Shown here: positions 1 through 64,000 of the stretch, piece by piece
Position numbering within the stretch: the stretch's first letter is position 1
Layout of the letters: every line of letters begins with the position of its first letter
Assembly (NCBI GenBank): GCA_035533755.1
Contig: DATLTC010000089.1
Location: 1-64,000, forward strand
DNA from: Gemmatimonadaceae bacterium
GTDB taxonomy: Bacteria > Gemmatimonadota > Gemmatimonadetes > Gemmatimonadales > Gemmatimonadaceae
DNA: 64,000 bases
Direction of reading: 5' to 3'
Translations under genes and position numbers: made by a program
Notes under the pieces: generated by a model
Database searches by the model: none
Seen by the model: the letters and a program-made list of their open reading frames with translations, nothing else
What the model was told of the DNA's origin: nothing

Positions 1-1
1 G

Positions 2-1471
2 TACAACACCATCTATTACATCGTCGAATCGCCGCGCGAGGCGGGGACGATCTGGGTGGGCACCGACGACGGCCTCGTGCAGCTCACGCGCGACGGCGGG
101 AAGACGTGGACCAACGTCACGCCCAAGGGCATGGGCCCGGGGTTCGTCAACGCGATCGAGGTCTCGCCGTGGGAGAACGGCACCGCGTACATGACCTACG
201 ACGGCTACAAGTACAGCGACTGGGCGCCGCACATCTACAAGACCACCGACTACGGCAGAAGCTGGACGCAGCTCGTGAACGGCATTCGCGACGGCGACCA
301 GGTGCGCGTGGTGCGCGCCGATCCGGCGCGGCGCGGGCTGCTGTTCGCCGGCACCGAGACGGGCGCCTACGTGTCGTTCAACGACGGCGAACGGTGGCAG
401 AGTCTGCAGGCCAACCTGCCACCGGTGCCGGTGACCGACCTCCAGGTCCACGACGGCGATCTCGTCGCGTCCACCGAGGGACGCGCCTTCTGGATTCTGG
501 ACGACATCGCCCCGCTCGAACAGGGCGCCGAGGCGGTGTCGAGCGGTGAGACCAGGCTGTTCAAACCGCGCGATGCCTATCGCACGCAGTGGGGCAGCCC
601 CAACGCAGGCCCGGAGTCTGGCGCCAATCCGCCGAGCGGCGCGACCATCTACTACACGGTGGGCGCCAAGGCCGATTCCACCAGCGTGAAGGTGGACATC
701 CTGGGCGCCGACGGCGGCGTGGTGCGCGAGTACAGCAGCAAGGCCAAGCCCACGGCCGCCGGCCGCGGCGGGCGCGGCGGCACGAGCCCCATCGACGGCA
801 AGCCGGGCATGCACCGCATGGTGTGGGACCTGCGTACCGCGCCGTTGAACTCGCCCCCCGGGCTCACCTTCTTCGGGCTGACCGAAGGCTACACGGTGGC
901 GCCCGGCAGCTACACGGTGCGGCTCACGGTGGACGGCAAGAGTTCCAGCGAGCCGCTCACGGTGAAGCCCGATCCGCGCGTGACGCTCACCGCCGCGCAG
1001 TACGCCGAGCAGGTACAGGCGATGCGCGACATCCAGGGACGCGCCAACGCGATCTTCGCCGACACACACACGCTGGACGACGTGCGCGACCAGGTGAAGG
1101 CCGTCGTGGCGCACGCCAAGGACCTGCCCCGGACCTCCGACGTCGAATCCGCCGGCAAACAACTGGCCGCGCGGCTCGATTCGATGGCCGTGGAACTCGT
1201 GCAACCCCAACACACCAACGGCCAGGACATCATCAACTTCCCCAACGGCGTGGTGGACCAGTGGTTGTATCTGGCCAGCGCCGTGAACGACGCGTACATG
1301 CCGGTGACCGACGGGGAGAAGACGCGGCTGGGCGACCTGCAGCAGCAATGGACCGCCATCCAGGCCCGCCTCGACGATCTGCTCGGCGCGCAGGTGACGG
1401 CGTTCAACGCACTGCTCGGCGGAAAGACGGCGGTGCTCGTACCGCAGCCGAGCCAGAAACCGATTCCATAG
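2..1471 (+). CDS. BNR/sortilin-type beta-propeller protein, 3' part (5' end outside window)
   Basis: The reading frame is open to the left edge, so only the C-terminal part (about 490 residues) is seen. Three Asp-box motifs of the form S/T-x-D-x-G-x-x-W occur near the start (TRDGGKTW, TTDYGRSW, SFNDGERW), as in BNR/VPS10-type propellers. A Gly/Arg-rich linker (GRGGRGG) follows, then a beta domain ending in KPDPRV. After that comes a helical region of about 160 residues. The order up to the PDPRV motif matches the minus-strand gene at 6234-9251, so the two are paralogues, but that one lacks the helical tail. Such proteins are exported and often annotated as glycosyl hydrolases without proof of activity; the substrate is unknown. 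The gene lies 9 bases before ggt and probably shares its transcript. Confidence 0.85.
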   Translation, partial: YNTIYYIVESPREAGTIWVGTDDGLVQLTRDGGKTWTNVTPKGMGPGFVNAIEVSPWENGTAYMTYDGYKYSDWAPHIYKTTDYGRSWTQLVNGIRDGDQVRVVRADPARRGLLFAGTETGAYVSFNDGERWQSLQANLPPVPVTDLQVHDGDLVASTEGRAFWILDDIAPLEQGAEAVSSGETRLFKPRDAYRTQWGSPNAGPESGANPPSGATIYYTVGAKADSTSVKVDILGADGGVVREYSSKAKPTAAGRGGRGGTSPIDGKPGMHRMVWDLRTAPLNSPPGLTFFGLTEGYTVAPGSYTVRLTVDGKSSSEPLTVKPDPRVTLTAAQYAEQVQAMRDIQGRANAIFADTHTLDDVRDQVKAVVAHAKDLPRTSDVESAGKQLAARLDSMAVELVQPQHTNGQDIINFPNGVVDQWLYLASAVNDAYMPVTDGEKTRLGDLQQQWTAIQARLDDLLGAQVTAFNALLGGKTAVLVPQPSQKPIP

Positions 1472-1480
1472 AGTCTGACC

Positions 1481-3493
1481 ATGTCGATGTCCCGATCCCA
1501 TCTCTCGTCGGCGGCGTTCGCGCTGCTGTTGGCGCTCGCTCCGTTGCCCCTGCGCGCCCAGCGGGGGGCGGCGCGACCGGCGCAGCCCCGGCAGGCCGAG
1601 GACCCGCGCTTCTCGCAGACCGAGAAGCCGCCGCTGCACGCCACGCACTGGCTGGCCATCACCGGCAAGCCGTTGTCGGCCACGGCCGGCGCGCTGATCT
1701 TCGCCGAAGGCGGCAACGCGGTGGACGCCGCGGCGGCGATGCTCGCCGCGGGGTGCACGATGTGGGATACCATCTCCTGCGGCGGCGAGACGCAGGCGTT
1801 GATCTACGATCCGCACACCAGGAAGGTCATCGGCATCGACGCGCTCGGCGTGGCCCCCACCGGGGCCACCGCCGAGTTCTACCACAGCAAGGGATATCGC
1901 TTTCCACCCGAGTACGGTCCGCTGTCGGCCGTCACGCCGGGCACCGTGGGCGGCTTGCTCACGATGGTGGCCGAGTACGGCAAGCTGTCGCTCAAGCAGG
2001 TGCTCGCCCCGGCCATCCAGATGGCCGACGGCTACGCGATCGAGGCGCAGATCTGCAACACGATCGAGCAGTACAAGGACACGCTCGCCCAGTGGAAGTA
2101 CTCGCGCGCCGTGATGCTCACGCATCCCGGCACGGCGCATCCGGCGCCGGAGCCGGGCGAGGTGTTCGTGCAGAAGGATCTCGCCGCCACCTGGCGCAAG
2201 CTCGTGGACACGGAGCAGCAGGCGCTCAGGGCCGGCAAGACGCGCAAGCAGGCCATCTACGCGGCCTACGACCGGTTCTACAAGGGCGACATCGCCCGCG
2301 AGATGGTGCGCGGCGTCCGCGAGGAGGGCGGCCTGTTCACGATGCAGGACCTGGCCAACTGGAAGGTGCGCATCGAGGAACCGTTGCACACGAATTACAA
2401 GGGCATCGAAGTGTACAAGCTCCCCATCTGGCAGCAGGGCCCGGTGATGCTCCAGGCGCTCAACATGCTGGAGAACACGGACGTGAAGGCGATGGGCTAC
2501 AACTCGCCCCGGTACATCCATACGCTATATCAGGTGATGAACCTGGCGTTTGCCGATCGCGACTTCTATTACGGCGACCCGTACTTTCCGCCCGAGGAGC
2601 CGGTCAAGGGACTGCTGTCCAAGGCGTACGCCAAGGCGCGCTTCGGCCTCATCAACTGGACCCACAACGATCCGAACGTGAAGCCCGGCGATCCCTATCC
2701 GTATCAGGGCGGCGTGAATCCGTTCAAGGATCTGCTCGCGCAGTGGAATCCGGCCGACTTCGTACCCAAGGCGTCGCAGCCGCGCGGGGGCCAGCAGGAC
2801 CGCGTGCCGCCGGTGAAGCCTGACTCGAACCCGGGACGGATGTCGGGCGCCGCGGAGTTCTTGCCCGATCACGCGACGCACGCCGATTCGGCGTTCGACA
2901 ACGACTTCTACGCGGGGACCACGTCGATCGTGTCGGCCGACGCCGAGGGGTGGGTGGTGTCGGTGACGCCGAGCGGCGGGTGGGTGCCGGCCGTGATCGC
3001 CGGACACACCGGCATCGGACTCAGCGAACGCGCGCAGAGCTTCGTGACGTACGCCAAGGACGGCCCGTACAACGTGATCGAGCCCGGCAAGCGGCCCCGC
3101 GTCACGCTCACGCCGACCCTCGCGCTCAAGCACGGCGCGCCGTATCTGGCGTTCGCCGTTCAGGGGGGCGATTCGCAGGATCAGAACCTGCTGCAATTCT
3201 TCCTGAACGTGGTGGAGTTCGGCATGACCGTGCAGCAGGCCACCGAAGCGCCGAACATGAACAGCTACCAGATGCGGTCGTCGTTCGGGATGCACGAACT
3301 GGAGCCGGGCAAGATGCTGGTCGCCACCTCGCTCCCCGACTCCACGCGCGCCGCGCTACGCGCCATGGGCTACACGCTGGAGTTCGCGCCGCGCACCTCG
3401 GGGCCGATCAACGCGATCCTGTTCGACCTGCAGCACCACACGATGTGGGGCGGATCGAGCAATCACGGCGAGGATTACGGCATCGCCTGGTGA
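1481..3493 (+). CDS. ggt: Gamma-glutamyltransferase, exported
   Basis: Predicted to cleave or transfer the gamma-glutamyl group of glutathione and related peptides in the periplasm. A signal peptide covers about residues 1-26 (ends RAQRG). The family motif GGNAVDAAAAML lies near residue 75. The autoprocessing and catalytic threonine is likely Thr480 in the run AGTTSIVSADAEG, which would give a large chain of about 450 residues and a small chain of about 190. The substrate-binding PGKRPRVTLTPT stretch follows, and a VQGGDSQDQ run stands where classical enzymes carry a Gly-Gly oxyanion motif. The length (670 aa) is above the usual 560-580 because of insertions between the N-terminal motif and the Thr. 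Transcribed with the upstream propeller gene. Confidence 0.92.
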   Translation: MSMSRSHLSSAAFALLLALAPLPLRAQRGAARPAQPRQAEDPRFSQTEKPPLHATHWLAITGKPLSATAGALIFAEGGNAVDAAAAMLAAGCTMWDTISCGGETQALIYDPHTRKVIGIDALGVAPTGATAEFYHSKGYRFPPEYGPLSAVTPGTVGGLLTMVAEYGKLSLKQVLAPAIQMADGYAIEAQICNTIEQYKDTLAQWKYSRAVMLTHPGTAHPAPEPGEVFVQKDLAATWRKLVDTEQQALRAGKTRKQAIYAAYDRFYKGDIAREMVRGVREEGGLFTMQDLANWKVRIEEPLHTNYKGIEVYKLPIWQQGPVMLQALNMLENTDVKAMGYNSPRYIHTLYQVMNLAFADRDFYYGDPYFPPEEPVKGLLSKAYAKARFGLINWTHNDPNVKPGDPYPYQGGVNPFKDLLAQWNPADFVPKASQPRGGQQDRVPPVKPDSNPGRMSGAAEFLPDHATHADSAFDNDFYAGTTSIVSADAEGWVVSVTPSGGWVPAVIAGHTGIGLSERAQSFVTYAKDGPYNVIEPGKRPRVTLTPTLALKHGAPYLAFAVQGGDSQDQNLLQFFLNVVEFGMTVQQATEAPNMNSYQMRSSFGMHELEPGKMLVATSLPDSTRAALRAMGYTLEFAPRTSGPINAILFDLQHHTMWGGSSNHGEDYGIAW

Positions 3494-3562
3494 GGCGCCG
3501 GGATGTCCGGCGCGCCGTGTAGGGGTTCGCCGCACGTTGGGGGCACAAAGATCGCTTGATGC

Positions 3563-3593
3563 CCCGGGCCACGGTGTCGGACCGTGCCCCGGG
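3563..3593 (+). terminator. Stem-loop after ggt
   Basis: Arms 3563-3575 (CCCGGGCCACGGT) and 3581-3593 pair over 13 positions with a single C:C mismatch around a 5-base loop. It lies about 70 bases after the ggt stop and before the next start at 3650. There is no T-run behind it, so it may be a Rho-type or structural 3' end rather than a classical intrinsic terminator. Confidence 0.45.
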
Positions 3594-3649
3594 AGGGTCA
3601 AAGGCAGAGAAGCGCCGCAGGATCGCGTTCACCCTTTGCCGAGGTCCCG

Positions 3650-4633
3650 ATGCGTCATGCCGCACCGCTGGTCGCCGCCATGCTGGCCATGGTCCCGACC
3701 CCAGTGCCCAAGCGGCTGCAGGCGCGCTTCGACGCCGATCGCGTGTACGTCGAGGTGCGCGCCCGGAACGGCGCGACGCTCGAGATGTACACCGACACGG
3801 GCGGTGGGCTGCTCCTCTCGGCCGCGGCCGCGACGCGGTTGGGGCTCACCGTGCGCACGCCCGTCGCGCCTTCGGAGAAGCCCGCGTCGGGCCCCGGCGC
3901 GCGGGTGACCGACGTGCCCGCGTTCGCGCGCGACGAGACGGCGCCGCCCATTCCGTCGGACCGGCCGATCGCGGTGGTGTCCAAGGTGGCGGAGATTCCG
4001 GGGTGGCCCGAGCAGGGAGACGGGATCCTCGGCCAGGCCTGGTTCGCGGGCCATGTGTGGACCTGGAACTATCCGGCGCACCGCCTCACGCTCCGCCCCG
4101 ATCGGTGGCGGCCGACGGGCGCCGCGCGGCGCATGCCGATCGGTTTCAAGTCGGCGGGCGGCAAGCGCGAGCTCAACTTTCCGCGCATCGTCGTGCAGGT
4201 GGACGGCCGGCCGCTCTCGCTGCTGCTCGACACCGGCGCCGAGACGCTGCTCACGCCGCAGGCGCTGGCCGCGATCCACGACGGCGAGCCGGCATTCCGC
4301 GCCACGAGCATGATCGCGCAGAGCGTGTTCGAGGGATGGGAGACCGCGCACCCCGATTGGCGGGTGATCGAGGACGCGCAGATGGTCACGCGCAGCCGCA
4401 TGATCGAGGTCCCGAGCGTGCGGATTGCCGGCATCACGGTGGGCCCGGTGTGGTTCACCGAGCGCACCGACGCGAGCTTCCACAAGTTCATGTCGGCGAT
4501 GACCGACGCCCGCGTGGAGGGCTCGCTGGGCGGCAACGCCCTGGCCGGCCTGGTGATGACGCTCGACTATCCGCGCGCCCAGGCCTGGTTCACGTGCAAG
4601 GCGCACTGCACGGTGGCGCGAGCGGGCACGTAG
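3650..4633 (+). CDS. Exported aspartyl protease with two DTG lobes
   Basis: A 327-residue retropepsin/pepsin-like protein. The first lobe has Asp49-Thr-Gly (YTDTGGG) followed by GDGILGQAWF near residue 123. The second has Asp194-Thr-Gly (LLLDTGAET) followed by GSLGGNALAGL near the end. Each lobe therefore has its own catalytic triplet and the hydrophobic Gly motif that usually follows it, as expected for a two-lobed aspartyl protease. The N-terminus is a short hydrophobic stretch consistent with export. The ATG at 3650 is chosen because GAGGT lies just upstream; an in-frame start at 3584 would add 22 residues without a leader. Substrate unknown. Confidence 0.8.
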   Translation: MRHAAPLVAAMLAMVPTPVPKRLQARFDADRVYVEVRARNGATLEMYTDTGGGLLLSAAAATRLGLTVRTPVAPSEKPASGPGARVTDVPAFARDETAPPIPSDRPIAVVSKVAEIPGWPEQGDGILGQAWFAGHVWTWNYPAHRLTLRPDRWRPTGAARRMPIGFKSAGGKRELNFPRIVVQVDGRPLSLLLDTGAETLLTPQALAAIHDGEPAFRATSMIAQSVFEGWETAHPDWRVIEDAQMVTRSRMIEVPSVRIAGITVGPVWFTERTDASFHKFMSAMTDARVEGSLGGNALAGLVMTLDYPRAQAWFTCKAHCTVARAGT

Positions 4634-4643
4634 CGAAACCGGC

Positions 4644-4667
4644 GCGGGCGGCGGTCTCGCCGTCCGC
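4644..4667. terminator. Weak stem-loop between convergent genes
   Basis: GCGGGCGG at 4644-4651 pairs with CCGTCCGC at 4660-4667 (one G:T pair) around an 8-base loop. It sits in the 39-base gap between the converging protease and ctaG genes. It is short, and chance is possible in such GC-rich DNA. Confidence 0.25.
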
Positions 4668-4672
4668 CGCGA

Positions 4673-5482
4673 TCAGGCTTCGTCGCCGGCGCCCGAGCGG
4701 CGCACCCACGTGAAGAACAATCCCGTCATCACGCTGAACGCGATCGCCGTGCCGCCGAGTTCCATCACCGCGCCCGCGATCTGGAGGTCCATCATCGCCG
4801 GCAGGTTCCGGAACGGTGGCGCGAGTTGATAGATACTGTACAACGGGAATTCCGCGAGCAGCATGATGATCGCGATGCCCGAGTGGATGAGCGTGCCCAG
4901 GAAGACATACAGCAGCTTCATCAGCACCGGGAAGTCGCGCCGCGGCACGCTCATGATCACGGGCCACCAGAACACGAGGCCGGCCACCAGCCACGCGAGG
5001 TCGAGGACGAACGCCCCGCCCTGCGACACCATCAGCCCGTCCACCACACTGGGTACGTGGGTGGCGGCCGCGATGATGTTGAACACGATCGCCGCCATGA
5101 GCGGGGCGGTGACCACCCGGAGCGCGAGACCCACGGCCCCCTGCGGCTCGGGCCGGGCCAGCAGGCCGGGTTCGAGGCCGAGCAGCAGGAGCGGACTGGC
5201 CCCCATCGTGATGAGCAGGAACTGCACGGCGTGCGCGCTGGCCAAATAGCCGGCCGCCAGCGGACCGAGCGGCCAGTCCAGCGCGAGCCATACCAGGGCC
5301 ACGCCGATCCATCCGAGCACGTGCCGTCGCCGCGCCGAGGGCGTGTTGGCCGCGCGGCGCGTGAGCGCCCAATAACCGGCCGCCACGCCGGCCACCACCA
5401 GCCACACGCCCGGATAGGCGCGCCACTTCCAGCTCCACGGAAGGTCCTGCGCCGAGCACCACCACTGCACCTTGGTCACCAT
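4673..5482 (-). CDS. ctaG: Cytochrome c oxidase assembly factor, caa3-type CtaG
   Basis: A 269-residue polytopic membrane protein with about seven hydrophobic segments. It matches the CtaG family needed for assembly of caa3-type oxidases in Bacillus, which is distinct from Cox11. Conserved-looking features are the N-terminal tryptophan-rich loop (WSWKWRAYPGVW), the HAVQFLLITMGASPLL helix and the HSGIAIIML helix, whose histidines may touch copper or haem. It starts 27 bases after the Sco1-like gene, so the two form a copper-handling operon. No oxidase structural genes of the haem-copper type lie in this window; the only terminal oxidase here is cytochrome bd, which needs no copper. Confidence 0.82.
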   Translation of the reverse strand: MVTKVQWWCSAQDLPWSWKWRAYPGVWLVVAGVAAGYWALTRRAANTPSARRRHVLGWIGVALVWLALDWPLGPLAAGYLASAHAVQFLLITMGASPLLLLGLEPGLLARPEPQGAVGLALRVVTAPLMAAIVFNIIAAATHVPSVVDGLMVSQGGAFVLDLAWLVAGLVFWWPVIMSVPRRDFPVLMKLLYVFLGTLIHSGIAIIMLLAEFPLYSIYQLAPPFRNLPAMMDLQIAGAVMELGGTAIAFSVMTGLFFTWVRRSGAGDEA

Positions 5483-5509
5483 GCCGCGGGTCCTGCGTTC
5501 AGTGTGAGA

Positions 5510-6133
5510 TCAATGCGCGCCACGCAGCAGCTCCGGCAGATCGTGCGCCCAATCCTGCTGGAGGGTGCCGAACGGGTACGCGCGATGCGCGCTGTCGTCG
5601 GGCGTGAAGGCGTACACCTGCGCCGCGTGCCCCACGGCGTAGCCGCTGTCGGACGCCGTGCTCGATTCCTTGACCGCCAGCGCGACGCCCACGGCGCGCT
5701 CCGCGGCCTCGATCTCGGACTCGCTGCCCCGCAGCCCGATGAACGAATGGTTGAACGAGTCGAGCCAGGAACGCAGACGCGACGCGGAATCGCGGGGCGG
5801 ATCGGTGGTCACGAACACCACGCGGATCCTGGCGCGCTGATCGGCCGGGAGCCGGGCCATGGCGGCAGCGATGTTCGACATCTGCACCGGGCACACGTCG
5901 GGACAGTGGGTGTAGCCGAACGCGAGCAGGGTGAGCGTTCCGTGCGTCTCACGCGCGAACGAGAACGGCTTGCCCTCGGTGTCGGTGAGTTGGAAGTCCG
6001 GACGCGGAATGGCGTGCGGGAGCACTGCCCCGTGCAGATCCTGCGAGTTGCGCAACGGACCGCCGCACGCGGCGGCCGCGGCAAGGACAGTGGAGAGCAA
6101 CAGGAGGCGCATGCGCTGCGTGAACGTCGACAC
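5510..6133 (-). CDS. SCO1/SenC family copper chaperone lipoprotein
   Basis: A 207-residue thioredoxin-fold protein that delivers copper to the CuA site of cytochrome oxidase. The CxxxC motif is Cys77-Cys81 (THCPDVCP). The third copper ligand expected in the family is His169 in YAVGHAAQVYAF. A lipobox (LAAAAACG) puts the lipidated cysteine at residue 23, so the protein is probably membrane-anchored in the periplasm. The GTG start at 6133 is preferred because GGAG lies just upstream; an internal ATG at 6112 is the alternative. It is followed by ctaG. Confidence 0.9.
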   Translation of the reverse strand: MSTFTQRMRLLLLSTVLAAAAACGGPLRNSQDLHGAVLPHAIPRPDFQLTDTEGKPFSFARETHGTLTLLAFGYTHCPDVCPVQMSNIAAAMARLPADQRARIRVVFVTTDPPRDSASRLRSWLDSFNHSFIGLRGSESEIEAAERAVGVALAVKESSTASDSGYAVGHAAQVYAFTPDDSAHRAYPFGTLQQDWAHDLPELLRGAH

Positions 6134-6160
6134 CAGGACTCCGAGGCAGAGTGCAACGTA

Positions 6161-6200
6161 ATGCCCGCGGGCGGCGGTTGGTAGCCGCGCCCGCGGGCAT
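6161..6200 (-). terminator. 13-bp perfect inverted repeat after the BNR gene
   Basis: ATGCCCGCGGGCG at 6161-6173 is an exact inverted match to 6188-6200. The 14-base spacer can add about three further pairs with one bulge. It begins 34 bases beyond the stop of the minus-strand BNR gene and upstream of the Sco start, so it fits a transcript end between the two. No U-run follows. Confidence 0.5.
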
Positions 6201-6233
6201 GCGTTCCGCGTCGAGAAGTCGTGAAGAATCGCG

Positions 6234-9200
6234 CTACTGGTCCACGCGCGGGTCGGGGCGCACCTCGAACGTCTGCGTGTAGCTCTGGCCGTTCACGGTC
6301 AGCCGCGCCGTGAACATCCCCGTGGTCTGCGGCGGCGGACCCGCCGCGGCGCCGCGCCCGCCGCGGCCCCCGCGTCCTCCTCCACCGAACCCGCGGCGTC
6401 CCCCGCCGAGCGGACTCCACGTCACCCGGTGCATGCCCGCCGCCGCCGAGAACGGCTCGGGCGGAACCTGCCAGAGCGGGGAGACGTTCGGGATGCCACC
6501 TGCCCGCCCGCGGCCGCGGCCCGCCGGCGCGGCTGGCGTCGCGCCCGGCTCGTTGCTGAACGTCTGTCGCACGGCGCCGGACGCGTCGAGAATCTCGAGC
6601 GTCACCGCGCCGGCGGCATTCGCCTTGAGGTAGTAGTCGATGTACGCCCCGTCCGGCGGGTTGGGCGCCTGCGGCTCGTCCTTCTGCAACGGCGTGCCGT
6701 TGTCGCCGCCCTGCCGGTAGTTGACGGCCGTGGCCGGCTTGAACAGATAGGCGTCGGACTGCGCGATGGTATCGTTGAGCTGGCGCAGCGCGCTGATGTC
6801 GTCGATCACCCAGAAGCCGCGGCCGTGCGTGGCCACGATCAGGTCGTTGCCGTACACCTCGAAGTCACGCGTGGACGTGACCGGGAGATCGAGCTGCAGT
6901 GCCTGCCAGTGGTCGCCGTCGTCGAACGAGATGAACGCGCCGCGCTCGGTGCCGGCGAACAGGAGCCCCTGGCGCATCGGATCCTCGCGCACCGTGTGCA
7001 CGTACACGCCCGCCGGGAGCCCGCTGGTGATCTTCTCCCAGGTGCGGCCCATGTCGCGCGTGCGATAGATGTACGGCTCGAAGTCCTGCAACTGGTGGCG
7101 GTCCACGCTGGCATAGGCCGCGTTGAAGTCGAAGTGCGACGCCTCGATCATCGTCACGCGGCTCCACGCGGTGAGCGGCGGCGGCGTCACGTCCTTCCAC
7201 TGCTTGCCGTCGTCGGTGGTCACGTGGATCAGGCCATCGTCGGTGCCCGCCCAGAGCATCGGCACCAGAATCGGCGACGGGGCCACGGTGTAGACCACGC
7301 CGCCGTTGCCGCGGTTGGGGTCGAAGTCGCGCGCCGACGCCTGGTCGAGATTCGACGGCGCGGAGGCATCGGGCCGCGTGAGATCGCCCGAGATCCGCGT
7401 CCACGACGCCGCGGTATCGGTGGACTTGAACACGTATTGGTTGGCGTAGAACAGCGCCCGCGGATCGGCCTTGGAGAGCACCAGCGGCTGCGTCCAGTCC
7501 GTCCGCACCTTCACGCCCTCCGGCACCGCCGGCGCGGCGGTGCCCGGCAGGTCGCGGTTGAGCGCCAGGTCGTACCGGCCGCCCGTGCCGCCGTAGATGA
7601 TGCCCGGGTGCAGCGGATCGCCGGCCGTGTAGCCGCTCTCGCCGCCGGCGCCGATCGGCTCCCAGTCGCGCATGGAGATCTCGCCGAACTTGCCGCGCGA
7701 ACACACGGCCACCGAGCCGCTGTCCTGCTGGGCGCCGGTCACCCAGTACGGGTACCGGTAGTCCACCGAGCAATGATAAATCTGGGCCGTGGGCTGGTTG
7801 AGCCACGAACTCCAGGTGACGTTGCGCGGGTCGGCGGTGCGCGCATTGCGCGTGATGATCGTGCCCTGATCGCTGGCCACGATCATCGTGTTGGAATCGT
7901 CGGGTGAGATCCACGCCTGATGGTAGTCATCGCCGCCGGGCGACCCGCGCAGGGCCACCCAGGTCTTGCCGCCGTCCATCGTGCGCGATACGGCGACGTT
8001 GGACACGTACACGGCGTCGGGGTCCTTGGGATCGCAGACCACGTGTTCGAAGTACCAGCCGCGTCCCCAGAGCGCCGGATCGGCGGACATCTTGGTCCAC
8101 GACTCGCCGCCGTCGTCGGAGCGGAAGAATCCACCCTGCCCCGACGCGCCGGCGCCGAACGCCCCGGTGGCGGCCGGCGGCTTCTCGCCCGGCGCGAGTT
8201 CCAGATTGTCGATCACGGCGTACACGCGCCGAGGATGGCTGGCCGAGATGGCGATGCCGCTCTTGCCGATGCCGTTGGTGGGCAGGCCCTGCGTCAACTC
8301 CTTCCACGTGCTGCCGCCATCGGTGGACTTGTAGATGCCGCCGCCGGGGCCGTTGGACGGCGCGTACACGAACCAGGGCGGACGGCGCGTGTTCCAGAGG
8401 CTCGCGAACACCACTCGCGGATTGCTCGGATCGATCTGGACGTCGATCGCGCCCACGTTCTCATTCTTGAACAGCACCTTCTCCCAGCTCTTGCCGCCGT
8501 CGCGCGAGCGGAACACGCCGCGCTCGGGGTTGGGCCCGTAGAAATGGCCGATCGCGGCCACGAACACGATGTTCGCATTGTGCGGATCGACGGCGATCTT
8601 GCCGATGTGCTGCGTGTCCTCGAGCCCCAGGTGCGCCCACGTCTTGCCGCCGTCGGTGGACTTGTAGACGCCATTGCCGAACCCCGTGGAATCGCGGAGC
8701 GTGCATTCGCCGCTGCCCACGTAGACGGTATCGGGCGCCGAGGCCGCCACCGCGACGGCGCCGATGGACGCCACCGATTGCGCGTCGAACACCGGCTCCC
8801 ACACGCGGCCGGCGTCGATGGACTTCCAGAGGCCGCCGTTCACCGAGCCGAAGTAGAACTCGTTGGGACGGCCCGGCACGCCGGTCACCGCATCGGTGCG
8901 GCCGCCGCGGAAGGGGCCCAGCATGCGCCAGCGGAGTCCCGAGAAGAGGGCCGGCGACTGCGGACCGGTGGTGGTGCGCAGCACGCCGTGGGCCAGCGCC
9001 ACGGGGTCGGCGTTCGGCCGCAGCGCCGGCGCGGCGGCCCCGGGCACGCGCGAGCGCAGCCCCCCGCCGCCGAGGAACGGACCGGCGAGCGAGAACGCCG
9101 CGCCGTAGATGCCGGCGCGGACGAGGAAGTCGCGGCGCGAGACGGGGGACTCTTCAACCGGGTCGGCGCCGGCGCGGGCTGGATCGGTACCGACAGCGTC

Positions 9201-9251
9201 GGCGGACGGGCGTTCGTTGGCCACGGATGGCTCCCGATGCGTGATCGACAC
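6234..9251 (-). CDS. Tat-exported BNR/sortilin-type beta-propeller protein
   Basis: A 1005-residue secreted protein. A twin-arginine signal is visible at residues 38-44 (SRRDFLV), followed by a hydrophobic segment. About ten Asp-boxes run through residues 120-800, for example STDGGKTW, SRDGGKSW, SDDGGESW, TMDGGKTW, TRDMGRTW and SFDDGDHW, enough for two propellers as in VPS10/sortilin-like or xyloglucanase-like folds. The C-terminal part holds a Gly/Arg-rich segment and ends in a beta domain closing with RPDPRVDQ. No catalytic residues can be assigned, so enzymatic action is unproven. It is paralogous to the truncated gene at the left edge but stops before the helical tail of that protein. Confidence 0.88.
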   Translation of the reverse strand: MSITHREPSVANERPSADAVGTDPARAGADPVEESPVSRRDFLVRAGIYGAAFSLAGPFLGGGGLRSRVPGAAAPALRPNADPVALAHGVLRTTTGPQSPALFSGLRWRMLGPFRGGRTDAVTGVPGRPNEFYFGSVNGGLWKSIDAGRVWEPVFDAQSVASIGAVAVAASAPDTVYVGSGECTLRDSTGFGNGVYKSTDGGKTWAHLGLEDTQHIGKIAVDPHNANIVFVAAIGHFYGPNPERGVFRSRDGGKSWEKVLFKNENVGAIDVQIDPSNPRVVFASLWNTRRPPWFVYAPSNGPGGGIYKSTDGGSTWKELTQGLPTNGIGKSGIAISASHPRRVYAVIDNLELAPGEKPPAATGAFGAGASGQGGFFRSDDGGESWTKMSADPALWGRGWYFEHVVCDPKDPDAVYVSNVAVSRTMDGGKTWVALRGSPGGDDYHQAWISPDDSNTMIVASDQGTIITRNARTADPRNVTWSSWLNQPTAQIYHCSVDYRYPYWVTGAQQDSGSVAVCSRGKFGEISMRDWEPIGAGGESGYTAGDPLHPGIIYGGTGGRYDLALNRDLPGTAAPAVPEGVKVRTDWTQPLVLSKADPRALFYANQYVFKSTDTAASWTRISGDLTRPDASAPSNLDQASARDFDPNRGNGGVVYTVAPSPILVPMLWAGTDDGLIHVTTDDGKQWKDVTPPPLTAWSRVTMIEASHFDFNAAYASVDRHQLQDFEPYIYRTRDMGRTWEKITSGLPAGVYVHTVREDPMRQGLLFAGTERGAFISFDDGDHWQALQLDLPVTSTRDFEVYGNDLIVATHGRGFWVIDDISALRQLNDTIAQSDAYLFKPATAVNYRQGGDNGTPLQKDEPQAPNPPDGAYIDYYLKANAAGAVTLEILDASGAVRQTFSNEPGATPAAPAGRGRGRAGGIPNVSPLWQVPPEPFSAAAGMHRVTWSPLGGGRRGFGGGGRGGRGGRGAAAGPPPQTTGMFTARLTVNGQSYTQTFEVRPDPRVDQ

Positions 9252-9354
9252 GCGGGACGAGGAGAGGTCTTAGCACTTTCTTGTGGTTCAACCGGCACAT
9301 CCGGTGAACGCTCGTCAGATACGCCGCGGCGCACGCGGTGTCAAGCGGCAGCGC

Positions 9355-10668
9355 TCACTCCAGGTCCCGACCGATCAGCGCTTCGATCTGCGCGCCGGCC
9401 GTGCGCGCCTGCAGACGCGCCTGGATGAGCGCCGCGCGCGCCTGCACGAGCGCGGCCTGCGCGGCGAGCACGTCGACGAGCGCCTTGGCGCCCACGCGGT
9501 ACTGGAGGTCCACCGCTTCCACGTCGGCCTGCGCGGCCGCGATCTGGAGCGCCTGCAGCGCGATCGTCTGCTCGGCGGTGCGGAGGGCGGCCAGGTTCTG
9601 CACCATGCCCTCGCGCGCCGCGAGCCGCGCGTCGTCCAGGCTCACCCGCGCATTGTCGGCGTTGGCGTTGGCCTGCACCACGCCCAGCTCTCGCTGGAAG
9701 TTGTTGAACAGCGAGTAGCTGACGCCGAAGCTCAGGTTGTTGTGGTTGGACTGCGAGCCGCCGCCCAGCACGAAGTCCCGCGACGTATAGTTGATGCCGA
9801 AGTTGTACGAGACGTACACCGTGGGCAGGTACGGGGAGAGCGCCGCCCACCGGCTGGACCGGCTCGCCGACGCCAACGCCGCCGCCTGTTGCACCGTGGG
9901 ACCGTTCACCGCGAGCTGGATGAGCGCCGCGCTGTCGAGCGCGATGCGCGGCACGGCGGCGGTGTCGGCGGCCATCGCCGTCACTTCGAACGGCGCGCCC
10001 ACGAGGCGCGTGAGCGCGGCATTGGCGGTGGCGATGTTCCCGCGGGCCGTGATCAGCGCCAGGCGGGCGGTGCCCACCGCCACGAGACTGTGCAGCGAGT
10101 CGGCCCGCGAGAGCTGGCCGCCCGCGATCTTGGCCTCGGTCACCGCCATCGCCTCGTTGGCCTGTTCGAGCTGGCGCTCCGCCGCCGCCTCGGATTCGCG
10201 CGCTGCGAGCACCGCGAAGTACTGCTGCTTGACGTTGAGGGCCACGGTAAACCGCTGCACGGTCTGGTTCTGATCGGCCGCCTGGAGGCCCGCCTGCGCG
10301 GCGCGATAATCGAGCCAGCGCTGCCCCCCGTCAAACAGCTCGAGGCTGGCCGAATATCCCTTGCCGTAGCTCCACGGATCGCCCGTATACGGCACGAGCT
10401 TGCCCTGGAAGAACGTCGCGCCGCCCGATCGGCTGGCTCCCTGGTTCAGGCTCAGATTGGGCAGGAATTGGGCAATCGCACTCTTCACGGTGGCGTTCGC
10501 CACCCGTGCCGAGTTGCGCGCCTGCGCCGTGACCGGGGAATTTCGGCGCGCCAGCTGCACGGCCTGGTCGAGCCCGATCGGGCGCGGGCCGGCGTCGGGC
10601 TGCTGGGCCGCGGCCATCGCCAGCGGCAGGGCGACGAGCGGGACGGCGATACGGGCGAGCAGACGCAT
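9355..10668 (-). CDS. TolC-family outer-membrane efflux protein
   Basis: A 437-residue protein with a signal peptide (ends near AMAAAQQ) and the two repeated long-helix OEP domains of the TolC family. The helical heptads rich in Ala, Gln and Leu are visible throughout, including the C-terminal run AEQTIALQALQIAAAQADVE. It would form the outer-membrane channel of a tripartite exporter. No adaptor or pump is next to it, so the partner must be encoded elsewhere; the efflux operon at 32767-36990 carries its own TolC. The ATG at 10668 is chosen because GAGGAAG lies directly upstream; a longer frame adds 53 residues before the signal peptide. Confidence 0.88.
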   Translation of the reverse strand: MRLLARIAVPLVALPLAMAAAQQPDAGPRPIGLDQAVQLARRNSPVTAQARNSARVANATVKSAIAQFLPNLSLNQGASRSGGATFFQGKLVPYTGDPWSYGKGYSASLELFDGGQRWLDYRAAQAGLQAADQNQTVQRFTVALNVKQQYFAVLAARESEAAAERQLEQANEAMAVTEAKIAGGQLSRADSLHSLVAVGTARLALITARGNIATANAALTRLVGAPFEVTAMAADTAAVPRIALDSAALIQLAVNGPTVQQAAALASASRSSRWAALSPYLPTVYVSYNFGINYTSRDFVLGGGSQSNHNNLSFGVSYSLFNNFQRELGVVQANANADNARVSLDDARLAAREGMVQNLAALRTAEQTIALQALQIAAAQADVEAVDLQYRVGAKALVDVLAAQAALVQARAALIQARLQARTAGAQIEALIGRDLE

Positions 10669-10792
10669 GGCTTCCTCGGTGGAGGTGACGTGGCCATGCG
10701 TTGCAAGCGCCGTGCCGCTGCCGTGCGCCCGCAAGTGGTCGCTGGGCAAGACGTTGAGCGGGCGCCGCGTGAACGGCATCGCATCGCAGTGG

Positions 10793-10823
10793 CCGGATAT
10801 GGGACGCGCCGTCCCATATCCGG
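10793..10823 (-). terminator. 14-bp perfect stem-loop after the hybrid kinase gene
   Basis: CCGGATATGGGACG at 10793-10806 is perfectly inverted at 10810-10823 with a 3-base loop. It sits 17 bases past the hybrid kinase stop and about 125 bases before the tolC-like start, both on the minus strand. No U-run follows. A transcription terminator is most likely; an operator for the tolC-like gene is the alternative, since a perfect dyad also suits a dimeric repressor. Confidence 0.55.
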
Positions 10824-10840
10824 ACATCGGCGCCGAGATG

Positions 10841-13159
10841 CTACGCCGAGATCACGTGCCGGGCGAGCAGCAGCAGTTGGTCGATGGCAAACGGTTTCGA
10901 GAGGAAGGCGTGGCCGCCGGTGCCCGTCACGGCCTCGGTTCCCTGGCTCGACCCGCTCATGAAGAGCACGCGCATGTCGGCGCGCGTGGGGGCGAGCCGC
11001 GCCACGAGTTCGCGACCGTCCATCCCCGGCATGTGAAAGTCACTCACCACGAGGTGGATGGGGCCCTTATGCTCGGCCGACACGCGCATGGCTTCCCCGC
11101 CATGGCTGGCCTCGAGCACGGTGTAGCCGTGCCGGCGCAGCGCGCGAGCGATGCTGCCGCGCAACACGTCCTCGTCCTCCACCACCAGCACGGTCTCCGT
11201 CCCCATGAGCGTGCGCACATCCACGCTGGGCGGCGGCGTCTTGCGAATGGCGAGGCGGTCCTCCGGCAGTTCGGAGGGCAGGCACACGGTGAACGTCGTG
11301 CCCTCCCCCACCCGGCTGTCGGCGCGCACGTGTCCCCCGGCCTGCTTGACGATGCCGTAGACGGTGGACAATCCGAGGCCGGTGCCCTGACCCGGCGGCT
11401 TGGTGGTGAAGAACGGATCGAAGATCTGCCGCAGGGTCGCGTCGTCGATGCCGGTGCCGTTGTCGCGCACACTCAGCAGCGTGTAGTTCCCGGGCCTGAG
11501 GCCGGCATATCGCTTGGCGTCCTGCTCGTCGAGCGCGGCGTTGGACCCTTCGATGACGATGCGCCCACCGCTGGGCATCGCATCCACCGCATTGATCACG
11601 AGGTTCATGAGCACCTGCTCGAGCTGCATGGGATCGATGTGGACGATGCCGAGCGGCTGATCGAGCTGTACCTGCAGTTGTACCGCGTCACCGGTGACAC
11701 GCCGCAGCATGGGCTCGAGTTCCGTGATGACCTCGCCCACCGCCAGGGCCCGCGGAATGATCGCCTGCTTGCGGCTCATCGTGAGCATCTGCCGCGACAA
11801 CGCGGCCGCGCGCTCGCCCGCCGACCGGATCTCCTTGATCTCCTCGCGGCCCACCCCGCCCTCCGGGATCTCCAGGAGCACCAGATCGCAGTAGCTGCGG
11901 ATCACGGTGAGCAGATTGTTGAAATCGTGGGCGATCCCGGCGGCGAGCCGGCCCACCGCTTCGAGTTTCTGCGCGTGATGGAACTGCTCCTGCAGCTCGC
12001 GGTGGTCGGTGGTGTCGATGGCGGCCACTCCGAGCCCCAGCATCTCGCCGCCGGCGCCGACGACCGGATACACGTTGAGCAGGAGGTACCGGGCGCGGCC
12101 GTTCGGACCCGGTTCGGGCCGCATCATGTCCAGATTGCGCAGCGGCTCGCGGGTGCGACCCACCTGGAGCAGCGCCTTCTCGATGTCCGGACTGAGATGG
12201 GGATTCACCTCGCGGAGCGTCTTGCCCACGTGCTCGGCGGCCGAGAGGCCGGTGATCGACGCAATGGCGTCGTTCACCTGCAGGTAGCGCAGTTGGGGAT
12301 CGAGCAGCGAGAGACCGATGGGCGAACTGTTCAGCGCCGCGTCGAGAAGCGCCGAGCTCCGCTGGCGTTCCTGCGTTTCCCGCACCGCGAGGTCGTGCGC
12401 CCGCCGCTCGGCGCCCACCGCCTCGCCAAGCTCGGTGTTCGCCACTTCGAGTTCCTGCACCTGCTGCTCCAGCTCCACCGCCTGCTCTTCGAGCTGTGCC
12501 TGCTGCTCCACGACCTGCTCGGCCTGATCGGCAAACCGACGTCCCGACGCGACCACGATTCCGGCCATCAGGCCGCTGGGGATGAGCATCGCGATCACGG
12601 CCAGCCACGCGGCCAGGCGGCTGTTGGCGTGGCGGTCGTCGTAGAGCACGTCCTCGGCGGTCAGGAACTCGCCGAAGGCCGTCTCCACCGGCGCGAACAG
12701 CTGGTCGCCGAGGGCCGGCGACACGCCGCTGCCGAGCGTTCCGGCCAACGCCGGCGAGGCGAAATCGGAATTCCACGCGCCCACCGCCGCGGCGATGGCG
12801 CGCACCCTGGCCTGCTGCTGCGGATTGTCCGCGGTGAGGGTGACGAGCGAGTCGAGGTCGGCGGTGAGCCGCGCGCCCGCGGTGCGGGCGGCCGCGCGGA
12901 CATCCTGGGTTGCCGACAGGAGGTGGTCGCGCACCGACGCCTGCCGCTCGAGCGCCGCCATCTCCGCGGTCCGCGCCAGCGCGGCCACCTGGCGGCTGTG
13001 GTCGGCCCAGTTGGCCGCCGATCGCTGGACCGCGAACACCAACACCTCGGCCACGCCGAAGGCCACGAGCGCCACGGCGAACAGCATCGAGTAGCGGCGG
13101 AGTCCGGCAATGCCGCCCTCGCGCCGGCGGCGGCGCAGGGGGCGCGCGGTTGCGTCCAT
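10841..13159 (-). CDS. Hybrid sensor histidine kinase/response regulator
   Basis: A 772-residue membrane sensor. Order of parts: membrane helix about 24-44, a helical extracytoplasmic domain of CHASE3 character about 45-180, a second helix about 190-210, a coiled coil about 215-275, a PAS domain about 280-395, HisKA with the phosphoacceptor His411 (AAGIAHDFNN), HATPase with the NAVDAM N-box and GTGLGLSTVYGI, and a C-terminal receiver with Asp707 (VVSDFHMPGMDG). The HDFNN H-box is typical of NtrB-like and hybrid kinases. There is no DNA-binding output domain and no separate response regulator beside it, so the phosphate probably goes to a distant partner. The signal is unknown. A divergent peptidase gene starts about 160 bases away. 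Confidence 0.93.
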   Translation of the reverse strand: MDATARPLRRRRREGGIAGLRRYSMLFAVALVAFGVAEVLVFAVQRSAANWADHSRQVAALARTAEMAALERQASVRDHLLSATQDVRAAARTAGARLTADLDSLVTLTADNPQQQARVRAIAAAVGAWNSDFASPALAGTLGSGVSPALGDQLFAPVETAFGEFLTAEDVLYDDRHANSRLAAWLAVIAMLIPSGLMAGIVVASGRRFADQAEQVVEQQAQLEEQAVELEQQVQELEVANTELGEAVGAERRAHDLAVRETQERQRSSALLDAALNSSPIGLSLLDPQLRYLQVNDAIASITGLSAAEHVGKTLREVNPHLSPDIEKALLQVGRTREPLRNLDMMRPEPGPNGRARYLLLNVYPVVGAGGEMLGLGVAAIDTTDHRELQEQFHHAQKLEAVGRLAAGIAHDFNNLLTVIRSYCDLVLLEIPEGGVGREEIKEIRSAGERAAALSRQMLTMSRKQAIIPRALAVGEVITELEPMLRRVTGDAVQLQVQLDQPLGIVHIDPMQLEQVLMNLVINAVDAMPSGGRIVIEGSNAALDEQDAKRYAGLRPGNYTLLSVRDNGTGIDDATLRQIFDPFFTTKPPGQGTGLGLSTVYGIVKQAGGHVRADSRVGEGTTFTVCLPSELPEDRLAIRKTPPPSVDVRTLMGTETVLVVEDEDVLRGSIARALRRHGYTVLEASHGGEAMRVSAEHKGPIHLVVSDFHMPGMDGRELVARLAPTRADMRVLFMSGSSQGTEAVTGTGGHAFLSKPFAIDQLLLLARHVISA

Positions 13160-13322
13160 GGGCCTCGGGTGGGATGTTAGCAGGAATCTTTAAGAGAGAT
13201 CACTCATTTGGCGACGGCTCGCAAGGGCGCCGGCGCCCCCGCCGGCTCGGCAGGGCACGCACCACGTGGAACTTCCGCCCCCTGCGGCCGCTATCAGGGA
13301 CATCCACGCACGAGTCCCGTCC

Positions 13323-15131
13323 ATGCCCACCGACTTCGCCACCCCCATGCCAGTCCGCCTGATCGCATTCCGTCTCACCGCCTCGGCCGTCCTGCTCGGC
13401 GCCGTCGCGGCCTGCAGTTCGAGCGGCTCGTCCGTCACGCCGCCGCCCACCAAAACACCGCCGGTGACGATCACCGCCAATCCATGCTCGGTGAGCGGTA
13501 CGCTGCAGCTGAGCGTGGCGCAGACCGCGCGCGTGGACTGCAGCAACGGCGGAACCACGGTGACGTTGGCCGGCAACGGCGCCAGCTATCTGGTGGTGCC
13601 CGAGTTCGCCACCGACCAGGCCACCAACGCGCTGGTGTCATACAGTCTCAGCGCGGCGAGCGGCGGGTCGGCGTCTATCGCCGCGCTGAAGATGTCGCCG
13701 CAGATGAGCCCGTCGGGCGCCGTGGGCACGCTGCCGCCGCTGCATCCCAATCCGCGCCAACTCGCGTTCGAGCAGGCGCTGCGCAAGCGGGGCCGCGCGA
13801 TGGCGCTGGCCGGCGATTTCCGGGGCCGCACGGCGGCGATTCGCGCGTCGATCGCCCGCGCCGTGGTGCCCGCGCCGGCGGTGGGAAGCGTGCGAACATT
13901 CCATGTCCTCTCCAGCTTCGATCCCAACAAGCCGGCATGGAAGGCGGTGGGCGCGCAATTGGAGTACGTGGGCAACAACATCCTGCTGTACGACGACACC
14001 CTCTCGCCGGCCGGTGGATTCACGCCGACGCAGTTGCAGCAGTATGGCCAGTACTTCGACGCCACGCTCTACCCCATCGACACCTCGGCGTTCGGCCAGC
14101 CGTCGGACGTGGACAACAACGGGCACGTGATCGTGCTCATGTCGCCGGTGGTCAATGCCGACACGCCGGCGTCGGACTGCCAGACGCAGGGCTACGTGGC
14201 CGGGTTCTTCGACGAGGAGGACTTCAACACCGCCTCCGACCCCAACTCCAACCAGGGCGAGATCTTCTACACGATCGTGCCAGATCCCAACTCGACGGTG
14301 AGTTGCCAGCATACCGTGAGCTCCGTGGACCTCGACGTGCCGTCGGTGTTCCTGCACGAGTTGCAGCACCTGATCAACTTCTCGCAGCACGCCATCGTCC
14401 ACGGCGGCTCGCCGGAGGCGGGATGGCTGGATGAGGGCTTGAGCATCACGGCCGAGGAGCTGGGTTCGGTGTACTACGAGAACAAGTGCCCGCCGCCGTC
14501 CTGCCGCACCGATCCGTCGCAGATCTTCCCCGACTCGTCGGAGGGATTCGTGCAGGGCTTCCTGTACGATTCGTACAAGTTCGCGCAGCTGCCCGACACG
14601 GCCAGCGTGACGCTGCACTCCGACGCCGACAACGGCTTCTCGTGGCGCGGTGGCGACTGGGCGCTGGTGCGGTGGCTGGGCGATCAGATGGGCACCGGCG
14701 TGTACCGGAAGCTCGAGGACACCTACCTCACCGGCGCGGCGAACATCGAGAATGCCACCGGGCAGTCGTTCCCGTCGCTGTTCGCGAACTTCGGGTTGGC
14801 GCTCTACACCGACAGCCTGCCCGGCCTGCCGCGCAGCACGGCGCCGGCGGCCGATCGCTTCGTGTCGCGCAACCTCAAGCAGCTCTGGGCGCGGCTGTAC
14901 GCGACCTCGGCATCGGCGGATATTCCCACGCCGACGCCGGAGCTGGTCACGCCGATCACGTCGGACACGACCGCGCAGGGGATGGACCCCGGCGCGGTGG
15001 CGTTCTACCGGCTCGACACGCCGAGCACGGCGGCCACCGTGACCATCCAGTTCGCGGCGCCCGGCGCCCATCCGCTGCTGTCCGCGCTGCAGCCGCAGTT
15101 GGCGATCTTCCGCCTGCCGCCGGGCCAGTAG
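13323..15131 (+). CDS. Secreted lipoprotein metallopeptidase, HELQH type
   Basis: A roughly 602-residue protein with a lipoprotein signal (GAVAACSSSG), so outer-surface or periplasmic. A zinc-peptidase motif HELQH lies at about residues 345-349, followed by GWLDEGLSITAEE, whose glutamates fit the third ligand position of M30 (hyicolysin-like) or related gluzincins. The N-terminal 130 residues look like beta-rich domain, and the C-terminal 100 residues resemble a pre-peptidase-type beta module. The start is uncertain: no clear ribosome site precedes 13323 (ATG), 13347 (ATG) or the GTG at 13266. It is divergent from the sensor kinase, so regulation by it is possible but unproven. Confidence 0.75.
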   Translation: MPTDFATPMPVRLIAFRLTASAVLLGAVAACSSSGSSVTPPPTKTPPVTITANPCSVSGTLQLSVAQTARVDCSNGGTTVTLAGNGASYLVVPEFATDQATNALVSYSLSAASGGSASIAALKMSPQMSPSGAVGTLPPLHPNPRQLAFEQALRKRGRAMALAGDFRGRTAAIRASIARAVVPAPAVGSVRTFHVLSSFDPNKPAWKAVGAQLEYVGNNILLYDDTLSPAGGFTPTQLQQYGQYFDATLYPIDTSAFGQPSDVDNNGHVIVLMSPVVNADTPASDCQTQGYVAGFFDEEDFNTASDPNSNQGEIFYTIVPDPNSTVSCQHTVSSVDLDVPSVFLHELQHLINFSQHAIVHGGSPEAGWLDEGLSITAEELGSVYYENKCPPPSCRTDPSQIFPDSSEGFVQGFLYDSYKFAQLPDTASVTLHSDADNGFSWRGGDWALVRWLGDQMGTGVYRKLEDTYLTGAANIENATGQSFPSLFANFGLALYTDSLPGLPRSTAPAADRFVSRNLKQLWARLYATSASADIPTPTPELVTPITSDTTAQGMDPGAVAFYRLDTPSTAATVTIQFAAPGAHPLLSALQPQLAIFRLPPGQ

Positions 15132-15170
15132 ACCCGGCGGCGGTTGCTGGCCCGCGGTGGGCGCGGCGCG

Positions 15171-17639
15171 CTAGTTGTCGCGCCCGCCCGCGGGCGTACC
15201 GCCCTTCTCCATCCGGGCGATCAACGCGTCGGCCGCCGCCTTCGTGTCGGCGTGCGTCAGCCCGGCGGCCGCGCTCTTGAGCCTGGCCAACACCACTGAG
15301 TGGTCGGGACGCGTGAGGGCCACGCGGAACCCCGTGAGCACGTACCGGCGCACGCCGGCCCGTTGGTCGTCGAGATGCGCGGCCAGCGCATCGAGCGCAT
15401 GCGCGTCGCCGCGCGCCGCCAGCACGCCCAACGCCTGCGCGGGCAGCGCGTCGAGCGCCAGCATCGCGGCCAGGTCGTTCACGCGCGCGGTATCCTGCAG
15501 GCGCGCGATGCCCTGGATGGCCGCGTGTTGGATGACCTCGCGATACGACGGCGTGCGCAGGGCCTGCGCCAGCACGTCGTGGGCGTGCGCCGAGTCGGCC
15601 TCGACCAGCGCCGTGACCGCGGCCGCGCGCACGTCGTAGCTATTGTCGTGGTCGAACGTGTCGTGGATGAGCGACACGGCGCGATCGCCGCCCAACTTGC
15701 CCAGGGCGGCCACCGCCGCGCCGCGCACCGCGGACGACGTGTCCTTGAGCGCCGCGTCCACGGGCCCCATGGCCACGTCGGACGAGAAGCCGCCCAGCGC
15801 TTCCACCGCCTGTTGGCGGGTGAGATAGTAGTCGGCGTGGGCCGCGGCGGTGGCGAGCGCCGTGGCGGCCTCGGAGTCCGCGGGCCGCTTGGCGAGCTCG
15901 CTGATGGCCCACCCGCGGTCCCACAGATTCTCGTCGCGCGTGAGTTGGGCGGCCAGCCACGCGGTGGGCTGGTCGAAGGTGAGCGCCTTGAGCACGTGAT
16001 TGCCGTCGTCGAACACCACCATCGTCGGCGCGCTCTTCACCCCGGGGATCGTGATCGTCTGCTCGCGCGCGTCCAGCTGTCCGTGGTACATCACGTCGCC
16101 CTGCGCCGTGCCCACGCGCACCGTGACCGGCATCCGGAACACGTCCGGCACGTGGAACTGCACGCCCGCGCTGTCGGCGTGGAGCGTGTCGCGCTGCGTC
16201 TGCTTCACCTCGAGACTGAGCGTGGCCTGCGCGCTGTCGTAGCGCGCCGTGACGTCGAACGCCGGATAGCCGGCGCCGTACACCCACTCGCTCCAGAACC
16301 AACTCAGGTTCTCGCCCGTGGTCGCGAGGATGGCCTGCCGCAGATCGTCCGAGGTGGCGTTGCCATACGCGTGCCGCGTGAGGTAGGTGTGGATCGACGC
16401 CCAGAAGCGCGTCGGGCCCAGTTCGTCCTGCAGCATCTGCAGCACGAGCGCGCCCTTGGGATAGATGTTGTCCGAATGGTACGAGGCGAGCGCCATCGGC
16501 TTGCGGGCGTCGATCGCCATGTACTGGCGGTATTCGTCGGCGTAGTAGTCCTGCGCCGCGTGCGCGCCCAGCTTGCGCCCCCAGTACTGGCCCGGCATGA
16601 ACTCGGCGAAGCCCTCGTTGAGCCAGAGGTTGGCCCAGTCCTCGGTGGTCACGTAGTCGCCGAACCACTGGTGCGCCAACTCGTGCGGGATGAGCAGGGT
16701 GAGATACCAGGGCCGGTCCTGATAGGCGCGCGCGTCGGGCAGCCAGTCGACGAGCGTGGTGGCGCTCACGTTCTCCATGCCGCCGAAGAAGTCGGCCACC
16801 GTGGTCTGCGCGTACTTGGCCCACGGATAGGGCACGCCGGTGAGTTCGGAATACGTGTTGATCATGTCCGGCGTGGCATGGAACAGCGGCCAGGCGCGCG
16901 CGCTGTCGGCGTGATAGACGTAGTAGTCCACGGGCACGCCCTTCCACGAATCGTGGATGCGAGCGAACGGCCCCACGACGAGCGACACGAGATACGTGGC
17001 CGACGGACGGTCCTGGTTCCAAGTCATCGTGTGCGTGGCGCCGTGCCGGACGTCGGACACCAGCCGTCCATTGGACACCGCCACGTCCCCGGTGGGCACG
17101 GTGGCGCTCAGTTCCCACGTCATCTTGTCATTGGGAAAATCGTACGTGGGAAACCAGAGGTGGTTGTCCATGTCCTCCCCCTGGCTCCAGATCTGGCGCG
17201 GCCGGTGGGCGAGGCCGTCGGTGGTGATGTAGGTGAGCCCATGGCCGTTCTCCACCTTGCCGCGATAGGCCACCGTGAACACGAGCGTGTCGCGGAAACC
17301 GAGCGGACGCGGCGGGAACACGACCAGCGTATCCCCATGGCGCCCCGTGCGCAGCGGGCGGCCGTCGCGCCCGGTGACGCTGGTATTGGAGAGCAGCGCG
17401 CCCTCGTCGAGGATGACCGAGTCGAGTCCCGCGCGCAGCGAGACGAGCGTGGTGGTCACGCGGCCGTCGAACGACGTCGAATCCCAGTCGAACGCGGACA
17501 CGGCGATCCGCTGATGCACGAGGTCGTAGTTGTGCGAGCGCGCGTACTGATCCACGCCCATGGCGACGGCGTTGGATTGGGCCTGCGCGGCGAGCGGCGC
17601 AACGAGGGCGAGGCAGAGGGATGCGAGGGTGAGGCGCAT
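15171..17639 (-). CDS. M1-family metalloaminopeptidase with HEAT-like C-terminus
   Basis: An 822-residue exported aminopeptidase. The signal peptide ends near LAAQAQS. The exopeptidase motif appears as GGMENVSATTL, close to the classical GAMEN. The zinc site is HELAHQWFGD at about residue 319, with the third ligand in LWLNEGFAEF 18 residues on. The last 250 residues are alpha-helical repeats resembling HEAT units (for example SSAVRGAAVAALGKLGG), which replace the ERAP1-like C-domain. The start at 17639 gives a clean signal peptide; the frame could extend 31 residues upstream. It follows the M13 gene by 105 bases, with a strong hairpin between. Confidence 0.93.
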   Translation of the reverse strand: MRLTLASLCLALVAPLAAQAQSNAVAMGVDQYARSHNYDLVHQRIAVSAFDWDSTSFDGRVTTTLVSLRAGLDSVILDEGALLSNTSVTGRDGRPLRTGRHGDTLVVFPPRPLGFRDTLVFTVAYRGKVENGHGLTYITTDGLAHRPRQIWSQGEDMDNHLWFPTYDFPNDKMTWELSATVPTGDVAVSNGRLVSDVRHGATHTMTWNQDRPSATYLVSLVVGPFARIHDSWKGVPVDYYVYHADSARAWPLFHATPDMINTYSELTGVPYPWAKYAQTTVADFFGGMENVSATTLVDWLPDARAYQDRPWYLTLLIPHELAHQWFGDYVTTEDWANLWLNEGFAEFMPGQYWGRKLGAHAAQDYYADEYRQYMAIDARKPMALASYHSDNIYPKGALVLQMLQDELGPTRFWASIHTYLTRHAYGNATSDDLRQAILATTGENLSWFWSEWVYGAGYPAFDVTARYDSAQATLSLEVKQTQRDTLHADSAGVQFHVPDVFRMPVTVRVGTAQGDVMYHGQLDAREQTITIPGVKSAPTMVVFDDGNHVLKALTFDQPTAWLAAQLTRDENLWDRGWAISELAKRPADSEAATALATAAAHADYYLTRQQAVEALGGFSSDVAMGPVDAALKDTSSAVRGAAVAALGKLGGDRAVSLIHDTFDHDNSYDVRAAAVTALVEADSAHAHDVLAQALRTPSYREVIQHAAIQGIARLQDTARVNDLAAMLALDALPAQALGVLAARGDAHALDALAAHLDDQRAGVRRYVLTGFRVALTRPDHSVVLARLKSAAAGLTHADTKAAADALIARMEKGGTPAGGRDN

Positions 17640-17661
17640 GGACACACCAGGTGAAGGACGA

Positions 17662-17703
17662 CCGGCCGGCGACATGATCGGAGTAAGATCGGTCGCCGGC
17701 CGG
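17662..17703 (-). terminator. Long stem-loop between two peptidase genes
   Basis: CCGGCCGGCGAC at 17662-17673 is exactly inverted at 17692-17703. The stem can continue inward through GATC at 17676-17679 and 17687-17690 after a small bulge, leaving a 7-base loop. It lies between the M13 stop and the M1 start in a minus-strand run, so it may end the M13 transcript or attenuate or stabilise a shared one. Confidence 0.5.
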
Positions 17704-17744
17704 ATCGCAAGTGGCGCGGCGAATCGAGACATCGCCGCTCGTGG

Positions 17745-19826
17745 CTACCAGATATTCGGCACGAGATCGCGCGGGCGGACCATCGGATCGCCCGGCTTGC
17801 AGCCGAACGCCGTGGCGAACGCCTGCATGTTGGAGAGCGGCCCGTTCACCCGCCACCGATCGGGAGAGTGCGGATCCACGGTCACGCGCAGGCGCAACTC
17901 CTCGGGGCGCGTGTGCGCGCGGAAACTCTGCGCGAAGGCGATGAAGTAGCGCTGCTCGGGGGTGAATCCGTCGATCAGGCCGGGCCGCCCGTCGCGCTGC
18001 AGGGCGTGCTCGAGCGCGTCGTAGGCGGTGAGCGCGCCGCCGTAGTCGGCGATGTTCTCGCCCAGCGTCAGCTGCCCGTTCACGTGGAAGGTATCCACCT
18101 GGATGTAGCCGTCGTACTGCTGGGCATCGAGCCGCGCCTGCTTGTCGAACGCCCGGGAATCGGCGGCCGTCCACCAGTCGCGCAGATTGCCCTGGGCGTC
18201 GTAGTGCCGCCCTTCGTCGTCGAACCCGTGCGTGAGTTCGTGTCCGGCCCAGCTCCCGCCCAGCGATCCATAGTTGGCGGCGTCGTCGGCCTTGGGGTCG
18301 AACGTCTGCGGCACCAGCGCACCGGCCGGGAACACCATCTCGTTCTTGCTCGGATCGTAGTACGCGTTCACGGTGGGAACGGTGATGTCCCACTCGGTGC
18401 GGTCCACCGCCTGCCCCGGCCGGTTCACGATTCGGTTCCACTCGAAGCGGTCGGCGTTGCGCACGTTGAGCACGAACGGCCCGTCGGCCACCTGCAGCTT
18501 GGAGTAGTCGCGCCACGTATCGGGATAGCCCACCTTCTCGCCCATCTTCGCCAGCTTGTCCAAGGCGTGGGCCCGCGTGGAGTCGGACATCCAGGCCAGG
18601 TGCATGAGCCGTTCCTTGAATGCCGCGCGGATGTCGTCGATCACCGACTTGGCCTTGGCCCGCGCCTCGGGCGGGAACGTCCTGGCCACGTACGCCTGCC
18701 CCAGCGCTTCACCCATCTCGCCGTCGGTGGCGCGCAGGCAGCGCTTCCAGCGCGGGAGCAGCTTCTTGGCGCCGCTCAGTCGCGAACTGAACGCGAAGTT
18801 CTCGTTCACGAACGCCGAGCTGAGCCAGGGCGCGGCGCTGGACAGCGCGTGGTAACGCAGATACGCCCGCCAGTCGTCCAGCGGGCGGCCGGCCACCAGC
18901 GCGCTCACGCGCTGGAGGAACGCCGGCTCGTCCACGTTCACGCGCGCCACCGCGGCGGTGAGCCCGATGTCGTGGAAGTACGCCGGCCAGTCGACGTTGG
19001 GCGCGAGCGTGTGGAGCGCCGCCATCGGCATCTGGTGGTCCACGGCCTTGGGATCGCGCCGCGCCACGCGCGTGAGCTGCGCCCTGGCCAACTCGGTCTC
19101 CACCGCCATCACGCGACCGGCGTCGGCCCGCGCGGCCACGCTGTCCTCGCCGGCGAGCACGAACATCCGGGCCACGTGCGCCACGTACGCCGTGCGCGTG
19201 GAGTCGGCGGACGCCGCCTTGTTCAGATAGTAGTCGCGATCGGGCAGCCCGAGACCGCCGCGGTCGATGTCGGCGATGTAGTGGGCCGCGTCGTGCGCGT
19301 TCACCGCGGGGTAGTAGCGGAAGAGCACGTTGGCGCCGTCCACCTGCAGCCTCGCGGCCGCGGCCAGGACCGCCGCCGGCGAGGCCACCGAATCGATGGC
19401 GGCGAGCGACGGCAGCAACGGCGTGAGTCCCGCCGCCTCGGCGGCGGTGGAGTCCATGCACGTGGCGTAGAAGGTGCCGAGCTTGTGCTGCGTGCTGGTG
19501 TCGGGCAGCGACGCGCGCTTGGCCTCGGCGTCGTCGAGCACCGAGCGCACCACGAGTTCGTTGCGATCCGCCATGTCCTTGAACACGCCCGACGACGAAT
19601 AGGCGGCCGGGATCGTGTCGGTCCTCAGCCAGGTGCCGTTGGCGAATTCGAAGAAGTCGCTGCACGCCTTCACGGTGGTGTCCGTGTAGGCCACGTCCAC
19701 CACCTTGAGCGGCTTGAGCGCCGTCGTGTCGGACGACGCGGGCTGTTGCGTGACCTTGCAGGACACCGACAGCGCGGCGACGACCGCGGCGAGCACAACG
19801 CGAGCACGGCTGGCATGGGCGGACAT
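17745..19826 (-). CDS. M13-family (neprilysin-like) metallopeptidase lipoprotein
   Basis: A 693-residue zinc endopeptidase acting on small peptides outside the cytoplasm. A lipobox (LSVSC) puts the lipidated Cys at residue 23. The M13 landmarks are present in order: NAYY at 487-490 for substrate backbone binding, HELTH at 529-533, ENIAD at 590-594 with the third zinc ligand Glu590, and the C-terminal Cys-Lys-Pro-Gly motif near 676 ahead of a Trp end. The ATG at 19826 is preceded by AAGGAGTAA. It begins 5 bases after the upstream M1 gene, so the two peptidases are co-transcribed. Confidence 0.93.
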   Translation of the reverse strand: MSAHASRARVVLAAVVAALSVSCKVTQQPASSDTTALKPLKVVDVAYTDTTVKACSDFFEFANGTWLRTDTIPAAYSSSGVFKDMADRNELVVRSVLDDAEAKRASLPDTSTQHKLGTFYATCMDSTAAEAAGLTPLLPSLAAIDSVASPAAVLAAAARLQVDGANVLFRYYPAVNAHDAAHYIADIDRGGLGLPDRDYYLNKAASADSTRTAYVAHVARMFVLAGEDSVAARADAGRVMAVETELARAQLTRVARRDPKAVDHQMPMAALHTLAPNVDWPAYFHDIGLTAAVARVNVDEPAFLQRVSALVAGRPLDDWRAYLRYHALSSAAPWLSSAFVNENFAFSSRLSGAKKLLPRWKRCLRATDGEMGEALGQAYVARTFPPEARAKAKSVIDDIRAAFKERLMHLAWMSDSTRAHALDKLAKMGEKVGYPDTWRDYSKLQVADGPFVLNVRNADRFEWNRIVNRPGQAVDRTEWDITVPTVNAYYDPSKNEMVFPAGALVPQTFDPKADDAANYGSLGGSWAGHELTHGFDDEGRHYDAQGNLRDWWTAADSRAFDKQARLDAQQYDGYIQVDTFHVNGQLTLGENIADYGGALTAYDALEHALQRDGRPGLIDGFTPEQRYFIAFAQSFRAHTRPEELRLRVTVDPHSPDRWRVNGPLSNMQAFATAFGCKPGDPMVRPRDLVPNIW

Positions 19827-19831
19827 GGGGG

Positions 19832-21490
19832 TTACTCCTTCCCTGGGTCGACGTTCTTGACCGTGACGTAGAAGTTCTCGTCCACCTTGAAATCGGCCGG
19901 TGCGGCCAGCGTCGTGGACGCGGTCTGCCACTGCGCGGTGGGGTGGATGAACGTGTAGCGATCGGGCGCCAGCGTGACCTTCACCGGCATCGCGAACCCC
20001 GGGACGACATCCGCCCAGCGGTACGACACCGTGCGCCCCGCGAACCGGTACTCGAGCGTGGGGATCATCGTGGTGTTGAGGTACTCGTCGAACACCGGGC
20101 CCAGATCCATCCCGGCCTGCCGGCTGATGTAGTTCTCCACCTGCTGGCCGGTCACGGTCTGGTGCCAGAAGGTCTTCTGCAGGCCGCGCAGGATATCGCG
20201 CCACTTGGCGTCGTCGTTCACGATCTGGCGGATGGTGTGCAGCATGTTGCCGCCCTTGTAGTACATGTCGCCCGACCCTTCGGCATTCACGCCGTACGGG
20301 GCCACGATGGGGCGGTCGTTGCGCACGTTGTCCCGCACCCCGATCACGTACCGCGCGCCCGCCTCCTTGCCGTCGAGACACTCTTCGTAGAGGCTCTCGG
20401 CGTAGTTGGCGAAGCTCTCGTGCACCCACATGTCGGCCTGGTCCTTCATCGTGATGTTGTTGCCCCACCACTCGTGCGCGCTCTCGTGCACGATGATGAA
20501 GTCCCACTTCAGCCCGAGCCCGGTGTGCGAGAGATCGCGCCCCAGATAGCCGTTCTCGAAGTGATTGCCGTACGCCACGCCGCTCTGGTGCTCCATGCCC
20601 AGGTGCGGCGCCTCGATGAGCTTGTAGCCGTCCCGGTACCACGGGTAGGGGCCGAACCAGTGCTCGAAGCACCGCATCATGGACGTGGCCTGCGCCCACT
20701 GCCGCTGGGCGGCTTGCAGGTGATAGGCCAACGGCCAGAAGTCCATGGTGAGCGTGCCGTCCTCGCCATGATAGATCTGGCTGAAGTGCGTGTAGTCGCC
20801 GGCGTTCACCTCGACGTCGTAGTTGTTGATCGGGTCGGCCACGAACCACTCGTACGTGGTCGTGCCGTCGGCGTTCGGCGTGACGGTGCGCAGCCGGCCG
20901 TTGGACACGTCGATCATCGGATCGGGCACGGTGATCGCGATCCGCTGGCTGTCGGGTTCATCGGCCAGATAGTCCTTGTTGGGCCACCAGACGCTCGCCC
21001 CCAGTCCCTCGTTGGCCGTGGCCACCCAGCGGTGGCCCAGGCTGTCGTGCTGCCAGATGAATCCGCCGTCCCACGGGGGACGGATGGCCGCCCGCGGCTT
21101 GCCATGGTAGTACACGGTCACGGTATTCGAGGCGCCCGCGCGCTGCGGCGCCTCGAGCGTGACGAAGAACGCGTTGCCGTCCCGCCGGTACCGCAGGGCC
21201 TGGCGGTTCTGCAGCATGCTGTCCACCACCAGCGGCTCCTGGAGGTCTATCTGCATCTCCTGGCGCGGCGCGACCACGCGGTACGTGATGCCGTTGTAGC
21301 CGCTGATGCTGCTGTCGGCCGGGTCGACCGTCACGTGCAGATCATAGAACGTGGCATCCCACCAGGCGCGCGCCGGGCCGTTGGACCCGCGGAGCGTGTC
21401 GGCGTGGGTGAACACGGGCGCGGGACGCTGGGCGCGCGCGCCGAGCAGTGGAACGGCAGCGAGGACGGCGGCGAGGGCGAGGCGGCGCAT
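19832..21490 (-). CDS. Short M1-family metallopeptidase
   Basis: A 552-residue exported zinc peptidase (signal peptide ends near ARAQ). It carries GMEHQSG at 298-304 in place of GAMEN, HESAHEWWGNN at 335 and the third ligand in WVHESFANY (Glu358). It lacks the helical C-terminal domain of classical M1 enzymes, as do the short M1 proteins common in Bacteroidetes-like secretomes. It is the first gene of the M1-M13 pair. The upstream 65 bases hold no evident promoter match. Confidence 0.9.
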   Translation of the reverse strand: MRRLALAAVLAAVPLLGARAQRPAPVFTHADTLRGSNGPARAWWDATFYDLHVTVDPADSSISGYNGITYRVVAPRQEMQIDLQEPLVVDSMLQNRQALRYRRDGNAFFVTLEAPQRAGASNTVTVYYHGKPRAAIRPPWDGGFIWQHDSLGHRWVATANEGLGASVWWPNKDYLADEPDSQRIAITVPDPMIDVSNGRLRTVTPNADGTTTYEWFVADPINNYDVEVNAGDYTHFSQIYHGEDGTLTMDFWPLAYHLQAAQRQWAQATSMMRCFEHWFGPYPWYRDGYKLIEAPHLGMEHQSGVAYGNHFENGYLGRDLSHTGLGLKWDFIIVHESAHEWWGNNITMKDQADMWVHESFANYAESLYEECLDGKEAGARYVIGVRDNVRNDRPIVAPYGVNAEGSGDMYYKGGNMLHTIRQIVNDDAKWRDILRGLQKTFWHQTVTGQQVENYISRQAGMDLGPVFDEYLNTTMIPTLEYRFAGRTVSYRWADVVPGFAMPVKVTLAPDRYTFIHPTAQWQTASTTLAAPADFKVDENFYVTVKNVDPGKE

Positions 21491-21555
21491 GGCGGATCGA
21501 AGCTCCGGGAGCGGGGAGTCAGGACCCTAGATCATACTCTCCGTGCGCCGTGCTG

Positions 21556-22125
21556 TCATCGCGCCGGCTGGAGGGGGGCCTTGTGAAAGAGCCCTTCCTT
21601 GGCGCACGCCATGGGCCGCTTGATGCGGTCCTCCTTGTGCACCGTATCCGCCACGAGCTGGACGCCCAGCAGGGTGACCAGGACCAGCCGCCCGCCCACC
21701 CAGCGCGGGAGATCGCCCCAGCGGCGCGCCGCCCACCACCCCCCGACGATGCACGGCGCCTCGAGCGCGAAGTCGGCCCACCCCCACCGATACAGGTCGA
21801 GGCCCACCACCGGGCCCCCCGGCCAGAGCGCCTTCAGGCCCGTGAGGTAATCCACCAGCAGATGCACCACCACCAGTCCGGCCACGAGCAGCGCCGTCTT
21901 TCCGCTACGCGTGCGCCACGCCGCGCCCACGCCGAGCACGAGCGCTGTGACGCCGATCGCGGGCAGCGAATGCGAATAGGCGCCGGCCGCGTTGCAGAAT
22001 CCGGCCGACGCGAACGCCAGGTCCATGACGTCCGGCGCGAACGAGGCGGCGATCAGCCAGCCCAGCGGCGCATCGCGTTTGACGGCACGCGCGCCGAGCG
22101 CGATGCCGAGGTGACCGAGAATCAT
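21556..22125 (-). CDS. Small polytopic membrane protein, DUF457/YdjM-like
   Basis: A 189-residue protein with about four or five hydrophobic segments. The N-terminal HLGIALGARAVKR, the SFAPDVMDLAF motif, SHSL and the VVHLLVDYLTG helix fit the YdjM/DUF457 'predicted membrane-bound metal-dependent hydrolase' group. In that group Asp/His motifs inside membrane helices are conserved and the function is unproven. It lies between peptidase and phosphatase genes with gaps of over 60 bases, so it may be transcribed alone. Confidence 0.6.
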   Translation of the reverse strand: MILGHLGIALGARAVKRDAPLGWLIAASFAPDVMDLAFASAGFCNAAGAYSHSLPAIGVTALVLGVGAAWRTRSGKTALLVAGLVVVHLLVDYLTGLKALWPGGPVVGLDLYRWGWADFALEAPCIVGGWWAARRWGDLPRWVGGRLVLVTLLGVQLVADTVHKEDRIKRPMACAKEGLFHKAPLQPAR

Positions 22126-22254
22126 GAGCGCGGAGTGTGTTGGGACGCCGGCGCGATTCCGGCCGGTCCTCCAACCTAACTACCCCAGCCGTCCAACCGG
22201 GTGCGCCCGCGTGCCGCCCGACCTCGCCCGGGCCTCGCCGGCAGCGCCCACCGC

Positions 22255-23130
22255 TCAGAGCTGCTCGAAGTGGAAGGCTGCCACCGCCCCGCCCGGCGCC
22301 GGCGCCAACGACGCGTGCAGCAACAGGCGATCCACCCAATTGCCCGGATGCGTGTGCGCGTACTGCACGGTCTTGATGCCGGAGAAGATGCCGATGCCGG
22401 CCCCGAAGATGACGTCGCTCACCCAGTGCGCGTTGTTGTACAGCCGCGAGATTCCGGCCGCCGAGGCCACGCCGTAGGTGAGCACGCCCACCAGCGTGCC
22501 GTGCGACGGCCACCGGTCCTGCGCCTCGGCCGTCACCGCCGACGCGATCGAGAACACGGCCAGCGTGTGGCCCGACGGGAACGCCTGCCAGTTGCCGTCC
22601 ACGCGCATGCCGCGGCCGAACACGTAGCTGTCGGCATCGGCGTTGCGCTGGCGCGGCAGCGGCCGACCCACGATGCCCTTGAGCACGAACCCGGCCACCG
22701 ACGCGATGGCGAGCGACTCGCTGGCGTGCAGCCCCATGTCGGCCAGCGTCCGATTCTGGAACAGCAGGCCGGCCGCGTACATCCCGGTGCCGATGTACAC
22801 CGTGCCGGGATCGGCGATATTGCGGAACACGGCCGAGGCGCGAACCAGGCCCGGCTCGTTCTGGTTCTGCGGGAGTTGCAGGTTGTACGCCACGCGCTGA
22901 TCCAGCGGCAGCGCGGCGGCCGTGGCGGCCACGAAGCCCAGGCCGATCCAGGCGTCACGCCGGGAGAAGAGCGGACCAGGCGCATGCGCGCCGGCGGCAT
23001 GCGTCGAGTCGGCGGGCATTCGCGCGATGTCGGCCTGCGCGCGAGCCACGGCGGGCGCCGCCGCGAGTAGTACCGCGATCAACCGCACGCCCACCACCCG
23101 CGACCCATGACAACCGGCGCCCCGCCCCAT
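22255..23130 (-). CDS. PAP2-superfamily phosphatase, exported/membrane
   Basis: A 291-residue phosphatase of the PAP2/haloperoxidase fold. The three signature motifs are present: K-x6-RP (KGIVGRPLP), PSGH (FPSGHTLAVFS) and SR-x5-H-x3-D (SRLYNNAHWVSDVIFG). A signal peptide ends near VARAQ. Members dephosphorylate lipid phosphates such as phosphatidate or undecaprenyl pyrophosphate; which substrate applies here is not visible. The ATG at 23130 is chosen as it directly precedes the leader; the frame opens at 23184, overlapping the end of the M28 gene by 4 bases. Confidence 0.85.
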   Translation of the reverse strand: MGRGAGCHGSRVVGVRLIAVLLAAAPAVARAQADIARMPADSTHAAGAHAPGPLFSRRDAWIGLGFVAATAAALPLDQRVAYNLQLPQNQNEPGLVRASAVFRNIADPGTVYIGTGMYAAGLLFQNRTLADMGLHASESLAIASVAGFVLKGIVGRPLPRQRNADADSYVFGRGMRVDGNWQAFPSGHTLAVFSIASAVTAEAQDRWPSHGTLVGVLTYGVASAAGISRLYNNAHWVSDVIFGAGIGIFSGIKTVQYAHTHPGNWVDRLLLHASLAPAPGGAVAAFHFEQL

Positions 23131-23180
23131 GCTCGACCTCGGGTGTAATCGTTGAGCTGACCTCCGATGCGCAGGCCGCG

Positions 23181-24809
23181 TCACTTGGACCCCGGGCCGC
23201 CCGCTCCTGTTCCTTCGGGCTTGGGCAGTGGATTGCGCGGCAACATCGCGCCGCGCTCGGCGGTGAGCCAGGCCATCGCCGCGACGATCGTCGACATCTG
23301 TTTCATGTCGCCGGGCTGGACGCGGTCCACGACGTCCATGTTCGTGTGATGCGTGCGCGCCGCGTATTCCAGGCGATCCTGCACGAACTGGAACGACGGC
23401 AGCCCGAATCCTGCCGAGAAGGTCTCGTGATCGGTGGACCGCACGGGGCGCGGGCTGAACAGATCCACGCCCAGGTCGCGGAACGGCGCCAGGAACGCCT
23501 TGAAGATCGGCGCCACGGCGGCGTTGTCCTCCATCCAGATGCCGCGGATCTTGCCGCTGCCGTTGTCCAGGTTGTAGTACGCGTCGAAGGTGTCGTACCC
23601 CGGCTTGAGCGTGCCCGTGGCGGCATCGCCGATGTGTTCCCTGGCATACGCCTTCGACCCGAGCAGCCCCTCCTCCTCGCCGCCCCAGAGCGCGATACGG
23701 ATGGTGCGGCGCGGCTTCGCGCCGACGGTTTCGAGAATGCGCATGGCCTCCATCATCGCCGCGTCGCCGGCCCCGTTGTCGGTGGCGCCCGTGCCGCCAT
23801 GCCAGGAATCGAAGTGGGCGCCGATCATCACGATCTGGTGCTTGAGCACCGGGTCGGTGCCCGGGATGTCGCCCACGATGTTGAATCCGCGCGGCGTCGT
23901 CTCGTCGTAGAACTTCGTCTGCACGTCGAGCCGCATCTTCACCGGCACGCCCACGTCGAGGATGCGCACCATCCGGTTATAGTGCTCCACCGCGAGCGTG
24001 ATCTCGGGAAGCCCCTGCCCCGCCGAGGCGTCGTGCGGGCCGCCCGCCTGCACCATGAACGTGCCCCCGTCGGTGTGCTGCGCATACCACGAGAGATCGC
24101 TTCCGCCGGTCACGGTATCGGCGTCCATCCCGCGATCGAGCAGCGCCACCACGCCCTCGTCCTTGTAGAACTTCAGCAGCTTGCGTTGGAACGCCTGCGC
24201 CGGTCCCGGCCGCCGCACCGGCGGCTTCCACCCCAGCGGCAGCGGCGTCATCATCTCGTCGATCATCTCCGGCGTGTACGTGAGGATGATCTTCCCGGTG
24301 AGCATCCGCACCGTGCGCGCCGGCTGCGTGAGCACGATCTTGCCGCGCAACGTGCCGCGATACTTCGCGAAGTCCGCCTCGGTCCGGATGTCGGGCCGCA
24401 CCACGTCGGCCACCACCGGCCCGTTCGTGCCCGGCGTCCAGGCCTTGGGCATGGCGATGATCGGCTGCTCCTGCGGCGCCACCATCTCGGCGTCGAAGTG
24501 CACCAGGGCCCACCCCTTGCCGAACGGGAAGCGCTCCTCGTGGACGTTGGTGAGCCCCCACGACTCGAGGGTCTTCATGGCCCACTCGCCGGCCCGCTCG
24601 ATGGCCGGACTCCCCTCGAGCCGCGGCCCGTACACGTCGGCCAGCCAGACCATGTGGTTCATGACCTGGGAGTGATTGAGCCCCACGTCGCGGATCTTCG
24701 CGATCATCGCGGTATCGATGGATTCGCCCTGCGCGACGAGCGGCGAGAGTGGCGCGACAAGCGCCGCACCCAGGAGGAGGAGGGGCGCGATACGGGACAG
24801 ATGCGACAT
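23181..24809 (-). CDS. M28-family zinc peptidase with PA-type insert
   Basis: A 542-residue exported aminopeptidase/carboxypeptidase-like enzyme. The signal peptide ends at PLVAQG. The co-catalytic zinc site is visible: His332-x-Asp334 (GAHFDSWHGG), Asp344 (TDNGAGD), Glu378-Glu379 (LWGGEEEGLLG) and a late His in STDHETFSAGFG. Residues about 120-290 form the protease-associated insert. It releases N-terminal amino acids or dipeptides from peptides in the periplasm. The ATG at 24809 is chosen because it starts the leader; the ribosome site is weak. It is divergent from the cupredoxin lipoprotein. Confidence 0.92.
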   Translation of the reverse strand: MSHLSRIAPLLLLGAALVAPLSPLVAQGESIDTAMIAKIRDVGLNHSQVMNHMVWLADVYGPRLEGSPAIERAGEWAMKTLESWGLTNVHEERFPFGKGWALVHFDAEMVAPQEQPIIAMPKAWTPGTNGPVVADVVRPDIRTEADFAKYRGTLRGKIVLTQPARTVRMLTGKIILTYTPEMIDEMMTPLPLGWKPPVRRPGPAQAFQRKLLKFYKDEGVVALLDRGMDADTVTGGSDLSWYAQHTDGGTFMVQAGGPHDASAGQGLPEITLAVEHYNRMVRILDVGVPVKMRLDVQTKFYDETTPRGFNIVGDIPGTDPVLKHQIVMIGAHFDSWHGGTGATDNGAGDAAMMEAMRILETVGAKPRRTIRIALWGGEEEGLLGSKAYAREHIGDAATGTLKPGYDTFDAYYNLDNGSGKIRGIWMEDNAAVAPIFKAFLAPFRDLGVDLFSPRPVRSTDHETFSAGFGLPSFQFVQDRLEYAARTHHTNMDVVDRVQPGDMKQMSTIVAAMAWLTAERGAMLPRNPLPKPEGTGAGGPGSK

Positions 24810-24894
24810 GGCGGGACAAGCCTGCAGGCAGGAGACGCATGAACCTACCGCCGTCCGGCCGCCGGCGTCGAGCCCCGTTCGACACGGCCACGGG

Positions 24895-24923
24895 TTGACA
24901 TGAATCCCGGGTGAAACCATCGT
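24895..24923 (+). promoter_or_regulatory. Candidate promoter for the cupredoxin lipoprotein
   Basis: A perfect TTGACA (24895-24900) is followed after 17 bases by CATCGT, which keeps the second and last positions of the -10 consensus. The implied start site would leave a leader of about 50 bases to the ATG at 24980. The -10 is poor, so this is only a candidate. Confidence 0.3.
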
Positions 24924-24979
24924 GTTGCGCTTCCCACCCGCCGCAGTTCCCCCCTACATCCCTCCCCGAGGTTCGTCCC

Positions 24980-25831
24980 ATGCGTGCCCGCATCACGTAT
25001 GCATTCCTCGCCGCAGCGGTGGCCGCGCTCGCGGCGTGCGCCAAACAGGATCAGTCCACCCCCGCCGCTGCCGCGGCCGTCGCCCCTGCCGCGCCAACGG
25101 TCGTCACCATCCATGCCAAGGACTTCGCCTACGTGGCGCCGGATTCGATCGCCGCCGGCTACGTGACGTTCAACCTGGTCAACGACGGGACGACCCTGCA
25201 TCATGCGACGATCTTCCGCCTGGACAGCGGCAAGACCGCGGCCGATCTCGATGCCGCGCTCAAGCATCCGGGCCCGATCCCCGCGTGGGCCGTGGCGCTG
25301 GGCGGACCCAACGCGCCCGTCCCGGGCGCCACCTCCGACGCCACGGTCGAACTCTCCGCCGGCAACTACGCGATGGTCTGCTTCGTGGACGTGCCCGGCG
25401 GCGTCCCGCACTTCATGAAAGGCATGCTGCGCGCGTTCGTCGTCACCCCCAGCCAGACGGCGACCGCGGCGCCGACCGTGGATGACTCCATCACGCTCAA
25501 GGACTACGGCTTCCAGTTCGCCAGGGCGCTCACCACCGGCCACCATGCGTTCGCGGTCACCAACGCGGCGGCGCAGCCGCACGAAGTGGAGATCGTCAAG
25601 CTCGCCCCGGGAAAGACCGGCGAGGATCTGGTCGAGTGGGTCCAGAATCCCCAGGGCCCGCCGCCCGGCGTGGCGATTGGCGGATTGGCCTTCGAGGCAC
25701 CCGGCGTCACGGGCTACTTCTCGGCCGATTTCACGGCCGGCAACTACCTGTTCATCTGCTTCGTGCCCGACGCCAAGGACGGCAAGCCGCACTTCATGCA
25801 CGGCATGATGCACACCGAGACGCTGAACTGA
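24980..25831 (+). CDS. Lipoprotein with two cupredoxin-like domains
   Basis: A 283-residue lipoprotein (lipobox LAAC, Cys20) made of two similar halves, about 42-158 and 168-283. Each half has a His, then after 59 residues a Cys, then a His 10 or 11 residues on, then a Met 5 further on: His75, Cys134, His144, Met149 and His201, Cys260, His271, Met276. The Cys-loop-His-x4-Met arrangement is that of type-1 (blue) copper sites, so each half may bind copper. Electron transfer or copper storage are possible roles. GAGGT precedes the ATG at 24980. No oxidase or copper gene is adjacent. Confidence 0.7.
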   Translation: MRARITYAFLAAAVAALAACAKQDQSTPAAAAAVAPAAPTVVTIHAKDFAYVAPDSIAAGYVTFNLVNDGTTLHHATIFRLDSGKTAADLDAALKHPGPIPAWAVALGGPNAPVPGATSDATVELSAGNYAMVCFVDVPGGVPHFMKGMLRAFVVTPSQTATAAPTVDDSITLKDYGFQFARALTTGHHAFAVTNAAAQPHEVEIVKLAPGKTGEDLVEWVQNPQGPPPGVAIGGLAFEAPGVTGYFSADFTAGNYLFICFVPDAKDGKPHFMHGMMHTETLN

Positions 25832-25891
25832 TCTCGGCGCCGCTCACCCCACCGCTGGAACTCCGGGCGCGCGCTCTCCGTAAGGCACTCC

Positions 25892-26632
25892 ATGCAGACC
25901 CCGGCCACGACTCCGCCCGCGAAGGTCCCGTCCGTGCCGGCACCGCAGGCCGGCGCGCCGGGCGCCGCGCCACTGGCCGGCCAGCAGACCCTCGCACGGC
26001 CGATGTCTGCCCGCGACGTCGCCGCGCTGCTGCATCGCCGCGACGAGCTGTCCAACCAGCTCTCGTCGGCGCAGTCCCGGCGCGCCAGTCTCGCCCGGCA
26101 GCTCCAGAGCCCGAGAGTGGTGAACGCCGCCGGACTCCAGGCCGAGGTGCAGTTCCTGGACAGCCGGATCCTGAACCTCGAGCAGCAGATCGCCGACAAT
26201 GGGCAGCTCCTGGCCAGCGTGCCGGCCAGCTATCGCGCCGGCACGAGCGTACCGCCACCGTTCACGATCGTGCCGCCGAGCGCCATGCGCGACGCCGTGG
26301 ACCTCGTGGTGCTCGCCCTGGTCATCCCCCTCGCGATCGCCTGGACCCGCCGGCTCTGGCGCCGCCCCGCTCCACCGTCACTCCCCGCCAACTGGGACGA
26401 GAGCGTGAAGCGCATGGAGCGCATCGAGACCGCGGTGGACGCCATCGCCATCGAGGTCGAGCGCGTGTCCGAGGGACAGCGATTCATCACGCGCGTACTC
26501 ACCGCGCGTGCGCCGGCCACGGACTCCGCCAACGACGAGCCATCGGAGCCGCGCGCCCTTGCCGCCGGAGAAGCGCCCTTCGAGCCCATCCGCGCGCGGG
26601 ACGCCGCAGCGGCACGGCGCGACGAACGCTAG
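25892..26632 (+). CDS. Coiled-coil protein with one membrane helix, unknown
   Basis: No family recognised. The 246 residues start with a Pro/Ala-rich region (1-35), then an alpha-helical coiled coil (about 40-108, with LSNQLSSAQSRRASLARQL), a Pro-rich stretch, one hydrophobic helix at about 133-151 followed by WTRRLWRR, a second amphipathic helix (168-205) and an acidic/Arg tail. The positive residues after the helix suggest a bitopic inner-membrane protein, with the orientation unsure. It lies 60 bases after the cupredoxin lipoprotein and before two other small uncharacterised genes. AAGG precedes the ATG. Confidence 0.6.
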   Translation: MQTPATTPPAKVPSVPAPQAGAPGAAPLAGQQTLARPMSARDVAALLHRRDELSNQLSSAQSRRASLARQLQSPRVVNAAGLQAEVQFLDSRILNLEQQIADNGQLLASVPASYRAGTSVPPPFTIVPPSAMRDAVDLVVLALVIPLAIAWTRRLWRRPAPPSLPANWDESVKRMERIETAVDAIAIEVERVSEGQRFITRVLTARAPATDSANDEPSEPRALAAGEAPFEPIRARDAAAARRDER

Positions 26633-26754
26633 GCGCGCGAGCGCGCGGCCGACGGTCGCGATGCCGCCGCCCCACGGGACGCGTTACATTGCGAAGTTGC
26701 ACGAACGCTCACCCGCCGGACAGGCCGCCTGCACGAGGAGAAGGGCCGCACCCC

Positions 26755-27324
26755 ATGAGCCGACCCCGTCAACTGCTCGTCGCCGCCCTCGTGCTGGCCG
26801 CCGCCGCGGGCTGCGGACCAAAGACCGGCGATACCTACGTCCGTGGGCACGGGCTCCGCGTGGCCGACCTCCCGGTGCACGACCGCGTGGCCATCTATCA
26901 GGCGGCGATCGGCAGCGCGTTCACCATCGGCGATCCGTCGCTGTACCTGCTGCTCGATCCGCGGCTGTTGCCTCGCACCGAGGGCTACGCCGGCACGGCG
27001 GGCATGTCGCAGGCGCTGCGCACCGCCGTCCTCGAGAGCCACATCGTGCAGGGCACCTGCCAGCCGCCCATCGAAGAGACGCCGCACATTGCCCATTGCC
27101 AGGCGCCGATGGCGGGGTACGTGGTGCGCTTCTCCGAGGTGTTCCGCATGCCGCGCGACACCATGGAAGTGTACCTGGCCGTGCGGCGGTACTCCACGCC
27201 CAGCTCCGTCGGGATCGGTCGGCTGGAGTTCGAGCGGGTGTACAAGGTGGTCAAGCACGGCGCGGCGTGGGACGCCGTGGCCGAGGGGCGCATCGAGCAC
27301 GCGCCCGCCGGAGCCACGCACTGA
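26755..27324 (+). CDS. Small lipoprotein, unknown function
   Basis: A 189-residue protein with a lipoprotein leader (LAAAAGCG, Cys about 20). The mature part contains a hydrophobic LLLDPRLLPR stretch, two cysteines (GTCQPP and AHCQAP) that could pair in the periplasm, and a beta-rich end. No known domain recognised. GAGGAGAAGG lies about 12 bases before the ATG at 26755. Codon usage is like its neighbours. Confidence 0.65.
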   Translation: MSRPRQLLVAALVLAAAAGCGPKTGDTYVRGHGLRVADLPVHDRVAIYQAAIGSAFTIGDPSLYLLLDPRLLPRTEGYAGTAGMSQALRTAVLESHIVQGTCQPPIEETPHIAHCQAPMAGYVVRFSEVFRMPRDTMEVYLAVRRYSTPSSVGIGRLEFERVYKVVKHGAAWDAVAEGRIEHAPAGATH

Positions 27325-27405
27325 TCTCCCGCGCCCGGCAGCGCGAAACCTCAGCCGTGGGTGGACACGTAGGGAGTTGGTGACCCTCCCCGGGAGTTCC
27401 GTTTC

Positions 27406-27609
27406 ATGATCAAGGCCCTGCTGCGACTGTTCGCCCTGCGCCCGTTCTTCACGATGGCGATCCTCGGCATCCCGGTCGCCCTGCTCATCGCGGTCGGACT
27501 GGTGACCATTTTCGCGCTCAAGTTCGTCGTGTTCATCGTGCTGCCCATCGTCTTCGTGGTCTGGCTCATGCGACGGCTGTTCCGGCCGGGCGGCAGCACG
27601 GCCACCTGA
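27406..27609 (+). CDS. Small two-helix membrane protein, unknown
   Basis: A 67-residue, highly hydrophobic protein with two membrane helices at about 10-32 and 36-56 and a basic C-terminus (LMRRLFRPGG). GGGAG precedes the ATG by 8 bases, supporting real translation. The role is unknown. It converges on the sugar ABC permease gene, whose stop lies 17 bases away. Confidence 0.6.
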   Translation: MIKALLRLFALRPFFTMAILGIPVALLIAVGLVTIFALKFVVFIVLPIVFVVWLMRRLFRPGGSTAT

Positions 27610-27625
27610 GCGCGGCGCGGCGGCG

Positions 27626-28582
27626 CTATCCCGCGGCGCGCTTTCGCCGGCTGATCTCGTCGCCGATCACCGCCAGTACGATCACCACGCCCAGCGCGAT
27701 CTTCTGCACGTAGGGATCCACGTTGGCCAGATTGAGCCCGTTGGTGAGCACGCCGATGAACACCGTGCCCCACAGGGTGCCGCCGATCGTGCCGCGACCG
27801 CCGAACAGCGATGCGCCCCCCACGACCACGGCGGCGATCACGTCCAGCTCGTACTGCTGGCCCGCGTTGGGCACGCCGGCCCCGAGCCGCGACGCCAGCG
27901 TCAACCCGCCCACGCCCGCCAGCGCGCCGTTGAGCACGTACACCCACCAGATCACGCGCTTGGTGTTCACGCCGGCCAGCCACGCCGCCTCGGGGTTTCC
28001 GCCGATGGCGTAGATGTGGCGGCCGAACACCGTGCGGCCGAGCACGAACGCCCCCGCGAGCATGACCGCCACCATCACCAGCACCGGCGCCGGGATGCCC
28101 AACAGCACGGAACGCCCCAACGCCCCGAACGACGGCGGCAGATCGCCGATGCTTCGCCCGCTCGACACGATGAACGCCAGCCCGCGCGCGATGGTGAGCA
28201 TGGCCAGGGTGGACACGAACGCCGGCACCTGCAGATACGCGGTGAGCGTGCCGTTCACGACGCCGGTGGCCACGCCCACGAGCACGGCCGCGACGAGCGC
28301 CGCCGTGGCCGGCAGCACGCCGTGCGACGCCGCCATCGCCCCGGCCACGCCGGTGAGCGCCACCACCGACCCCACCGACAGATCGATCCCCGCCGTGAGG
28401 ATGACCGCCGTCATGCCCACGGCGAGGATGCCCGTCACGGCGATGCTGAGCGCGATGTTGACGGCGTTGGCCAGCGACAGGAACCCCGGCGCGATCGCCG
28501 CGAAGACGGCCGCCTCGACGACCGTGGCCACCACCAGCATGTAATCGGTCACGCGCTGCCAGCGCATCGGAGGCGCGTTCAT
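27626..28582 (-). CDS. Sugar ABC transporter permease, RbsC-like
   Basis: A 318-residue inner-membrane permease of the ribose/galactose (BPD_transp_2) family, with eight or more hydrophobic helices. The family motif region LTAGIDLSVGSVVALTG lies near residue 55 and ALAGVGGLTLASRLGAG is further on. It works with the ATPase and binding protein encoded upstream to import a monosaccharide. The ATG overlaps the stop of the ATPase gene (ATGA), so translation is coupled. The start follows from that overlap; the longer open frame beyond it is a shadow of the ATPase gene. Confidence 0.93.
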   Translation of the reverse strand: MNAPPMRWQRVTDYMLVVATVVEAAVFAAIAPGFLSLANAVNIALSIAVTGILAVGMTAVILTAGIDLSVGSVVALTGVAGAMAASHGVLPATAALVAAVLVGVATGVVNGTLTAYLQVPAFVSTLAMLTIARGLAFIVSSGRSIGDLPPSFGALGRSVLLGIPAPVLVMVAVMLAGAFVLGRTVFGRHIYAIGGNPEAAWLAGVNTKRVIWWVYVLNGALAGVGGLTLASRLGAGVPNAGQQYELDVIAAVVVGGASLFGGRGTIGGTLWGTVFIGVLTNGLNLANVDPYVQKIALGVVIVLAVIGDEISRRKRAAG

Positions 28583-30066
28583 GCGGCGGCGCTCTCGCCC
28601 AGAATCAGCGACGCCACCCGGTCGGGCGTCGCGTCGTCGCGCGTCAGCTCGCCCACGATGCGCCCGCCACGCATGGCGAGGAGACGATCCGCCATCCCCA
28701 GCGCTTCGGGCAGATCGGACGAGATCATCAGGATCGCGGCGCCCTCGTCCGCGAGGCGCCGCATCAGCCCGTAGATCTCGGCCTTGGCGCCGATATCGAT
28801 GCCGCGCGTGGGCTCGTCGAACACCAGCAGGCGCGCGTGGCGCAGCATCCACCGCGCCAGCACCACCTTCTGCTGATTGCCGCCCGAGAGCTGCTGCACG
28901 GGCCGGTCCACCGTCGGCGTGCGCACGGCGAGCGCGTCGAGCCAGCGCCGCACGTCGGCGCCCTCGCGCGCGCGATCCACCACCCCGCCCCGCGCCAGCG
29001 TGGACAGCGAGGGCAGCGCGACGTTCTCGCGAATGGTGGCCATCAGCACCAGCCCCTGCCGCTTGCGATCCTCGGGCAGCAGCGCGACGCCGGCCGCGAT
29101 CGCGTCGCGCGGCGACGCGGGCGCGTATGGCCGGCCATCCATCCACATCGCGCCCGCCCGCAACGGCGCCGCGCCGAAGATCGCGCGCGCCAGTTCGGTG
29201 CGGCCCGCGCCCACGAGCCCCACCAGCCCCACGATCTCGCCGCGCCGCAGGTGGAACGACGCGTCGCGCACCGGCCCCGAGGTCACCCCCTCCAGCCGCA
29301 ACACCTCCGGGCCCGGGGCGCCCGCGGCCCGCGGATACCCCGCCGCCAACTCGCGCCCCACCATCAGCCGCACCACGTCGCCGCGCGTGAGCTCGGCCAC
29401 GGGCGCGCTGGCCACCAGCCGGCCGTCGCGCAGCACCGTGGCGCGATCGGCGATGCGGAAGATCTCGTCCAGCCGGTGCGAGATGTAGATGATCGCCACC
29501 CCCTCGTCGCGGAGCTGCGCGATCACGCGGAACAGCGCGTCGGTCTCTTCCTGCGCCAGGATGGCCGTGGGCTCGTCCATGATCAGCACGCGGGCGCGCG
29601 CGGCCACCGCCTTCGCGATCTCGGTCATCTGGCGCGCCGCCAACGGGAGATCGCCCACGCGCGCGTCGGCGGCGAGCCCCGTCTGGCCCAGGCGGTCGAG
29701 CACGGCGCGCGCGGCGCGCGACTGCCGGTCGCGGTCCACCACGCCGCGCCGCGACGGCTCGGCGCCCAGAAACACGTTCTCGGCCACCGAGAGCTGGGGC
29801 ACGAGGCTCAACTCCTGGTGGATCATCCGGATGCCGGCCGCGTGCGCGGCGTGCGGCGACGTGAACCGCACCGGCTGCCCATCGATGGCCAGGGTGCCGG
29901 CGTCGGGCGACACCGCGCCGGCCAGCACCTTCATGAGCGTGGACTTGCCGGCGCCGTTCTCCCCCGCCACGGCGTGCACCTCGCCGCCGCGCACGGTGAG
30001 CCCCACGTCATCCAGCGCGAGCACTCCCGGATACCGTTTGACCAGCCCCCGCGCCACGAGCTCCAC
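28579..30066 (-). CDS. Sugar ABC transporter ATPase, RbsA/MglA-like (two ABC domains)
   Basis: A 495-residue protein with duplicated nucleotide-binding domains. The N-half has Walker A GENGAGKST near residue 36 and Walker B VLIMDEPTA. The C-half has a degenerate Walker A (GLVGAGRTEL), the signature LSGGNQQK and LLVFDEPTRGID. This one-active, one-altered pattern is normal for RbsA/MglA. It powers import through the permease encoded next. The gene starts 3 bases after the binding-protein gene, in one operon. The sugar cannot be told from sequence, and no sugar kinase or regulator is adjacent. Confidence 0.95.
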   Translation of the reverse strand: MELVARGLVKRYPGVLALDDVGLTVRGGEVHAVAGENGAGKSTLMKVLAGAVSPDAGTLAIDGQPVRFTSPHAAHAAGIRMIHQELSLVPQLSVAENVFLGAEPSRRGVVDRDRQSRAARAVLDRLGQTGLAADARVGDLPLAARQMTEIAKAVAARARVLIMDEPTAILAQEETDALFRVIAQLRDEGVAIIYISHRLDEIFRIADRATVLRDGRLVASAPVAELTRGDVVRLMVGRELAAGYPRAAGAPGPEVLRLEGVTSGPVRDASFHLRRGEIVGLVGLVGAGRTELARAIFGAAPLRAGAMWMDGRPYAPASPRDAIAAGVALLPEDRKRQGLVLMATIRENVALPSLSTLARGGVVDRAREGADVRRWLDALAVRTPTVDRPVQQLSGGNQQKVVLARWMLRHARLLVFDEPTRGIDIGAKAEIYGLMRRLADEGAAILMISSDLPEALGMADRLLAMRGGRIVGELTRDDATPDRVASLILGESAAA

Positions 30067-30069
30067 GCG

Positions 30070-31032
30070 CTACGGCTTGGCGCTCGGAGCCATGGCGCGC
30101 ACCGAATCCGCATCGACGATGCGCACCGGCACGCCGATCCGCGCCGGCGGCGCCTTGCCGGCGAAGTAGTCGGCGATCGCGTCGATGGTCTCCTTGCCGA
30201 TCTCGCCCGGCTGCTGCGCCACGTCCGCCTTGAGCGGTGTGTTGCCGGCGATCGCCGTGCGCGCTTCCGCCCCGGCGTCGTAGCCCACGATCACCAGCTT
30301 GTCCGCGTGGTGCGACTGCGCGCTGGACAGCGCGCCCAGCGCCGACTCGTCGTTGATCGCGAAGATGGCGTCGAGCGTCGGATGCGCCTGCAGCATGTCG
30401 TCGGCCGCCCGGAGGGCGTGATCGCGCGTGCCCGAGCCGTTCAGGTCCGACACCACCTGGATGTTGGGGTGGCTGCGCAGCGCATCCTTGAACCCGGTCT
30501 CGCGGTCGATCGTCGACTGCACGTCGGGTTCGCCGATGATGCCCACCGTCCCGCGGTCGCCGAGCGCCTTGGCGATGTATTCCGCGGCCAGCCGCCCGCC
30601 GGCCACGTTGTCCGAGGCCACGTGCGACACCACCTGCCCGCCGTCGGCGGCGATGTCGGCGGTGAACACCGGGATCTTGGCGGCGTTGGCGCGCTGGATG
30701 GCGGGGCCGATGCCCTTGGAGTCCACCGGGCAGACGATGATCGCGTCCACGTGCTGGACAATGAAGTCGTCGATCTGCGACTGCTGCTTGGCGAGATCGC
30801 GGTCGCCCGAGTTCAGGATGATGCGATAGCCATGGGCGGCGGCGGCCTGTCGCAGCCCCGCTTCGAGTTGCCGGTAGAACTCGTCTTCGCGCGTGAGCAG
30901 CGAGACGCCAATCGTCTTCGTGGCCTTGCCCGCGCCCTGCTCGGCGGCGCGGCGGCAGGCCGCCGGGCCCACGCCGAGGACGAGAACGGCGAGCGCGCCC
31001 GCCGCCCGGCGGCGCCACCTGAATGCTTGCAT
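30070..31032 (-). CDS. Sugar ABC transporter substrate-binding lipoprotein, RbsB-like
   Basis: A 320-residue periplasmic binding protein of the ribose-binding type (Peripla_BP_4). The leader ends at GPAACRR, so it is probably a lipoprotein. The family run IGVSLLTREDEFYRQLEAG begins the mature fold, and ALRAADDMLQAHPTLDAIFAINDESALGA is typical of the hinge-proximal region. It captures a monosaccharide and hands it to the permease. The ATG at 31032 is preferred (GGTGAA upstream); a GTG at 31044 adds four residues. First gene of the operon. Confidence 0.92.
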   Translation of the reverse strand: MQAFRWRRRAAGALAVLVLGVGPAACRRAAEQGAGKATKTIGVSLLTREDEFYRQLEAGLRQAAAAHGYRIILNSGDRDLAKQQSQIDDFIVQHVDAIIVCPVDSKGIGPAIQRANAAKIPVFTADIAADGGQVVSHVASDNVAGGRLAAEYIAKALGDRGTVGIIGEPDVQSTIDRETGFKDALRSHPNIQVVSDLNGSGTRDHALRAADDMLQAHPTLDAIFAINDESALGALSSAQSHHADKLVIVGYDAGAEARTAIAGNTPLKADVAQQPGEIGKETIDAIADYFAGKAPPARIGVPVRIVDADSVRAMAPSAKP

Positions 31033-31099
31033 GCTGGATTTCACCGTGAGAGGAGAAGCTGGTGCGGAAGCTTGCCACCGGTGAATCCAAACTTCAAGC

Positions 31100-32329
31100 T
31101 CAGGGCATGCGCTGTCTCAACTCGTACGGCACCAGGCTCGGCATGCGCAACGCCGCCGCCGGCCGGTCCGCCGGCTTGGCCGCGAGCAGGGCGCGCATCA
31201 GGTCGGAGAGATCTACGGCGGCGTGATACACCCCCCACTTGTTGCCCATGGTGAGGGCCGAGGGCCAGATGTGCAGCGTGTCGGTGTCCGCGTCGTACCG
31301 CATGGTGCTGCGGTACCAGGTGCGGATCCCGAGCTGCTTGGCGCGCGCCATGCCGCGCCAGATGACCGGCACCGGGAAGGTGCGCCACGAGGTTCCGTTG
31401 TGGCTGATGGCCAGCCACACGTCGTCCGACGCGCAATCGTTGCCGGGAGCGTAGCTGGCCATGAGCGCGAGGTACCCGTGCCGCCGCGGGAGCGCGATCA
31501 CGTCCATGTGCCAGATCACGGAGCCGGGCTGGACGAGATCGACGTCGGACGCGGGCGACCACGCGGCTTGCTCGAACGTCTGGTCGGGCGTGGGTTGGGC
31601 GGTGCGCAGGTGCACCCGCGATTGGCTCGTGCCGCAGCCGCCCCCGGTCTCCACGTACCACATGCGCGCCACACGGTCGGCGCCGATCACGACGGCGGGA
31701 GAGACCGCGTTGTGGTTGGGCTCCTCGAACGCCAGTTGCGGCACCGTCCACCGTTGGCCGTCCCCGGTGGACATGACGTAGATCTTGTTGAATCCACCGC
31801 TCACCTCGCGATAGAACGTGACGAGGCGGTTGGTGCCGGGATCGAACGCCTGATCGGGGTCCGAGTTGTACCCGCCGCCTGCCGGGCTCGGCACCACCGG
31901 ATTGGTGACGCCGGGCGGCGTGGCCCACTGCACTTCGGTGCGCGCCACGAGGAACGAGGGATTCTCGACCATCGCGTTCGACCCGAGGTACGGCGTGTAG
32001 GTGGCCCAGCAGCGCGAGCCGTTCCACGCCGCGGGGGCGCACGCCACGTCCGGATGCACGGCGTCGCTGGCCTGCGAGAACGCGTCGGGCGGAATGGGTA
32101 CCGCCGCGAGGGACGACGTCACCATGGCTTCGATGCGCGCCAGCACCGGCGTCGTGTCGACGTCCAGGGCGTTGGTGGGCATCATCGGCCGCGTGTCGGC
32201 CGGCTTGCCCTGGATGACGCCCGTCTGATCCTGCGCGGCGGGCGCGCCCGCGCGGGTCGCGGTCGGGGTGGAACGATCGGTACAACCGGCCAGCAGAACA
32301 ATCGCGAGGATCGCGATGCGGCGTCGCAT
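31100..32329 (-). CDS. Lipoprotein with sialidase/propeller-like features
   Basis: A 409-residue exported lipoprotein (LLAGCTD). No family assigned with certainty. Several strands end in aromatic turns, with partial Asp-box forms (STGDGQRW, SHNGTSW), and Tyr/Trp-rich loops such as MWYVETGGGCG and TWYRSTMRY, which suggest a five- or six-bladed propeller of the sialidase/GH43 type. The start at 32329 places the leader at the N-terminus; the frame extends 35 residues further upstream. It lies 67 bases ahead of the sugar-ABC operon on the same strand and could supply or sense its substrate, but this is inference only. Confidence 0.6.
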   Translation of the reverse strand: MRRRIAILAIVLLAGCTDRSTPTATRAGAPAAQDQTGVIQGKPADTRPMMPTNALDVDTTPVLARIEAMVTSSLAAVPIPPDAFSQASDAVHPDVACAPAAWNGSRCWATYTPYLGSNAMVENPSFLVARTEVQWATPPGVTNPVVPSPAGGGYNSDPDQAFDPGTNRLVTFYREVSGGFNKIYVMSTGDGQRWTVPQLAFEEPNHNAVSPAVVIGADRVARMWYVETGGGCGTSQSRVHLRTAQPTPDQTFEQAAWSPASDVDLVQPGSVIWHMDVIALPRRHGYLALMASYAPGNDCASDDVWLAISHNGTSWRTFPVPVIWRGMARAKQLGIRTWYRSTMRYDADTDTLHIWPSALTMGNKWGVYHAAVDLSDLMRALLAAKPADRPAAALRMPSLVPYELRQRMP

Positions 32330-32766
32330 GGCGCGCTCGATGTCGGCGTCGACGGTGGGAGCGTGGAGGGAGAGGCGGCGGCCGCGGAGTAGCCGCGCCC
32401 GAGCCTGCGCATCGCGGGATCGCGGGTCGTGCATCGGGGATCATGCCGGCCACGCGATGGCCCACAATCATACGCCGCGGACCCGCCGCGCGCACCCTCC
32501 GGGCCGCATCGTAACTAATTACATGGGAGCACCTTGCATCTTCGCCCCCGAGGCGCCGCCGGCGCATCGGGGCCGGCGCCCACCGACACGCCCGCCCACG
32601 GCGCCGATCAGCGTTTCTGACATGGCCTGGACCGCCGGCCGTCGAAGATTAGCGTTTCGATACGTTCCGATTACGACTTCATTAAAGTTGCTGCGCGATC
32701 GGCGCGCGCGCCGCATATTGGCTCGTCGGCCCGCACCATTCGCCGTCCCTTCCTGGTGGAGTAGCC
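32330..32766. promoter_or_regulatory. 437-bp divergent intergenic region with repeats
   Basis: This non-coding gap separates the minus-strand propeller lipoprotein from the plus-strand efflux operon. It holds a locally AT-richer patch (32510-32525 and 32640-32690) in an otherwise GC-rich window. A 12-base direct repeat GATYAGCGTTTC occurs at 32606-32617 and 32647-32658. A 14-base palindrome CGGCGCGCGCGCCG (32700-32713) sits between TTGCTG (32688) and CATATT (32714). No gene is supported; the short frames here have no coding character. Confidence 0.5.
32688..32719 (+). promoter_or_regulatory. Candidate long-spacer promoter of the efflux operon
   Basis: TTGCTG (32688-32693) and CATATT (32714-32719) are 20 bases apart, and the spacer ends in a perfect 14-base dyad touching the -10. 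That layout is typical of MerR-controlled promoters. The implied leader of about 40 bases reaches the ATG at 32767, where GGAG is in place. GC-alternating palindromes are common by chance here. Confidence 0.3.
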
Positions 32767-34119
32767 ATGGCCTTTCTCCGGTCCCGCTGGTTCATCGCCT
32801 CCGCCGTCGTCGTCCTGCTCGGCGTGCCGGCCACCTGGTTGTTCGCGCACCACGAGGGCGCGAGCGACCCGACGCTGGACACGACCGTCAAGCACGGCGA
32901 CTTCCGCGTGCTCGTCACCACCTCCGGCGAGCTGCGAGCCCGCAAGTTCGTGCAGATCTCGGCCCCGCAGGGCGCCATGCAGGCGCAGATCTACCAGATG
33001 AAGATCGCGTCGCTCGTGCCCGAGGGCACGCTGGTGAAGGCCGGCGACGTGGTCGCCACGCTCGACCGCGCCAGCGTGGCGCCCAAGCTCGCCGACGTGA
33101 CCCTCGCCGTGCAGAAGGCCCAGGCCGCTTACGAGCAGGCGATGCTCGACTCGACGCTCACCCTCTCCAAGGCGCGCGAGGACATCCGGTCGCAGGAGTT
33201 GGCCCTCGAGCAGAAGAAGATCGTCAAGGAACAGTCGATCTACGAGGCGCCCAGCATCCAGCGCCAGGCGGAGATCGACTACGAACAGGGCGATCGCGCC
33301 CTGGCGGAGGCCAAGGCCAATTACAAGACCCAGACGTTGCAGGCGCAGGCCAAGATGAGCGAGGTCGGCGCCGATCTCGGCCGCCAGAAGAACCAGTTGG
33401 CGATGGTGCAGTCGGTGATGGCCGGATTCACCATCCGCGCCCCCTCGCCCGGCATGGTCATCTACGTCAAGGAGTGGGACGGCAAGAAGCGCACCGTCGG
33501 ATCGGCCATCAACGCGTTCGATGCCGCGGTCGCCACGCTGCCCGATCTCACGCAGATGGAATCGGTCACGTACATCAACGAGATCGACGTCCGGAAGGTG
33601 GCCGTGGGCCAGCCGGTGACCATCTCGCTCGATGCCGATCCGAGCAAGACGCTCGCCGGCACGGTGGCGAGCGTGGCCAACGTGGGCGAGCAGCGGCCGA
33701 ACTCCGACGCCAAGGTGTTCGAGGTGCACATCAACGTCGACCGCGCCGACACCACGCTCCGGCCCGGGATGACCACGGGCAACGCGATCCTGACCTACGA
33801 GGCCAGGAACGCGACCTACGTGCCGATCGAGGCCGTGAGCAGCGACGCCGGCATCCCGATCGTCTACCGGCGCGCCGGATCGGACCTCGTGATGCAGGAG
33901 GTCCAAACCGGCGCGATGAACGACGACGACGTCATCATCGCCCGCGGCCTGAAGACGGGCGACGACGTACTGTTGGCCCCGCCCACCGGCAAGGGCCACC
34001 TGACGCTCGTGCGCCTGCCCGGATCGCGGCGCCCCGTCGCGCCGCTCGGCGACACCGCGCTTCCGGAGAAGCCCGCGGCCGCGGCCGCCGGCGGCCCGCG
34101 GCCCCGGCCGCGGGACTGA
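32767..34119 (+). CDS. Periplasmic adaptor of a tripartite exporter (HlyD/MacA-like)
   Basis: A 450-residue membrane-fusion protein. N-terminal membrane anchor at about 8-28, then a biotinyl-lipoyl half-motif (LVPEGTLVKAGDVVATLD), a long helical hairpin about 115-215 that would meet the TolC tip, the second lipoyl half (FTIRAPSPGMVIYV), a beta-barrel and a membrane-proximal domain. It couples the inner-membrane permease to the outer-membrane channel. GGAG lies 6 bases before the ATG. The permease and TolC genes follow at 3-base gaps, making a three-gene operon. Confidence 0.93.
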   Translation: MAFLRSRWFIASAVVVLLGVPATWLFAHHEGASDPTLDTTVKHGDFRVLVTTSGELRARKFVQISAPQGAMQAQIYQMKIASLVPEGTLVKAGDVVATLDRASVAPKLADVTLAVQKAQAAYEQAMLDSTLTLSKAREDIRSQELALEQKKIVKEQSIYEAPSIQRQAEIDYEQGDRALAEAKANYKTQTLQAQAKMSEVGADLGRQKNQLAMVQSVMAGFTIRAPSPGMVIYVKEWDGKKRTVGSAINAFDAAVATLPDLTQMESVTYINEIDVRKVAVGQPVTISLDADPSKTLAGTVASVANVGEQRPNSDAKVFEVHINVDRADTTLRPGMTTGNAILTYEARNATYVPIEAVSSDAGIPIVYRRAGSDLVMQEVQTGAMNDDDVIIARGLKTGDDVLLAPPTGKGHLTLVRLPGSRRPVAPLGDTALPEKPAAAAAGGPRPRPRD

Positions 34120-34122
34120 CCG

Positions 34123-35523
34123 GTGCCCACGGAACCGATCCCCCACGTGTCGCGGCGGGCGCGGATCCTCGCCCACGCGGCGTTCAGCCTCCGCACGGCG
34201 ATGGAAGCCGTGGGGCACAACAAGCTTCGCGCCGGCCTCACCTCGCTCGGCATCCTGTTCGGCGTGGCGTCGGTGATCGCCATGCTCGCCATCGGCCGCG
34301 GTGCCGAGCAGGAGATCATCGAGCAGATGCGCCTCCTCGGGTCCAACAACGTGATCGTGACGCCCATCGTCGTGCAGCAGGAGGAGAAGCTCACGTCGGC
34401 CGGCGAAGGCGAGAAGCGGCCCACGCGCTACTCGCCCGGGCTCACGTACGAGGACGCCCAGTCCATCGCCGACGTCGTGCCGCACGTCACGGCCACGAGC
34501 GGTGAGATCGTACTCAACACCACGCTCACGCGCGAGGGGCTGCGCCGCTCGGGGAAGGTCGTGGGCGTGGACTCCGACTACTTCCGTCTCCTCAACCTGA
34601 CGATCGCCAGCGGCACCGGGTGGGCGGCGTCGCAGGTGGCGGACGGCAGTCCCGTGGCGATCATCGGCTACGGCGTGCGCACGCGCTTCTTCACCACCGA
34701 GGACCCGATCGGCAAGCCGCTCAAAGTCGGGAACGTGTGGCTGACCGTGGTCGGCGTGCTCGCCGATCGCCCGGTGAGCGCGCAGACCTCCCAGCGCCTC
34801 GGCATCCGCGACGCGAACATGGACGTCTACGTGCCCACGCAGACGATGCTCGTGCGGTACCGCAACCGCGCCGAACTCACCCAGCGCGACATCGAGGCCG
34901 CGTCGCGCACGGTCACGGTCACGCAGACCGGCGACACCACCGACGCCCAGACCCGCGCCGAGCGCGGCAACCGCAACCAGCTCGACCGGATCATCGTCCG
35001 CGTGGACGACGGCCGGTACATGCCCGCCGCAGCCGACCTCATTCGGCGCATGCTCGCGCGCCGGCACAACGCCGTGGTCGATTTCGAGATCACCGTGCCC
35101 GAACTGCTGCTGCGCCAGGAGCAGCGCACGCGGTCGATCTTCAACGTCGTGCTCGGCGCGATCGCGTCGATCTCGCTGCTCGTAGGCGGCATCGGGATCA
35201 TGAACATCATGCTCGCATCGGTGCTCGAGCGCATCCGCGAGATCGGGGTGCGCCGCGCCACCGGCGCCACGCAGCGCGACATCCTGTTCCAGTTCCTGAG
35301 CGAAGCGCTCCTGATCAGCGTCGCCGGCGGCGTGGCGGGCATCATCACCGGCGCGGCGATCAGCGGCGGCATCCAGCACTTCGCCGGCATCAAGACCATC
35401 ATCTCGCTGCTCTCCGTGGTGCTCGCCTTCGGCGTGTCGTTCACCGTCGGCCTCGTGTTCGGGATCGTGCCGGCGTGGCGCGCCGCGCAGCAGGATCCCG
35501 TCGTCTGCCTCCGCTACGAATAG
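34123..35523 (+). CDS. MacB/FtsX-type ABC permease, without ATPase domain
   Basis: A 466-residue protein with the MacB architecture minus the nucleotide-binding domain: a first membrane helix at about 40-60 (LTSLGILFGVASVIAMLAIG), a periplasmic core domain about 65-335, and three C-terminal helices including GIGIMNIMLASVLERIREIGVRRATGA, the conserved FtsX coupling segment. It uses a GTG start 3 bases after the adaptor stop. No ATPase gene is in the operon, so one must be supplied from elsewhere. The family transports macrolides, peptides or lipoproteins; the substrate here is unknown. Confidence 0.9.
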   Translation: MPTEPIPHVSRRARILAHAAFSLRTAMEAVGHNKLRAGLTSLGILFGVASVIAMLAIGRGAEQEIIEQMRLLGSNNVIVTPIVVQQEEKLTSAGEGEKRPTRYSPGLTYEDAQSIADVVPHVTATSGEIVLNTTLTREGLRRSGKVVGVDSDYFRLLNLTIASGTGWAASQVADGSPVAIIGYGVRTRFFTTEDPIGKPLKVGNVWLTVVGVLADRPVSAQTSQRLGIRDANMDVYVPTQTMLVRYRNRAELTQRDIEAASRTVTVTQTGDTTDAQTRAERGNRNQLDRIIVRVDDGRYMPAAADLIRRMLARRHNAVVDFEITVPELLLRQEQRTRSIFNVVLGAIASISLLVGGIGIMNIMLASVLERIREIGVRRATGATQRDILFQFLSEALLISVAGGVAGIITGAAISGGIQHFAGIKTIISLLSVVLAFGVSFTVGLVFGIVPAWRAAQQDPVVCLRYE

Positions 35524-35526
35524 GCC

Positions 35527-36990
35527 ATGTCCATGATCCGTCACGCGCTCCGCGGGGGATTCCTCGCCGTCCTGTTCGCCGCGGCGCCGCCGCTCGGCGC
35601 CCAGCAGTCGCTCACCCTCCAGCAGACCGTGGAGCTGGCCCAGCGGCAGGGCCTGCTGGCGCAGGCGGCGCACGAGAGTCTGGTGGCGGCGCGGGCGCGC
35701 GACCGCGCCTACGGGGCCCGGCTGCTGCCGCAGGTGACGCTCGGCGGCACCATCCCCGACTACAGCCGCGCCATCGTGCCCGTGATCCAGCCCGACGGCT
35801 CGCAGCTGTTCACGCCGCTCCAGCAGACCACGTCGCAGCTCGGGCTCAACGTGACGCAGAAGCTGCCCTTCACGGGCGGCAATCTCAGCGTCTCGTCGTC
35901 GCTGCAGCAGTTCCGGATGAGCGGCGCCCAGCAGATCCACACCTGGACGGCCGTGCCGGTGACGGTGAGCCTCCAGCAGGGCATCCTGCGGCCCAACACC
36001 ATCCGGTGGGACACCCGCGCGCAGGATCTCACCACCGAGGTCGCCGAACGCCAGTACCTCGAGTCGCGCGAGAACGTGGCGCTGCAGGCCGCCAACGCCT
36101 TCTTCGACCTCTATTCGGCCCGGTCGGCACGGGACAACGCCGAGCGCAACGTGGCCGTGAACGACACGCTGTACACGCTCAACAAGGGCCGATTCCAGGT
36201 GGGCAAGATCGGCGAGAACGACCTCCTCCAGAGCGAGCTGGCCGTGCTCCGCGCCCGCACGGCGCTGGACGCCGCCAACCTCGACTACGACCGCGCGCTC
36301 GCCGCGTTCCGCCTTGCCGTCAACCTGCCCGCCGGCGCCGACGTGCGCATCGTCGTCACGTCCGACCTCCCGCAAATGCACATCGACACGGCCATGGCCG
36401 TGCAGCAGGCGCTCCGCAACAGCTCGGCGATCGCGGGGCTGGAGTTGCAGGACGTGCAGGCGCGCCGCGCCGTGACCGAGGCCAAGCTCTCCACCGGCGT
36501 CGGCGCCACGCTGCAGGCGAGCTTCGGGTTCAACGCCAGCGGCTCGGGCCCCACCGCCGCCTACTCGAATCTGCTCCAGGCGCAGCAGCTGTCGCTCGGC
36601 GTGCAGGTGCCGCTCATCCAGTGGGGGGCGCACTCCGACGACGTCGAGGCCGCCCAGGCGGACCAGTCGCGCATCGCCGCCACGTCGCGCATCTCCCGCG
36701 AGCAGACCATCCAGAACGCGCGGTTCGCCGCCCTCCAGGTGACGCTGGCGGCGAGCAACCTCGCCGTGTCGGCCAAGGCGGACACCGTGGCGTCCAAGCG
36801 ATTCGCCGTCGCCTACCAGCGATACGTGATCGGCAAGATCGGCGTCGACAACCTCTACATCGCCCAATCCGACAAGGACCAGGCGCTCCAACAGTACGTG
36901 CTGGCGCTGCGCGGGTACTGGTCCGCGTACTACGTGCTGCGCCAGCTCACGCTGTACGATTTCGCGGAGGACCGGCCCATCCGGCGCTGA
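35527..36990 (+). CDS. TolC-family outer-membrane channel of the efflux operon
   Basis: A 487-residue protein with a signal peptide ending near PPLGAQQ and two OEP repeats with long coiled helices. KGRFQVGKIGENDLLQSELAVLRART is the conserved hairpin between repeats, echoed by the YVIGKIGVDNLYIAQSDKDQA run near the end. It starts 3 bases after the permease. It would provide the exit duct for the adaptor-permease pair encoded upstream. Confidence 0.92.
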   Translation: MSMIRHALRGGFLAVLFAAAPPLGAQQSLTLQQTVELAQRQGLLAQAAHESLVAARARDRAYGARLLPQVTLGGTIPDYSRAIVPVIQPDGSQLFTPLQQTTSQLGLNVTQKLPFTGGNLSVSSSLQQFRMSGAQQIHTWTAVPVTVSLQQGILRPNTIRWDTRAQDLTTEVAERQYLESRENVALQAANAFFDLYSARSARDNAERNVAVNDTLYTLNKGRFQVGKIGENDLLQSELAVLRARTALDAANLDYDRALAAFRLAVNLPAGADVRIVVTSDLPQMHIDTAMAVQQALRNSSAIAGLELQDVQARRAVTEAKLSTGVGATLQASFGFNASGSGPTAAYSNLLQAQQLSLGVQVPLIQWGAHSDDVEAAQADQSRIAATSRISREQTIQNARFAALQVTLAASNLAVSAKADTVASKRFAVAYQRYVIGKIGVDNLYIAQSDKDQALQQYVLALRGYWSAYYVLRQLTLYDFAEDRPIRR

Positions 36991-37029
36991 CGCGCGGCTA
37001 GCGGTCGCCTCCCGCCCCGCCACTGCTTC

Positions 37030-37048
37030 CGCCGCGCCCGCCGCGGCG
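37030..37048 (+). terminator. Small stem-loop after the efflux operon
   Basis: CGCCGCG (37030-37036) pairs perfectly with CGCGGCG (37042-37048) across a 5-base loop, 40 bases after the tolC-like stop and 60 before cydA. It is short and fully GC, with no T-run. Confidence 0.3.
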
Positions 37049-37109
37049 TCCGCGCCCTCGCTCGCCATCCCCCAGTTGCCCCGCGTCCCGGAACGTGTGA
37101 GCGTATAGG

Positions 37110-38426
37110 ATGACCGATCTGCTCGCGGCCCGCTCGCAGATGGCGATCTCGCTCGGATTCCACATCGTGTTCGCCGAGATCGGCATCGCCATGCCCCTGA
37201 TGATGGTGCTGGCCGAATGGCGCGGGCTCCGAACCGGAGATCGCGAGTACCTGCAATTGGCGCGACGATGGGCGAAGGGGGTGGCGGTCCTGTTCGCCGT
37301 GGGCGCCGTGTCCGGCACCGTGCTCTCGTTCGAACTCGGCCTCCTCTGGCCCTCGTTCATGAAGTTCGCCGGGCCGATCATCGGCGTGCCGTTCTCGCTC
37401 GAGGGATTCGCGTTCTTCACCGAGGCGATCTTCCTCGGCGTCTATCTCTACGGCTGGGAGCGGATCTCGCCCCGCGCGCACCTGCTGGCCGGCGTCATCG
37501 TCCTCTCGAGCGGCGCCGCGTCGGCCGTCTTCGTGCTCATGGTGAATGCGTGGATGAACACGCCCACCGGCGTGACGATGTCCGGCGGACAGATCGTGGC
37601 CGTGGATCCGGTGGCCGGCATGCTGAGCCCGGCCGCGTTCCCGCAGGCCCTGCATATGCTGCTCGCCGCCTACGCGTCCACCGGGCTCGCCGTGGCGGGC
37701 GTGCATGCCTGGATGCTCCGGCGCGGCGCCGCGCCCGGCTTTCACCGCCGGGCGCTCATCGTGGCGCTCTGGGTGGGCGCGCCGGCCGCCGTCCTGCAGC
37801 CCCTCTCCGGCGACATCAGCGCCCGCCTCGTGGCCCAGACCCAACCCGTGAAGCTGGCCGCCCTCGAGGGGCAGTTCCACACGGAGCGCGGCGCGCCGCT
37901 GCGCCTTGGCGGCTGGCCCGACGAACAGGCGGCGACCACGCGCTACGCCCTGCAGATTCCGCACGGCCTGTCCGTACTCGCATACCATCAATGGAACGCC
38001 GAGGTCCAGGGCCTCACCGCGTTTCCACGCGCCGACTGGCCGCCGGTGGCGCCGGTGCACGTGAGCTTCCAACTGATGGTCGCGCTGGGAACGGCGATGG
38101 CGCTGGTGGCGCTCTGGGCGGCGTGGGTGGGGTGGCGCCGGCGCGACATCGCCGAACAGGCATGGCTGCTCCGCGCGCTGATCGTGGTGGCGCCGTTCGG
38201 GTTCATCGCCACCGAGGTGGGGTGGATGGTCACCGAGGTCGGGCGCCAGCCGTGGGTGGTCCAGGGGCTCCTGCGCACCGCCGATGCCGTGACGCCGATG
38301 CCGGGGCTCATCGTTCCACTCACCGTGTTCACGCTCCTCTACGTGGTGCTGGGCGCGGTGGTGGTGGCGGTGATCACCGGCATGGTGCGCGACACGGACG
38401 GCGCGGCGAACGGGGTGGACGCGTGA
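37110..38426 (+). CDS. cydA: Cytochrome bd quinol oxidase subunit I
   Basis: A 438-residue membrane subunit that oxidises quinol and carries the haems of a bd-type oxygen reductase. Visible features: His18 in SLGFHIVFAEIGIA (haem b595 ligand region), the SFELGLLWPSFM and FSLEGFAFFTEAIFLGVYLYGWERI helices with conserved glutamates, the quinol-site KLAALEGQFHTE and RQPWVVQG near the C-terminus. At 438 residues it has the short Q-loop seen in CIO-type oxidases rather than the long loop of E. coli (522 aa). Bd oxidases have high oxygen affinity and resist cyanide and sulfide. It overlaps cydB by 4 bases (GTGA). Confidence 0.95.
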   Translation: MTDLLAARSQMAISLGFHIVFAEIGIAMPLMMVLAEWRGLRTGDREYLQLARRWAKGVAVLFAVGAVSGTVLSFELGLLWPSFMKFAGPIIGVPFSLEGFAFFTEAIFLGVYLYGWERISPRAHLLAGVIVLSSGAASAVFVLMVNAWMNTPTGVTMSGGQIVAVDPVAGMLSPAAFPQALHMLLAAYASTGLAVAGVHAWMLRRGAAPGFHRRALIVALWVGAPAAVLQPLSGDISARLVAQTQPVKLAALEGQFHTERGAPLRLGGWPDEQAATTRYALQIPHGLSVLAYHQWNAEVQGLTAFPRADWPPVAPVHVSFQLMVALGTAMALVALWAAWVGWRRRDIAEQAWLLRALIVVAPFGFIATEVGWMVTEVGRQPWVVQGLLRTADAVTPMPGLIVPLTVFTLLYVVLGAVVVAVITGMVRDTDGAANGVDA

Positions 38427-39460
38427 CCGGCGCGTTCGCGCACTTCGGGCTGCCCGAACTGTTCGCCGCGATCATCGTCGTGGCGCTCAACGTGTACATC
38501 CTCACCGGGGGCGCCGATTTCGGCGGCGGCGTGTGGGACCTGCTCGCCAGCGGGCCGCGACGCGACCGGCAGCGCGATCTCATCGCCCACGCCATCGGGC
38601 CGATCTGGGAAGCCAATCACGTATGGCTCGTGCTCGTGGTGGTGCTCACCTTCACGGCGTTCCCGGCCGCATTCGCCACGCTGGGCACGGTGCTGCACAT
38701 CCCGCTGGCGCTGATGCTCGTGGGGATCGTCATGCGCGGCTCGGCGTTCGTGTTCCGCAGCTACGGCAGCCGCACGTGGGAGCAGCGCCGGAACTGGGGA
38801 CGCGTGTTCGCCGTGGCCAGCACCCTCACCCCCCTGCTGCTCGGCGTCGTGATCGGCGCCGTCTCCACCGGCGCCGTGGGCGAGGCGCAGACGCGGGTCG
38901 GCGCGGCGGGGTTCCGCAGCGTGTACGTGGCGCCCTGGTGGTCGCCGTTCCCGATCGCGGTGGGCGTACTGGCGCTCGCGCTGTTCGCGATGCTGGCCGC
39001 CGTCTATCTGGCGTACGAGACGCGCGACGAGGCGCTGCGCGAAGACTTCCGGCGGCGCGCGCTCGCGGCGGCCGCCGCGGTATTCGCGGCGGCGTTCGGC
39101 GCCCTGGCCGTGGCGCACCTCGAAGCGCCGATGGTGCGGGCCGGGCTCGAGAACTCGGTATGGGCCCTGCCGTTCCAGCTCGCCACCGGCGTGGCCGCGC
39201 TCACGGCCATCGGCGCGTTGTGGCGGCGACGCTACGCCGTGGCCAGGCTGGCCGCCGCCGCGCAGGTATCGCTCATTCTCTGGGGCTGGGCGTTTGCCCA
39301 GTTCCCCAATGTGGTGCCGCCGGGCCTGACCATCGAGAACACCGCCGCGCCGCGGATCACCCTCGAACTCGTGGCCTGGGCGCTGGGGGCCGGCGCCGCG
39401 CTGCTCATTCCGTCGCTGCTCTATCTGCGCCGCACCTTCGCGGCGCGACGGACGCGCTGA
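38423..39460 (+). CDS. cydB: Cytochrome bd quinol oxidase subunit II
   Basis: A 345-residue polytopic partner of CydA. It has the family N-terminal signature LTGGADFGGGVWDLLA and IWEANHVWLVLVVVLTFTAFP, followed by about eight more hydrophobic helices. It begins with GTG inside the cydA stop, so the two subunits are made in a coupled way. No cydX-type small subunit or cydDC exporter follows; the downstream gene is convergent. Confidence 0.95.
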   Translation: MTGAFAHFGLPELFAAIIVVALNVYILTGGADFGGGVWDLLASGPRRDRQRDLIAHAIGPIWEANHVWLVLVVVLTFTAFPAAFATLGTVLHIPLALMLVGIVMRGSAFVFRSYGSRTWEQRRNWGRVFAVASTLTPLLLGVVIGAVSTGAVGEAQTRVGAAGFRSVYVAPWWSPFPIAVGVLALALFAMLAAVYLAYETRDEALREDFRRRALAAAAAVFAAAFGALAVAHLEAPMVRAGLENSVWALPFQLATGVAALTAIGALWRRRYAVARLAAAAQVSLILWGWAFAQFPNVVPPGLTIENTAAPRITLELVAWALGAGAALLIPSLLYLRRTFAARRTR

Positions 39461-39485
39461 CGCGCCGGCCCCCCGCCCTCGATCG

Positions 39486-40559
39486 CTAGAACGCCGCGCC
39501 GGCCGGCAACGGCGGCTCGGCCACGTACCGCACCGGGATCTCGCCGGTGAGCGTGCCCAGGAACGCGCGAATGTCCTGCACCTGCGCCGGCGTGAGATCC
39601 ACCCCGAGCTGGTACCGGCCCATCATCACGATCGCCGAATCGAGCGAGCCCACCGACCCGTCGCTGAAATACGGACCGGTCTTCGCCACGTTGCGTAGCG
39701 TCGGCACCTTGAACACGAACAGGTCGCTGGCCGCCTTGGTCACGGCAATGCGCCCGCTATCGGCCGTGGTCGGCCACGCGCGCACCAGCCCCGCCTTCTG
39801 GAACAGCTGGCCGCCCACGTACGCGCCGGCGTGACACGCCGTGCAGCCCGCGGCGATGAACGTCTTGGCGCCCCGCTTCTCCTGCGCCGTGAGCGCCGCC
39901 GTATCGCCTTTCAGGAAGGCGTCCCACCGGCTCGGCGTCACCAAACCGCGTTCGAACGCCCCGATGGCGCGCCCCACGTTGTCGTACGTCACCGGATTGG
40001 GCTGGCCCGGGAACGCGGCTGCGAACGCCGCGCGATACTTGGCCGACGCCTTCAGATGGTCCAACACCGCGCTGCTGCCCGGCATGCCCATCTCCGCCGG
40101 ATTGAGGATCGGCCCCTTGGCCTGCTCTTCAACATTGGGAGCGCGGCCATCCCAGAATTGCGCCACCTGTCCGGCGGCGTTGTACACGGTGGGGGAGTTG
40201 CGCGAGCCTTCCTGACCCTTGTGGCCAAAGCTCACCCGGCGTCCATCGGCGCCGTAGCCGTTGAGCGCGTGGCACGAATTGCACGACACATCGTGTCCAT
40301 TGGACAGCAACGTCTCGTAATACAGCGTCCGCCCGAGCGCGATCTCGGCATCGCTCGGCGGCTGGCCGGGCGCGTCCATGCGCGCCGGCAACGGCGCGAA
40401 CATCGCCAGGTCGGTGGGGGTGAGTTGCGCGTCCTGAGCCGTGGCTACCGTGCGGCCTTGCGTGGCTGCCGGGGCCGCCTGTCTGGATTCCTGCTGGGTA
40501 CCGCAGGCCACCGCCACGAGGAGCGTGGCACCAATGACCGAGAATCGTATCGTACGCAT
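39486..40559 (-). CDS. Dihaem cytochrome c peroxidase/MauG family lipoprotein
   Basis: A 357-residue periplasmic dihaem protein. Two haem c motifs: CNSCH at 93-97 and CTACH at 239-243. A lipobox (LLVAVACG) gives a lipidated Cys19. SPTVYNA, QFWDGRA and the NPAEMGMP run are hallmarks of the CcpA/MauG family. Such enzymes reduce hydrogen peroxide with electrons from small cytochromes, or modify proteins. It converges on cydB, and the adjacency suggests a role alongside respiration under oxidative stress, though nothing shows shared control. Confidence 0.92.
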   Translation of the reverse strand: MRTIRFSVIGATLLVAVACGTQQESRQAAPAATQGRTVATAQDAQLTPTDLAMFAPLPARMDAPGQPPSDAEIALGRTLYYETLLSNGHDVSCNSCHALNGYGADGRRVSFGHKGQEGSRNSPTVYNAAGQVAQFWDGRAPNVEEQAKGPILNPAEMGMPGSSAVLDHLKASAKYRAAFAAAFPGQPNPVTYDNVGRAIGAFERGLVTPSRWDAFLKGDTAALTAQEKRGAKTFIAAGCTACHAGAYVGGQLFQKAGLVRAWPTTADSGRIAVTKAASDLFVFKVPTLRNVAKTGPYFSDGSVGSLDSAIVMMGRYQLGVDLTPAQVQDIRAFLGTLTGEIPVRYVAEPPLPAGAAF

Positions 40560-40668
40560 GAGGGGCCTCCCTGAGCTGTCATCCTGCCGTCCATAGCAGA
40601 GGATAGACGGAAGGAGGGCGGTCCCCTGTCAGGCGAATCACGCCGCGCGTGTCAGGGGCGCACCGCAC

Positions 40669-40699
40669 ACGGGCGGCGGCGCCATGCGCCGCCGCCCGT
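40669..40699 (-). terminator. 13-bp perfect stem-loop after a small gene
   Basis: ACGGGCGGCGGCG (40669-40681) is exactly inverted at 40687-40699 with a 5-base loop. It lies 23 bases past the stop of the minus-strand gene at 40723 and upstream of the peroxidase start. No U-run follows. Confidence 0.5.
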
Positions 40700-40722
40700 T
40701 GCCTGCCCGCCACCACCGGCGG

Positions 40723-41151
40723 CTAGCGCAGCGGCACCGGCACCCAGTTGGTGTGCGGGAACAGGATGCCCGCCACCGCGCCGGCGATCACGCTGAGCCC
40801 GATGACCACGTCGTGGTCGTTGTGCGACGTGACCGGGTAGAGTGCCGCCCCGAGCGCGATGCCGAGGGCCGTGCCCACGAGGATGCTCTTGGTGTAGGCC
40901 GGCCGGGCCTGCTCCACGCGGAGGATGAGCGGCACCGCGATCGACCGCGTGATCTGATTGGCCCCGCGGGGCCGCAGCCACACCGAGTCCATCGACTGCT
41001 GCTGGAGCACGCCGGTGATGGCCGTCTGCGGCCCGTGAATGCGCAGGGTCACGCCCGACGGCAGCGGAGCGATGCCCTGTGCCGACGCGGGACGGGCCGC
41101 GACGGCCAGACCGACGAACAGGAGCGCGAGCGCGAGGATTCGACGCATCAT
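40723..41151 (-). CDS. Small exported/membrane protein, unknown
   Basis: A 142-residue protein with a signal peptide ending at RPASAQG, a beta-type middle (VTLRIHGPQTAITGVLQQQSMDSVWL) and two glycine-rich hydrophobic segments near residues 92-108 and 116-132 that resemble glycine-zipper helices. No family named with confidence. The Met pair at 41151 follows AGGGAA and is taken as the start. It lies about 160 bases after recG on the same strand, with a short GCCGGG/CCCGGC hairpin (41270-41287) between, so it may be transcribed alone. Confidence 0.6.
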   Translation of the reverse strand: MMRRILALALLFVGLAVAARPASAQGIAPLPSGVTLRIHGPQTAITGVLQQQSMDSVWLRPRGANQITRSIAVPLILRVEQARPAYTKSILVGTALGIALGAALYPVTSHNDHDVVIGLSVIAGAVAGILFPHTNWVPVPLR

Positions 41152-41309
41152 GAAATTCCCTGGGAGTCCTGGATTGAGCCACGGGGCACTGTGAGGAATA
41201 CGCACCACGCGCGGGAACGTTGCCGCCGCGTGCATCCCGCGAATGCGATAAGCCTCACGGGCGGACATCGCCGGGTCAAGGCCCGGCCCCCGGCACGCCG
41301 CGACGCGGA

Positions 41310-43412
41310 TCACCCCACGTGGAACAGCTCCACCGCCCGCGCGTACCGCTCGCCGAGCACGCGCCGCAATGGCGCGCTCTCCCGGGTGGTGAGCCCGGGA
41401 TCCCGGGCCAGCAGCGCCTCGGCCATCTCGCGCGCCCAGTCGCTCAACGCGGCGTCGCGCAGCGGATCGGCCACCTTGAACGTGGGCACGCCGCTCTGCC
41501 GCTCGCCGAACAGATCGCCCATGCCGCGCAGCCGCAGATCCGCTTCGGCGATCGCGAATCCGTCCTCGGTGTCCACAAAGATCTGCAACCGCTGCTTGGC
41601 CTCGCGCCCCACGTCGCCGAGCAGGATGCAGTAGCTCTGCTCCCCGCCCCGCCCCACGCGGCCGCGCAGCTGGTGAAGCTGCGACAGCCCGAACCGCTCG
41701 GGGTGCTCGATCACCATCACCGTGGCGTTGGGCACGTCGATGCCCACCTCGATCACCGTCGTCGCCACGAGGACGTCCACCTCGCCGTCGCGGAACCGCC
41801 GCATGATGTCGTCGCGCTCGTCGTTGGGCACCCGCCCGTGCAGCAGCGCCACGCGCCGGTGCGCGAACGCCGTCGTGCGCAGCGATTCGTACATCGTCGT
41901 CGCCGCCTTGAGATCGAGCTTCTCCGATTCCTCGATCACCGGATACACGATGTACGCCTGCCGGCCCTTCTCCACTTCGCGGTCCACGAACTGCATCACG
42001 CGGTCGCGCGACCCATCGGCACGGAAGATCGTCGTGACCGGCCGTCGGCCCGGCGGCCGCTCGTCCAGGAAGCTGAGGTCGAGGTCGCCATAGATGGTGA
42101 GCGCCAGCGAGCGCGGAATGGGCGTGGCGCTCATCAACAGGATGTCCGGCATCTCGCCCTTGCCCGTGAGCGCCTTGCGCTGCTCGACGCCGAATCGGTG
42201 CTGCTCGTCGATGGCCGCGAACCCCAGCCGCGCGAACTCCGTGGTCTGCTGCACCAGCGCGTGGGTGCCAATCACCAGCTCCGGCCACTCCTGCGCCAAC
42301 GGCGGCTCGAGCTGCGCCAGCCGCTTGGCGATCGCCTTGCGTTCGCGCGGCGCCACGCTGCCGGTGAGCAGCAACGGCGCCACGCCGAGCGGGGCCAGCA
42401 GCGCCGTCATCGTGCGGTGGTGCTGCTCGGCCAGCAGCTCCGTGGGCACCATGATCGCCGCCTGGAAGCCGTTCTCCAACGCCAGCAGCGCCGCGAACAC
42501 GGCCACGATCGTCTTGCCGCTGCCCACGTCGCCCTGCAGCAGCCGGTGCATCCGGCGGTCGCTGCACATGTCGCCCACGATCTCGCGCAGGGCGCGCACC
42601 TGCGCGTGCGTGAGCTCGTAGGGCAGCGACTCGCGCAGCCGCGTGGTGAGATTCCGCCGGTTCTCGAATCGGATGCCGCGCCGCGTCTCGCGCGCCAGCG
42701 CCTTCACGCGCTGATGCAGCAGATGCACGAAGAACAGCTCCTCGAACGCCAGCCGGTCGCGCCCCCGGTACGCGTCGGCCAGCGTCTGCGGGCGGTGCAC
42801 CATGCGCAGCGCGTCGCGAATGCCCACCACGCCGGCGCGCTCCAGGATCTCCGGCGGGAAGTACTCGTGCACCTGCGGCAGCAGCGCGTCGAGGTGGGTG
42901 TCCACGATCGTGCGGATGACCTTGAACGACAGCCCCTCGGTGGCCGGATACACCGCCAGCACCCGCCCCTTGGCCGTGCCCTCGTCGTCGGGCCCGAGGT
43001 TGACGAACTCGCGCGGCGCCAGTTGGCGGCCGTGATAGAAGCGCACGGTGCCCGACGCCAGCAGCACGTCGCCCTTGTCGATGCTGCGGTCCAGGAACGG
43101 CTGGCCCGGCCACGCCGCCTCGATCATCCCGCTGTCGTCCTGCAGCACCGCCTGGAAGATCCGCAGCCCCTTGCGCGTGGGGAGCACGCCCTTGGAGATC
43201 ACCCGCCCGATCACCGTGGCGTCCTCCCCCGTGCGCAGCGAGGCGATGCGCGACACCGTGCTCGCGTCCTCGTAGCGGTGCGGGATGAGCCACACGAGAT
43301 CGCGCGCCGTGGTCACCTGCATCTTCTGGAACGCCACGGCGCGCCGGGGGCCCACCCCCTTGAGAAAGGTGACGGGCGTGTCGAGGGCCACCCGCGGACT
43401 CGCCGTCGCCAT
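41310..43412 (-). CDS. recG: ATP-dependent DNA helicase RecG
   Basis: A 700-residue helicase that regresses stalled forks and processes branched DNA. The N-terminal wedge/OB domain spans about 60-160. Helicase motifs follow in order: GDVGSGKT (Walker A), MVPTELLAEQHH, IDEQHRFG (DEQH box), LLMSATPIPRSLAL and the RecG C-terminal QLRGRVGRGG motif VI. Full family length. It starts 1 base after the ftsY stop, so it is the last gene of the ftsZ-ftsY run. Confidence 0.97.
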   Translation of the reverse strand: MATASPRVALDTPVTFLKGVGPRRAVAFQKMQVTTARDLVWLIPHRYEDASTVSRIASLRTGEDATVIGRVISKGVLPTRKGLRIFQAVLQDDSGMIEAAWPGQPFLDRSIDKGDVLLASGTVRFYHGRQLAPREFVNLGPDDEGTAKGRVLAVYPATEGLSFKVIRTIVDTHLDALLPQVHEYFPPEILERAGVVGIRDALRMVHRPQTLADAYRGRDRLAFEELFFVHLLHQRVKALARETRRGIRFENRRNLTTRLRESLPYELTHAQVRALREIVGDMCSDRRMHRLLQGDVGSGKTIVAVFAALLALENGFQAAIMVPTELLAEQHHRTMTALLAPLGVAPLLLTGSVAPRERKAIAKRLAQLEPPLAQEWPELVIGTHALVQQTTEFARLGFAAIDEQHRFGVEQRKALTGKGEMPDILLMSATPIPRSLALTIYGDLDLSFLDERPPGRRPVTTIFRADGSRDRVMQFVDREVEKGRQAYIVYPVIEESEKLDLKAATTMYESLRTTAFAHRRVALLHGRVPNDERDDIMRRFRDGEVDVLVATTVIEVGIDVPNATVMVIEHPERFGLSQLHQLRGRVGRGGEQSYCILLGDVGREAKQRLQIFVDTEDGFAIAEADLRLRGMGDLFGERQSGVPTFKVADPLRDAALSDWAREMAEALLARDPGLTTRESAPLRRVLGERYARAVELFHVG

Positions 43413-43413
43413 C

Positions 43414-44349
43414 CTATTCGTCGCTCAACAGCTCCCGCGCGAACTCCGCAGGATCGAACGGCGCGAGATCCTCGGCCGCTTCGCCCACGCCGAGGAATTT
43501 CACCGGCACGTCAATGGCTTCGTGCACCGCCACCACCACCCCGCCCCGCGCCGTGCCGTCGAGCTTCGTGACCACGAGGCCCGTCACCGGCACCGCCGAC
43601 GTGAACGTCCGTGCCTGGACCACCGCATTCTGTCCGATCGTTCCGTCGAGCACGAGCAGCGTCTCGTGCGGGGCCCCCGGCAGCCGCTTGGTGATCACGC
43701 GGGCCACCTTGCGCAACTCGTCCATGAGCCCGCTCGACGTGTGCAGCCGCCCCGCCGTGTCCACGATCAGCACGTCCACCCCCCGCGTGATCGCCGCGTC
43801 GATCGCGTCGAAGGCCACGGCCGCCGGATCGCCGCCCGCCTGCGCCCCGATGAACTCCGCCCCCGTGCGCTCGGCCCACACCCGGAGCTGGTCGATGGCG
43901 CCGGCGCGGAACGTGTCCCCCGCCGCCACCATCACGCGCTTGCCTTCGGCCCGCAGCTGCGCGCTCAGCTTGCCGATGAACGTGGTCTTGCCCGCCCCGT
44001 TCACACCGATGATCAGGATCACGGCCGGCTTGGCCTCGGGCAGCACGAGCGCGGGATCGCTGCGCCCCGCCCGCAGCGCCGCCTCGACGCCCTCGGCCAG
44101 CGCCTCGCGGAACTCCTCGTCGGTCTTGACCTGCCCGCGCTTGGCGCGCGCCTCGACCTCGGCCACCAGGCGGAGCGTCACCGGCACCCCGAAGTCGGCC
44201 TCGAGCAGCAGCTCCTCGAGCCCCTCCAGCGACCCTTCCCTGACCCCGCCGCGCACCAGCACGCCCACGTCGCGCAGCGCCACGTCCTTGAGACGCTGCC
44301 AGATGGAGCGACGCGGCGTATCGCCGGATTTCCGGAGCAGGCGTGGCAT
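43414..44349 (-). CDS. ftsY: Signal recognition particle receptor FtsY
   Basis: A 311-residue SRP-type GTPase that docks ribosome-SRP complexes at the membrane. The NG domain is complete: N domain about 20-105, G1 GVNGAGKTTFIGKL, DTFRAGAIDQL, DTAGRLHTSSGLMDEL and TKLDGTARGG, ending in FLGVGE and the family tail. The acidic A domain of E. coli FtsY is absent, as in many bacteria. ATG at 44349 chosen; a TTG at 44358 adds three residues. It lies 33 bases after the vWA membrane gene. Confidence 0.97.
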   Translation of the reverse strand: MPRLLRKSGDTPRRSIWQRLKDVALRDVGVLVRGGVREGSLEGLEELLLEADFGVPVTLRLVAEVEARAKRGQVKTDEEFREALAEGVEAALRAGRSDPALVLPEAKPAVILIIGVNGAGKTTFIGKLSAQLRAEGKRVMVAAGDTFRAGAIDQLRVWAERTGAEFIGAQAGGDPAAVAFDAIDAAITRGVDVLIVDTAGRLHTSSGLMDELRKVARVITKRLPGAPHETLLVLDGTIGQNAVVQARTFTSAVPVTGLVVTKLDGTARGGVVVAVHEAIDVPVKFLGVGEAAEDLAPFDPAEFARELLSDE

Positions 44350-44382
44350 GGCAGGCAATCTAACGGAGGCCCGGGCGCCCCA

Positions 44383-46185
44383 TCACCGAAGTCCCGCGCG
44401 CCGGCGCAACACCCACTCCGCGCACAGCAGCAGCACGAGCAGCACGTACGGCCAGCCGGCGTCCCGCGCCGGGGGCGGCCCCCCGCGCACCACGGCGCCG
44501 CCCACCGTCCCCGAGGCCATCCGCGGCGGCCGCGGCACCAGCTCCGCCGGCGCGTTCACCACGAGCGTGGCCGTCCCGCCGACGACCGCCGCGTCGTAGG
44601 TGCCCTCGGGCAGGGGGCCCGACGTCGTCGTGGACGACGTCGCAGCGAATCGCAGATGGAGCGTGTCCGCGCGCCCGCCCCCGCGCGGCGTGAGCGCCAC
44701 GATCACCACCGAGTCGCCGGCCGCGCCGCGCCGCCAGACGATCGGATCGCCGGCCCGCACCAGCCGCGCGTCGGGCACCGCCGCCCGGCGATCGGCCCGC
44801 TGCGACGCGAGGTAATCGAAGATGCTCCCCCAGAGCGCCGTGTAGGCATCGGCCGATCGCCCGCCCCGGAACTCCCAGCGCCACAGATCCGACGCCGCCA
44901 CCACGACCACGCGGCGCGGCGCATCATCCCCGGCAATGATCGTGCGCGTGAATGCCTCGCGCCCGCGCCGGGCTTCGAGTCCGCGCCATGCCCCCCTGGG
45001 CTCCGCGCCCCCACCCACCAGCAGCGGCGGCAGCGAGTCCCATGGCAGGCCGCCCAGCGCCGGGCTGAGCGGCGACACCGGCGCGCCGCTCACGTACCAC
45101 TCGTTGCCGTCGCCCACCGTGGGGACGATGAGCGCCAGCGGAGCCCGCGTGGCCTGCCGCGGCGGCCCGAAAATGGCCGTGTCGCCCTGCAGGATGGCCA
45201 CCGGCGCATCCCGGAACGCCGCCCGCACGTTCGCGTCGGTCACCTTCTGGTAGGTGCCGTCCACCACCCAGTTGCCGGGCGAAACGTGGTAGAATCCGCG
45301 CGTGGGAAGCGCCACCGCCCCCCGCAGCACGGCCAGCGCGTAGCGCGCGTCGTAGTCCGGCGATGTGGACACGAACACCGCGCCCGGCTGACGCGACACG
45401 TCAATGCCCACGCCCAGCGAGTCGTTGCGCGGTTCGGAGTCGCCGGACGACGCCACCACCGCCCGCAGCACCGCCGGCCCTTCGGGCGCGTCCACGCGCA
45501 CGCGGAACTCCAGGGCCCGCTCGGCAAACGGGGCCAGCGCGTCGAACCGGAGCACGGCCAGCACGCGCGTTCCCAGGAAGAGCGTGGCGGCGCCGGCGGC
45601 CGCCCCCGCGGATCCCGCCGCGATCGTCAACCGCGGCTCGATCGTATCGCCGCCCACCACCGCCCGCGGCGCGTCCAGCGAGAGCGCGGCCGCGTCGCGC
45701 ACCGCGGCATGGCCGATCACCACCACGCGCGATCCGGCCGGCAGCGCGCGCAGCGCGGCCGCGCCGGGCAGCACGCCGTCGGTCACGACCACCACCGGCC
45801 GGCCGGTGGCCAGCGCCCTATCCACCACGGGTTGAACGTCGGAGTGCCGGTCGGCCGGAACCGTGGGCACGGGCGCCGCGCGCAGCGAGTCGCCGAACAG
45901 GAACAGCGAGTCGCCGCGCGCGGCGCGGGCCGAATCCACGGCCACGCGCCAGGCCGCGCCGCCGCCCGCGGCCGCCATGCTGGCCGAGGCGTCGAGCGCC
46001 ACCCACGGCGGGATCACGCGCGACATTCCCACCGGCGCGTCGAGGAGCAGGGCCATGACCAGGGTCAGCGCGGCGGCCCGGAGCGCGGCCGGGAGCGGCG
46101 TGGCGGGCAGGCGGCGCGGGCCGCCCCAGCCGTACTGGAGTGCCGCACCCGCCGCGCCGACGAGCGCCGAGATGAGCCAGAGCAT
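44383..46185 (-). CDS. Membrane protein with vWA-like domain (BatA-related style)
   Basis: A 600-residue protein with N-terminal hydrophobic helices (1-20 and 35-52), a vWA-like domain starting with a MIDAS motif (DASAS, 65-69) and VVVVTDG near 138, a long extracytoplasmic beta-rich region, and a C-terminal membrane helix followed by EWVLRRR. This is the layout of BatA/DUF4159-like proteins in which the vWA domain faces outward. The exact family is not certain and no ligand is known. Its place between a cell-wall hydrolase and ftsY suggests envelope work, but only by position. Confidence 0.65.
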   Translation of the reverse strand: MLWLISALVGAAGAALQYGWGGPRRLPATPLPAALRAAALTLVMALLLDAPVGMSRVIPPWVALDASASMAAAGGGAAWRVAVDSARAARGDSLFLFGDSLRAAPVPTVPADRHSDVQPVVDRALATGRPVVVVTDGVLPGAAALRALPAGSRVVVIGHAAVRDAAALSLDAPRAVVGGDTIEPRLTIAAGSAGAAAGAATLFLGTRVLAVLRFDALAPFAERALEFRVRVDAPEGPAVLRAVVASSGDSEPRNDSLGVGIDVSRQPGAVFVSTSPDYDARYALAVLRGAVALPTRGFYHVSPGNWVVDGTYQKVTDANVRAAFRDAPVAILQGDTAIFGPPRQATRAPLALIVPTVGDGNEWYVSGAPVSPLSPALGGLPWDSLPPLLVGGGAEPRGAWRGLEARRGREAFTRTIIAGDDAPRRVVVVAASDLWRWEFRGGRSADAYTALWGSIFDYLASQRADRRAAVPDARLVRAGDPIVWRRGAAGDSVVIVALTPRGGGRADTLHLRFAATSSTTTSGPLPEGTYDAAVVGGTATLVVNAPAELVPRPPRMASGTVGGAVVRGGPPPARDAGWPYVLLVLLLCAEWVLRRRAGLR

Positions 46186-46225
46186 GGGGGGCGCCTAGTG
46201 GAGCACAGCGCCGGCGCCGGCGCGC

Positions 46226-47488
46226 CTAGCGCTGCGCGAGCGTCGTGACGTCGTCGCCGCTGCCCTGCAGTTCGGCGAGCACGCGGTCACGCACCTGATC
46301 GAACTGCGCCACCTGCGTGGTCGGGATCGGCTCGCCACCCACGTTGCGCAGCGCCAGCCGCGGATCGCGTTGCACGCCGTGCACGAGGAACTCGAAGTGC
46401 AGGTGCGGGCCGGTGGCCAGGCCCGTCATGCCCACGAAGCCGATCGTCTCGCCGATCGAGACGCGCGCCCCCGCGTGGATGCCGCTGGCGAACGCGCGCA
46501 GGTGCCCATACCGCGACGAGAAGCCGTTGGGATGCCGGATCTCGATGAGGTTGCCGTACCCGCTGGCCCACCCGGCGCGGACCACGACGCCGTTGCCGAT
46601 GGCGCGCACCGGCGTGCCGGCGTTGGCCGCGTAGTCGATGCCCTTGTGGTCGCGCCAGAGCTTGAGAATGGGATGGAAGCGGTTGCCGAAGGCGCTCGAG
46701 ATGTACTTGAAGCGGAGCGGCACCCGCAGGAACGCCGCCTTGAGCGACCGCCCCTTCTGATCGAAATAGTCGCCCTGCACCTTGTCGTTGGTGTAGTGCA
46801 CGGCGTCGATCGTGGTGCCCGACAGCACGAGCTGCGCGGCCACGATGTCGCCGATGCGCACCGTGCCGTTGGAGGCCACCGACCGCGGCACCATGACGCG
46901 GAAGGAGTCGCCATTCTGCAGATCGCGGCTCATGTCCACGCGGTACTGGTAGACGTTGTCCGCCATCTGCACGACCACGGCGTCCTGCGCGTCGCGCGGG
47001 AGGAGCGAGTCGGCGGCCGCGTACACGGCCTGGTACAGGTTGGAATGGATGGTGCCCTGGATGACCAGGGTGTCGGTCTTCCACGGCAGGCGCTCGTCCT
47101 TCTCGGTCCAGCCGGCAGCGCCCCGGATCAGATGCAGGAAGTGATCGGCGGCCAACTGCAGCACGATCTCGGTGGGCTCGGAATCGGAGGGCGAGGCGTT
47201 GATCACCGCCACACGCATCCCGGCCGGAATGCGGCGCGGATTGATGGAGGTGGCCGCCTGGACGGCGTTGCCCGCCGCCGTGTCGCTGAGCCCGCCCCGT
47301 TCCAGCACGCCCACCAGCGTCTCCCCGCGGGCTACGGTGTCGAACGGCAGCTCCCAGCTGGGCTTGGCGACGCTATCGGAAAGCACCTGCGCCACCGGAG
47401 GAGCAATCGGCGGCGTCGCGCGCATGGCGAAGACGGCAAGAACCGCCACCACCAGATAGGTGATGGCGCGAGCGGCGCGTACCGTCAA
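46226..47488 (-). CDS. M23-family peptidase (murein endopeptidase type) next to ftsZ
   Basis: A 420-residue membrane-anchored LytM/M23 protein. One N-terminal helix (about 8-25), a LysM/OapA-like domain (about 55-100), a middle beta domain, and a catalytic M23 domain with [14 protein letters not shown] and PHLHFEF, so the zinc ligands (H-x3-D and H-x-H) are present and it is probably active rather than a degenerate EnvC-like activator. It uses TTG as start inside the ftsZ stop (TTGA) with GGAGG 8 bases before it. It is therefore translated with FtsZ and likely cuts septal murein. Confidence 0.9.
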
Positions 47489-48684
47489 TCCATCTGCCTC
47501 CGTATGAAGGTCGGGATCTCCATGTCGCTGAGATCGTTTCCGGCCTTGTCCTTGTCCGCGGCCGCCGGCCGGGCCGGACGCGTCGCGTCCGAGTTGCCCT
47601 GCGTCCCCGTCCCCCGCGGCGGCACGGCGCTGGGCCGCGTCGTCCGCGTGCCGGGGAACGGAATCACCGGCGCGCCGCGGCCCATCAGCGGATGGTCGTG
47701 CGACGGCGTGATCCCCGTCTGCACGGTGCGGTCGAACCCGGTGGCGATGACCGTGACCCGCAACTCGCCCTGCATGGCCGGTTCGTGCACGGCGCCGAAG
47801 ATGATCTCGGCGTCGTCCCCGGCCGCGTCGTGCACGATGTCGCTGATCTGGGTGACCTCGCCGAGCGTCAGGTCGCCGCCGCCCGTGATGTTGAGCAACA
47901 CGCCCCGCGAGCCGGAGATGGACACGTTGTCGAGCAGCGGGCTCGAGATGGCCTGCTGCGCCGCTTCCATGGCCCGGTTCTCGCCGCGGCCGATCCCGGT
48001 GCCCATGAGCGCCGACCCGCCCTCACGCATCACCGTGCGCACGTCGGCAAAGTCCACGTTCACGAGACCCGGCTTGGTGATCAGCGTGCTGATGCCCTGC
48101 GTGGCATGCAGCAGCACTTCATCGGCCTTCTTGAGCGCATCCTGGAACGGGATCCCCTTGCCGACCACGGCCAGCAGCCGCTCGTTGGGGACGACGATCA
48201 TCGTGTCCACGTTCTTGCGCATCTCGGCGATGCCCTGCTCCGCCTGCCGCATGCGCTTGCGCCCCTCGAACAGGAACGGCTTGGTCACGATCCCCACGGT
48301 GAGCGCGCCGGCCTCGCGAGCCAGTTCCGCCACGACGGGCGCCGCACCGGTGCCGGTGCCGCCCCCCATGCCGCAGGTGATGAACACGAGGTCCGCCCCC
48401 TGGAGCGCCGCCCCGACCTCATCGCGATTCTCCTCGATGGCCTGGCGCCCGATCTCGGGTCGCGCCCCGGCGCCCAGTCCGCGGGTCAGCTTCTTGCCGA
48501 TCTGGACCTTGATGTCCGATCGCGAACTCAGCAAGGCCTGATTGTCGGTGTTGACCGAGATGAACTCCACATGCTCGAGGCGCTCCTCGATCATGCGGTT
48601 GACGGCGTTGCCGCCACCCCCGCCCACGCCCACGACCTTCATCCGGGCGTGCTGATTCGCGCTTTCTTCGAACTCGAAGACCAT
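47485..48684 (-). CDS. ftsZ: Cell division GTPase FtsZ
   Basis: A 399-residue tubulin-like protein that forms the division ring. The GTP-binding GGGTGTG signature is at 107-113, the T7 loop [11 protein letters not shown] is intact, and the C-terminal peptide ([11 protein letters not shown]) that binds FtsA is present at the very end after a short disordered linker. The ATG at 48684 starts MVFEFEE and is preceded by GGAG at 11 bases. It is split from ftsA by a convergent ogt gene and so needs its own promoter in the 365-base upstream gap. Confidence 0.97.
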
Positions 48685-48801
48685 GCGAGTGGAACTCCCG
48701 CACTTGCAAGGTGGGAACGATCGGCGGTACAGCCTCCGACCGCACGTCGGGATCACGCCGGCGGTGTCGCGACGATGCCGCACACCGTAGTCGTGCAAGC
48801 A

Positions 48802-48831
48802 GTTGCGGCAATATAACGCTTTTACCGCAAC
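48802..48831 (-). promoter_or_regulatory. Inverted repeat over the likely ftsZ -10 region
   Basis: GTTGCGG at 48802-48808 is exactly inverted at 48825-48831 with a 16-base AT-rich spacer. Minus-strand TATATT (48810-48815), the best -10 candidate for ftsZ, lies inside. The spacing of the arms, about two helix turns centre to centre, suits a dimeric regulator. Confidence 0.4.
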
Positions 48832-48882
48832 CGACTACCCCTGTTTCAAGGACGACGCATGCATGGAAAGAGCACGCGACTC

Positions 48883-48891
48883 TTATCCACA
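48883..48891 (+). promoter_or_regulatory. DnaA box upstream of ftsZ
   Basis: TTATCCACA matches the DnaA-box consensus TTATNCACA exactly. It is about 190 bases before the ftsZ start. A single box is not an origin; it could link ftsZ expression to DnaA. Confidence 0.5.
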
Positions 48892-49049
48892 ATCAGAGCG
48901 GTGACAGCAGTTTTTTGACATGACTTTCTCGACCGCCCCGCCTTGCGCGCACCACGACGCCGCGCCACTCTGCACAATCGCCGAGGCCGATCGCTCAGAC
49001 CCCGCGTGCCCCGGTGCGGTTCCACCCTGCACCGATCCCGCCGCCATCC

Positions 49050-49556
49050 ATGCCCGACGCCGTTCGATTTCTCACCATGCCCAGTCCGGTGGGCGCGCTC
49101 ACGCTCGCTGCGAGCGCGGCGGGGCTCGTCGGCGTGTACTTCGAGCGCCACCAGCATGGGCCGCCGCCGCGCCAGCAATCGCGCTGGGTGCCCGATCGCG
49201 GGCAAGCCAACCCGGGATCCGTCGTCTTGGCGCGCGCCCGACACCAACTGAACGCCTACTTCGACGGTACCCTCACGCGATTCGACCTACCCCTCGCCGC
49301 GGAGGGCACGCCCTTCCAGCGCCAGGTATGGGACGAGCTGCGCCGGATCCCCTTCGGCTCGACGATGTCCTACGGAGAGTTGGCCCGCGCGCTGGGGCGC
49401 CCGACGGCGGCACGCGCCGTGGGCGCCGCCAACGGACGCAACCCGATCTCGATCGTGGTGCCCTGCCATCGCGTGATCGGCGCCGACGGATCGCTCACGG
49501 GCTTTGGCGGCGGCATGGAGCGCAAGCGCTGGCTCTTGGAGCACGAACGACGGTAG
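49050..49556 (+). CDS. ogt: Methylated-DNA--protein-cysteine methyltransferase
   Basis: A 168-residue suicide repair protein that removes O6-methyl (alkyl) groups from guanine. The acceptor Cys139 is in VVPCHRVIG, preceded by [15 protein letters not shown] (helix-turn-helix start), [20 protein letters not shown] and N131, and followed by [13 protein letters not shown]. The N-terminal domain is the short Ogt type with no AdaA part. The start at 49050 leaves a short lead into LTMPSPVG; a GTG/ATG further up is possible. It sits on the plus strand between ftsA and ftsZ, and its stop falls in a GGTAGGAG repeat unit. Confidence 0.95.
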
Positions 49557-49661
49557 GAGGGTAGGACGGAAGGGGGGTAGGACGGATGACTGCGAACGCA
49601 GTGCCGTCCTACCCCCCTACGCCCCTACGCCCCTACCGTCGTACGCCCCGCCCGTCCTACC
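49551..49661. repeat. Octamer repeats and large cruciform between ogt and ftsA
   Basis: Plus-strand units GGTAGGAG and GGTAGGAC (49552-49591) are followed by the short perfect hairpin ACTGCG-AA-CGCAGT (49588-49601), then by inverted units (GTCCTACC, CCCCTACG twice, CCCCTACC) to 49638 and a further GTCCTACC at 49654-49661. Left and right arms pair imperfectly over about 35 bases. It lies between convergent genes and could terminate both transcripts. The ogt stop codon (TAG, 49554-49556) is inside the first unit. Confidence 0.6.
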
Positions 49662-49666
49662 ATCTC

Positions 49667-50923
49667 TCAGAAAAAATCCTGCAGCCAAAATTTGAGCTTC
49701 TGCACCCACTTCTCCATGCCGGCGCCGCTCACCCCGTGGCGCTTGGCGGTGGACGAGGCGCCGAGCGCCAGCCGCGTGGCGCCGAACTGGGCGAGTCCGA
49801 CCACGGTGGCGAACCGCGGAGCTTCCACCGAATCGCTCAACCCGCCGATGTTGTCGGCCGGCGCGCCCACCCGGACGCCGGTGCCGAACGCATCGGCCGC
49901 GAGTTCCCCCGCGCCCTGCATGGCGGCCGCGCCCCCCGAGAGCACGATGCCGGCGCTCAGGCGGTTGGCGTATCCGGCGTCGGCGATGTCGTGTTGCACG
50001 AGATCGAAGATCTCGTCCATACGCTGGTGGATGATGTGCGCCAGCAACTCGCGCGGAATCTGGCGCTCGCCCTGGGCCACCGTGCTCGGCAGCTGGATGA
50101 TGTCCAGCGGGTCGACCAGCGGTTCGTACGCGCAGCCGTAGCGCTCCTTGAGCCGCTCGGCGTCGGCCTGCGTGACCCCCAATCCGTGCACGATGTCGCT
50201 GGTCACGTTGTTGCCGCCGAACGGGATCGTGCCCAGGTGGCGGATCTTGCCTTCGTGGAAGACGGCGACATCGGTGGTGCCGGCGCCCATCTCCACGAGC
50301 GCCACGCCCAGTTCCTTCTCGTCCTCGGTGAGCACGGCGAGCGCGCTCGCCAGCGGCTCGAGCACGAGGTCGCGCACCTTGTAGCCGGCGCGCTCCACGC
50401 TCTTGCGCAGGTTGATGGCCGGCGAACTGCCGATCGTCACGAGGTACATCTCCACCTCGAGACGCATGCCGCTCATGCCGATCGGATCGCGGATCCCGGT
50501 GTTCTTGTCCACCGAGTACTCCTGCGGGATGGCGTGCAGCAGTTCGCGGTCCTGCGGGATGGCCTGGGCCCGCGCCACTTCGTTGGCGCGCTCCACGTCG
50601 GCCCGGGTGATCTCGTCGCCCGACACGGCCACGATGCCCTTGCTCGTCATCGCCTGCACGTGCTCGCCGGCGATGCCCGCGTACACCTCCTGCACCTGCA
50701 CGCCCGCCATGCGCTCGGCATCCTGCAGCGCCTTGCGCAGGGAGCGGGTCGTTTCCTCGATGTCGGACACGAGGCCGCGCCGCATGCCGGTGGTGCGCGC
50801 TTGCCCCACCCCCAGCACCTTGATCGAGGGATGCCGCGGAAGATCGCCGACCACTTCGGCGATGATGGCGGTGGTCTTGTTGGAGCCGATGTCGAGACCG
50901 GCGACGAGGCGTTCTGCGTTCAT
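49667..50923 (-). CDS. ftsA: Cell division protein FtsA
   Basis: A 418-residue actin-like ATPase that tethers FtsZ to the membrane. It opens with VAGLDIGSNKTTAIIAEV (phosphate-1 loop), holds the 1C domain insert, GAGTTDVAVFHEG (phosphate-2) and VLSGGAAAM (adenosine motif), and ends with an amphipathic membrane-targeting helix (MEKWVQKLKFWLQDFF). The ATG overlaps the ftsQ stop (ATGA). It is the last gene of the rsmH-ftsA run; ftsZ is beyond the convergent ogt. Confidence 0.96.
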   Translation of the reverse strand: MNAERLVAGLDIGSNKTTAIIAEVVGDLPRHPSIKVLGVGQARTTGMRRGLVSDIEETTRSLRKALQDAERMAGVQVQEVYAGIAGEHVQAMTSKGIVAVSGDEITRADVERANEVARAQAIPQDRELLHAIPQEYSVDKNTGIRDPIGMSGMRLEVEMYLVTIGSSPAINLRKSVERAGYKVRDLVLEPLASALAVLTEDEKELGVALVEMGAGTTDVAVFHEGKIRHLGTIPFGGNNVTSDIVHGLGVTQADAERLKERYGCAYEPLVDPLDIIQLPSTVAQGERQIPRELLAHIIHQRMDEIFDLVQHDIADAGYANRLSAGIVLSGGAAAMQGAGELAADAFGTGVRVGAPADNIGGLSDSVEAPRFATVVGLAQFGATRLALGASSTAKRHGVSGAGMEKWVQKLKFWLQDFF

Positions 50924-51648
50924 TTGAGTCGGGCGATCACTTGGTCACGGAATCGTAGGTCCAACTCGGCAACCGCGAGCTGGCGTCGCGCGAGGTCGCG
51001 CTCCACCGGCCCCAGGTCCTCCAAGCGGTGAACGGTCACATCAGCCATCGCGCGAACGAGGAGCGTGGGCAGGGAGAAGTCCACCTCGTCTCCCTCCCGC
51101 CGCACGTCGCTCACCCGCTGGTACAGCTCGGGCGCGCTGCGCCGCAGTTCGCCCAGCAATCGCAGAACCGCCGTGTCGCGGCTCGCCAGAATCGGCACGT
51201 CCACCGCGGCCTTCGACGGATCGATCGGCAACGGCAACCCCGATGCGTCGTACGGACGCAGTCCCTGCGGGGTCGGCACCATCGCCACCGGCACCCGCTC
51301 GACGATCGTCACGACGAGCGTCCCCGGAAGCTTACGCCGAATCGCGGCGCTGCGCACCTCCGGCAATTGCGCGACCCGCGCTTCGAGGGGACGGAGCGCG
51401 GTCCACACCGATACCGTGGTATCGACGTGCAACTGGCGCAGAATGTCACGAGTCGAGGTGTACCGCGCGCCGACGATCGACACCCGGCGCACGCGAAAGA
51501 AGGCCATCCGCGACAGCACCGGCGGCCCCCACCAGGGCGCAGCGGCCGCGGCCAGCACGAGGAGCGCGATCGCCACGCGCTTCCAGCGGCGCCGGCGAGC
51601 GGGCCCCGGCGCGGCGGGTGCCGGCGCGTCCACGGCGTCGCCGGTCAC
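50920..51648 (-). CDS. ftsQ: Cell division protein FtsQ
   Basis: A 242-residue bitopic protein bridging early and late divisome parts. A short basic cytoplasmic head (PARRRRWKR) precedes one membrane helix at about 23-40, then a POTRA domain (FFRVRRVSIVGARYTSTRDILRQL) and the beta domain that recruits FtsB/FtsL. The GTG start lies in the murC stop (GTGA) with GGAGG upstream, so the longer open frame above it is only a shadow of murC. Confidence 0.93.
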   Translation of the reverse strand: MTGDAVDAPAPAAPGPARRRRWKRVAIALLVLAAAAAPWWGPPVLSRMAFFRVRRVSIVGARYTSTRDILRQLHVDTTVSVWTALRPLEARVAQLPEVRSAAIRRKLPGTLVVTIVERVPVAMVPTPQGLRPYDASGLPLPIDPSKAAVDVPILASRDTAVLRLLGELRRSAPELYQRVSDVRREGDEVDFSLPTLLVRAMADVTVHRLEDLGPVERDLARRQLAVAELDLRFRDQVIARLK

Positions 51649-53021
51649 CTGGCCTCCAACAGCTTCACCAACTCGCCGCCCGTCTTGGTCACGTCGCCGG
51701 CGCCCATCGTCAGCACCACGTCCCCCGAGCGCACGAAGGCGCCCAGCGCCGGCGCCAGCGCCTCGCGCGCCCCGCGCCACGCCAACCGGTCGCCGGCCGC
51801 CCCCAGCGCGTGGGCGATGAGGTCCGCCGTCACGCCGGGAATCGGCTGCTCGCGGGCCGGGTAGATCTCGGCCAGGAAGATCACGTCGGCGCCCGACAGC
51901 GCGCGCGCGAACGCGGGCGCGAAGTCGCGCGTCCGCGAGTACAGATGCGGCTGGAAGGCCGCGATCACGCGACGCCCGGGATACGCGCTGCGGGCCGCCG
52001 CCAACGAGGCCGCGATCTCGGTGGGATGATGGGCGTAGTCGTCCACCACGACCACGCCGGCCGCGTCGCCCACGCGTTGGAACCGCCGCTCCACGCCGCG
52101 AAACGCCTCGAGGCCGGGCGCCATTTCCGCCACCGTGCGCCCCTCCGCCAACCCCGCCCCGAGCGCGGCCAGTGCGTTCTGCACGTTGTGCAGCCCGGGC
52201 ACGCGCAGCGCGATCGCGCCCAGCCGCCGGCCGTCGAACCGCACCTCGAATCGCGCCCCCCCGTCCACGAACGCCACGTCGGCGGCCGTGAGCCGCGCGT
52301 CGGGCGAGCGAATGCCGAATCGCACCACCTCGGCGGTGTCGGGCAGCGCCAGCGTGCGCGCCTGTTCGTCGTCGGCGGAGATGACGATGGCGCGCGCGTC
52401 GCGCACGAACTGCGCGAACGCGCCCCGGATGTCGGCCAGGTCGGCGTAGATGTCCAGGTGGTCGGCCTCGATGTTGGTGACCACCGCCACGGAGGGGCTG
52501 AGCGCGAGAAACGACCGATCGTATTCGTCCGCCTCCACGACGTAGAGCGCGTCGCCGCCGGCCCGCAGGTTGCCGCGCCACTCGCTCACCCGGGCCCCCA
52601 CGAGCGCCGTGGGGTCGCTCCCGGCGGCCGCCAGCGCCAGCGTGGTCATGACGGTCGTCGTGGACTTGCCGTGCGTACCGGCCACGGCCACCAGCTCGCG
52701 TCCGGCGGTGGCCTCGCCGAGCGCTTCCGCCCGGCGAATGACGGGGATGCCCAGGACGCGGGCCCGCTCGAGCTCCGGGTGGTGCCGGGCCACCGCCGAG
52801 GTGACCACCACGGCCCGCGCGCCTTCGACGTGGGACGGATCGTGGCCCTCCCACACGAGAATGTCGAGCGTCCGCAGGTCGCCGGTATCGGCCACGCTGG
52901 CGTCGCAGCCCGTGACCGCGGCGCCGCGCCGCGCCAGCAGTTCGGCGAGCGCGCGCATGCCCGCGCCGGCGATGCCAACGAAGTGGATCGGACGCGGGTC
53001 GGTACGGTCGATGAGGGACAT
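51645..53021 (-). CDS. murC: UDP-N-acetylmuramate--L-alanine ligase
   Basis: A 458-residue cytoplasmic ATP-dependent ligase that adds L-Ala to UDP-MurNAc, the first stem-peptide step. The N-terminal nucleotide-sugar loop GIAGAGM is at 17-23 and the ATP loop GTHGKSTTT at 115-123. The central EADEYDRSFL and the C-terminal YAHHPTEI motif are typical of MurC. It starts 38 bases after murG. The usual murB and ddl genes between murC and ftsQ are missing here. Confidence 0.96.
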   Translation of the reverse strand: MSLIDRTDPRPIHFVGIAGAGMRALAELLARRGAAVTGCDASVADTGDLRTLDILVWEGHDPSHVEGARAVVVTSAVARHHPELERARVLGIPVIRRAEALGEATAGRELVAVAGTHGKSTTTVMTTLALAAAGSDPTALVGARVSEWRGNLRAGGDALYVVEADEYDRSFLALSPSVAVVTNIEADHLDIYADLADIRGAFAQFVRDARAIVISADDEQARTLALPDTAEVVRFGIRSPDARLTAADVAFVDGGARFEVRFDGRRLGAIALRVPGLHNVQNALAALGAGLAEGRTVAEMAPGLEAFRGVERRFQRVGDAAGVVVVDDYAHHPTEIAASLAAARSAYPGRRVIAAFQPHLYSRTRDFAPAFARALSGADVIFLAEIYPAREQPIPGVTADLIAHALGAAGDRLAWRGAREALAPALGAFVRSGDVVLTMGAGDVTKTGGELVKLLEAR

Positions 53022-53059
53022 GACGGCGCGGGCAATATAGGGGCCGCGCGCCCGGCCGC

Positions 53060-54169
53060 TCAAGGCTGGCGCGACGTTCGGTCGATCACGCCCAGGATGT
53101 GCCGCGCGATGTTCTCGGCGGCGTGCGGACGCGCGCGGCGGCCGGCGCCGGCGGAGAGCGCCGCGAGTTTGACCGGATCGCCCAGCAGACTGGAGATCAG
53201 CTCGTGCAGCCGCGGGCCGCTGAGCGTTTGCTGCGGGAGGTGGATGGCGGCGCCGGCGTGTTCGAGGGTGGCCGCGTTCGTGGTCTGGTGCTGCGCCGCG
53301 GCCGAGGGCAGCGGCACGAGGATCGCCGGGATCCCCCAGGCGAACAGCTCGCTCGTGGTCATCGAGCCGGCGCGGGCCAGCGCGAGATCGGCGGCCGCAT
53401 AGGCATCGGCGATCGGCGACAGGTATTCGCGCACGCGCACGCGCTCGCTCTCGTAGCCCGCGAACTCGCCGTAGGTGGCCTTCCCGGTCATCCAGATCAC
53501 GTACAGATCGTCGGGCAGCCGGCCATTGATCCAACTGGCCACGGCGCGGTTGATCGCGAGCGCGCCCTGGCTTCCGCCGTAGATCAGCAGCACGTGCCCC
53601 CCCGTGGGCGGGAACCCCCAGTGCTCGCGCGCCTGGGCCCGCGAGGGGCGCTCGGCGTTGGGCGGGTCGATGGGCGCCCCGGTGTCCACGATCACCCGGG
53701 GATCGCGCACCCGGAGAAATCGCGCCGCTTCGGGAAACGTCACGTAGATCTCGGCGCAATCGCGGCTATAGCGCCGCGCGGTGAGCCCGGGAAAGCTGTC
53801 GCCCACCTGCTGGACGATGGGGATCTTCCGCCGTCGCGCGTATTCGAGCATCAGCCCCGACGCGTAGCCGCCCGTGCCCACGACGAGCGCGGGCCGCTCT
53901 TCCTTGACCAGCGCGCGGATGCGGCGCCAGACGGCGACCGCGCTGACCACGGTGCGCCAGTTCTTCCACGGCGAGCGCCGGTGCAGCGGATGCAGATCGA
54001 GCAGCAGGTACGGGAACTCGGCCTTGGGCAGCACCTCGCGCTCGATGCCCCGCTGGGCGCCCACGAAGAACGGCTCGATCCCCGGCCGCTCGCGCACCAG
54101 CGCGCGCGCGATGGCGAGCCCCGGATAGAGGTGCCCGCCCGTGCCGCCGCCCGCGAAGATCACGCGCAT
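53060..54169 (-). CDS. murG: UDP-GlcNAc--lipid I GlcNAc transferase
   Basis: A 369-residue peripheral membrane GT-B glycosyltransferase that makes lipid II. The N-terminal GGGTGGH loop is at 7-13, GGYASG lies near 100, YGGSQGA marks the donor domain, and ARAGSMTTSE and AAQHQTTNA are the C-terminal UDP-GlcNAc contacts. Start at 54169, 5 bases after the ftsW stop. The larger frame above this start is the ftsW shadow. Confidence 0.95.
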   Translation of the reverse strand: MRVIFAGGGTGGHLYPGLAIARALVRERPGIEPFFVGAQRGIEREVLPKAEFPYLLLDLHPLHRRSPWKNWRTVVSAVAVWRRIRALVKEERPALVVGTGGYASGLMLEYARRRKIPIVQQVGDSFPGLTARRYSRDCAEIYVTFPEAARFLRVRDPRVIVDTGAPIDPPNAERPSRAQAREHWGFPPTGGHVLLIYGGSQGALAINRAVASWINGRLPDDLYVIWMTGKATYGEFAGYESERVRVREYLSPIADAYAAADLALARAGSMTTSELFAWGIPAILVPLPSAAAQHQTTNAATLEHAGAAIHLPQQTLSGPRLHELISSLLGDPVKLAALSAGAGRRARPHAAENIARHILGVIDRTSRQP

Positions 54170-54174
54170 GGCGG

Positions 54175-55395
54175 TCAGTCGGCGAGTGGATCGGTGGCGC
54201 CGGCCCCGACCACGCGCTCCTTGGTGCTGCCGATGTTCACCAACACGCCCGTGGTGAACAGCGTGAGCACCAGATTGGAGCGGCCGTACGAGACGAACGG
54301 CAGCGTGAGGCCGGTGGTGGGCAGCAGCCCGACCACCACCCCCACGTGCAGGAGCGCCGTGAGCACGGTGACGAACGTGAGCCCCACGGCCACCAGCTGC
54401 AGGAACGGCGAGCGCGCCTGGCGCGCGATCCGGAACCCGAACAGCGCGAACGCGGCGAACGCGAGCGTGATCGCGGCCAGTCCCAGGAACCCCCATTCCT
54501 CGCCGATGTTGCTGGCGATGAAGTCGCTGTACGGGAACGGCAGGAATCCGTACTGCTGGCGGCCCTCGCCGAATCCCACCCCGAACAGGCGTCCCGATCC
54601 CACCGCCACCAGCGACTGCTGGAGCTGGTAGCTCACCGTGGTCGGGGCCGACCCGGGATCGAAGAAGCTCGTCAGGCGCAGCAGGGCGTACTGCAGCTTC
54701 TCGGCCTCGGTCCACAGGAGCGGCGTGACGATGATGCCCAGCGCCACGAAGTGTCCGATGCGCACGCCGCCGGCGTAGAGGATCACCGCCATCAGCAGCG
54801 TATACAACATGGCCACCGAGAGGTCGGGCTCGAGCGCCGCCAGCACGTCGAGCACGCCGATCACGAGGAGGATCGGCAGCACGCCCTTGGTGAGACGCCG
54901 CAGCTGCTCGCCCTTCTTCACGGTGAGCATCGCCACCCACACGATCACGCCGAACTTGCCCAGCTCCGACGGCTGCAGCGAGGTCCCGAACAGGAAGCGT
55001 TTGGAGCCGTGGACCCGCGGCGCGATGCTCGCCGGCAGGATGAGGCACGCGATCATCGTCGCGATCGTGAGCCACATCAGCGGCCACGCCCATCGTTCCC
55101 ACTTCTGGGCGTCCATCTTGGCGGCGATCGCGAACGCCACCACGCCCACCGCCGCGCCTTCGAGCTGGCGGATGAGGTAGTAGGCGCTGGAGTGATTCTC
55201 GTTCATCGCCACGATCGCGCTGGCGCTGTAGAGCACGGCCAACCCGAACGCCAGCACGGCGGCGGTGATGAACACCAGCGCCTTCGCCTCGGGCTCCATG
55301 CGCCAGCGTTCGCGGACATCGCGGCGCGCGCGCTCGACCGGTCGCGACCCGACGCCCGCGTCGCCCATCGCATCGAATCCGGCGTGCTCCGTCAC
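54175..55395 (-). CDS. ftsW: Septal peptidoglycan polymerase FtsW
   Basis: A 406-residue SEDS membrane protein that polymerises lipid II at the septum with its partner FtsI. About ten hydrophobic helices are visible. Family landmarks: SLQPSELGKFGVIVW, ALEPDLSVAMLY, the long periplasmic loop with YSDFIASNIGEEWGF, and PTTGLTLPFVSYGRSN near the C-terminus. The GTG start is inside the murD stop (GTGA). Confidence 0.95.
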   Translation of the reverse strand: MTEHAGFDAMGDAGVGSRPVERARRDVRERWRMEPEAKALVFITAAVLAFGLAVLYSASAIVAMNENHSSAYYLIRQLEGAAVGVVAFAIAAKMDAQKWERWAWPLMWLTIATMIACLILPASIAPRVHGSKRFLFGTSLQPSELGKFGVIVWVAMLTVKKGEQLRRLTKGVLPILLVIGVLDVLAALEPDLSVAMLYTLLMAVILYAGGVRIGHFVALGIIVTPLLWTEAEKLQYALLRLTSFFDPGSAPTTVSYQLQQSLVAVGSGRLFGVGFGEGRQQYGFLPFPYSDFIASNIGEEWGFLGLAAITLAFAAFALFGFRIARQARSPFLQLVAVGLTFVTVLTALLHVGVVVGLLPTTGLTLPFVSYGRSNLVLTLFTTGVLVNIGSTKERVVGAGATDPLAD

Positions 55396-56786
55396 GGCGC
55401 CACCGCCAGACGCTTGAACTCGGCGCCGCGCTGCTCGTAGTTCGCGAACATGTCGTAGCTCGAGCACGCGGGCGACAGCAGCACCACGTCGCCCGGGGCG
55501 GCGGCGCCGCGGGCCTGGGCCACGACGTCGGCGAACGACGCTCCCGCCGGCACCCGCGTCACCGGCACCAGCGCCTGCAGGTCCTGCACGATCAGCGGCG
55601 CCGCCTCGCCGTACGCGATCACGCGCTTCACCGTCCGCCGGAGTTCGTCGGCCAGCGCCGTGTACGGCTCGCCCTTGTGGCGGCCGCCCAGCAGCAGCAC
55701 GGTGGGGCGCGTCATGCCGCGCAGCGCGACGAGCGTGGACATCACGTTCGTGGACTTGGAGTCGTTGATCCACGCCACGCCGCCCGACGTCCCCGCCGGC
55801 TCGATGCGGTGCTCGAGCGGCCGGAACTCCCGCAGGCCGGCGGCCAGCTGCGCCACCGCCTGTCGCGTGCGGTGCGCGGGATCGGCGAGCATCACCGCCA
55901 GCGCCGCGCTCAATGCGTTCGCCACGTTGTGGTCGCCCATCAACGGCAGCTCGCGGCGCAGGATCAGCGGCTCGCCCAGCACCACCAGCCGCTCGCCCGC
56001 GCGGTCGTAATAGGCATCGGCCCGCTGCGCCACCGAGAAGTCGGCGTGCACGCCCGCCACGTCGCGCACCAGCGCCTGGCAAGCCTCGTCGTCGCGGTTG
56101 GTCACCCACGTCGCCGCCGCCGTCGCGTTCCGGAACAGCAGGGCCTTGTCGCCGTAGTACGCGTCCACGCTCGCGTAGCGGTCGAGGTGGTTGGCCGAGA
56201 GGTTGGTGAGGATCCCCACCTCGGGCGCGATGCCCGGCGTGTCGTGCAACTGGAACGACGACACCTCGAGCGCCACCCACGGCGCCGGATCGGGCGAGGC
56301 CGCGAGTTCGGTGAGCGGCCGGCCGATGTTGCCGGCCGCTTCGGCGCGCAGCCCGAGCGCGCGCAGCAGGTGCGCCGTGAGCGCCGTGGTCGTCGTCTTG
56401 CCGTTGGTGCCGGTCACCGCGATGTACCGCAACGCCGGCAGGAACCGCAGCCCGATCTCGATCTCGCTCACCACCGGCACCCCGCGGGCGCGGGCGGCCG
56501 CCAGGGGCGGCGCCTCGGGCGGCACGCCCGGGCTCGCCACCACCAGCGATGCGCGCGCCACGCGCTCCAGATCGTGGCGCCCGAGGTCCACCTGGACGCC
56601 GTCGGCGCGCAGCGCAGTGGCCGCCGCTTCGAGCGCCGGCGACGAGCCGGCGTCCGACGCGTAGACGCGAGCGCCGGCGCGCGCCAGCAGCACGCCCACC
56701 GCGCGGCCGCTGCGCGCCAGTCCCACCACGGCGACCTCGCCGTCGAGCCACCCCAGCGCCATCGCCGGCTCCGAGACGCGGATCAT
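55392..56786 (-). CDS. murD: UDP-MurNAc-L-Ala--D-glutamate ligase
   Basis: A 464-residue Mur ligase adding D-Glu to UDP-MurNAc-L-Ala. The first domain has VVGLARSGRAVGVLLA and SPGVPPEAP, the ATP loop is GTNGKTTTT (126-134), NLSANHLDRY lies in the central domain, and WINDSKSTNV and LLGGRHKGEPY are MurD-specific. It starts 7 bases after mraY. Confidence 0.95.
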   Translation of the reverse strand: MIRVSEPAMALGWLDGEVAVVGLARSGRAVGVLLARAGARVYASDAGSSPALEAAATALRADGVQVDLGRHDLERVARASLVVASPGVPPEAPPLAAARARGVPVVSEIEIGLRFLPALRYIAVTGTNGKTTTTALTAHLLRALGLRAEAAGNIGRPLTELAASPDPAPWVALEVSSFQLHDTPGIAPEVGILTNLSANHLDRYASVDAYYGDKALLFRNATAAATWVTNRDDEACQALVRDVAGVHADFSVAQRADAYYDRAGERLVVLGEPLILRRELPLMGDHNVANALSAALAVMLADPAHRTRQAVAQLAAGLREFRPLEHRIEPAGTSGGVAWINDSKSTNVMSTLVALRGMTRPTVLLLGGRHKGEPYTALADELRRTVKRVIAYGEAAPLIVQDLQALVPVTRVPAGASFADVVAQARGAAAPGDVVLLSPACSSYDMFANYEQRGAEFKRLAVAP

Positions 56787-56793
56787 CGCGCGT

Positions 56794-57939
56794 TCACCGA
56801 ACCTTGAGCGTGGCCAGCGCGAGAAACGCGCAGAGCAGTCCCAGGATCCAGAACCGCACCACGACCTGCGTCTCCGGCCACCCCTTCATTTCGAAATGGT
56901 GATGGATGGGCGCGCGCAGGAAGACGCGGTGCGCCTTGGCGTACTCGATGCCGTACCGCCGCCGGCGGTACTTGAACACGGCGCGCTGCATCATCACCGA
57001 CAGCGTCTCGCACATGAACACTCCACCCACGAATACGAGCAGGAACTCGGACTTGAGCAGGATCGCCACCGCGCCCAGCCCGCCGCCCAGCGCCAGCGAA
57101 CCGGTGTCGCCCATGAAGATCTCGGCGGGGTGCGTGTTGAACCAGAGGAAACCCATCAGCGCGCCCACCACGGCCGTGCAGAAGACGGTCAGTTCCCCGG
57201 AATCGCGCAGGTAGAACACCCCCAGATAATGGCTCGTGTCCACGCGTCCGATCACGTAGGCGAACACGGCGAAGGTGGCGAACGCGATCGCCCCCAGCCC
57301 CGCCGCCAGCCCGTCCAGCCCGTCGGTGAGGTTCACCGCGTTGCTCACCCCGGTGAGCACGAACGTCGTGAACAGCACGTATACCCAGGCGAACGCCGCC
57401 GAGATCGGCACCACCAGCAGATACTTGAAGAACGGCAGCGTGGTGGACGCGCCCGGCAGATCGGGCGCCAGCGGATACTGCCACACGTACCATCCGAGCA
57501 GCAGCCCGATCGTCACCTGCCCCGCCAGCTTGTAGCGCTCCACGAGCCCTTCGTTCTTCCGGCCGGCGCGCTTCTGCCGCAGCTTGAGCACGTCGTCCAC
57601 GAGCCCGATCGTTCCCATGCTGGCGGTGACCGCCAGCGCCAGCCAGATGTAGCGGCTGCCCAACCGCGCCCAGAGCATTGTGGACGCGATCGTCGCGAAC
57701 AGGATGATCAGCCCCCCCATCGTGGGCGTGTCTCCCTTGCCCACGTGCGTGTCGGGCGTCCCGTCTCTCACGCCCTGCGTCACGGCGCCGCCGCGCAGCC
57801 GGCGGATGATCACCGGCCCGGCGATGAACGCCAGCACCAGCGCGGTCACCGCCGCGCCGGCCGCCCGGAAGGTGATGTAGGTGAACAGGTTCAGGACCTT
57901 GAACTGCCTGACCAGCGGGACCAGAAAATGATAGAGCAC
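56794..57939 (-). CDS. mraY: Phospho-MurNAc-pentapeptide translocase
   Basis: A 381-residue integral membrane enzyme forming lipid I from UDP-MurNAc-pentapeptide and undecaprenyl phosphate. About ten hydrophobic helices; the catalytic and Mg-binding motifs are DTHVGKGDTPTMGG, GLVDDVLK, NLTDGLDGLAAG and the late HHHFEMKGWPE. Preceded by a 102-base gap from murF that holds a four-unit octamer repeat, so an internal terminator or promoter is possible. Confidence 0.96.
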   Translation of the reverse strand: MLYHFLVPLVRQFKVLNLFTYITFRAAGAAVTALVLAFIAGPVIIRRLRGGAVTQGVRDGTPDTHVGKGDTPTMGGLIILFATIASTMLWARLGSRYIWLALAVTASMGTIGLVDDVLKLRQKRAGRKNEGLVERYKLAGQVTIGLLLGWYVWQYPLAPDLPGASTTLPFFKYLLVVPISAAFAWVYVLFTTFVLTGVSNAVNLTDGLDGLAAGLGAIAFATFAVFAYVIGRVDTSHYLGVFYLRDSGELTVFCTAVVGALMGFLWFNTHPAEIFMGDTGSLALGGGLGAVAILLKSEFLLVFVGGVFMCETLSVMMQRAVFKYRRRRYGIEYAKAHRVFLRAPIHHHFEMKGWPETQVVVRFWILGLLCAFLALATLKVR

Positions 57940-58014
57940 GGATGCTTGGGCAAACGGTGAGAGAATGAGGCGGTGAGACCATGAGCAACACGCAGCGCGA
58001 CAGTGAGTCCGGAC

Positions 58015-58046
58015 GTCCTACCGCCCTACCGCCCTACCGTCCTACC
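58015..58046 (-). repeat. Four tandem octamers at the murF end
   Basis: Four consecutive 8-base units on the plus strand: GTCCTACC, GCCCTACC, GCCCTACC, GTCCTACC. On the minus strand, in the sense of murF, they read GGTAGGAC, GGTAGGGC, GGTAGGGC, GGTAGGAC, and the first TAG is the murF stop (58042-58044). The same octamer family lies at the ends of ogt and ftsA. Confidence 0.75.
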
Positions 58047-59445
58047 GGCTTTCCGCACCGGCCCACTGCGCCACGACCGGCACCAGTCGCTCCAACCGCA
58101 CGCCGCGCGAGCCCTTGAGCAGGATCGCCGCGTTGGGTTCGAGTCGAGGCGCGAGCGCCGACCATGCCGACGCCGCGTCCGGCGCAGTGATGACGCGCGA
58201 GACCGGCGCTCCGGCACGACCGAATGCGTCCGCGAACTCGCCGATCCCCACCAGGAGTTCCACCGGCGAAGCCAGCGCGGCCCGCGCCACGGCGTCGTGC
58301 ACCCGCGCCGAATGCCCGCCCATCTCGAGCATCGACCCCAGCACGGCCACCCGCTGGCGCCCCTCCCCCGCCTGCGCCAGCAGTTGCAGCGCGGCGAGCG
58401 TGGACTCCGGGTTGGCGTTGTAGGCGTCGTTGATCAGGAGCGCCGCCCCCACCGCGTCCACGGCGCCGCGCATCGCCGGCATCTCGGCCATCGCCATGCC
58501 CCGGGCCGCGTCGTCCATCGACACCCCGCACGCATCGGCCACCGCGAGGGCGAGCATCGCGTTGCGCAGGGTGTGCGCCCCACGCGCCGGCGGGCGAACC
58601 TCCACCCCGGCCACCCACAGCACGCCCTGCCCGCCGGCCTCCACGAGCCACCGCTCCGGCTTGAACTCGCCGGCGTCCAGTCCCGCCGTCAGCACGCGGC
58701 CGGCGCGGCCCGCCGCCGCCGCGGCCACCTCGGGCTGCGAGGCCGGCACCACCGCCAATCGCACGCCGTCGCAGGCCGACAGCTCCTCGCGCATCACGCC
58801 GGCCAGATCGCCCAACCCCTCCAGGTGCTCCTCGCCGATCGACGTCACCACCACGATGTCGGGCTCGGCCGCCGCCCGGAGCGCCGCGATCTCGCCCGGC
58901 TGGTTGGTCCCCATCTCCACCACCGCGATGTCCGCGTGGTCGGGAATGGCCAGCAGCGTGAGCGGCACGCCCACGAGGTTGTTGAAGTTGGCCGCCGAGG
59001 CGTGCACTTCGAGTCGCGCCCCCAGCGCGGCCCGCAGCAGCTCCTTGGTGGTCGTCTTGCCGTTCGATCCGACCACCGCCACCACGGGGCCGTTCCACAC
59101 GCGTCGCCGGAAGCGCCCCAGAGCGGCCAACGCGCGCCCCGTGTGCGCCACCACGTACACCGGCACCCCGAGGTTCGCCGCGCGCTCGGGACGCGAGACG
59201 ACGACGCCGCCCGCCCCCGCCGCCACCGCCTGGGCCAGAAAATCGTGCGCGTCGAAGCGTTCGCCCGACAGCGCCACGAACAGATCCCCGCGCTGAACGG
59301 TTCGCGTGTCGGTCCACACTCGGCCGAACGCTCCGTTGCCGCGCGGCCCGACGCCCAGCGCCCGGGCCACGCGGTCCCGCGTCCAGAAGACCGGCGCCGA
59401 CGCCGGCGGCTCCCGCCGCTCCGGAGCGCGCACATCGATACTCAT
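58042..59445 (-). CDS. murF: UDP-MurNAc-tripeptide--D-Ala-D-Ala ligase
   Basis: A 467-residue Mur ligase completing the pentapeptide precursor. DTRTVQRGDLFVAL begins the first domain, the ATP loop GSNGKTTTK is at 126-134, and EMGTNQPGEI and NDAYNANPES are MurF-specific. The ATG overlaps the murE stop (ATGA). The gene stops in the first unit of an octamer array. No ddl gene lies in the cluster to supply D-Ala-D-Ala. Confidence 0.95.
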   Translation of the reverse strand: MSIDVRAPERREPPASAPVFWTRDRVARALGVGPRGNGAFGRVWTDTRTVQRGDLFVALSGERFDAHDFLAQAVAAGAGGVVVSRPERAANLGVPVYVVAHTGRALAALGRFRRRVWNGPVVAVVGSNGKTTTKELLRAALGARLEVHASAANFNNLVGVPLTLLAIPDHADIAVVEMGTNQPGEIAALRAAAEPDIVVVTSIGEEHLEGLGDLAGVMREELSACDGVRLAVVPASQPEVAAAAAGRAGRVLTAGLDAGEFKPERWLVEAGGQGVLWVAGVEVRPPARGAHTLRNAMLALAVADACGVSMDDAARGMAMAEMPAMRGAVDAVGAALLINDAYNANPESTLAALQLLAQAGEGRQRVAVLGSMLEMGGHSARVHDAVARAALASPVELLVGIGEFADAFGRAGAPVSRVITAPDAASAWSALAPRLEPNAAILLKGSRGVRLERLVPVVAQWAGAESR

Positions 59446-60908
59446 ACCGCCCGATCCAGTACGTCGTGCACGATCTGCTTCTCGTCGAATGGAACGTTCG
59501 TGGTGCCGATCACCTGATACGTCTCGTGCCCCTTGCCGGCGAGGAGCACCAGATCGTCGGGCGCGGCCAGCTCCAACGCGCGCGCGATCGCGTCCCGGCG
59601 GTCGGCCATGCGAAGGTAATCGGTGCGCGCGATGCCGGCCACGACGTCGTCGATGATCTTCTCGGGATCCTCGGTGCGCGGATTGTCGCTGGTGACCACC
59701 ACCACGTCGGCCTTGTCGGCGGCCACCGCACCCATGAGCGGACGCTTGCCGCGGTCGCGGTCGCCGCCCGCCCCGAACACGCAGATCAGCCGGCCGCGCG
59801 TGAACGGGCGGAGAGCATCCAGCGCCCGGGCGAGCGCGTCCGGCGTGTGGGCGTAGTCGCGCAACACCGCCGGCCGTTCCGCGATCCGCTCCAGACGGCC
59901 CGGCACCTGCGGCAGCGACGCGAGCCGCTCGGCGATGGCGGCCGGCGCGTGCCCCATCCCCCACGCCGCGGTGGCCGCGCCGAGCGCGTTGGAGATGTTG
60001 AAATCCCCGATCAGCGGAAGCAGGAGGCGATGACGTTCTCCGCCCATGACGAGCGTCCACGCGCTACCCGACGGTCCCAGCACCACCTCCTCGGCGCGCA
60101 CCTCGGCCTCGGGCGATGCGACGCCGAACCGGAGACGCCGCCCCACCGCCGGCAACGCCCGCCACGCCGGATCGTCGGCGTTTACCGCCACCGTGCCGCC
60201 GGACACCAACTGCTCCAGCAGACGCGCCTTGGCGCGGAAGTACGCGTCCATCGTCTGATGGTAGTCCAGATGATCGCGCGTGAGATTGGTGAACACCGCC
60301 GCGGCGAACGCCACGCCTTCGGCGCGCCGCTGATCCAGCGCGTGCGACGACATCTCCATCGCCACCGTGCGCCCGCCCGCGTCGACGAGCGCGCGGAACA
60401 CCCGCTGCAGCTCCACCGGCCCCGGCGTCGTCAGCCCCGATCCGCCCGGCAGCACCGCGCCCTCACTGCCCACGAGCACGCCGAGCGTTCCGATCGACGC
60501 GCTCCGCGCCGCCGGCTCGTCGAGCAGGTGGCGCAGCATGTTCACCGTGGTCGTCTTGCCGTTGGTGCCCGTCACGCCCAGCACCTGCAGCGACCGCGCC
60601 GGCCATCCGTACGCCGCCGCCGCCGCCACGGCGGTGGCTCGCCGTCCTTCGCGCACGACGATCGCCGGCAGCGCGGTGCGCGCCGCGTCTTCGACGATCG
60701 CCGCCGCGGCGCCCGCCGCCGCCGCCGCCCCCAGGAAGTCGTGCCCGTCGCGCAGCGACCCGCGCACCGCCACGAACAGTCCGCCGGCGCGCACCATGCG
60801 GCTGTCGTCGCCGATGCCGGTGACCGTGGGCGGCAGCGCGCCCCGCGTCTCCAGCAGCAGCCCCGCCGCGCGCAGCGCGCCCACGATCTCACGCGTCTCG
60901 ATGGCCAT
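59442..60908 (-). CDS. murE: UDP-MurNAc-L-Ala-D-Glu--meso-diaminopimelate ligase
   Basis: A 488-residue Mur ligase adding the third amino acid of the stem peptide. The ATP loop is GTNGKTTT (114-121). The amino-acid selector DNPR at 408-411 is the meso-diaminopimelate type (lysine enzymes carry a different tetrapeptide), so the wall is probably mDAP-linked. The ATG shares its A with the ftsI stop (TGATG), which fixes the start against a longer frame. Confidence 0.95.
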   Translation of the reverse strand: MAIETREIVGALRAAGLLLETRGALPPTVTGIGDDSRMVRAGGLFVAVRGSLRDGHDFLGAAAAAGAAAAIVEDAARTALPAIVVREGRRATAVAAAAAYGWPARSLQVLGVTGTNGKTTTVNMLRHLLDEPAARSASIGTLGVLVGSEGAVLPGGSGLTTPGPVELQRVFRALVDAGGRTVAMEMSSHALDQRRAEGVAFAAAVFTNLTRDHLDYHQTMDAYFRAKARLLEQLVSGGTVAVNADDPAWRALPAVGRRLRFGVASPEAEVRAEEVVLGPSGSAWTLVMGGERHRLLLPLIGDFNISNALGAATAAWGMGHAPAAIAERLASLPQVPGRLERIAERPAVLRDYAHTPDALARALDALRPFTRGRLICVFGAGGDRDRGKRPLMGAVAADKADVVVVTSDNPRTEDPEKIIDDVVAGIARTDYLRMADRRDAIARALELAAPDDLVLLAGKGHETYQVIGTTNVPFDEKQIVHDVLDRAV

Positions 60909-62941
60909 CAGAAGTCGTATCGGAGTTGGACCATCGATCCGGCGGCCGCCATCGCGCCCGCCGCCGGCCACGTCTGCATCGGCGCGCCGCGCACCAGCCG
61001 CACGCGGAACCCCGCTTGGTGCAGCGAGAGCACGGCGTCGCGCAGCGGAAGGCCGGCCACATCGGGCACCGGGCGCGGCGGCAACGATACGGCGGCCGGG
61101 GCCGGAGGGGCCGGCAGCGCGATGGTGACCGTGGCCGGCAGCGCGGCGAGGTCCGCCGCCGCGGCCGCGCGCGCGGCCACCGACTCGGCCAGCACGGCCG
61201 TGTCCGTCGGCGCCGGGCTCGTGCCGCCCGACGCGACCCGCGCCCCCACCCCGGCGCTGTCCGGCGGCCGCTTGATGACGTCCTCCATGAGCGCGCCGCG
61301 ATCGAGCGCCGCGTCGCGCGCCGCGAGCGCCGCCTGGAGGATCGTCTTGGTGAGCGGCGCCGCGGTACTGGCGCTGTAGTACACCCCCTGCGGGCTGTCC
61401 AGCTTCACGACGATCACGAACTGCGGTGCTTCACCCGGAAAGAGCCCCACGAAGTTCGGCGTGTACGCCAGCGGCACATAGCGGCCGTTCACGGTGCGGC
61501 GCGGCGTGCCCGTCTTGCCGCCCAGCAGATAGGTGGCCAGATCGGCCTGCACCGCCGTGCCGTCCTGCACCACGCCGAGGAGCATCTGGCGCACCTGGGC
61601 GGCCACGGCGGGTTGCATGACGCGGCGCACCACGGTGCGCGTGTGGCGGTACAGCACCCGTCCGCCGGGGCTGCGGATCTCCTTCACGAGCGCCGGCTGC
61701 AGCAGCTCGCCGCCGTTGGCGATGGCGGCGTACGCCACCGCGAGTTGCATCGGGGTCACGGCGATCTCGTAGCCCATGGCCATCGAATTGGCCGACTGCG
61801 CCGACCAATCTCCGGGCGGGCGCAGCGTGCCGTTGGACTCCGAGGGATACGCCACCTCGGTCGGCGTGCCGAACCCGAAGTCGCGCAACGCCTGGTATTC
61901 CTGCCCAGGCGTGAGCCGCTCGGCGAACTGGATGATGCCCACGTTGCTGGATCGCCGGATGACATCGGCCAGCGACAGCTCGGCGGGCTCCGGCGCGCCC
62001 TCCTGGTCGTCGTGCACCGTGCGGCCGTTGATCGTGAGTTGGCCGCCGAAGGTCTGGATCATGTCGGTGGGCTTCACGAGCCCGCGGGCCAGGAGCGCCG
62101 AGGCGATGATCGGCTTCATCGTCGACCCGGGCTCGAACGGTTCGGTGAGCGCGGTGGCCGACGTGGACCGGGGATCGAGCCGGCGACTGGCCATGGCCAG
62201 CACGTCGCCCGTGGCCGGATCGAGGATCACGATGTCGCCGCCCTGCGCGCCCATCTTCGCCACCGCGTCGTCCAGCGCGCGCTCGGCGATCTGCTGCAGA
62301 TCCGAGTTGAGCGTGAGCACCACCGTGTTCCCCTCGCGGGGGGCCACGCCGGGCTGCGTGGGCGACGCGTAGCTGCGCCCCGAGCCGTCGCGCACCATCG
62401 CCGCGGCGCCGTCCCGGCCGCGCAGCAGGCTGTCCAGCGCCAGCTCGATGCCGTCGAGCGGCTTGCCGTCGGCGTCCACGCGGCCCACGATGCGACGCGT
62501 GGCGTCGGAGCCGGGATACACGCGGTCGGCCACCGGATCGGTGTACACGCCGCGCATCGCCGTGAGCAGGGCCACGTCCATCGCCCGGAAGTGCCCCGGA
62601 ATCACCACCCACTTGCGCGTCGTGTCGGTGGCGCGCGCGATCCAGCGGCCGTCGACGCCGGCGCGCACGAGCGCGTTGGCCATGGCGCGGCGCTGCAGCA
62701 CCTCGCGCGGCGCGATCGACAGCGTCACCATGTCGCGGCTCTCGGCCAGCGTGTGGCCGGCCGCGTCCAGGATCTCGCCCCGCAGCGCCGGCACGTCGCG
62801 CTGCGTGAAGTGCTGGCTGCGCGCCTGGTCGGCCCATGCCTTGCCCTGCACCAACTGCACCCGCGCCGCCTGGCCGATCACCATCACGGCGAAGAGGGCG
62901 AGCGAGAGGTGGATGATGCCGATGCGGCTACTCTTGATCAT
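60908..62941 (-). CDS. ftsI: Septal transpeptidase FtsI (PBP3) with C-terminal PASTA domain
   Basis: A 677-residue class B penicillin-binding protein cross-linking septal murein. One N-terminal membrane helix (about 10-26), a pedestal domain, and a transpeptidase with Ser273-Thr-Met-Lys276, SSN at 331-333 and KTGT at 476-479, all intact. After a Pro/Ala linker the last 60 residues form a PASTA domain (VPDVAGLPLRDAVLSLHQAGF). PASTA-bearing FtsI is common in Firmicutes and Actinobacteria-style proteins but absent from E. coli PBP3. Start overlaps ftsL by 14 bases. Confidence 0.95.
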   Translation of the reverse strand: MIKSSRIGIIHLSLALFAVMVIGQAARVQLVQGKAWADQARSQHFTQRDVPALRGEILDAAGHTLAESRDMVTLSIAPREVLQRRAMANALVRAGVDGRWIARATDTTRKWVVIPGHFRAMDVALLTAMRGVYTDPVADRVYPGSDATRRIVGRVDADGKPLDGIELALDSLLRGRDGAAAMVRDGSGRSYASPTQPGVAPREGNTVVLTLNSDLQQIAERALDDAVAKMGAQGGDIVILDPATGDVLAMASRRLDPRSTSATALTEPFEPGSTMKPIIASALLARGLVKPTDMIQTFGGQLTINGRTVHDDQEGAPEPAELSLADVIRRSSNVGIIQFAERLTPGQEYQALRDFGFGTPTEVAYPSESNGTLRPPGDWSAQSANSMAMGYEIAVTPMQLAVAYAAIANGGELLQPALVKEIRSPGGRVLYRHTRTVVRRVMQPAVAAQVRQMLLGVVQDGTAVQADLATYLLGGKTGTPRRTVNGRYVPLAYTPNFVGLFPGEAPQFVIVVKLDSPQGVYYSASTAAPLTKTILQAALAARDAALDRGALMEDVIKRPPDSAGVGARVASGGTSPAPTDTAVLAESVAARAAAAADLAALPATVTIALPAPPAPAAVSLPPRPVPDVAGLPLRDAVLSLHQAGFRVRLVRGAPMQTWPAAGAMAAAGSMVQLRYDF

Positions 62942-63236
62942 GCGGGCGCGGCCGCGGGATGTCGATGACCGTACTGTCGGCGGGAATGTGCATGTTCATG
63001 CGCTGGAGAATGGGCGCCAGCCGCGCGAGGCTCGAGGAATCGCGGATCTCGCCGCGCAGGCGAATCCGCTCGGCCCGGAGCGCATCGCGCTGGCGCTCGA
63101 GGGTGCGGAGCGTTCGCTGCTGGCCAATCCCGTAGCTCCTCCGTGCAATGACGCCCATGGCCACCAAAACGAAACCCACCAGCACGGCGGCGACGATCGC
63201 CCGGGCGCCCCACGGGCGGTTCACGCGGCGCGCCAT
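62928..63236 (-). CDS. ftsL: Cell division protein FtsL
   Basis: A 102-residue bitopic protein. A basic cytoplasmic head (MARRVNRPWGAR), one membrane helix at about 12-30, then a short coiled coil (QRTLRTLERQRDALRAERI) and a tail rich in Pro. This, its size and its slot between rsmH and ftsI identify FtsL, which with FtsB and FtsQ activates FtsWI. It overlaps rsmH by 16 bases and ftsI by 14. Confidence 0.88.
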   Translation of the reverse strand: MARRVNRPWGARAIVAAVLVGFVLVAMGVIARRSYGIGQQRTLRTLERQRDALRAERIRLRGEIRDSSSLARLAPILQRMNMHIPADSTVIDIPRPRPHDQE

Positions 63237-64000
63237 GCCCGGAGCCGCGCGCTGCGCGAGCGAGGGTTGACGTCGAGCTCGGCCGGCGTGGCCTGCACGG
63301 CGCGCTTCGTGACCAGCGTTCCCAGCGCCCGGCCTCCACACGTGCACACCGGCTGGCGCGGCGGGCAGGTGCAGGCCGTGCTCCAGTCGCGGAAGGCGTG
63401 CTTCACGATCCGGTCCTCGCCGGAGTGGTACGAGATCACGGCGAACACCCCGCCCGGCGCCAGCCGATCGCGCAGCGCCGGCAGCGCCCGCTCCAGCCCC
63501 GCCAGTTCCTCGTTGATCGCGATGCGCACCGCCTGGAACAGTCGCGCGAACTCCGCGGGCCCGCTCCGCGGGCCGAGGGTGGCGCGGATCGCGCCCACGA
63601 AGTCGTCGCTCGTGGCGAACGGCCGGTTCCCGCGCCGCCGCACCACCTCGCGCGCCAGACGAATGGCGCGTCGCTCGTCGCCGTACTCCCTGAACACCCA
63701 CGCCAACTCGCCCTCGTCGGCCGTGTTGAGAAAGGCCGCGGCGTCGAGCCGCGCGTCCGGCCCCATGCGCATGTCGAGCGGCGCGCCCTCGCGAAAGCTG
63801 AACCCGCGCGCCGTGGCGTCCACCTGATGCGACGAGATGCCGAGGTCGAGCAGGATGCCGTCAAAGCGCTCGCCGCCGATCGCGGTGTCGTCGAGCTCGG
63901 CGTAGTTGCCGAGCACGAGCCGCAGCCGCCCCGTGGCGAGGAACCGGACCAGCCGCGCGCCCGCCGCGGCGATCGCGTCGGGATCGCGGTCCACCGCGGT
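63221..64000 (-). CDS. rsmH: 16S rRNA (cytosine-1402-N4)-methyltransferase, C-terminal part
   Basis: Cut by the right edge: the frame stays open to 64000, so the AdoMet-binding N-terminus is missing. The visible 260 residues start with the family motif VDRDPDAI and continue with FDGILLDLGISSHQVD, GFSFREGAPLDMRM, FQAVRIAINEELAGLE, VISYHSGEDRIVKHAF and the zinc-like CTCPPRQPVCTCGG. It methylates C1402 of 16S rRNA. As in most dcw clusters it is the first or second gene; mraZ would be expected just outside the window. Confidence 0.95.
   Translation of the reverse strand, partial: TAVDRDPDAIAAAGARLVRFLATGRLRLVLGNYAELDDTAIGGERFDGILLDLGISSHQVDATARGFSFREGAPLDMRMGPDARLDAAAFLNTADEGELAWVFREYGDERRAIRLAREVVRRRGNRPFATSDDFVGAIRATLGPRSGPAEFARLFQAVRIAINEELAGLERALPALRDRLAPGGVFAVISYHSGEDRIVKHAFRDWSTACTCPPRQPVCTCGGRALGTLVTKRAVQATPAELDVNPRSRSARLRAWRAA

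Follow-up and report, generated by a model that had tools for sequence, protein, structure and literature searches.

A conserved lipoprotein with two predicted type-1-like copper sites in a Gemmatimonadaceae bacterium

Gene and protein organization

The window (the whole 64,000-nucleotide stretch of a Gemmatimonadaceae contig that was analyzed) encodes on its forward strand a two-domain cupredoxin lipoprotein of 283 amino acids (ORF 24980-25831), which by all sequence and model evidence appears to be a real, conserved protein with two copper centers. We consider it likely that this protein is a periplasmic, lipid-anchored electron carrier with two type-1-like mononuclear copper centers per chain. 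Its features are given below, with residue counts taken from an alignment of 81 family proteins.

24980..25831, + strand: CDS of the two-domain cupredoxin lipoprotein; start backed by the lipobox and by the starts of close relatives
24980..25039, + strand: lipoprotein signal peptide up to lipobox Cys20 (LAAC, codon 25037-25039), read from the sequence
25040..25096, + strand: Ala/Pro-rich tether between the lipid anchor and the first domain, of low identity
25097..25447, + strand: N-terminal cupredoxin domain (residues 40-156), predicted by AlphaFold2 (strands E40-47 to E150-156) and VIA-align
25199..25201, + strand: His74, predicted first ligand of the N site (not His75, 25202-25204); His in 81/81, aligned with His201
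25379..25426, + strand: predicted N-site ligand loop Cys134-x9-His144-x4-Met149; conserved in 81/81, 80/81 and 81/81
25484..25825, + strand: C-terminal cupredoxin domain (residues 169-282), predicted by AlphaFold2 of this half alone and VIA-align
25580..25582, + strand: His201, predicted first ligand of the C site; His in 81/81, next residue Glu202 (80/81)
25757..25807, + strand: predicted C-site ligand loop Cys260-x10-His271-x4-Met276; conserved in 81/81, 80/80 and 80/80 readable

The LAAC lipobox at residues 17-20 marks the window protein as a bacterial lipoprotein. The strict lipobox pattern is found in 53 of the 81 proteins and a Cys in that column in 58; the family members without a lipobox have ordinary-looking signal peptides or uncertain starts. 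Mean pairwise identity in the 81-protein alignment is 0.20 for the tether versus 0.47 for both domains. The opposite strand at this locus also contains long ORFs, as is common in GC-rich DNA, and the forward frame is taken as the real gene because it has relatives, a signal peptide and a record of selection. Both halves are under purifying selection: in comparisons with four relatives, dN/dS ranges over 0.19-0.38 for the N half and 0.28-0.43 for the C half. The window protein has no Pfam match at E ≤ 0.01 and no NCBIfam family above its cut-off, and Pfam Cupredoxin_1 is matched at E ≤ 0.01 by 49 of the 81 family proteins. Rfam and tRNA scans across the window returned no matches. The first-pass annotation had described a tandem cupredoxin lipoprotein at this place, and the ORF, a lipobox with Cys20 and the two halves are indeed located there.

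Predicted copper ligands of the two domains

When one half is compared with the other by BLASTP (a one-sequence search), 40 of 111 positions are identical (36%, E 6e-20), a similarity far above chance that on sequence grounds marks the two halves as homologous. Each half has the His-Cys-His-Met set that characterizes the cupredoxin superfamily, and the predicted ligands are His74, Cys134, His144 and Met149 in the N half and His201, Cys260, His271 and Met276 in the C half. In the 81-protein alignment, His74, Cys134, Met149, His201 and Cys260 are present in all 81 proteins and His144 in 80, the single exception being a Tyr in L086. His271 and Met276 are present in all 80 proteins in which they can be read, as the row of L140 stops at a contig end. 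Both ligand sets are thus complete in 79 of the 81 proteins. All but one of the 81 proteins were found by two search patterns containing His144, Met149, His271 and His274 (the best 80 of 110 relatives were kept, and the window protein makes 81). The patterns left out both Cys residues and the first His of each site, so the conservation of these residues was not preselected. Loss of Cys134 and Cys260 in orthologues, named in the first-pass annotation as evidence against its two-site proposal, does not occur in the main family, where each is found in 81 of 81 proteins.

That annotation had also assigned both halves the same His-Cys distance of 59 residues. It had taken the wrong residue, His75, in the N half; the invariant His74 is the one that aligns with His201, and measured from it the N-half distance is 60, as against 59 for the C half. 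Position 75 is occupied by His in 72 of the 81 proteins, by Gln in eight and by Met in one, and His74 is invariant also in a 23-protein alignment. An equal His-Cys distance is no conserved feature of the family, because the ranges across the 81 proteins differ (55-64 in the N half; 58-61 in the C half, plus one of 86). Its other spacings hold: the Cys-His spacing is 10 in 74 of 81 N halves and 11 in 79 of 81 C halves, and the His-x4-Met motif occurs in both halves of the window protein, with a His-Met spacing of 5 in 81 of 81 proteins (N half) and 80 of 81 (C half). The broader proposal of two type-1-like sites kept under selection is well supported, by prediction and conservation.

Relatives found without motif patterns

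The window protein was also searched, with no motif pattern, against 60 related genomes and had matches in 40 of them. There were 78 match places, of which four short partial ones (G038:C33, G019:C5, G059:C53 and G048:C42) were left out; the other 74 lie on 70 loci with one ORF each, which gives 69 ORFs when the window's own locus (L001) is not counted. Of these, 54 span both domains, and the remaining 15 are single-domain, cut at a contig end or broken. Both ligand sets are complete in 45 of the 54, with His74 in 52, Cys134 in 52, His201 in 50 and Cys260 in 50, and loss of the Cys residues is confined to a few distant paralogs. At least one ligand is missing in nine of the 54, six of which lose most of one site; therefore, two centers are not always needed. 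The C site is altered or lost in L042, L045, L048, L049 and L069, and the N site is lost in L051 and L053, the latter also having Asp in place of His271. The N-site Met is replaced by Glu in L041 and by Leu in L044. The gaps at L042, L049 and L069 may reflect misalignment.

The distant paralogs L045, L048, L049 and L069 (C site) and L051 and L053 (N site) keep both halves and have lost one ligand set. Such dead sites on either side, together with the Deinococcus ficus relative, in which the N half was seen by eye to have lost its ligands, would fit a protein with one functional site only, the other being kept for folding. Against this, the main family keeps both ligand sets over several phyla, and the two halves are equally conserved (mean pairwise identity in the 81 proteins of 0.468 for the N half and 0.471 for the C half), which makes a single functional site very improbable. 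Two further kinds of relatives are single-domain proteins with a similarly long Cys-His loop (L054-L058 and L061-L066), and an ORF with an in-frame TGA in its C half (L013:1501-2334), which is either a broken gene or a sequencing error. Tandem gene pairs are present at L105:6148-7816 and L146:245-2354.

Distribution and origin by internal duplication

With a profile of the family, matches at E ≤ 1e-10 were obtained in 183 of the 395 genomes searched from the phylum, up to six in a single genome; single-domain and partial matches are counted. Outside the phylum, relatives with 31-35% identity are encoded on three Deinococcus plasmids, where they are annotated as hypothetical proteins.

A tree was built from 57 half-domains, with 11 single-domain ORFs, 21 of the 81 proteins and two of the three Deinococcus relatives as sources. 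The 23 C halves cluster together without exception (98/96), and 22 of the 23 N halves make up a second group that also takes in four single-domain proteins (97/89). The other seven single-domain proteins fall outside both half groups, as does the N half of the D. ficus protein, which has lost its ligands and sits on a long branch. Rows from Gemmatimonadota, Deinococcus, Anaerolineales, Thermomicrobiales, Acetothermia, Nitrospira and Fraserbacteria are included in both groups. Because the N and C groups each cover several phyla, the simplest reading is that one old duplication took place before the family spread and that the main line has retained both sites ever since. Row L149, from Nitrospira, is placed among Gemmatimonadota in the C group; this row and L127, which is named Rokuibacteriota and is not in the tree, may be binning errors.

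Predicted fold

Structure prediction of both halves, proposed in the first-pass annotation as a check, gave confident cupredoxin folds. The AlphaFold2 model of the whole protein, made with the 81-protein alignment, has a pLDDT of 94.1 and a pTM of 0.86, and that of the C half alone, made with its 79 relatives, a pLDDT of 96.7 and a pTM of 0.89. In these models, as judged by VIA-align, both halves are predicted to form the Greek-key β-sandwich of the cupredoxin superfamily, and the nearest folds are those of auracyanin, EfeO, Bacillus Cupredoxin_1 and rusticyanin. For the N half, the scores are Z 8.8 with auracyanin A 2aan (3.1 Å, 108 residues), 8.6 with 6kol (3.5 Å, 110 residues) and 8.1 with EfeO 7wgu (1.9 Å, 89 residues). 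For the C half, they are 10.3 with 4hcg (2.1 Å, 84 residues), 10.1 with 6kol (3.2 Å, 103 residues), 10.0 with 2aan (3.1 Å, 103 residues), 9.7 with EfeO (2.4 Å, 87 residues) and 9.1 with rusticyanin 1rcy (2.8 Å, 98 residues). Z values less than 1 apart are ties in this comparison and values of 7-8 are common for unmatched models, and the N-half values (8.1-8.8) appear modest by themselves.

Among solved structures, the family profile matches auracyanin 6kol best (E 0.0087), followed by nitrite reductases (0.027 and 0.057), and all four N-site ligand columns are in register with 6kol. Auracyanin 6kol is likewise the top match of the C-half profile (E 0.036), in an alignment that spans the first His and the Cys, again in register. 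Taken alone, these E-values would be weak evidence. A search of the solved structures with the single sequence returned only a chance antibody match.

Two nitrite reductases apart, the best 50 rows of a whole-chain Foldseek search are multicopper oxidases, two-domain laccases among them, and this raises the alternative of an oxidase or a nitrite-reductase-like enzyme in which the two domains would build a second copper site in an oligomer. This alternative could also draw on His75, His189 and His274, which are common besides the ligands (72, 57 and 73 of the 81 proteins, the last count being partly selected for by the search pattern; 35, 36 and 44 of the pattern-free 54). Against an enzyme of this kind, the Foldseek rows have TM (query) values of only 0.22-0.27 and rmsd values of 15-18 Å; therefore, the domains, as modeled, appear to pack differently from those of the enzymes. 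The HxH motif is absent from the window protein and from 79 of the 81 proteins, and the two exceptions have a pair each rather than four. None of the 81 proteins has a His directly before either Cys (Val133 and Ile259 in the window protein); thus the His that bridges the type-1 and type-2 sites of nitrite reductase is missing. We judge an enzymatic function of this type to be improbable.

The structural matches to EfeO 7wgu (Z 8.1 and 9.7 for the N and C halves) bear on another alternative, a periplasmic iron-uptake protein of the EfeO/FtrB type. It is in line with the NCBIfam EfeO match of the window protein (E 5e-8), which recurs at E ≤ 0.01 in 54 of the 81 proteins. This match, however, scores 32.3 bits against an equivalog cut-off of 270, its best stretch covers 51 residues, and the ten neighboring genes scanned, four of them without a match, include none named as an iron permease or a peroxidase; a role in iron uptake is very doubtful.

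Gene neighborhood

A scan of ten neighboring genes in the 19.8-32.4 kb part of the window gave Pfam matches for six (M28 peptidase, PAP2 phosphatase, M1 peptidase and a sugar-type ABC permease, ATPase and binding protein) and none for the other four. No oxidase is named among the ten, which, with the latter four genes borne in mind, agrees with the first-pass annotation that the gene has no oxidase nearby. The ABC genes (27626-31044, minus strand) appear to encode a ribose-type transporter (permease, ATPase and binding protein) with no relation to copper. Just downstream of the cupredoxin gene and on the same strand lies a gene without a Pfam match (25892-26632), followed by another (about 26770-27321) that reads as a small lipoprotein.

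A conserved operon was considered and rejected, as no neighbor recurs widely in 80 loci, whose genes were predicted with a custom gene caller and some of which lie on short contigs with incomplete flanks; apart from the cluster of the cupredoxin itself (72 loci), the most frequent neighbor cluster is that of an ABC ATPase, present in 11 of the 80. The isolation of the gene does not mean that partners are absent, because the source genome has four COX1-family matches, along with two NrfD-family matches and one Cu-oxidase_3 match. Co-occurrence with these families was uninformative as a link, COX1 and NrfD being present in 60 of 60 related genomes and Cu-oxidase_3 in 56 of 60. In a few genomes, COX1 was seen by eye some 7-25 kb from the cupredoxin gene, which by a rough estimate is about what chance would give.

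Two of the three Deinococcus relatives adjoin a multicopper oxidase gene and the third does not. The two oxidase genes (L152:4427-5764 and L153:6819-8138) are on the plasmids of Deinococcus sp. D7000 and D. ficus, and their products were seen by eye to have a C-terminal cupredoxin-like tail. Multicopper oxidases are an enzyme type that also serves copper detoxification, and these neighbors would suit a copper-handling lipoprotein that captures or delivers Cu(I) for buffering, resistance or oxidase loading, with redox cycling not its job. The same explanation could draw on one relative that has, by eye, a BlaI/CopY-type repressor-like gene and an M56-type partner just upstream (L120:35-1664), on the extra His274 in the C loop (73 of 81 proteins, a partly pattern-selected count, and 44 of the pattern-free 54), and on the scattered genes and several paralogs per genome, as expected of a stress protein. 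On the other side, the strict His-Cys-His-Met type-1 set in both halves marks electron-transfer sites, no copper pump or chaperone recurs widely as a neighbor in the 80 loci, and none is named among the ten window genes scanned, of which four had no match. We regard an electron carrier as the most likely function and copper handling as a less likely one, unlikely rather than far-fetched.

Asymmetry of the two sites

The two predicted sites have surroundings that are consistently different. Directly after the first His, 72 of the 81 N halves have another His and 80 of the 81 C halves a Glu, a preference that is looser in the pattern-free 54 (35 His in the N half, 40 Glu in the C half). Azurin and plastocyanin have Asn at this position. 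The Cys-His loop has nine residues in the N half and ten in the C half, and both exceed the range of 2-8 residues listed for type-1 sites in the available part of PMC4059628. The same part of that paper cites a proposal that loop length sets the geometry of a type-1 site. Because the loops of the window protein are longer than those given there for green nitrite reductases, and because loop length is proposed to set geometry, green or perturbed sites would be as likely as blue ones; this is a fair prediction from sequence, and it makes the label 'blue' unsafe.

Predicted function

The proposed electron carrier would be held by its lipid anchor, probably in the outer membrane and facing the periplasm, on the Ala/Pro-rich tether. 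Each half, in its cupredoxin fold, is predicted to bind one copper through His-Cys-His-Met, and the copper at each site would cycle between Cu(I) and Cu(II), so that one molecule could hold two electrons or relay one electron between the sites. Given their different surroundings (His-His with a nine-residue loop in the N half, His-Glu with a ten-residue loop in the C half), the two sites would probably differ in potential. Likely donors and acceptors would be a quinol-oxidizing complex and oxidases, or a multicopper oxidase, and the protein would probably serve respiration by passing electrons.

Several lines of evidence lead to the carrier assignment: the ligand sets are complete in most relatives, purifying selection acts on the protein and both half groups span several phyla; the confidently predicted cupredoxin folds are nearest, among others, to blue copper electron carriers; the profile matches to 6kol have ligand columns in register; and COX1- and NrfD-family genes are found in 60 of 60 related genomes, with a multicopper oxidase beside two of the three Deinococcus relatives. 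Other observations speak against it. There is no conserved neighbor, and families as universal as COX1 and NrfD provide no specific link. EfeO and Bacillus Cupredoxin_1, which are not known to be electron carriers, tie structurally with auracyanin, and the Z values of the N half are modest. Nine of the 54 two-domain matches, as noted above, are short of at least one ligand. With a match in only 183 of the 395 genomes, the protein is therefore not the essential carrier.

A wider proposal, which we put forward tentatively and rate as possible, short of probable, is that these proteins form a widespread unnamed class of two-center cupredoxins with non-equivalent type-1 coppers, Cys-His loops beyond the classes in the available part of PMC4059628, and the ability to relay electrons within the molecule or to carry two at a time. 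The sites of such a class may be green rather than blue. The family occurs in 183 of 395 genomes of its phylum, yet its Deinococcus relatives are called 'hypothetical' and the window protein falls in no Pfam or NCBIfam family above cut-off. If the proposal is true, the class would demonstrate, in naturally occurring proteins, the effect of loop length on a type-1 site: loops beyond the range in the text available from PMC4059628 would offer a natural test of how length sets site geometry and color, and two sites that differ in fixed ways would let one protein report how surroundings tune potential.

Comparison with known copper proteins

Carriers with a single copper are textbook proteins; chains with two carrier-type coppers but without a catalytic site have, to our knowledge, seldom been described. 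Among the matches listed for open-licence papers on two-domain or Gemmatimonadetes cupredoxins, we found no description of this family, which is a weak absence, and the two-copper-site lipoprotein design, common to many related bacteria, is apparently unstudied.

Ceruloplasmin is one precedent for two type-1 coppers in one chain. Another is the azurin-fused nitrite reductase of Hyphomicrobium denitrificans (2dv6, 6tfd), with two type-1 coppers per chain according to the available part of PMC9358711; it differs from the window protein in being an enzyme with a type-2 copper. Copper nitrite reductase resembles the window protein in its long Cys-His loop and His-Met ligands, but its loops of 7-8 residues, as given in the portion of PMC4059628 at hand, are shorter than the nine and ten residues here, and its His before the Cys is missing from the window protein.

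EfeO, by its cupredoxin domain, and Bacillus anthracis Cupredoxin_1 (7wgu, 4hcf, 4hcg) share the fold, with high Z values for the C half and weak profile matches; EfeO is longer, at 348 residues versus 283. AcoP of Acidithiobacillus ferrooxidans is described in the available part of PMC4059628 as a membrane-held green cupredoxin that is bound to cytochrome c oxidase and has an unusual Cys-His loop. It resembles both halves in fold (Z 7.4 and 8.8 for the N and C halves, respectively) but is a single domain with, in the same text, a six-residue loop.

Auracyanins A and B and the Roseiflexus auracyanin (2aan, 1qhq, 6kol) have the same cupredoxin fold as the two halves, with Z values of 8.4-8.8 (N half) and 9.3-10.1 (C half) and 17-22% identity, and the ligands of 6kol are in register with all four of the N half and with the His and Cys of the C half. 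Auracyanin, however, has one domain and one copper, and the Cys-His loop of 6kol has four residues versus nine and ten here; on domain number and loop length, the window protein is not an auracyanin. Halocyanin of haloarchaea, in the available part of PMC8305020, is a copper protein that carries one electron, is linked to oxidases and has a lipid anchor by prediction; it is an archaeal protein. By analogy, the window protein would work like auracyanin or halocyanin.
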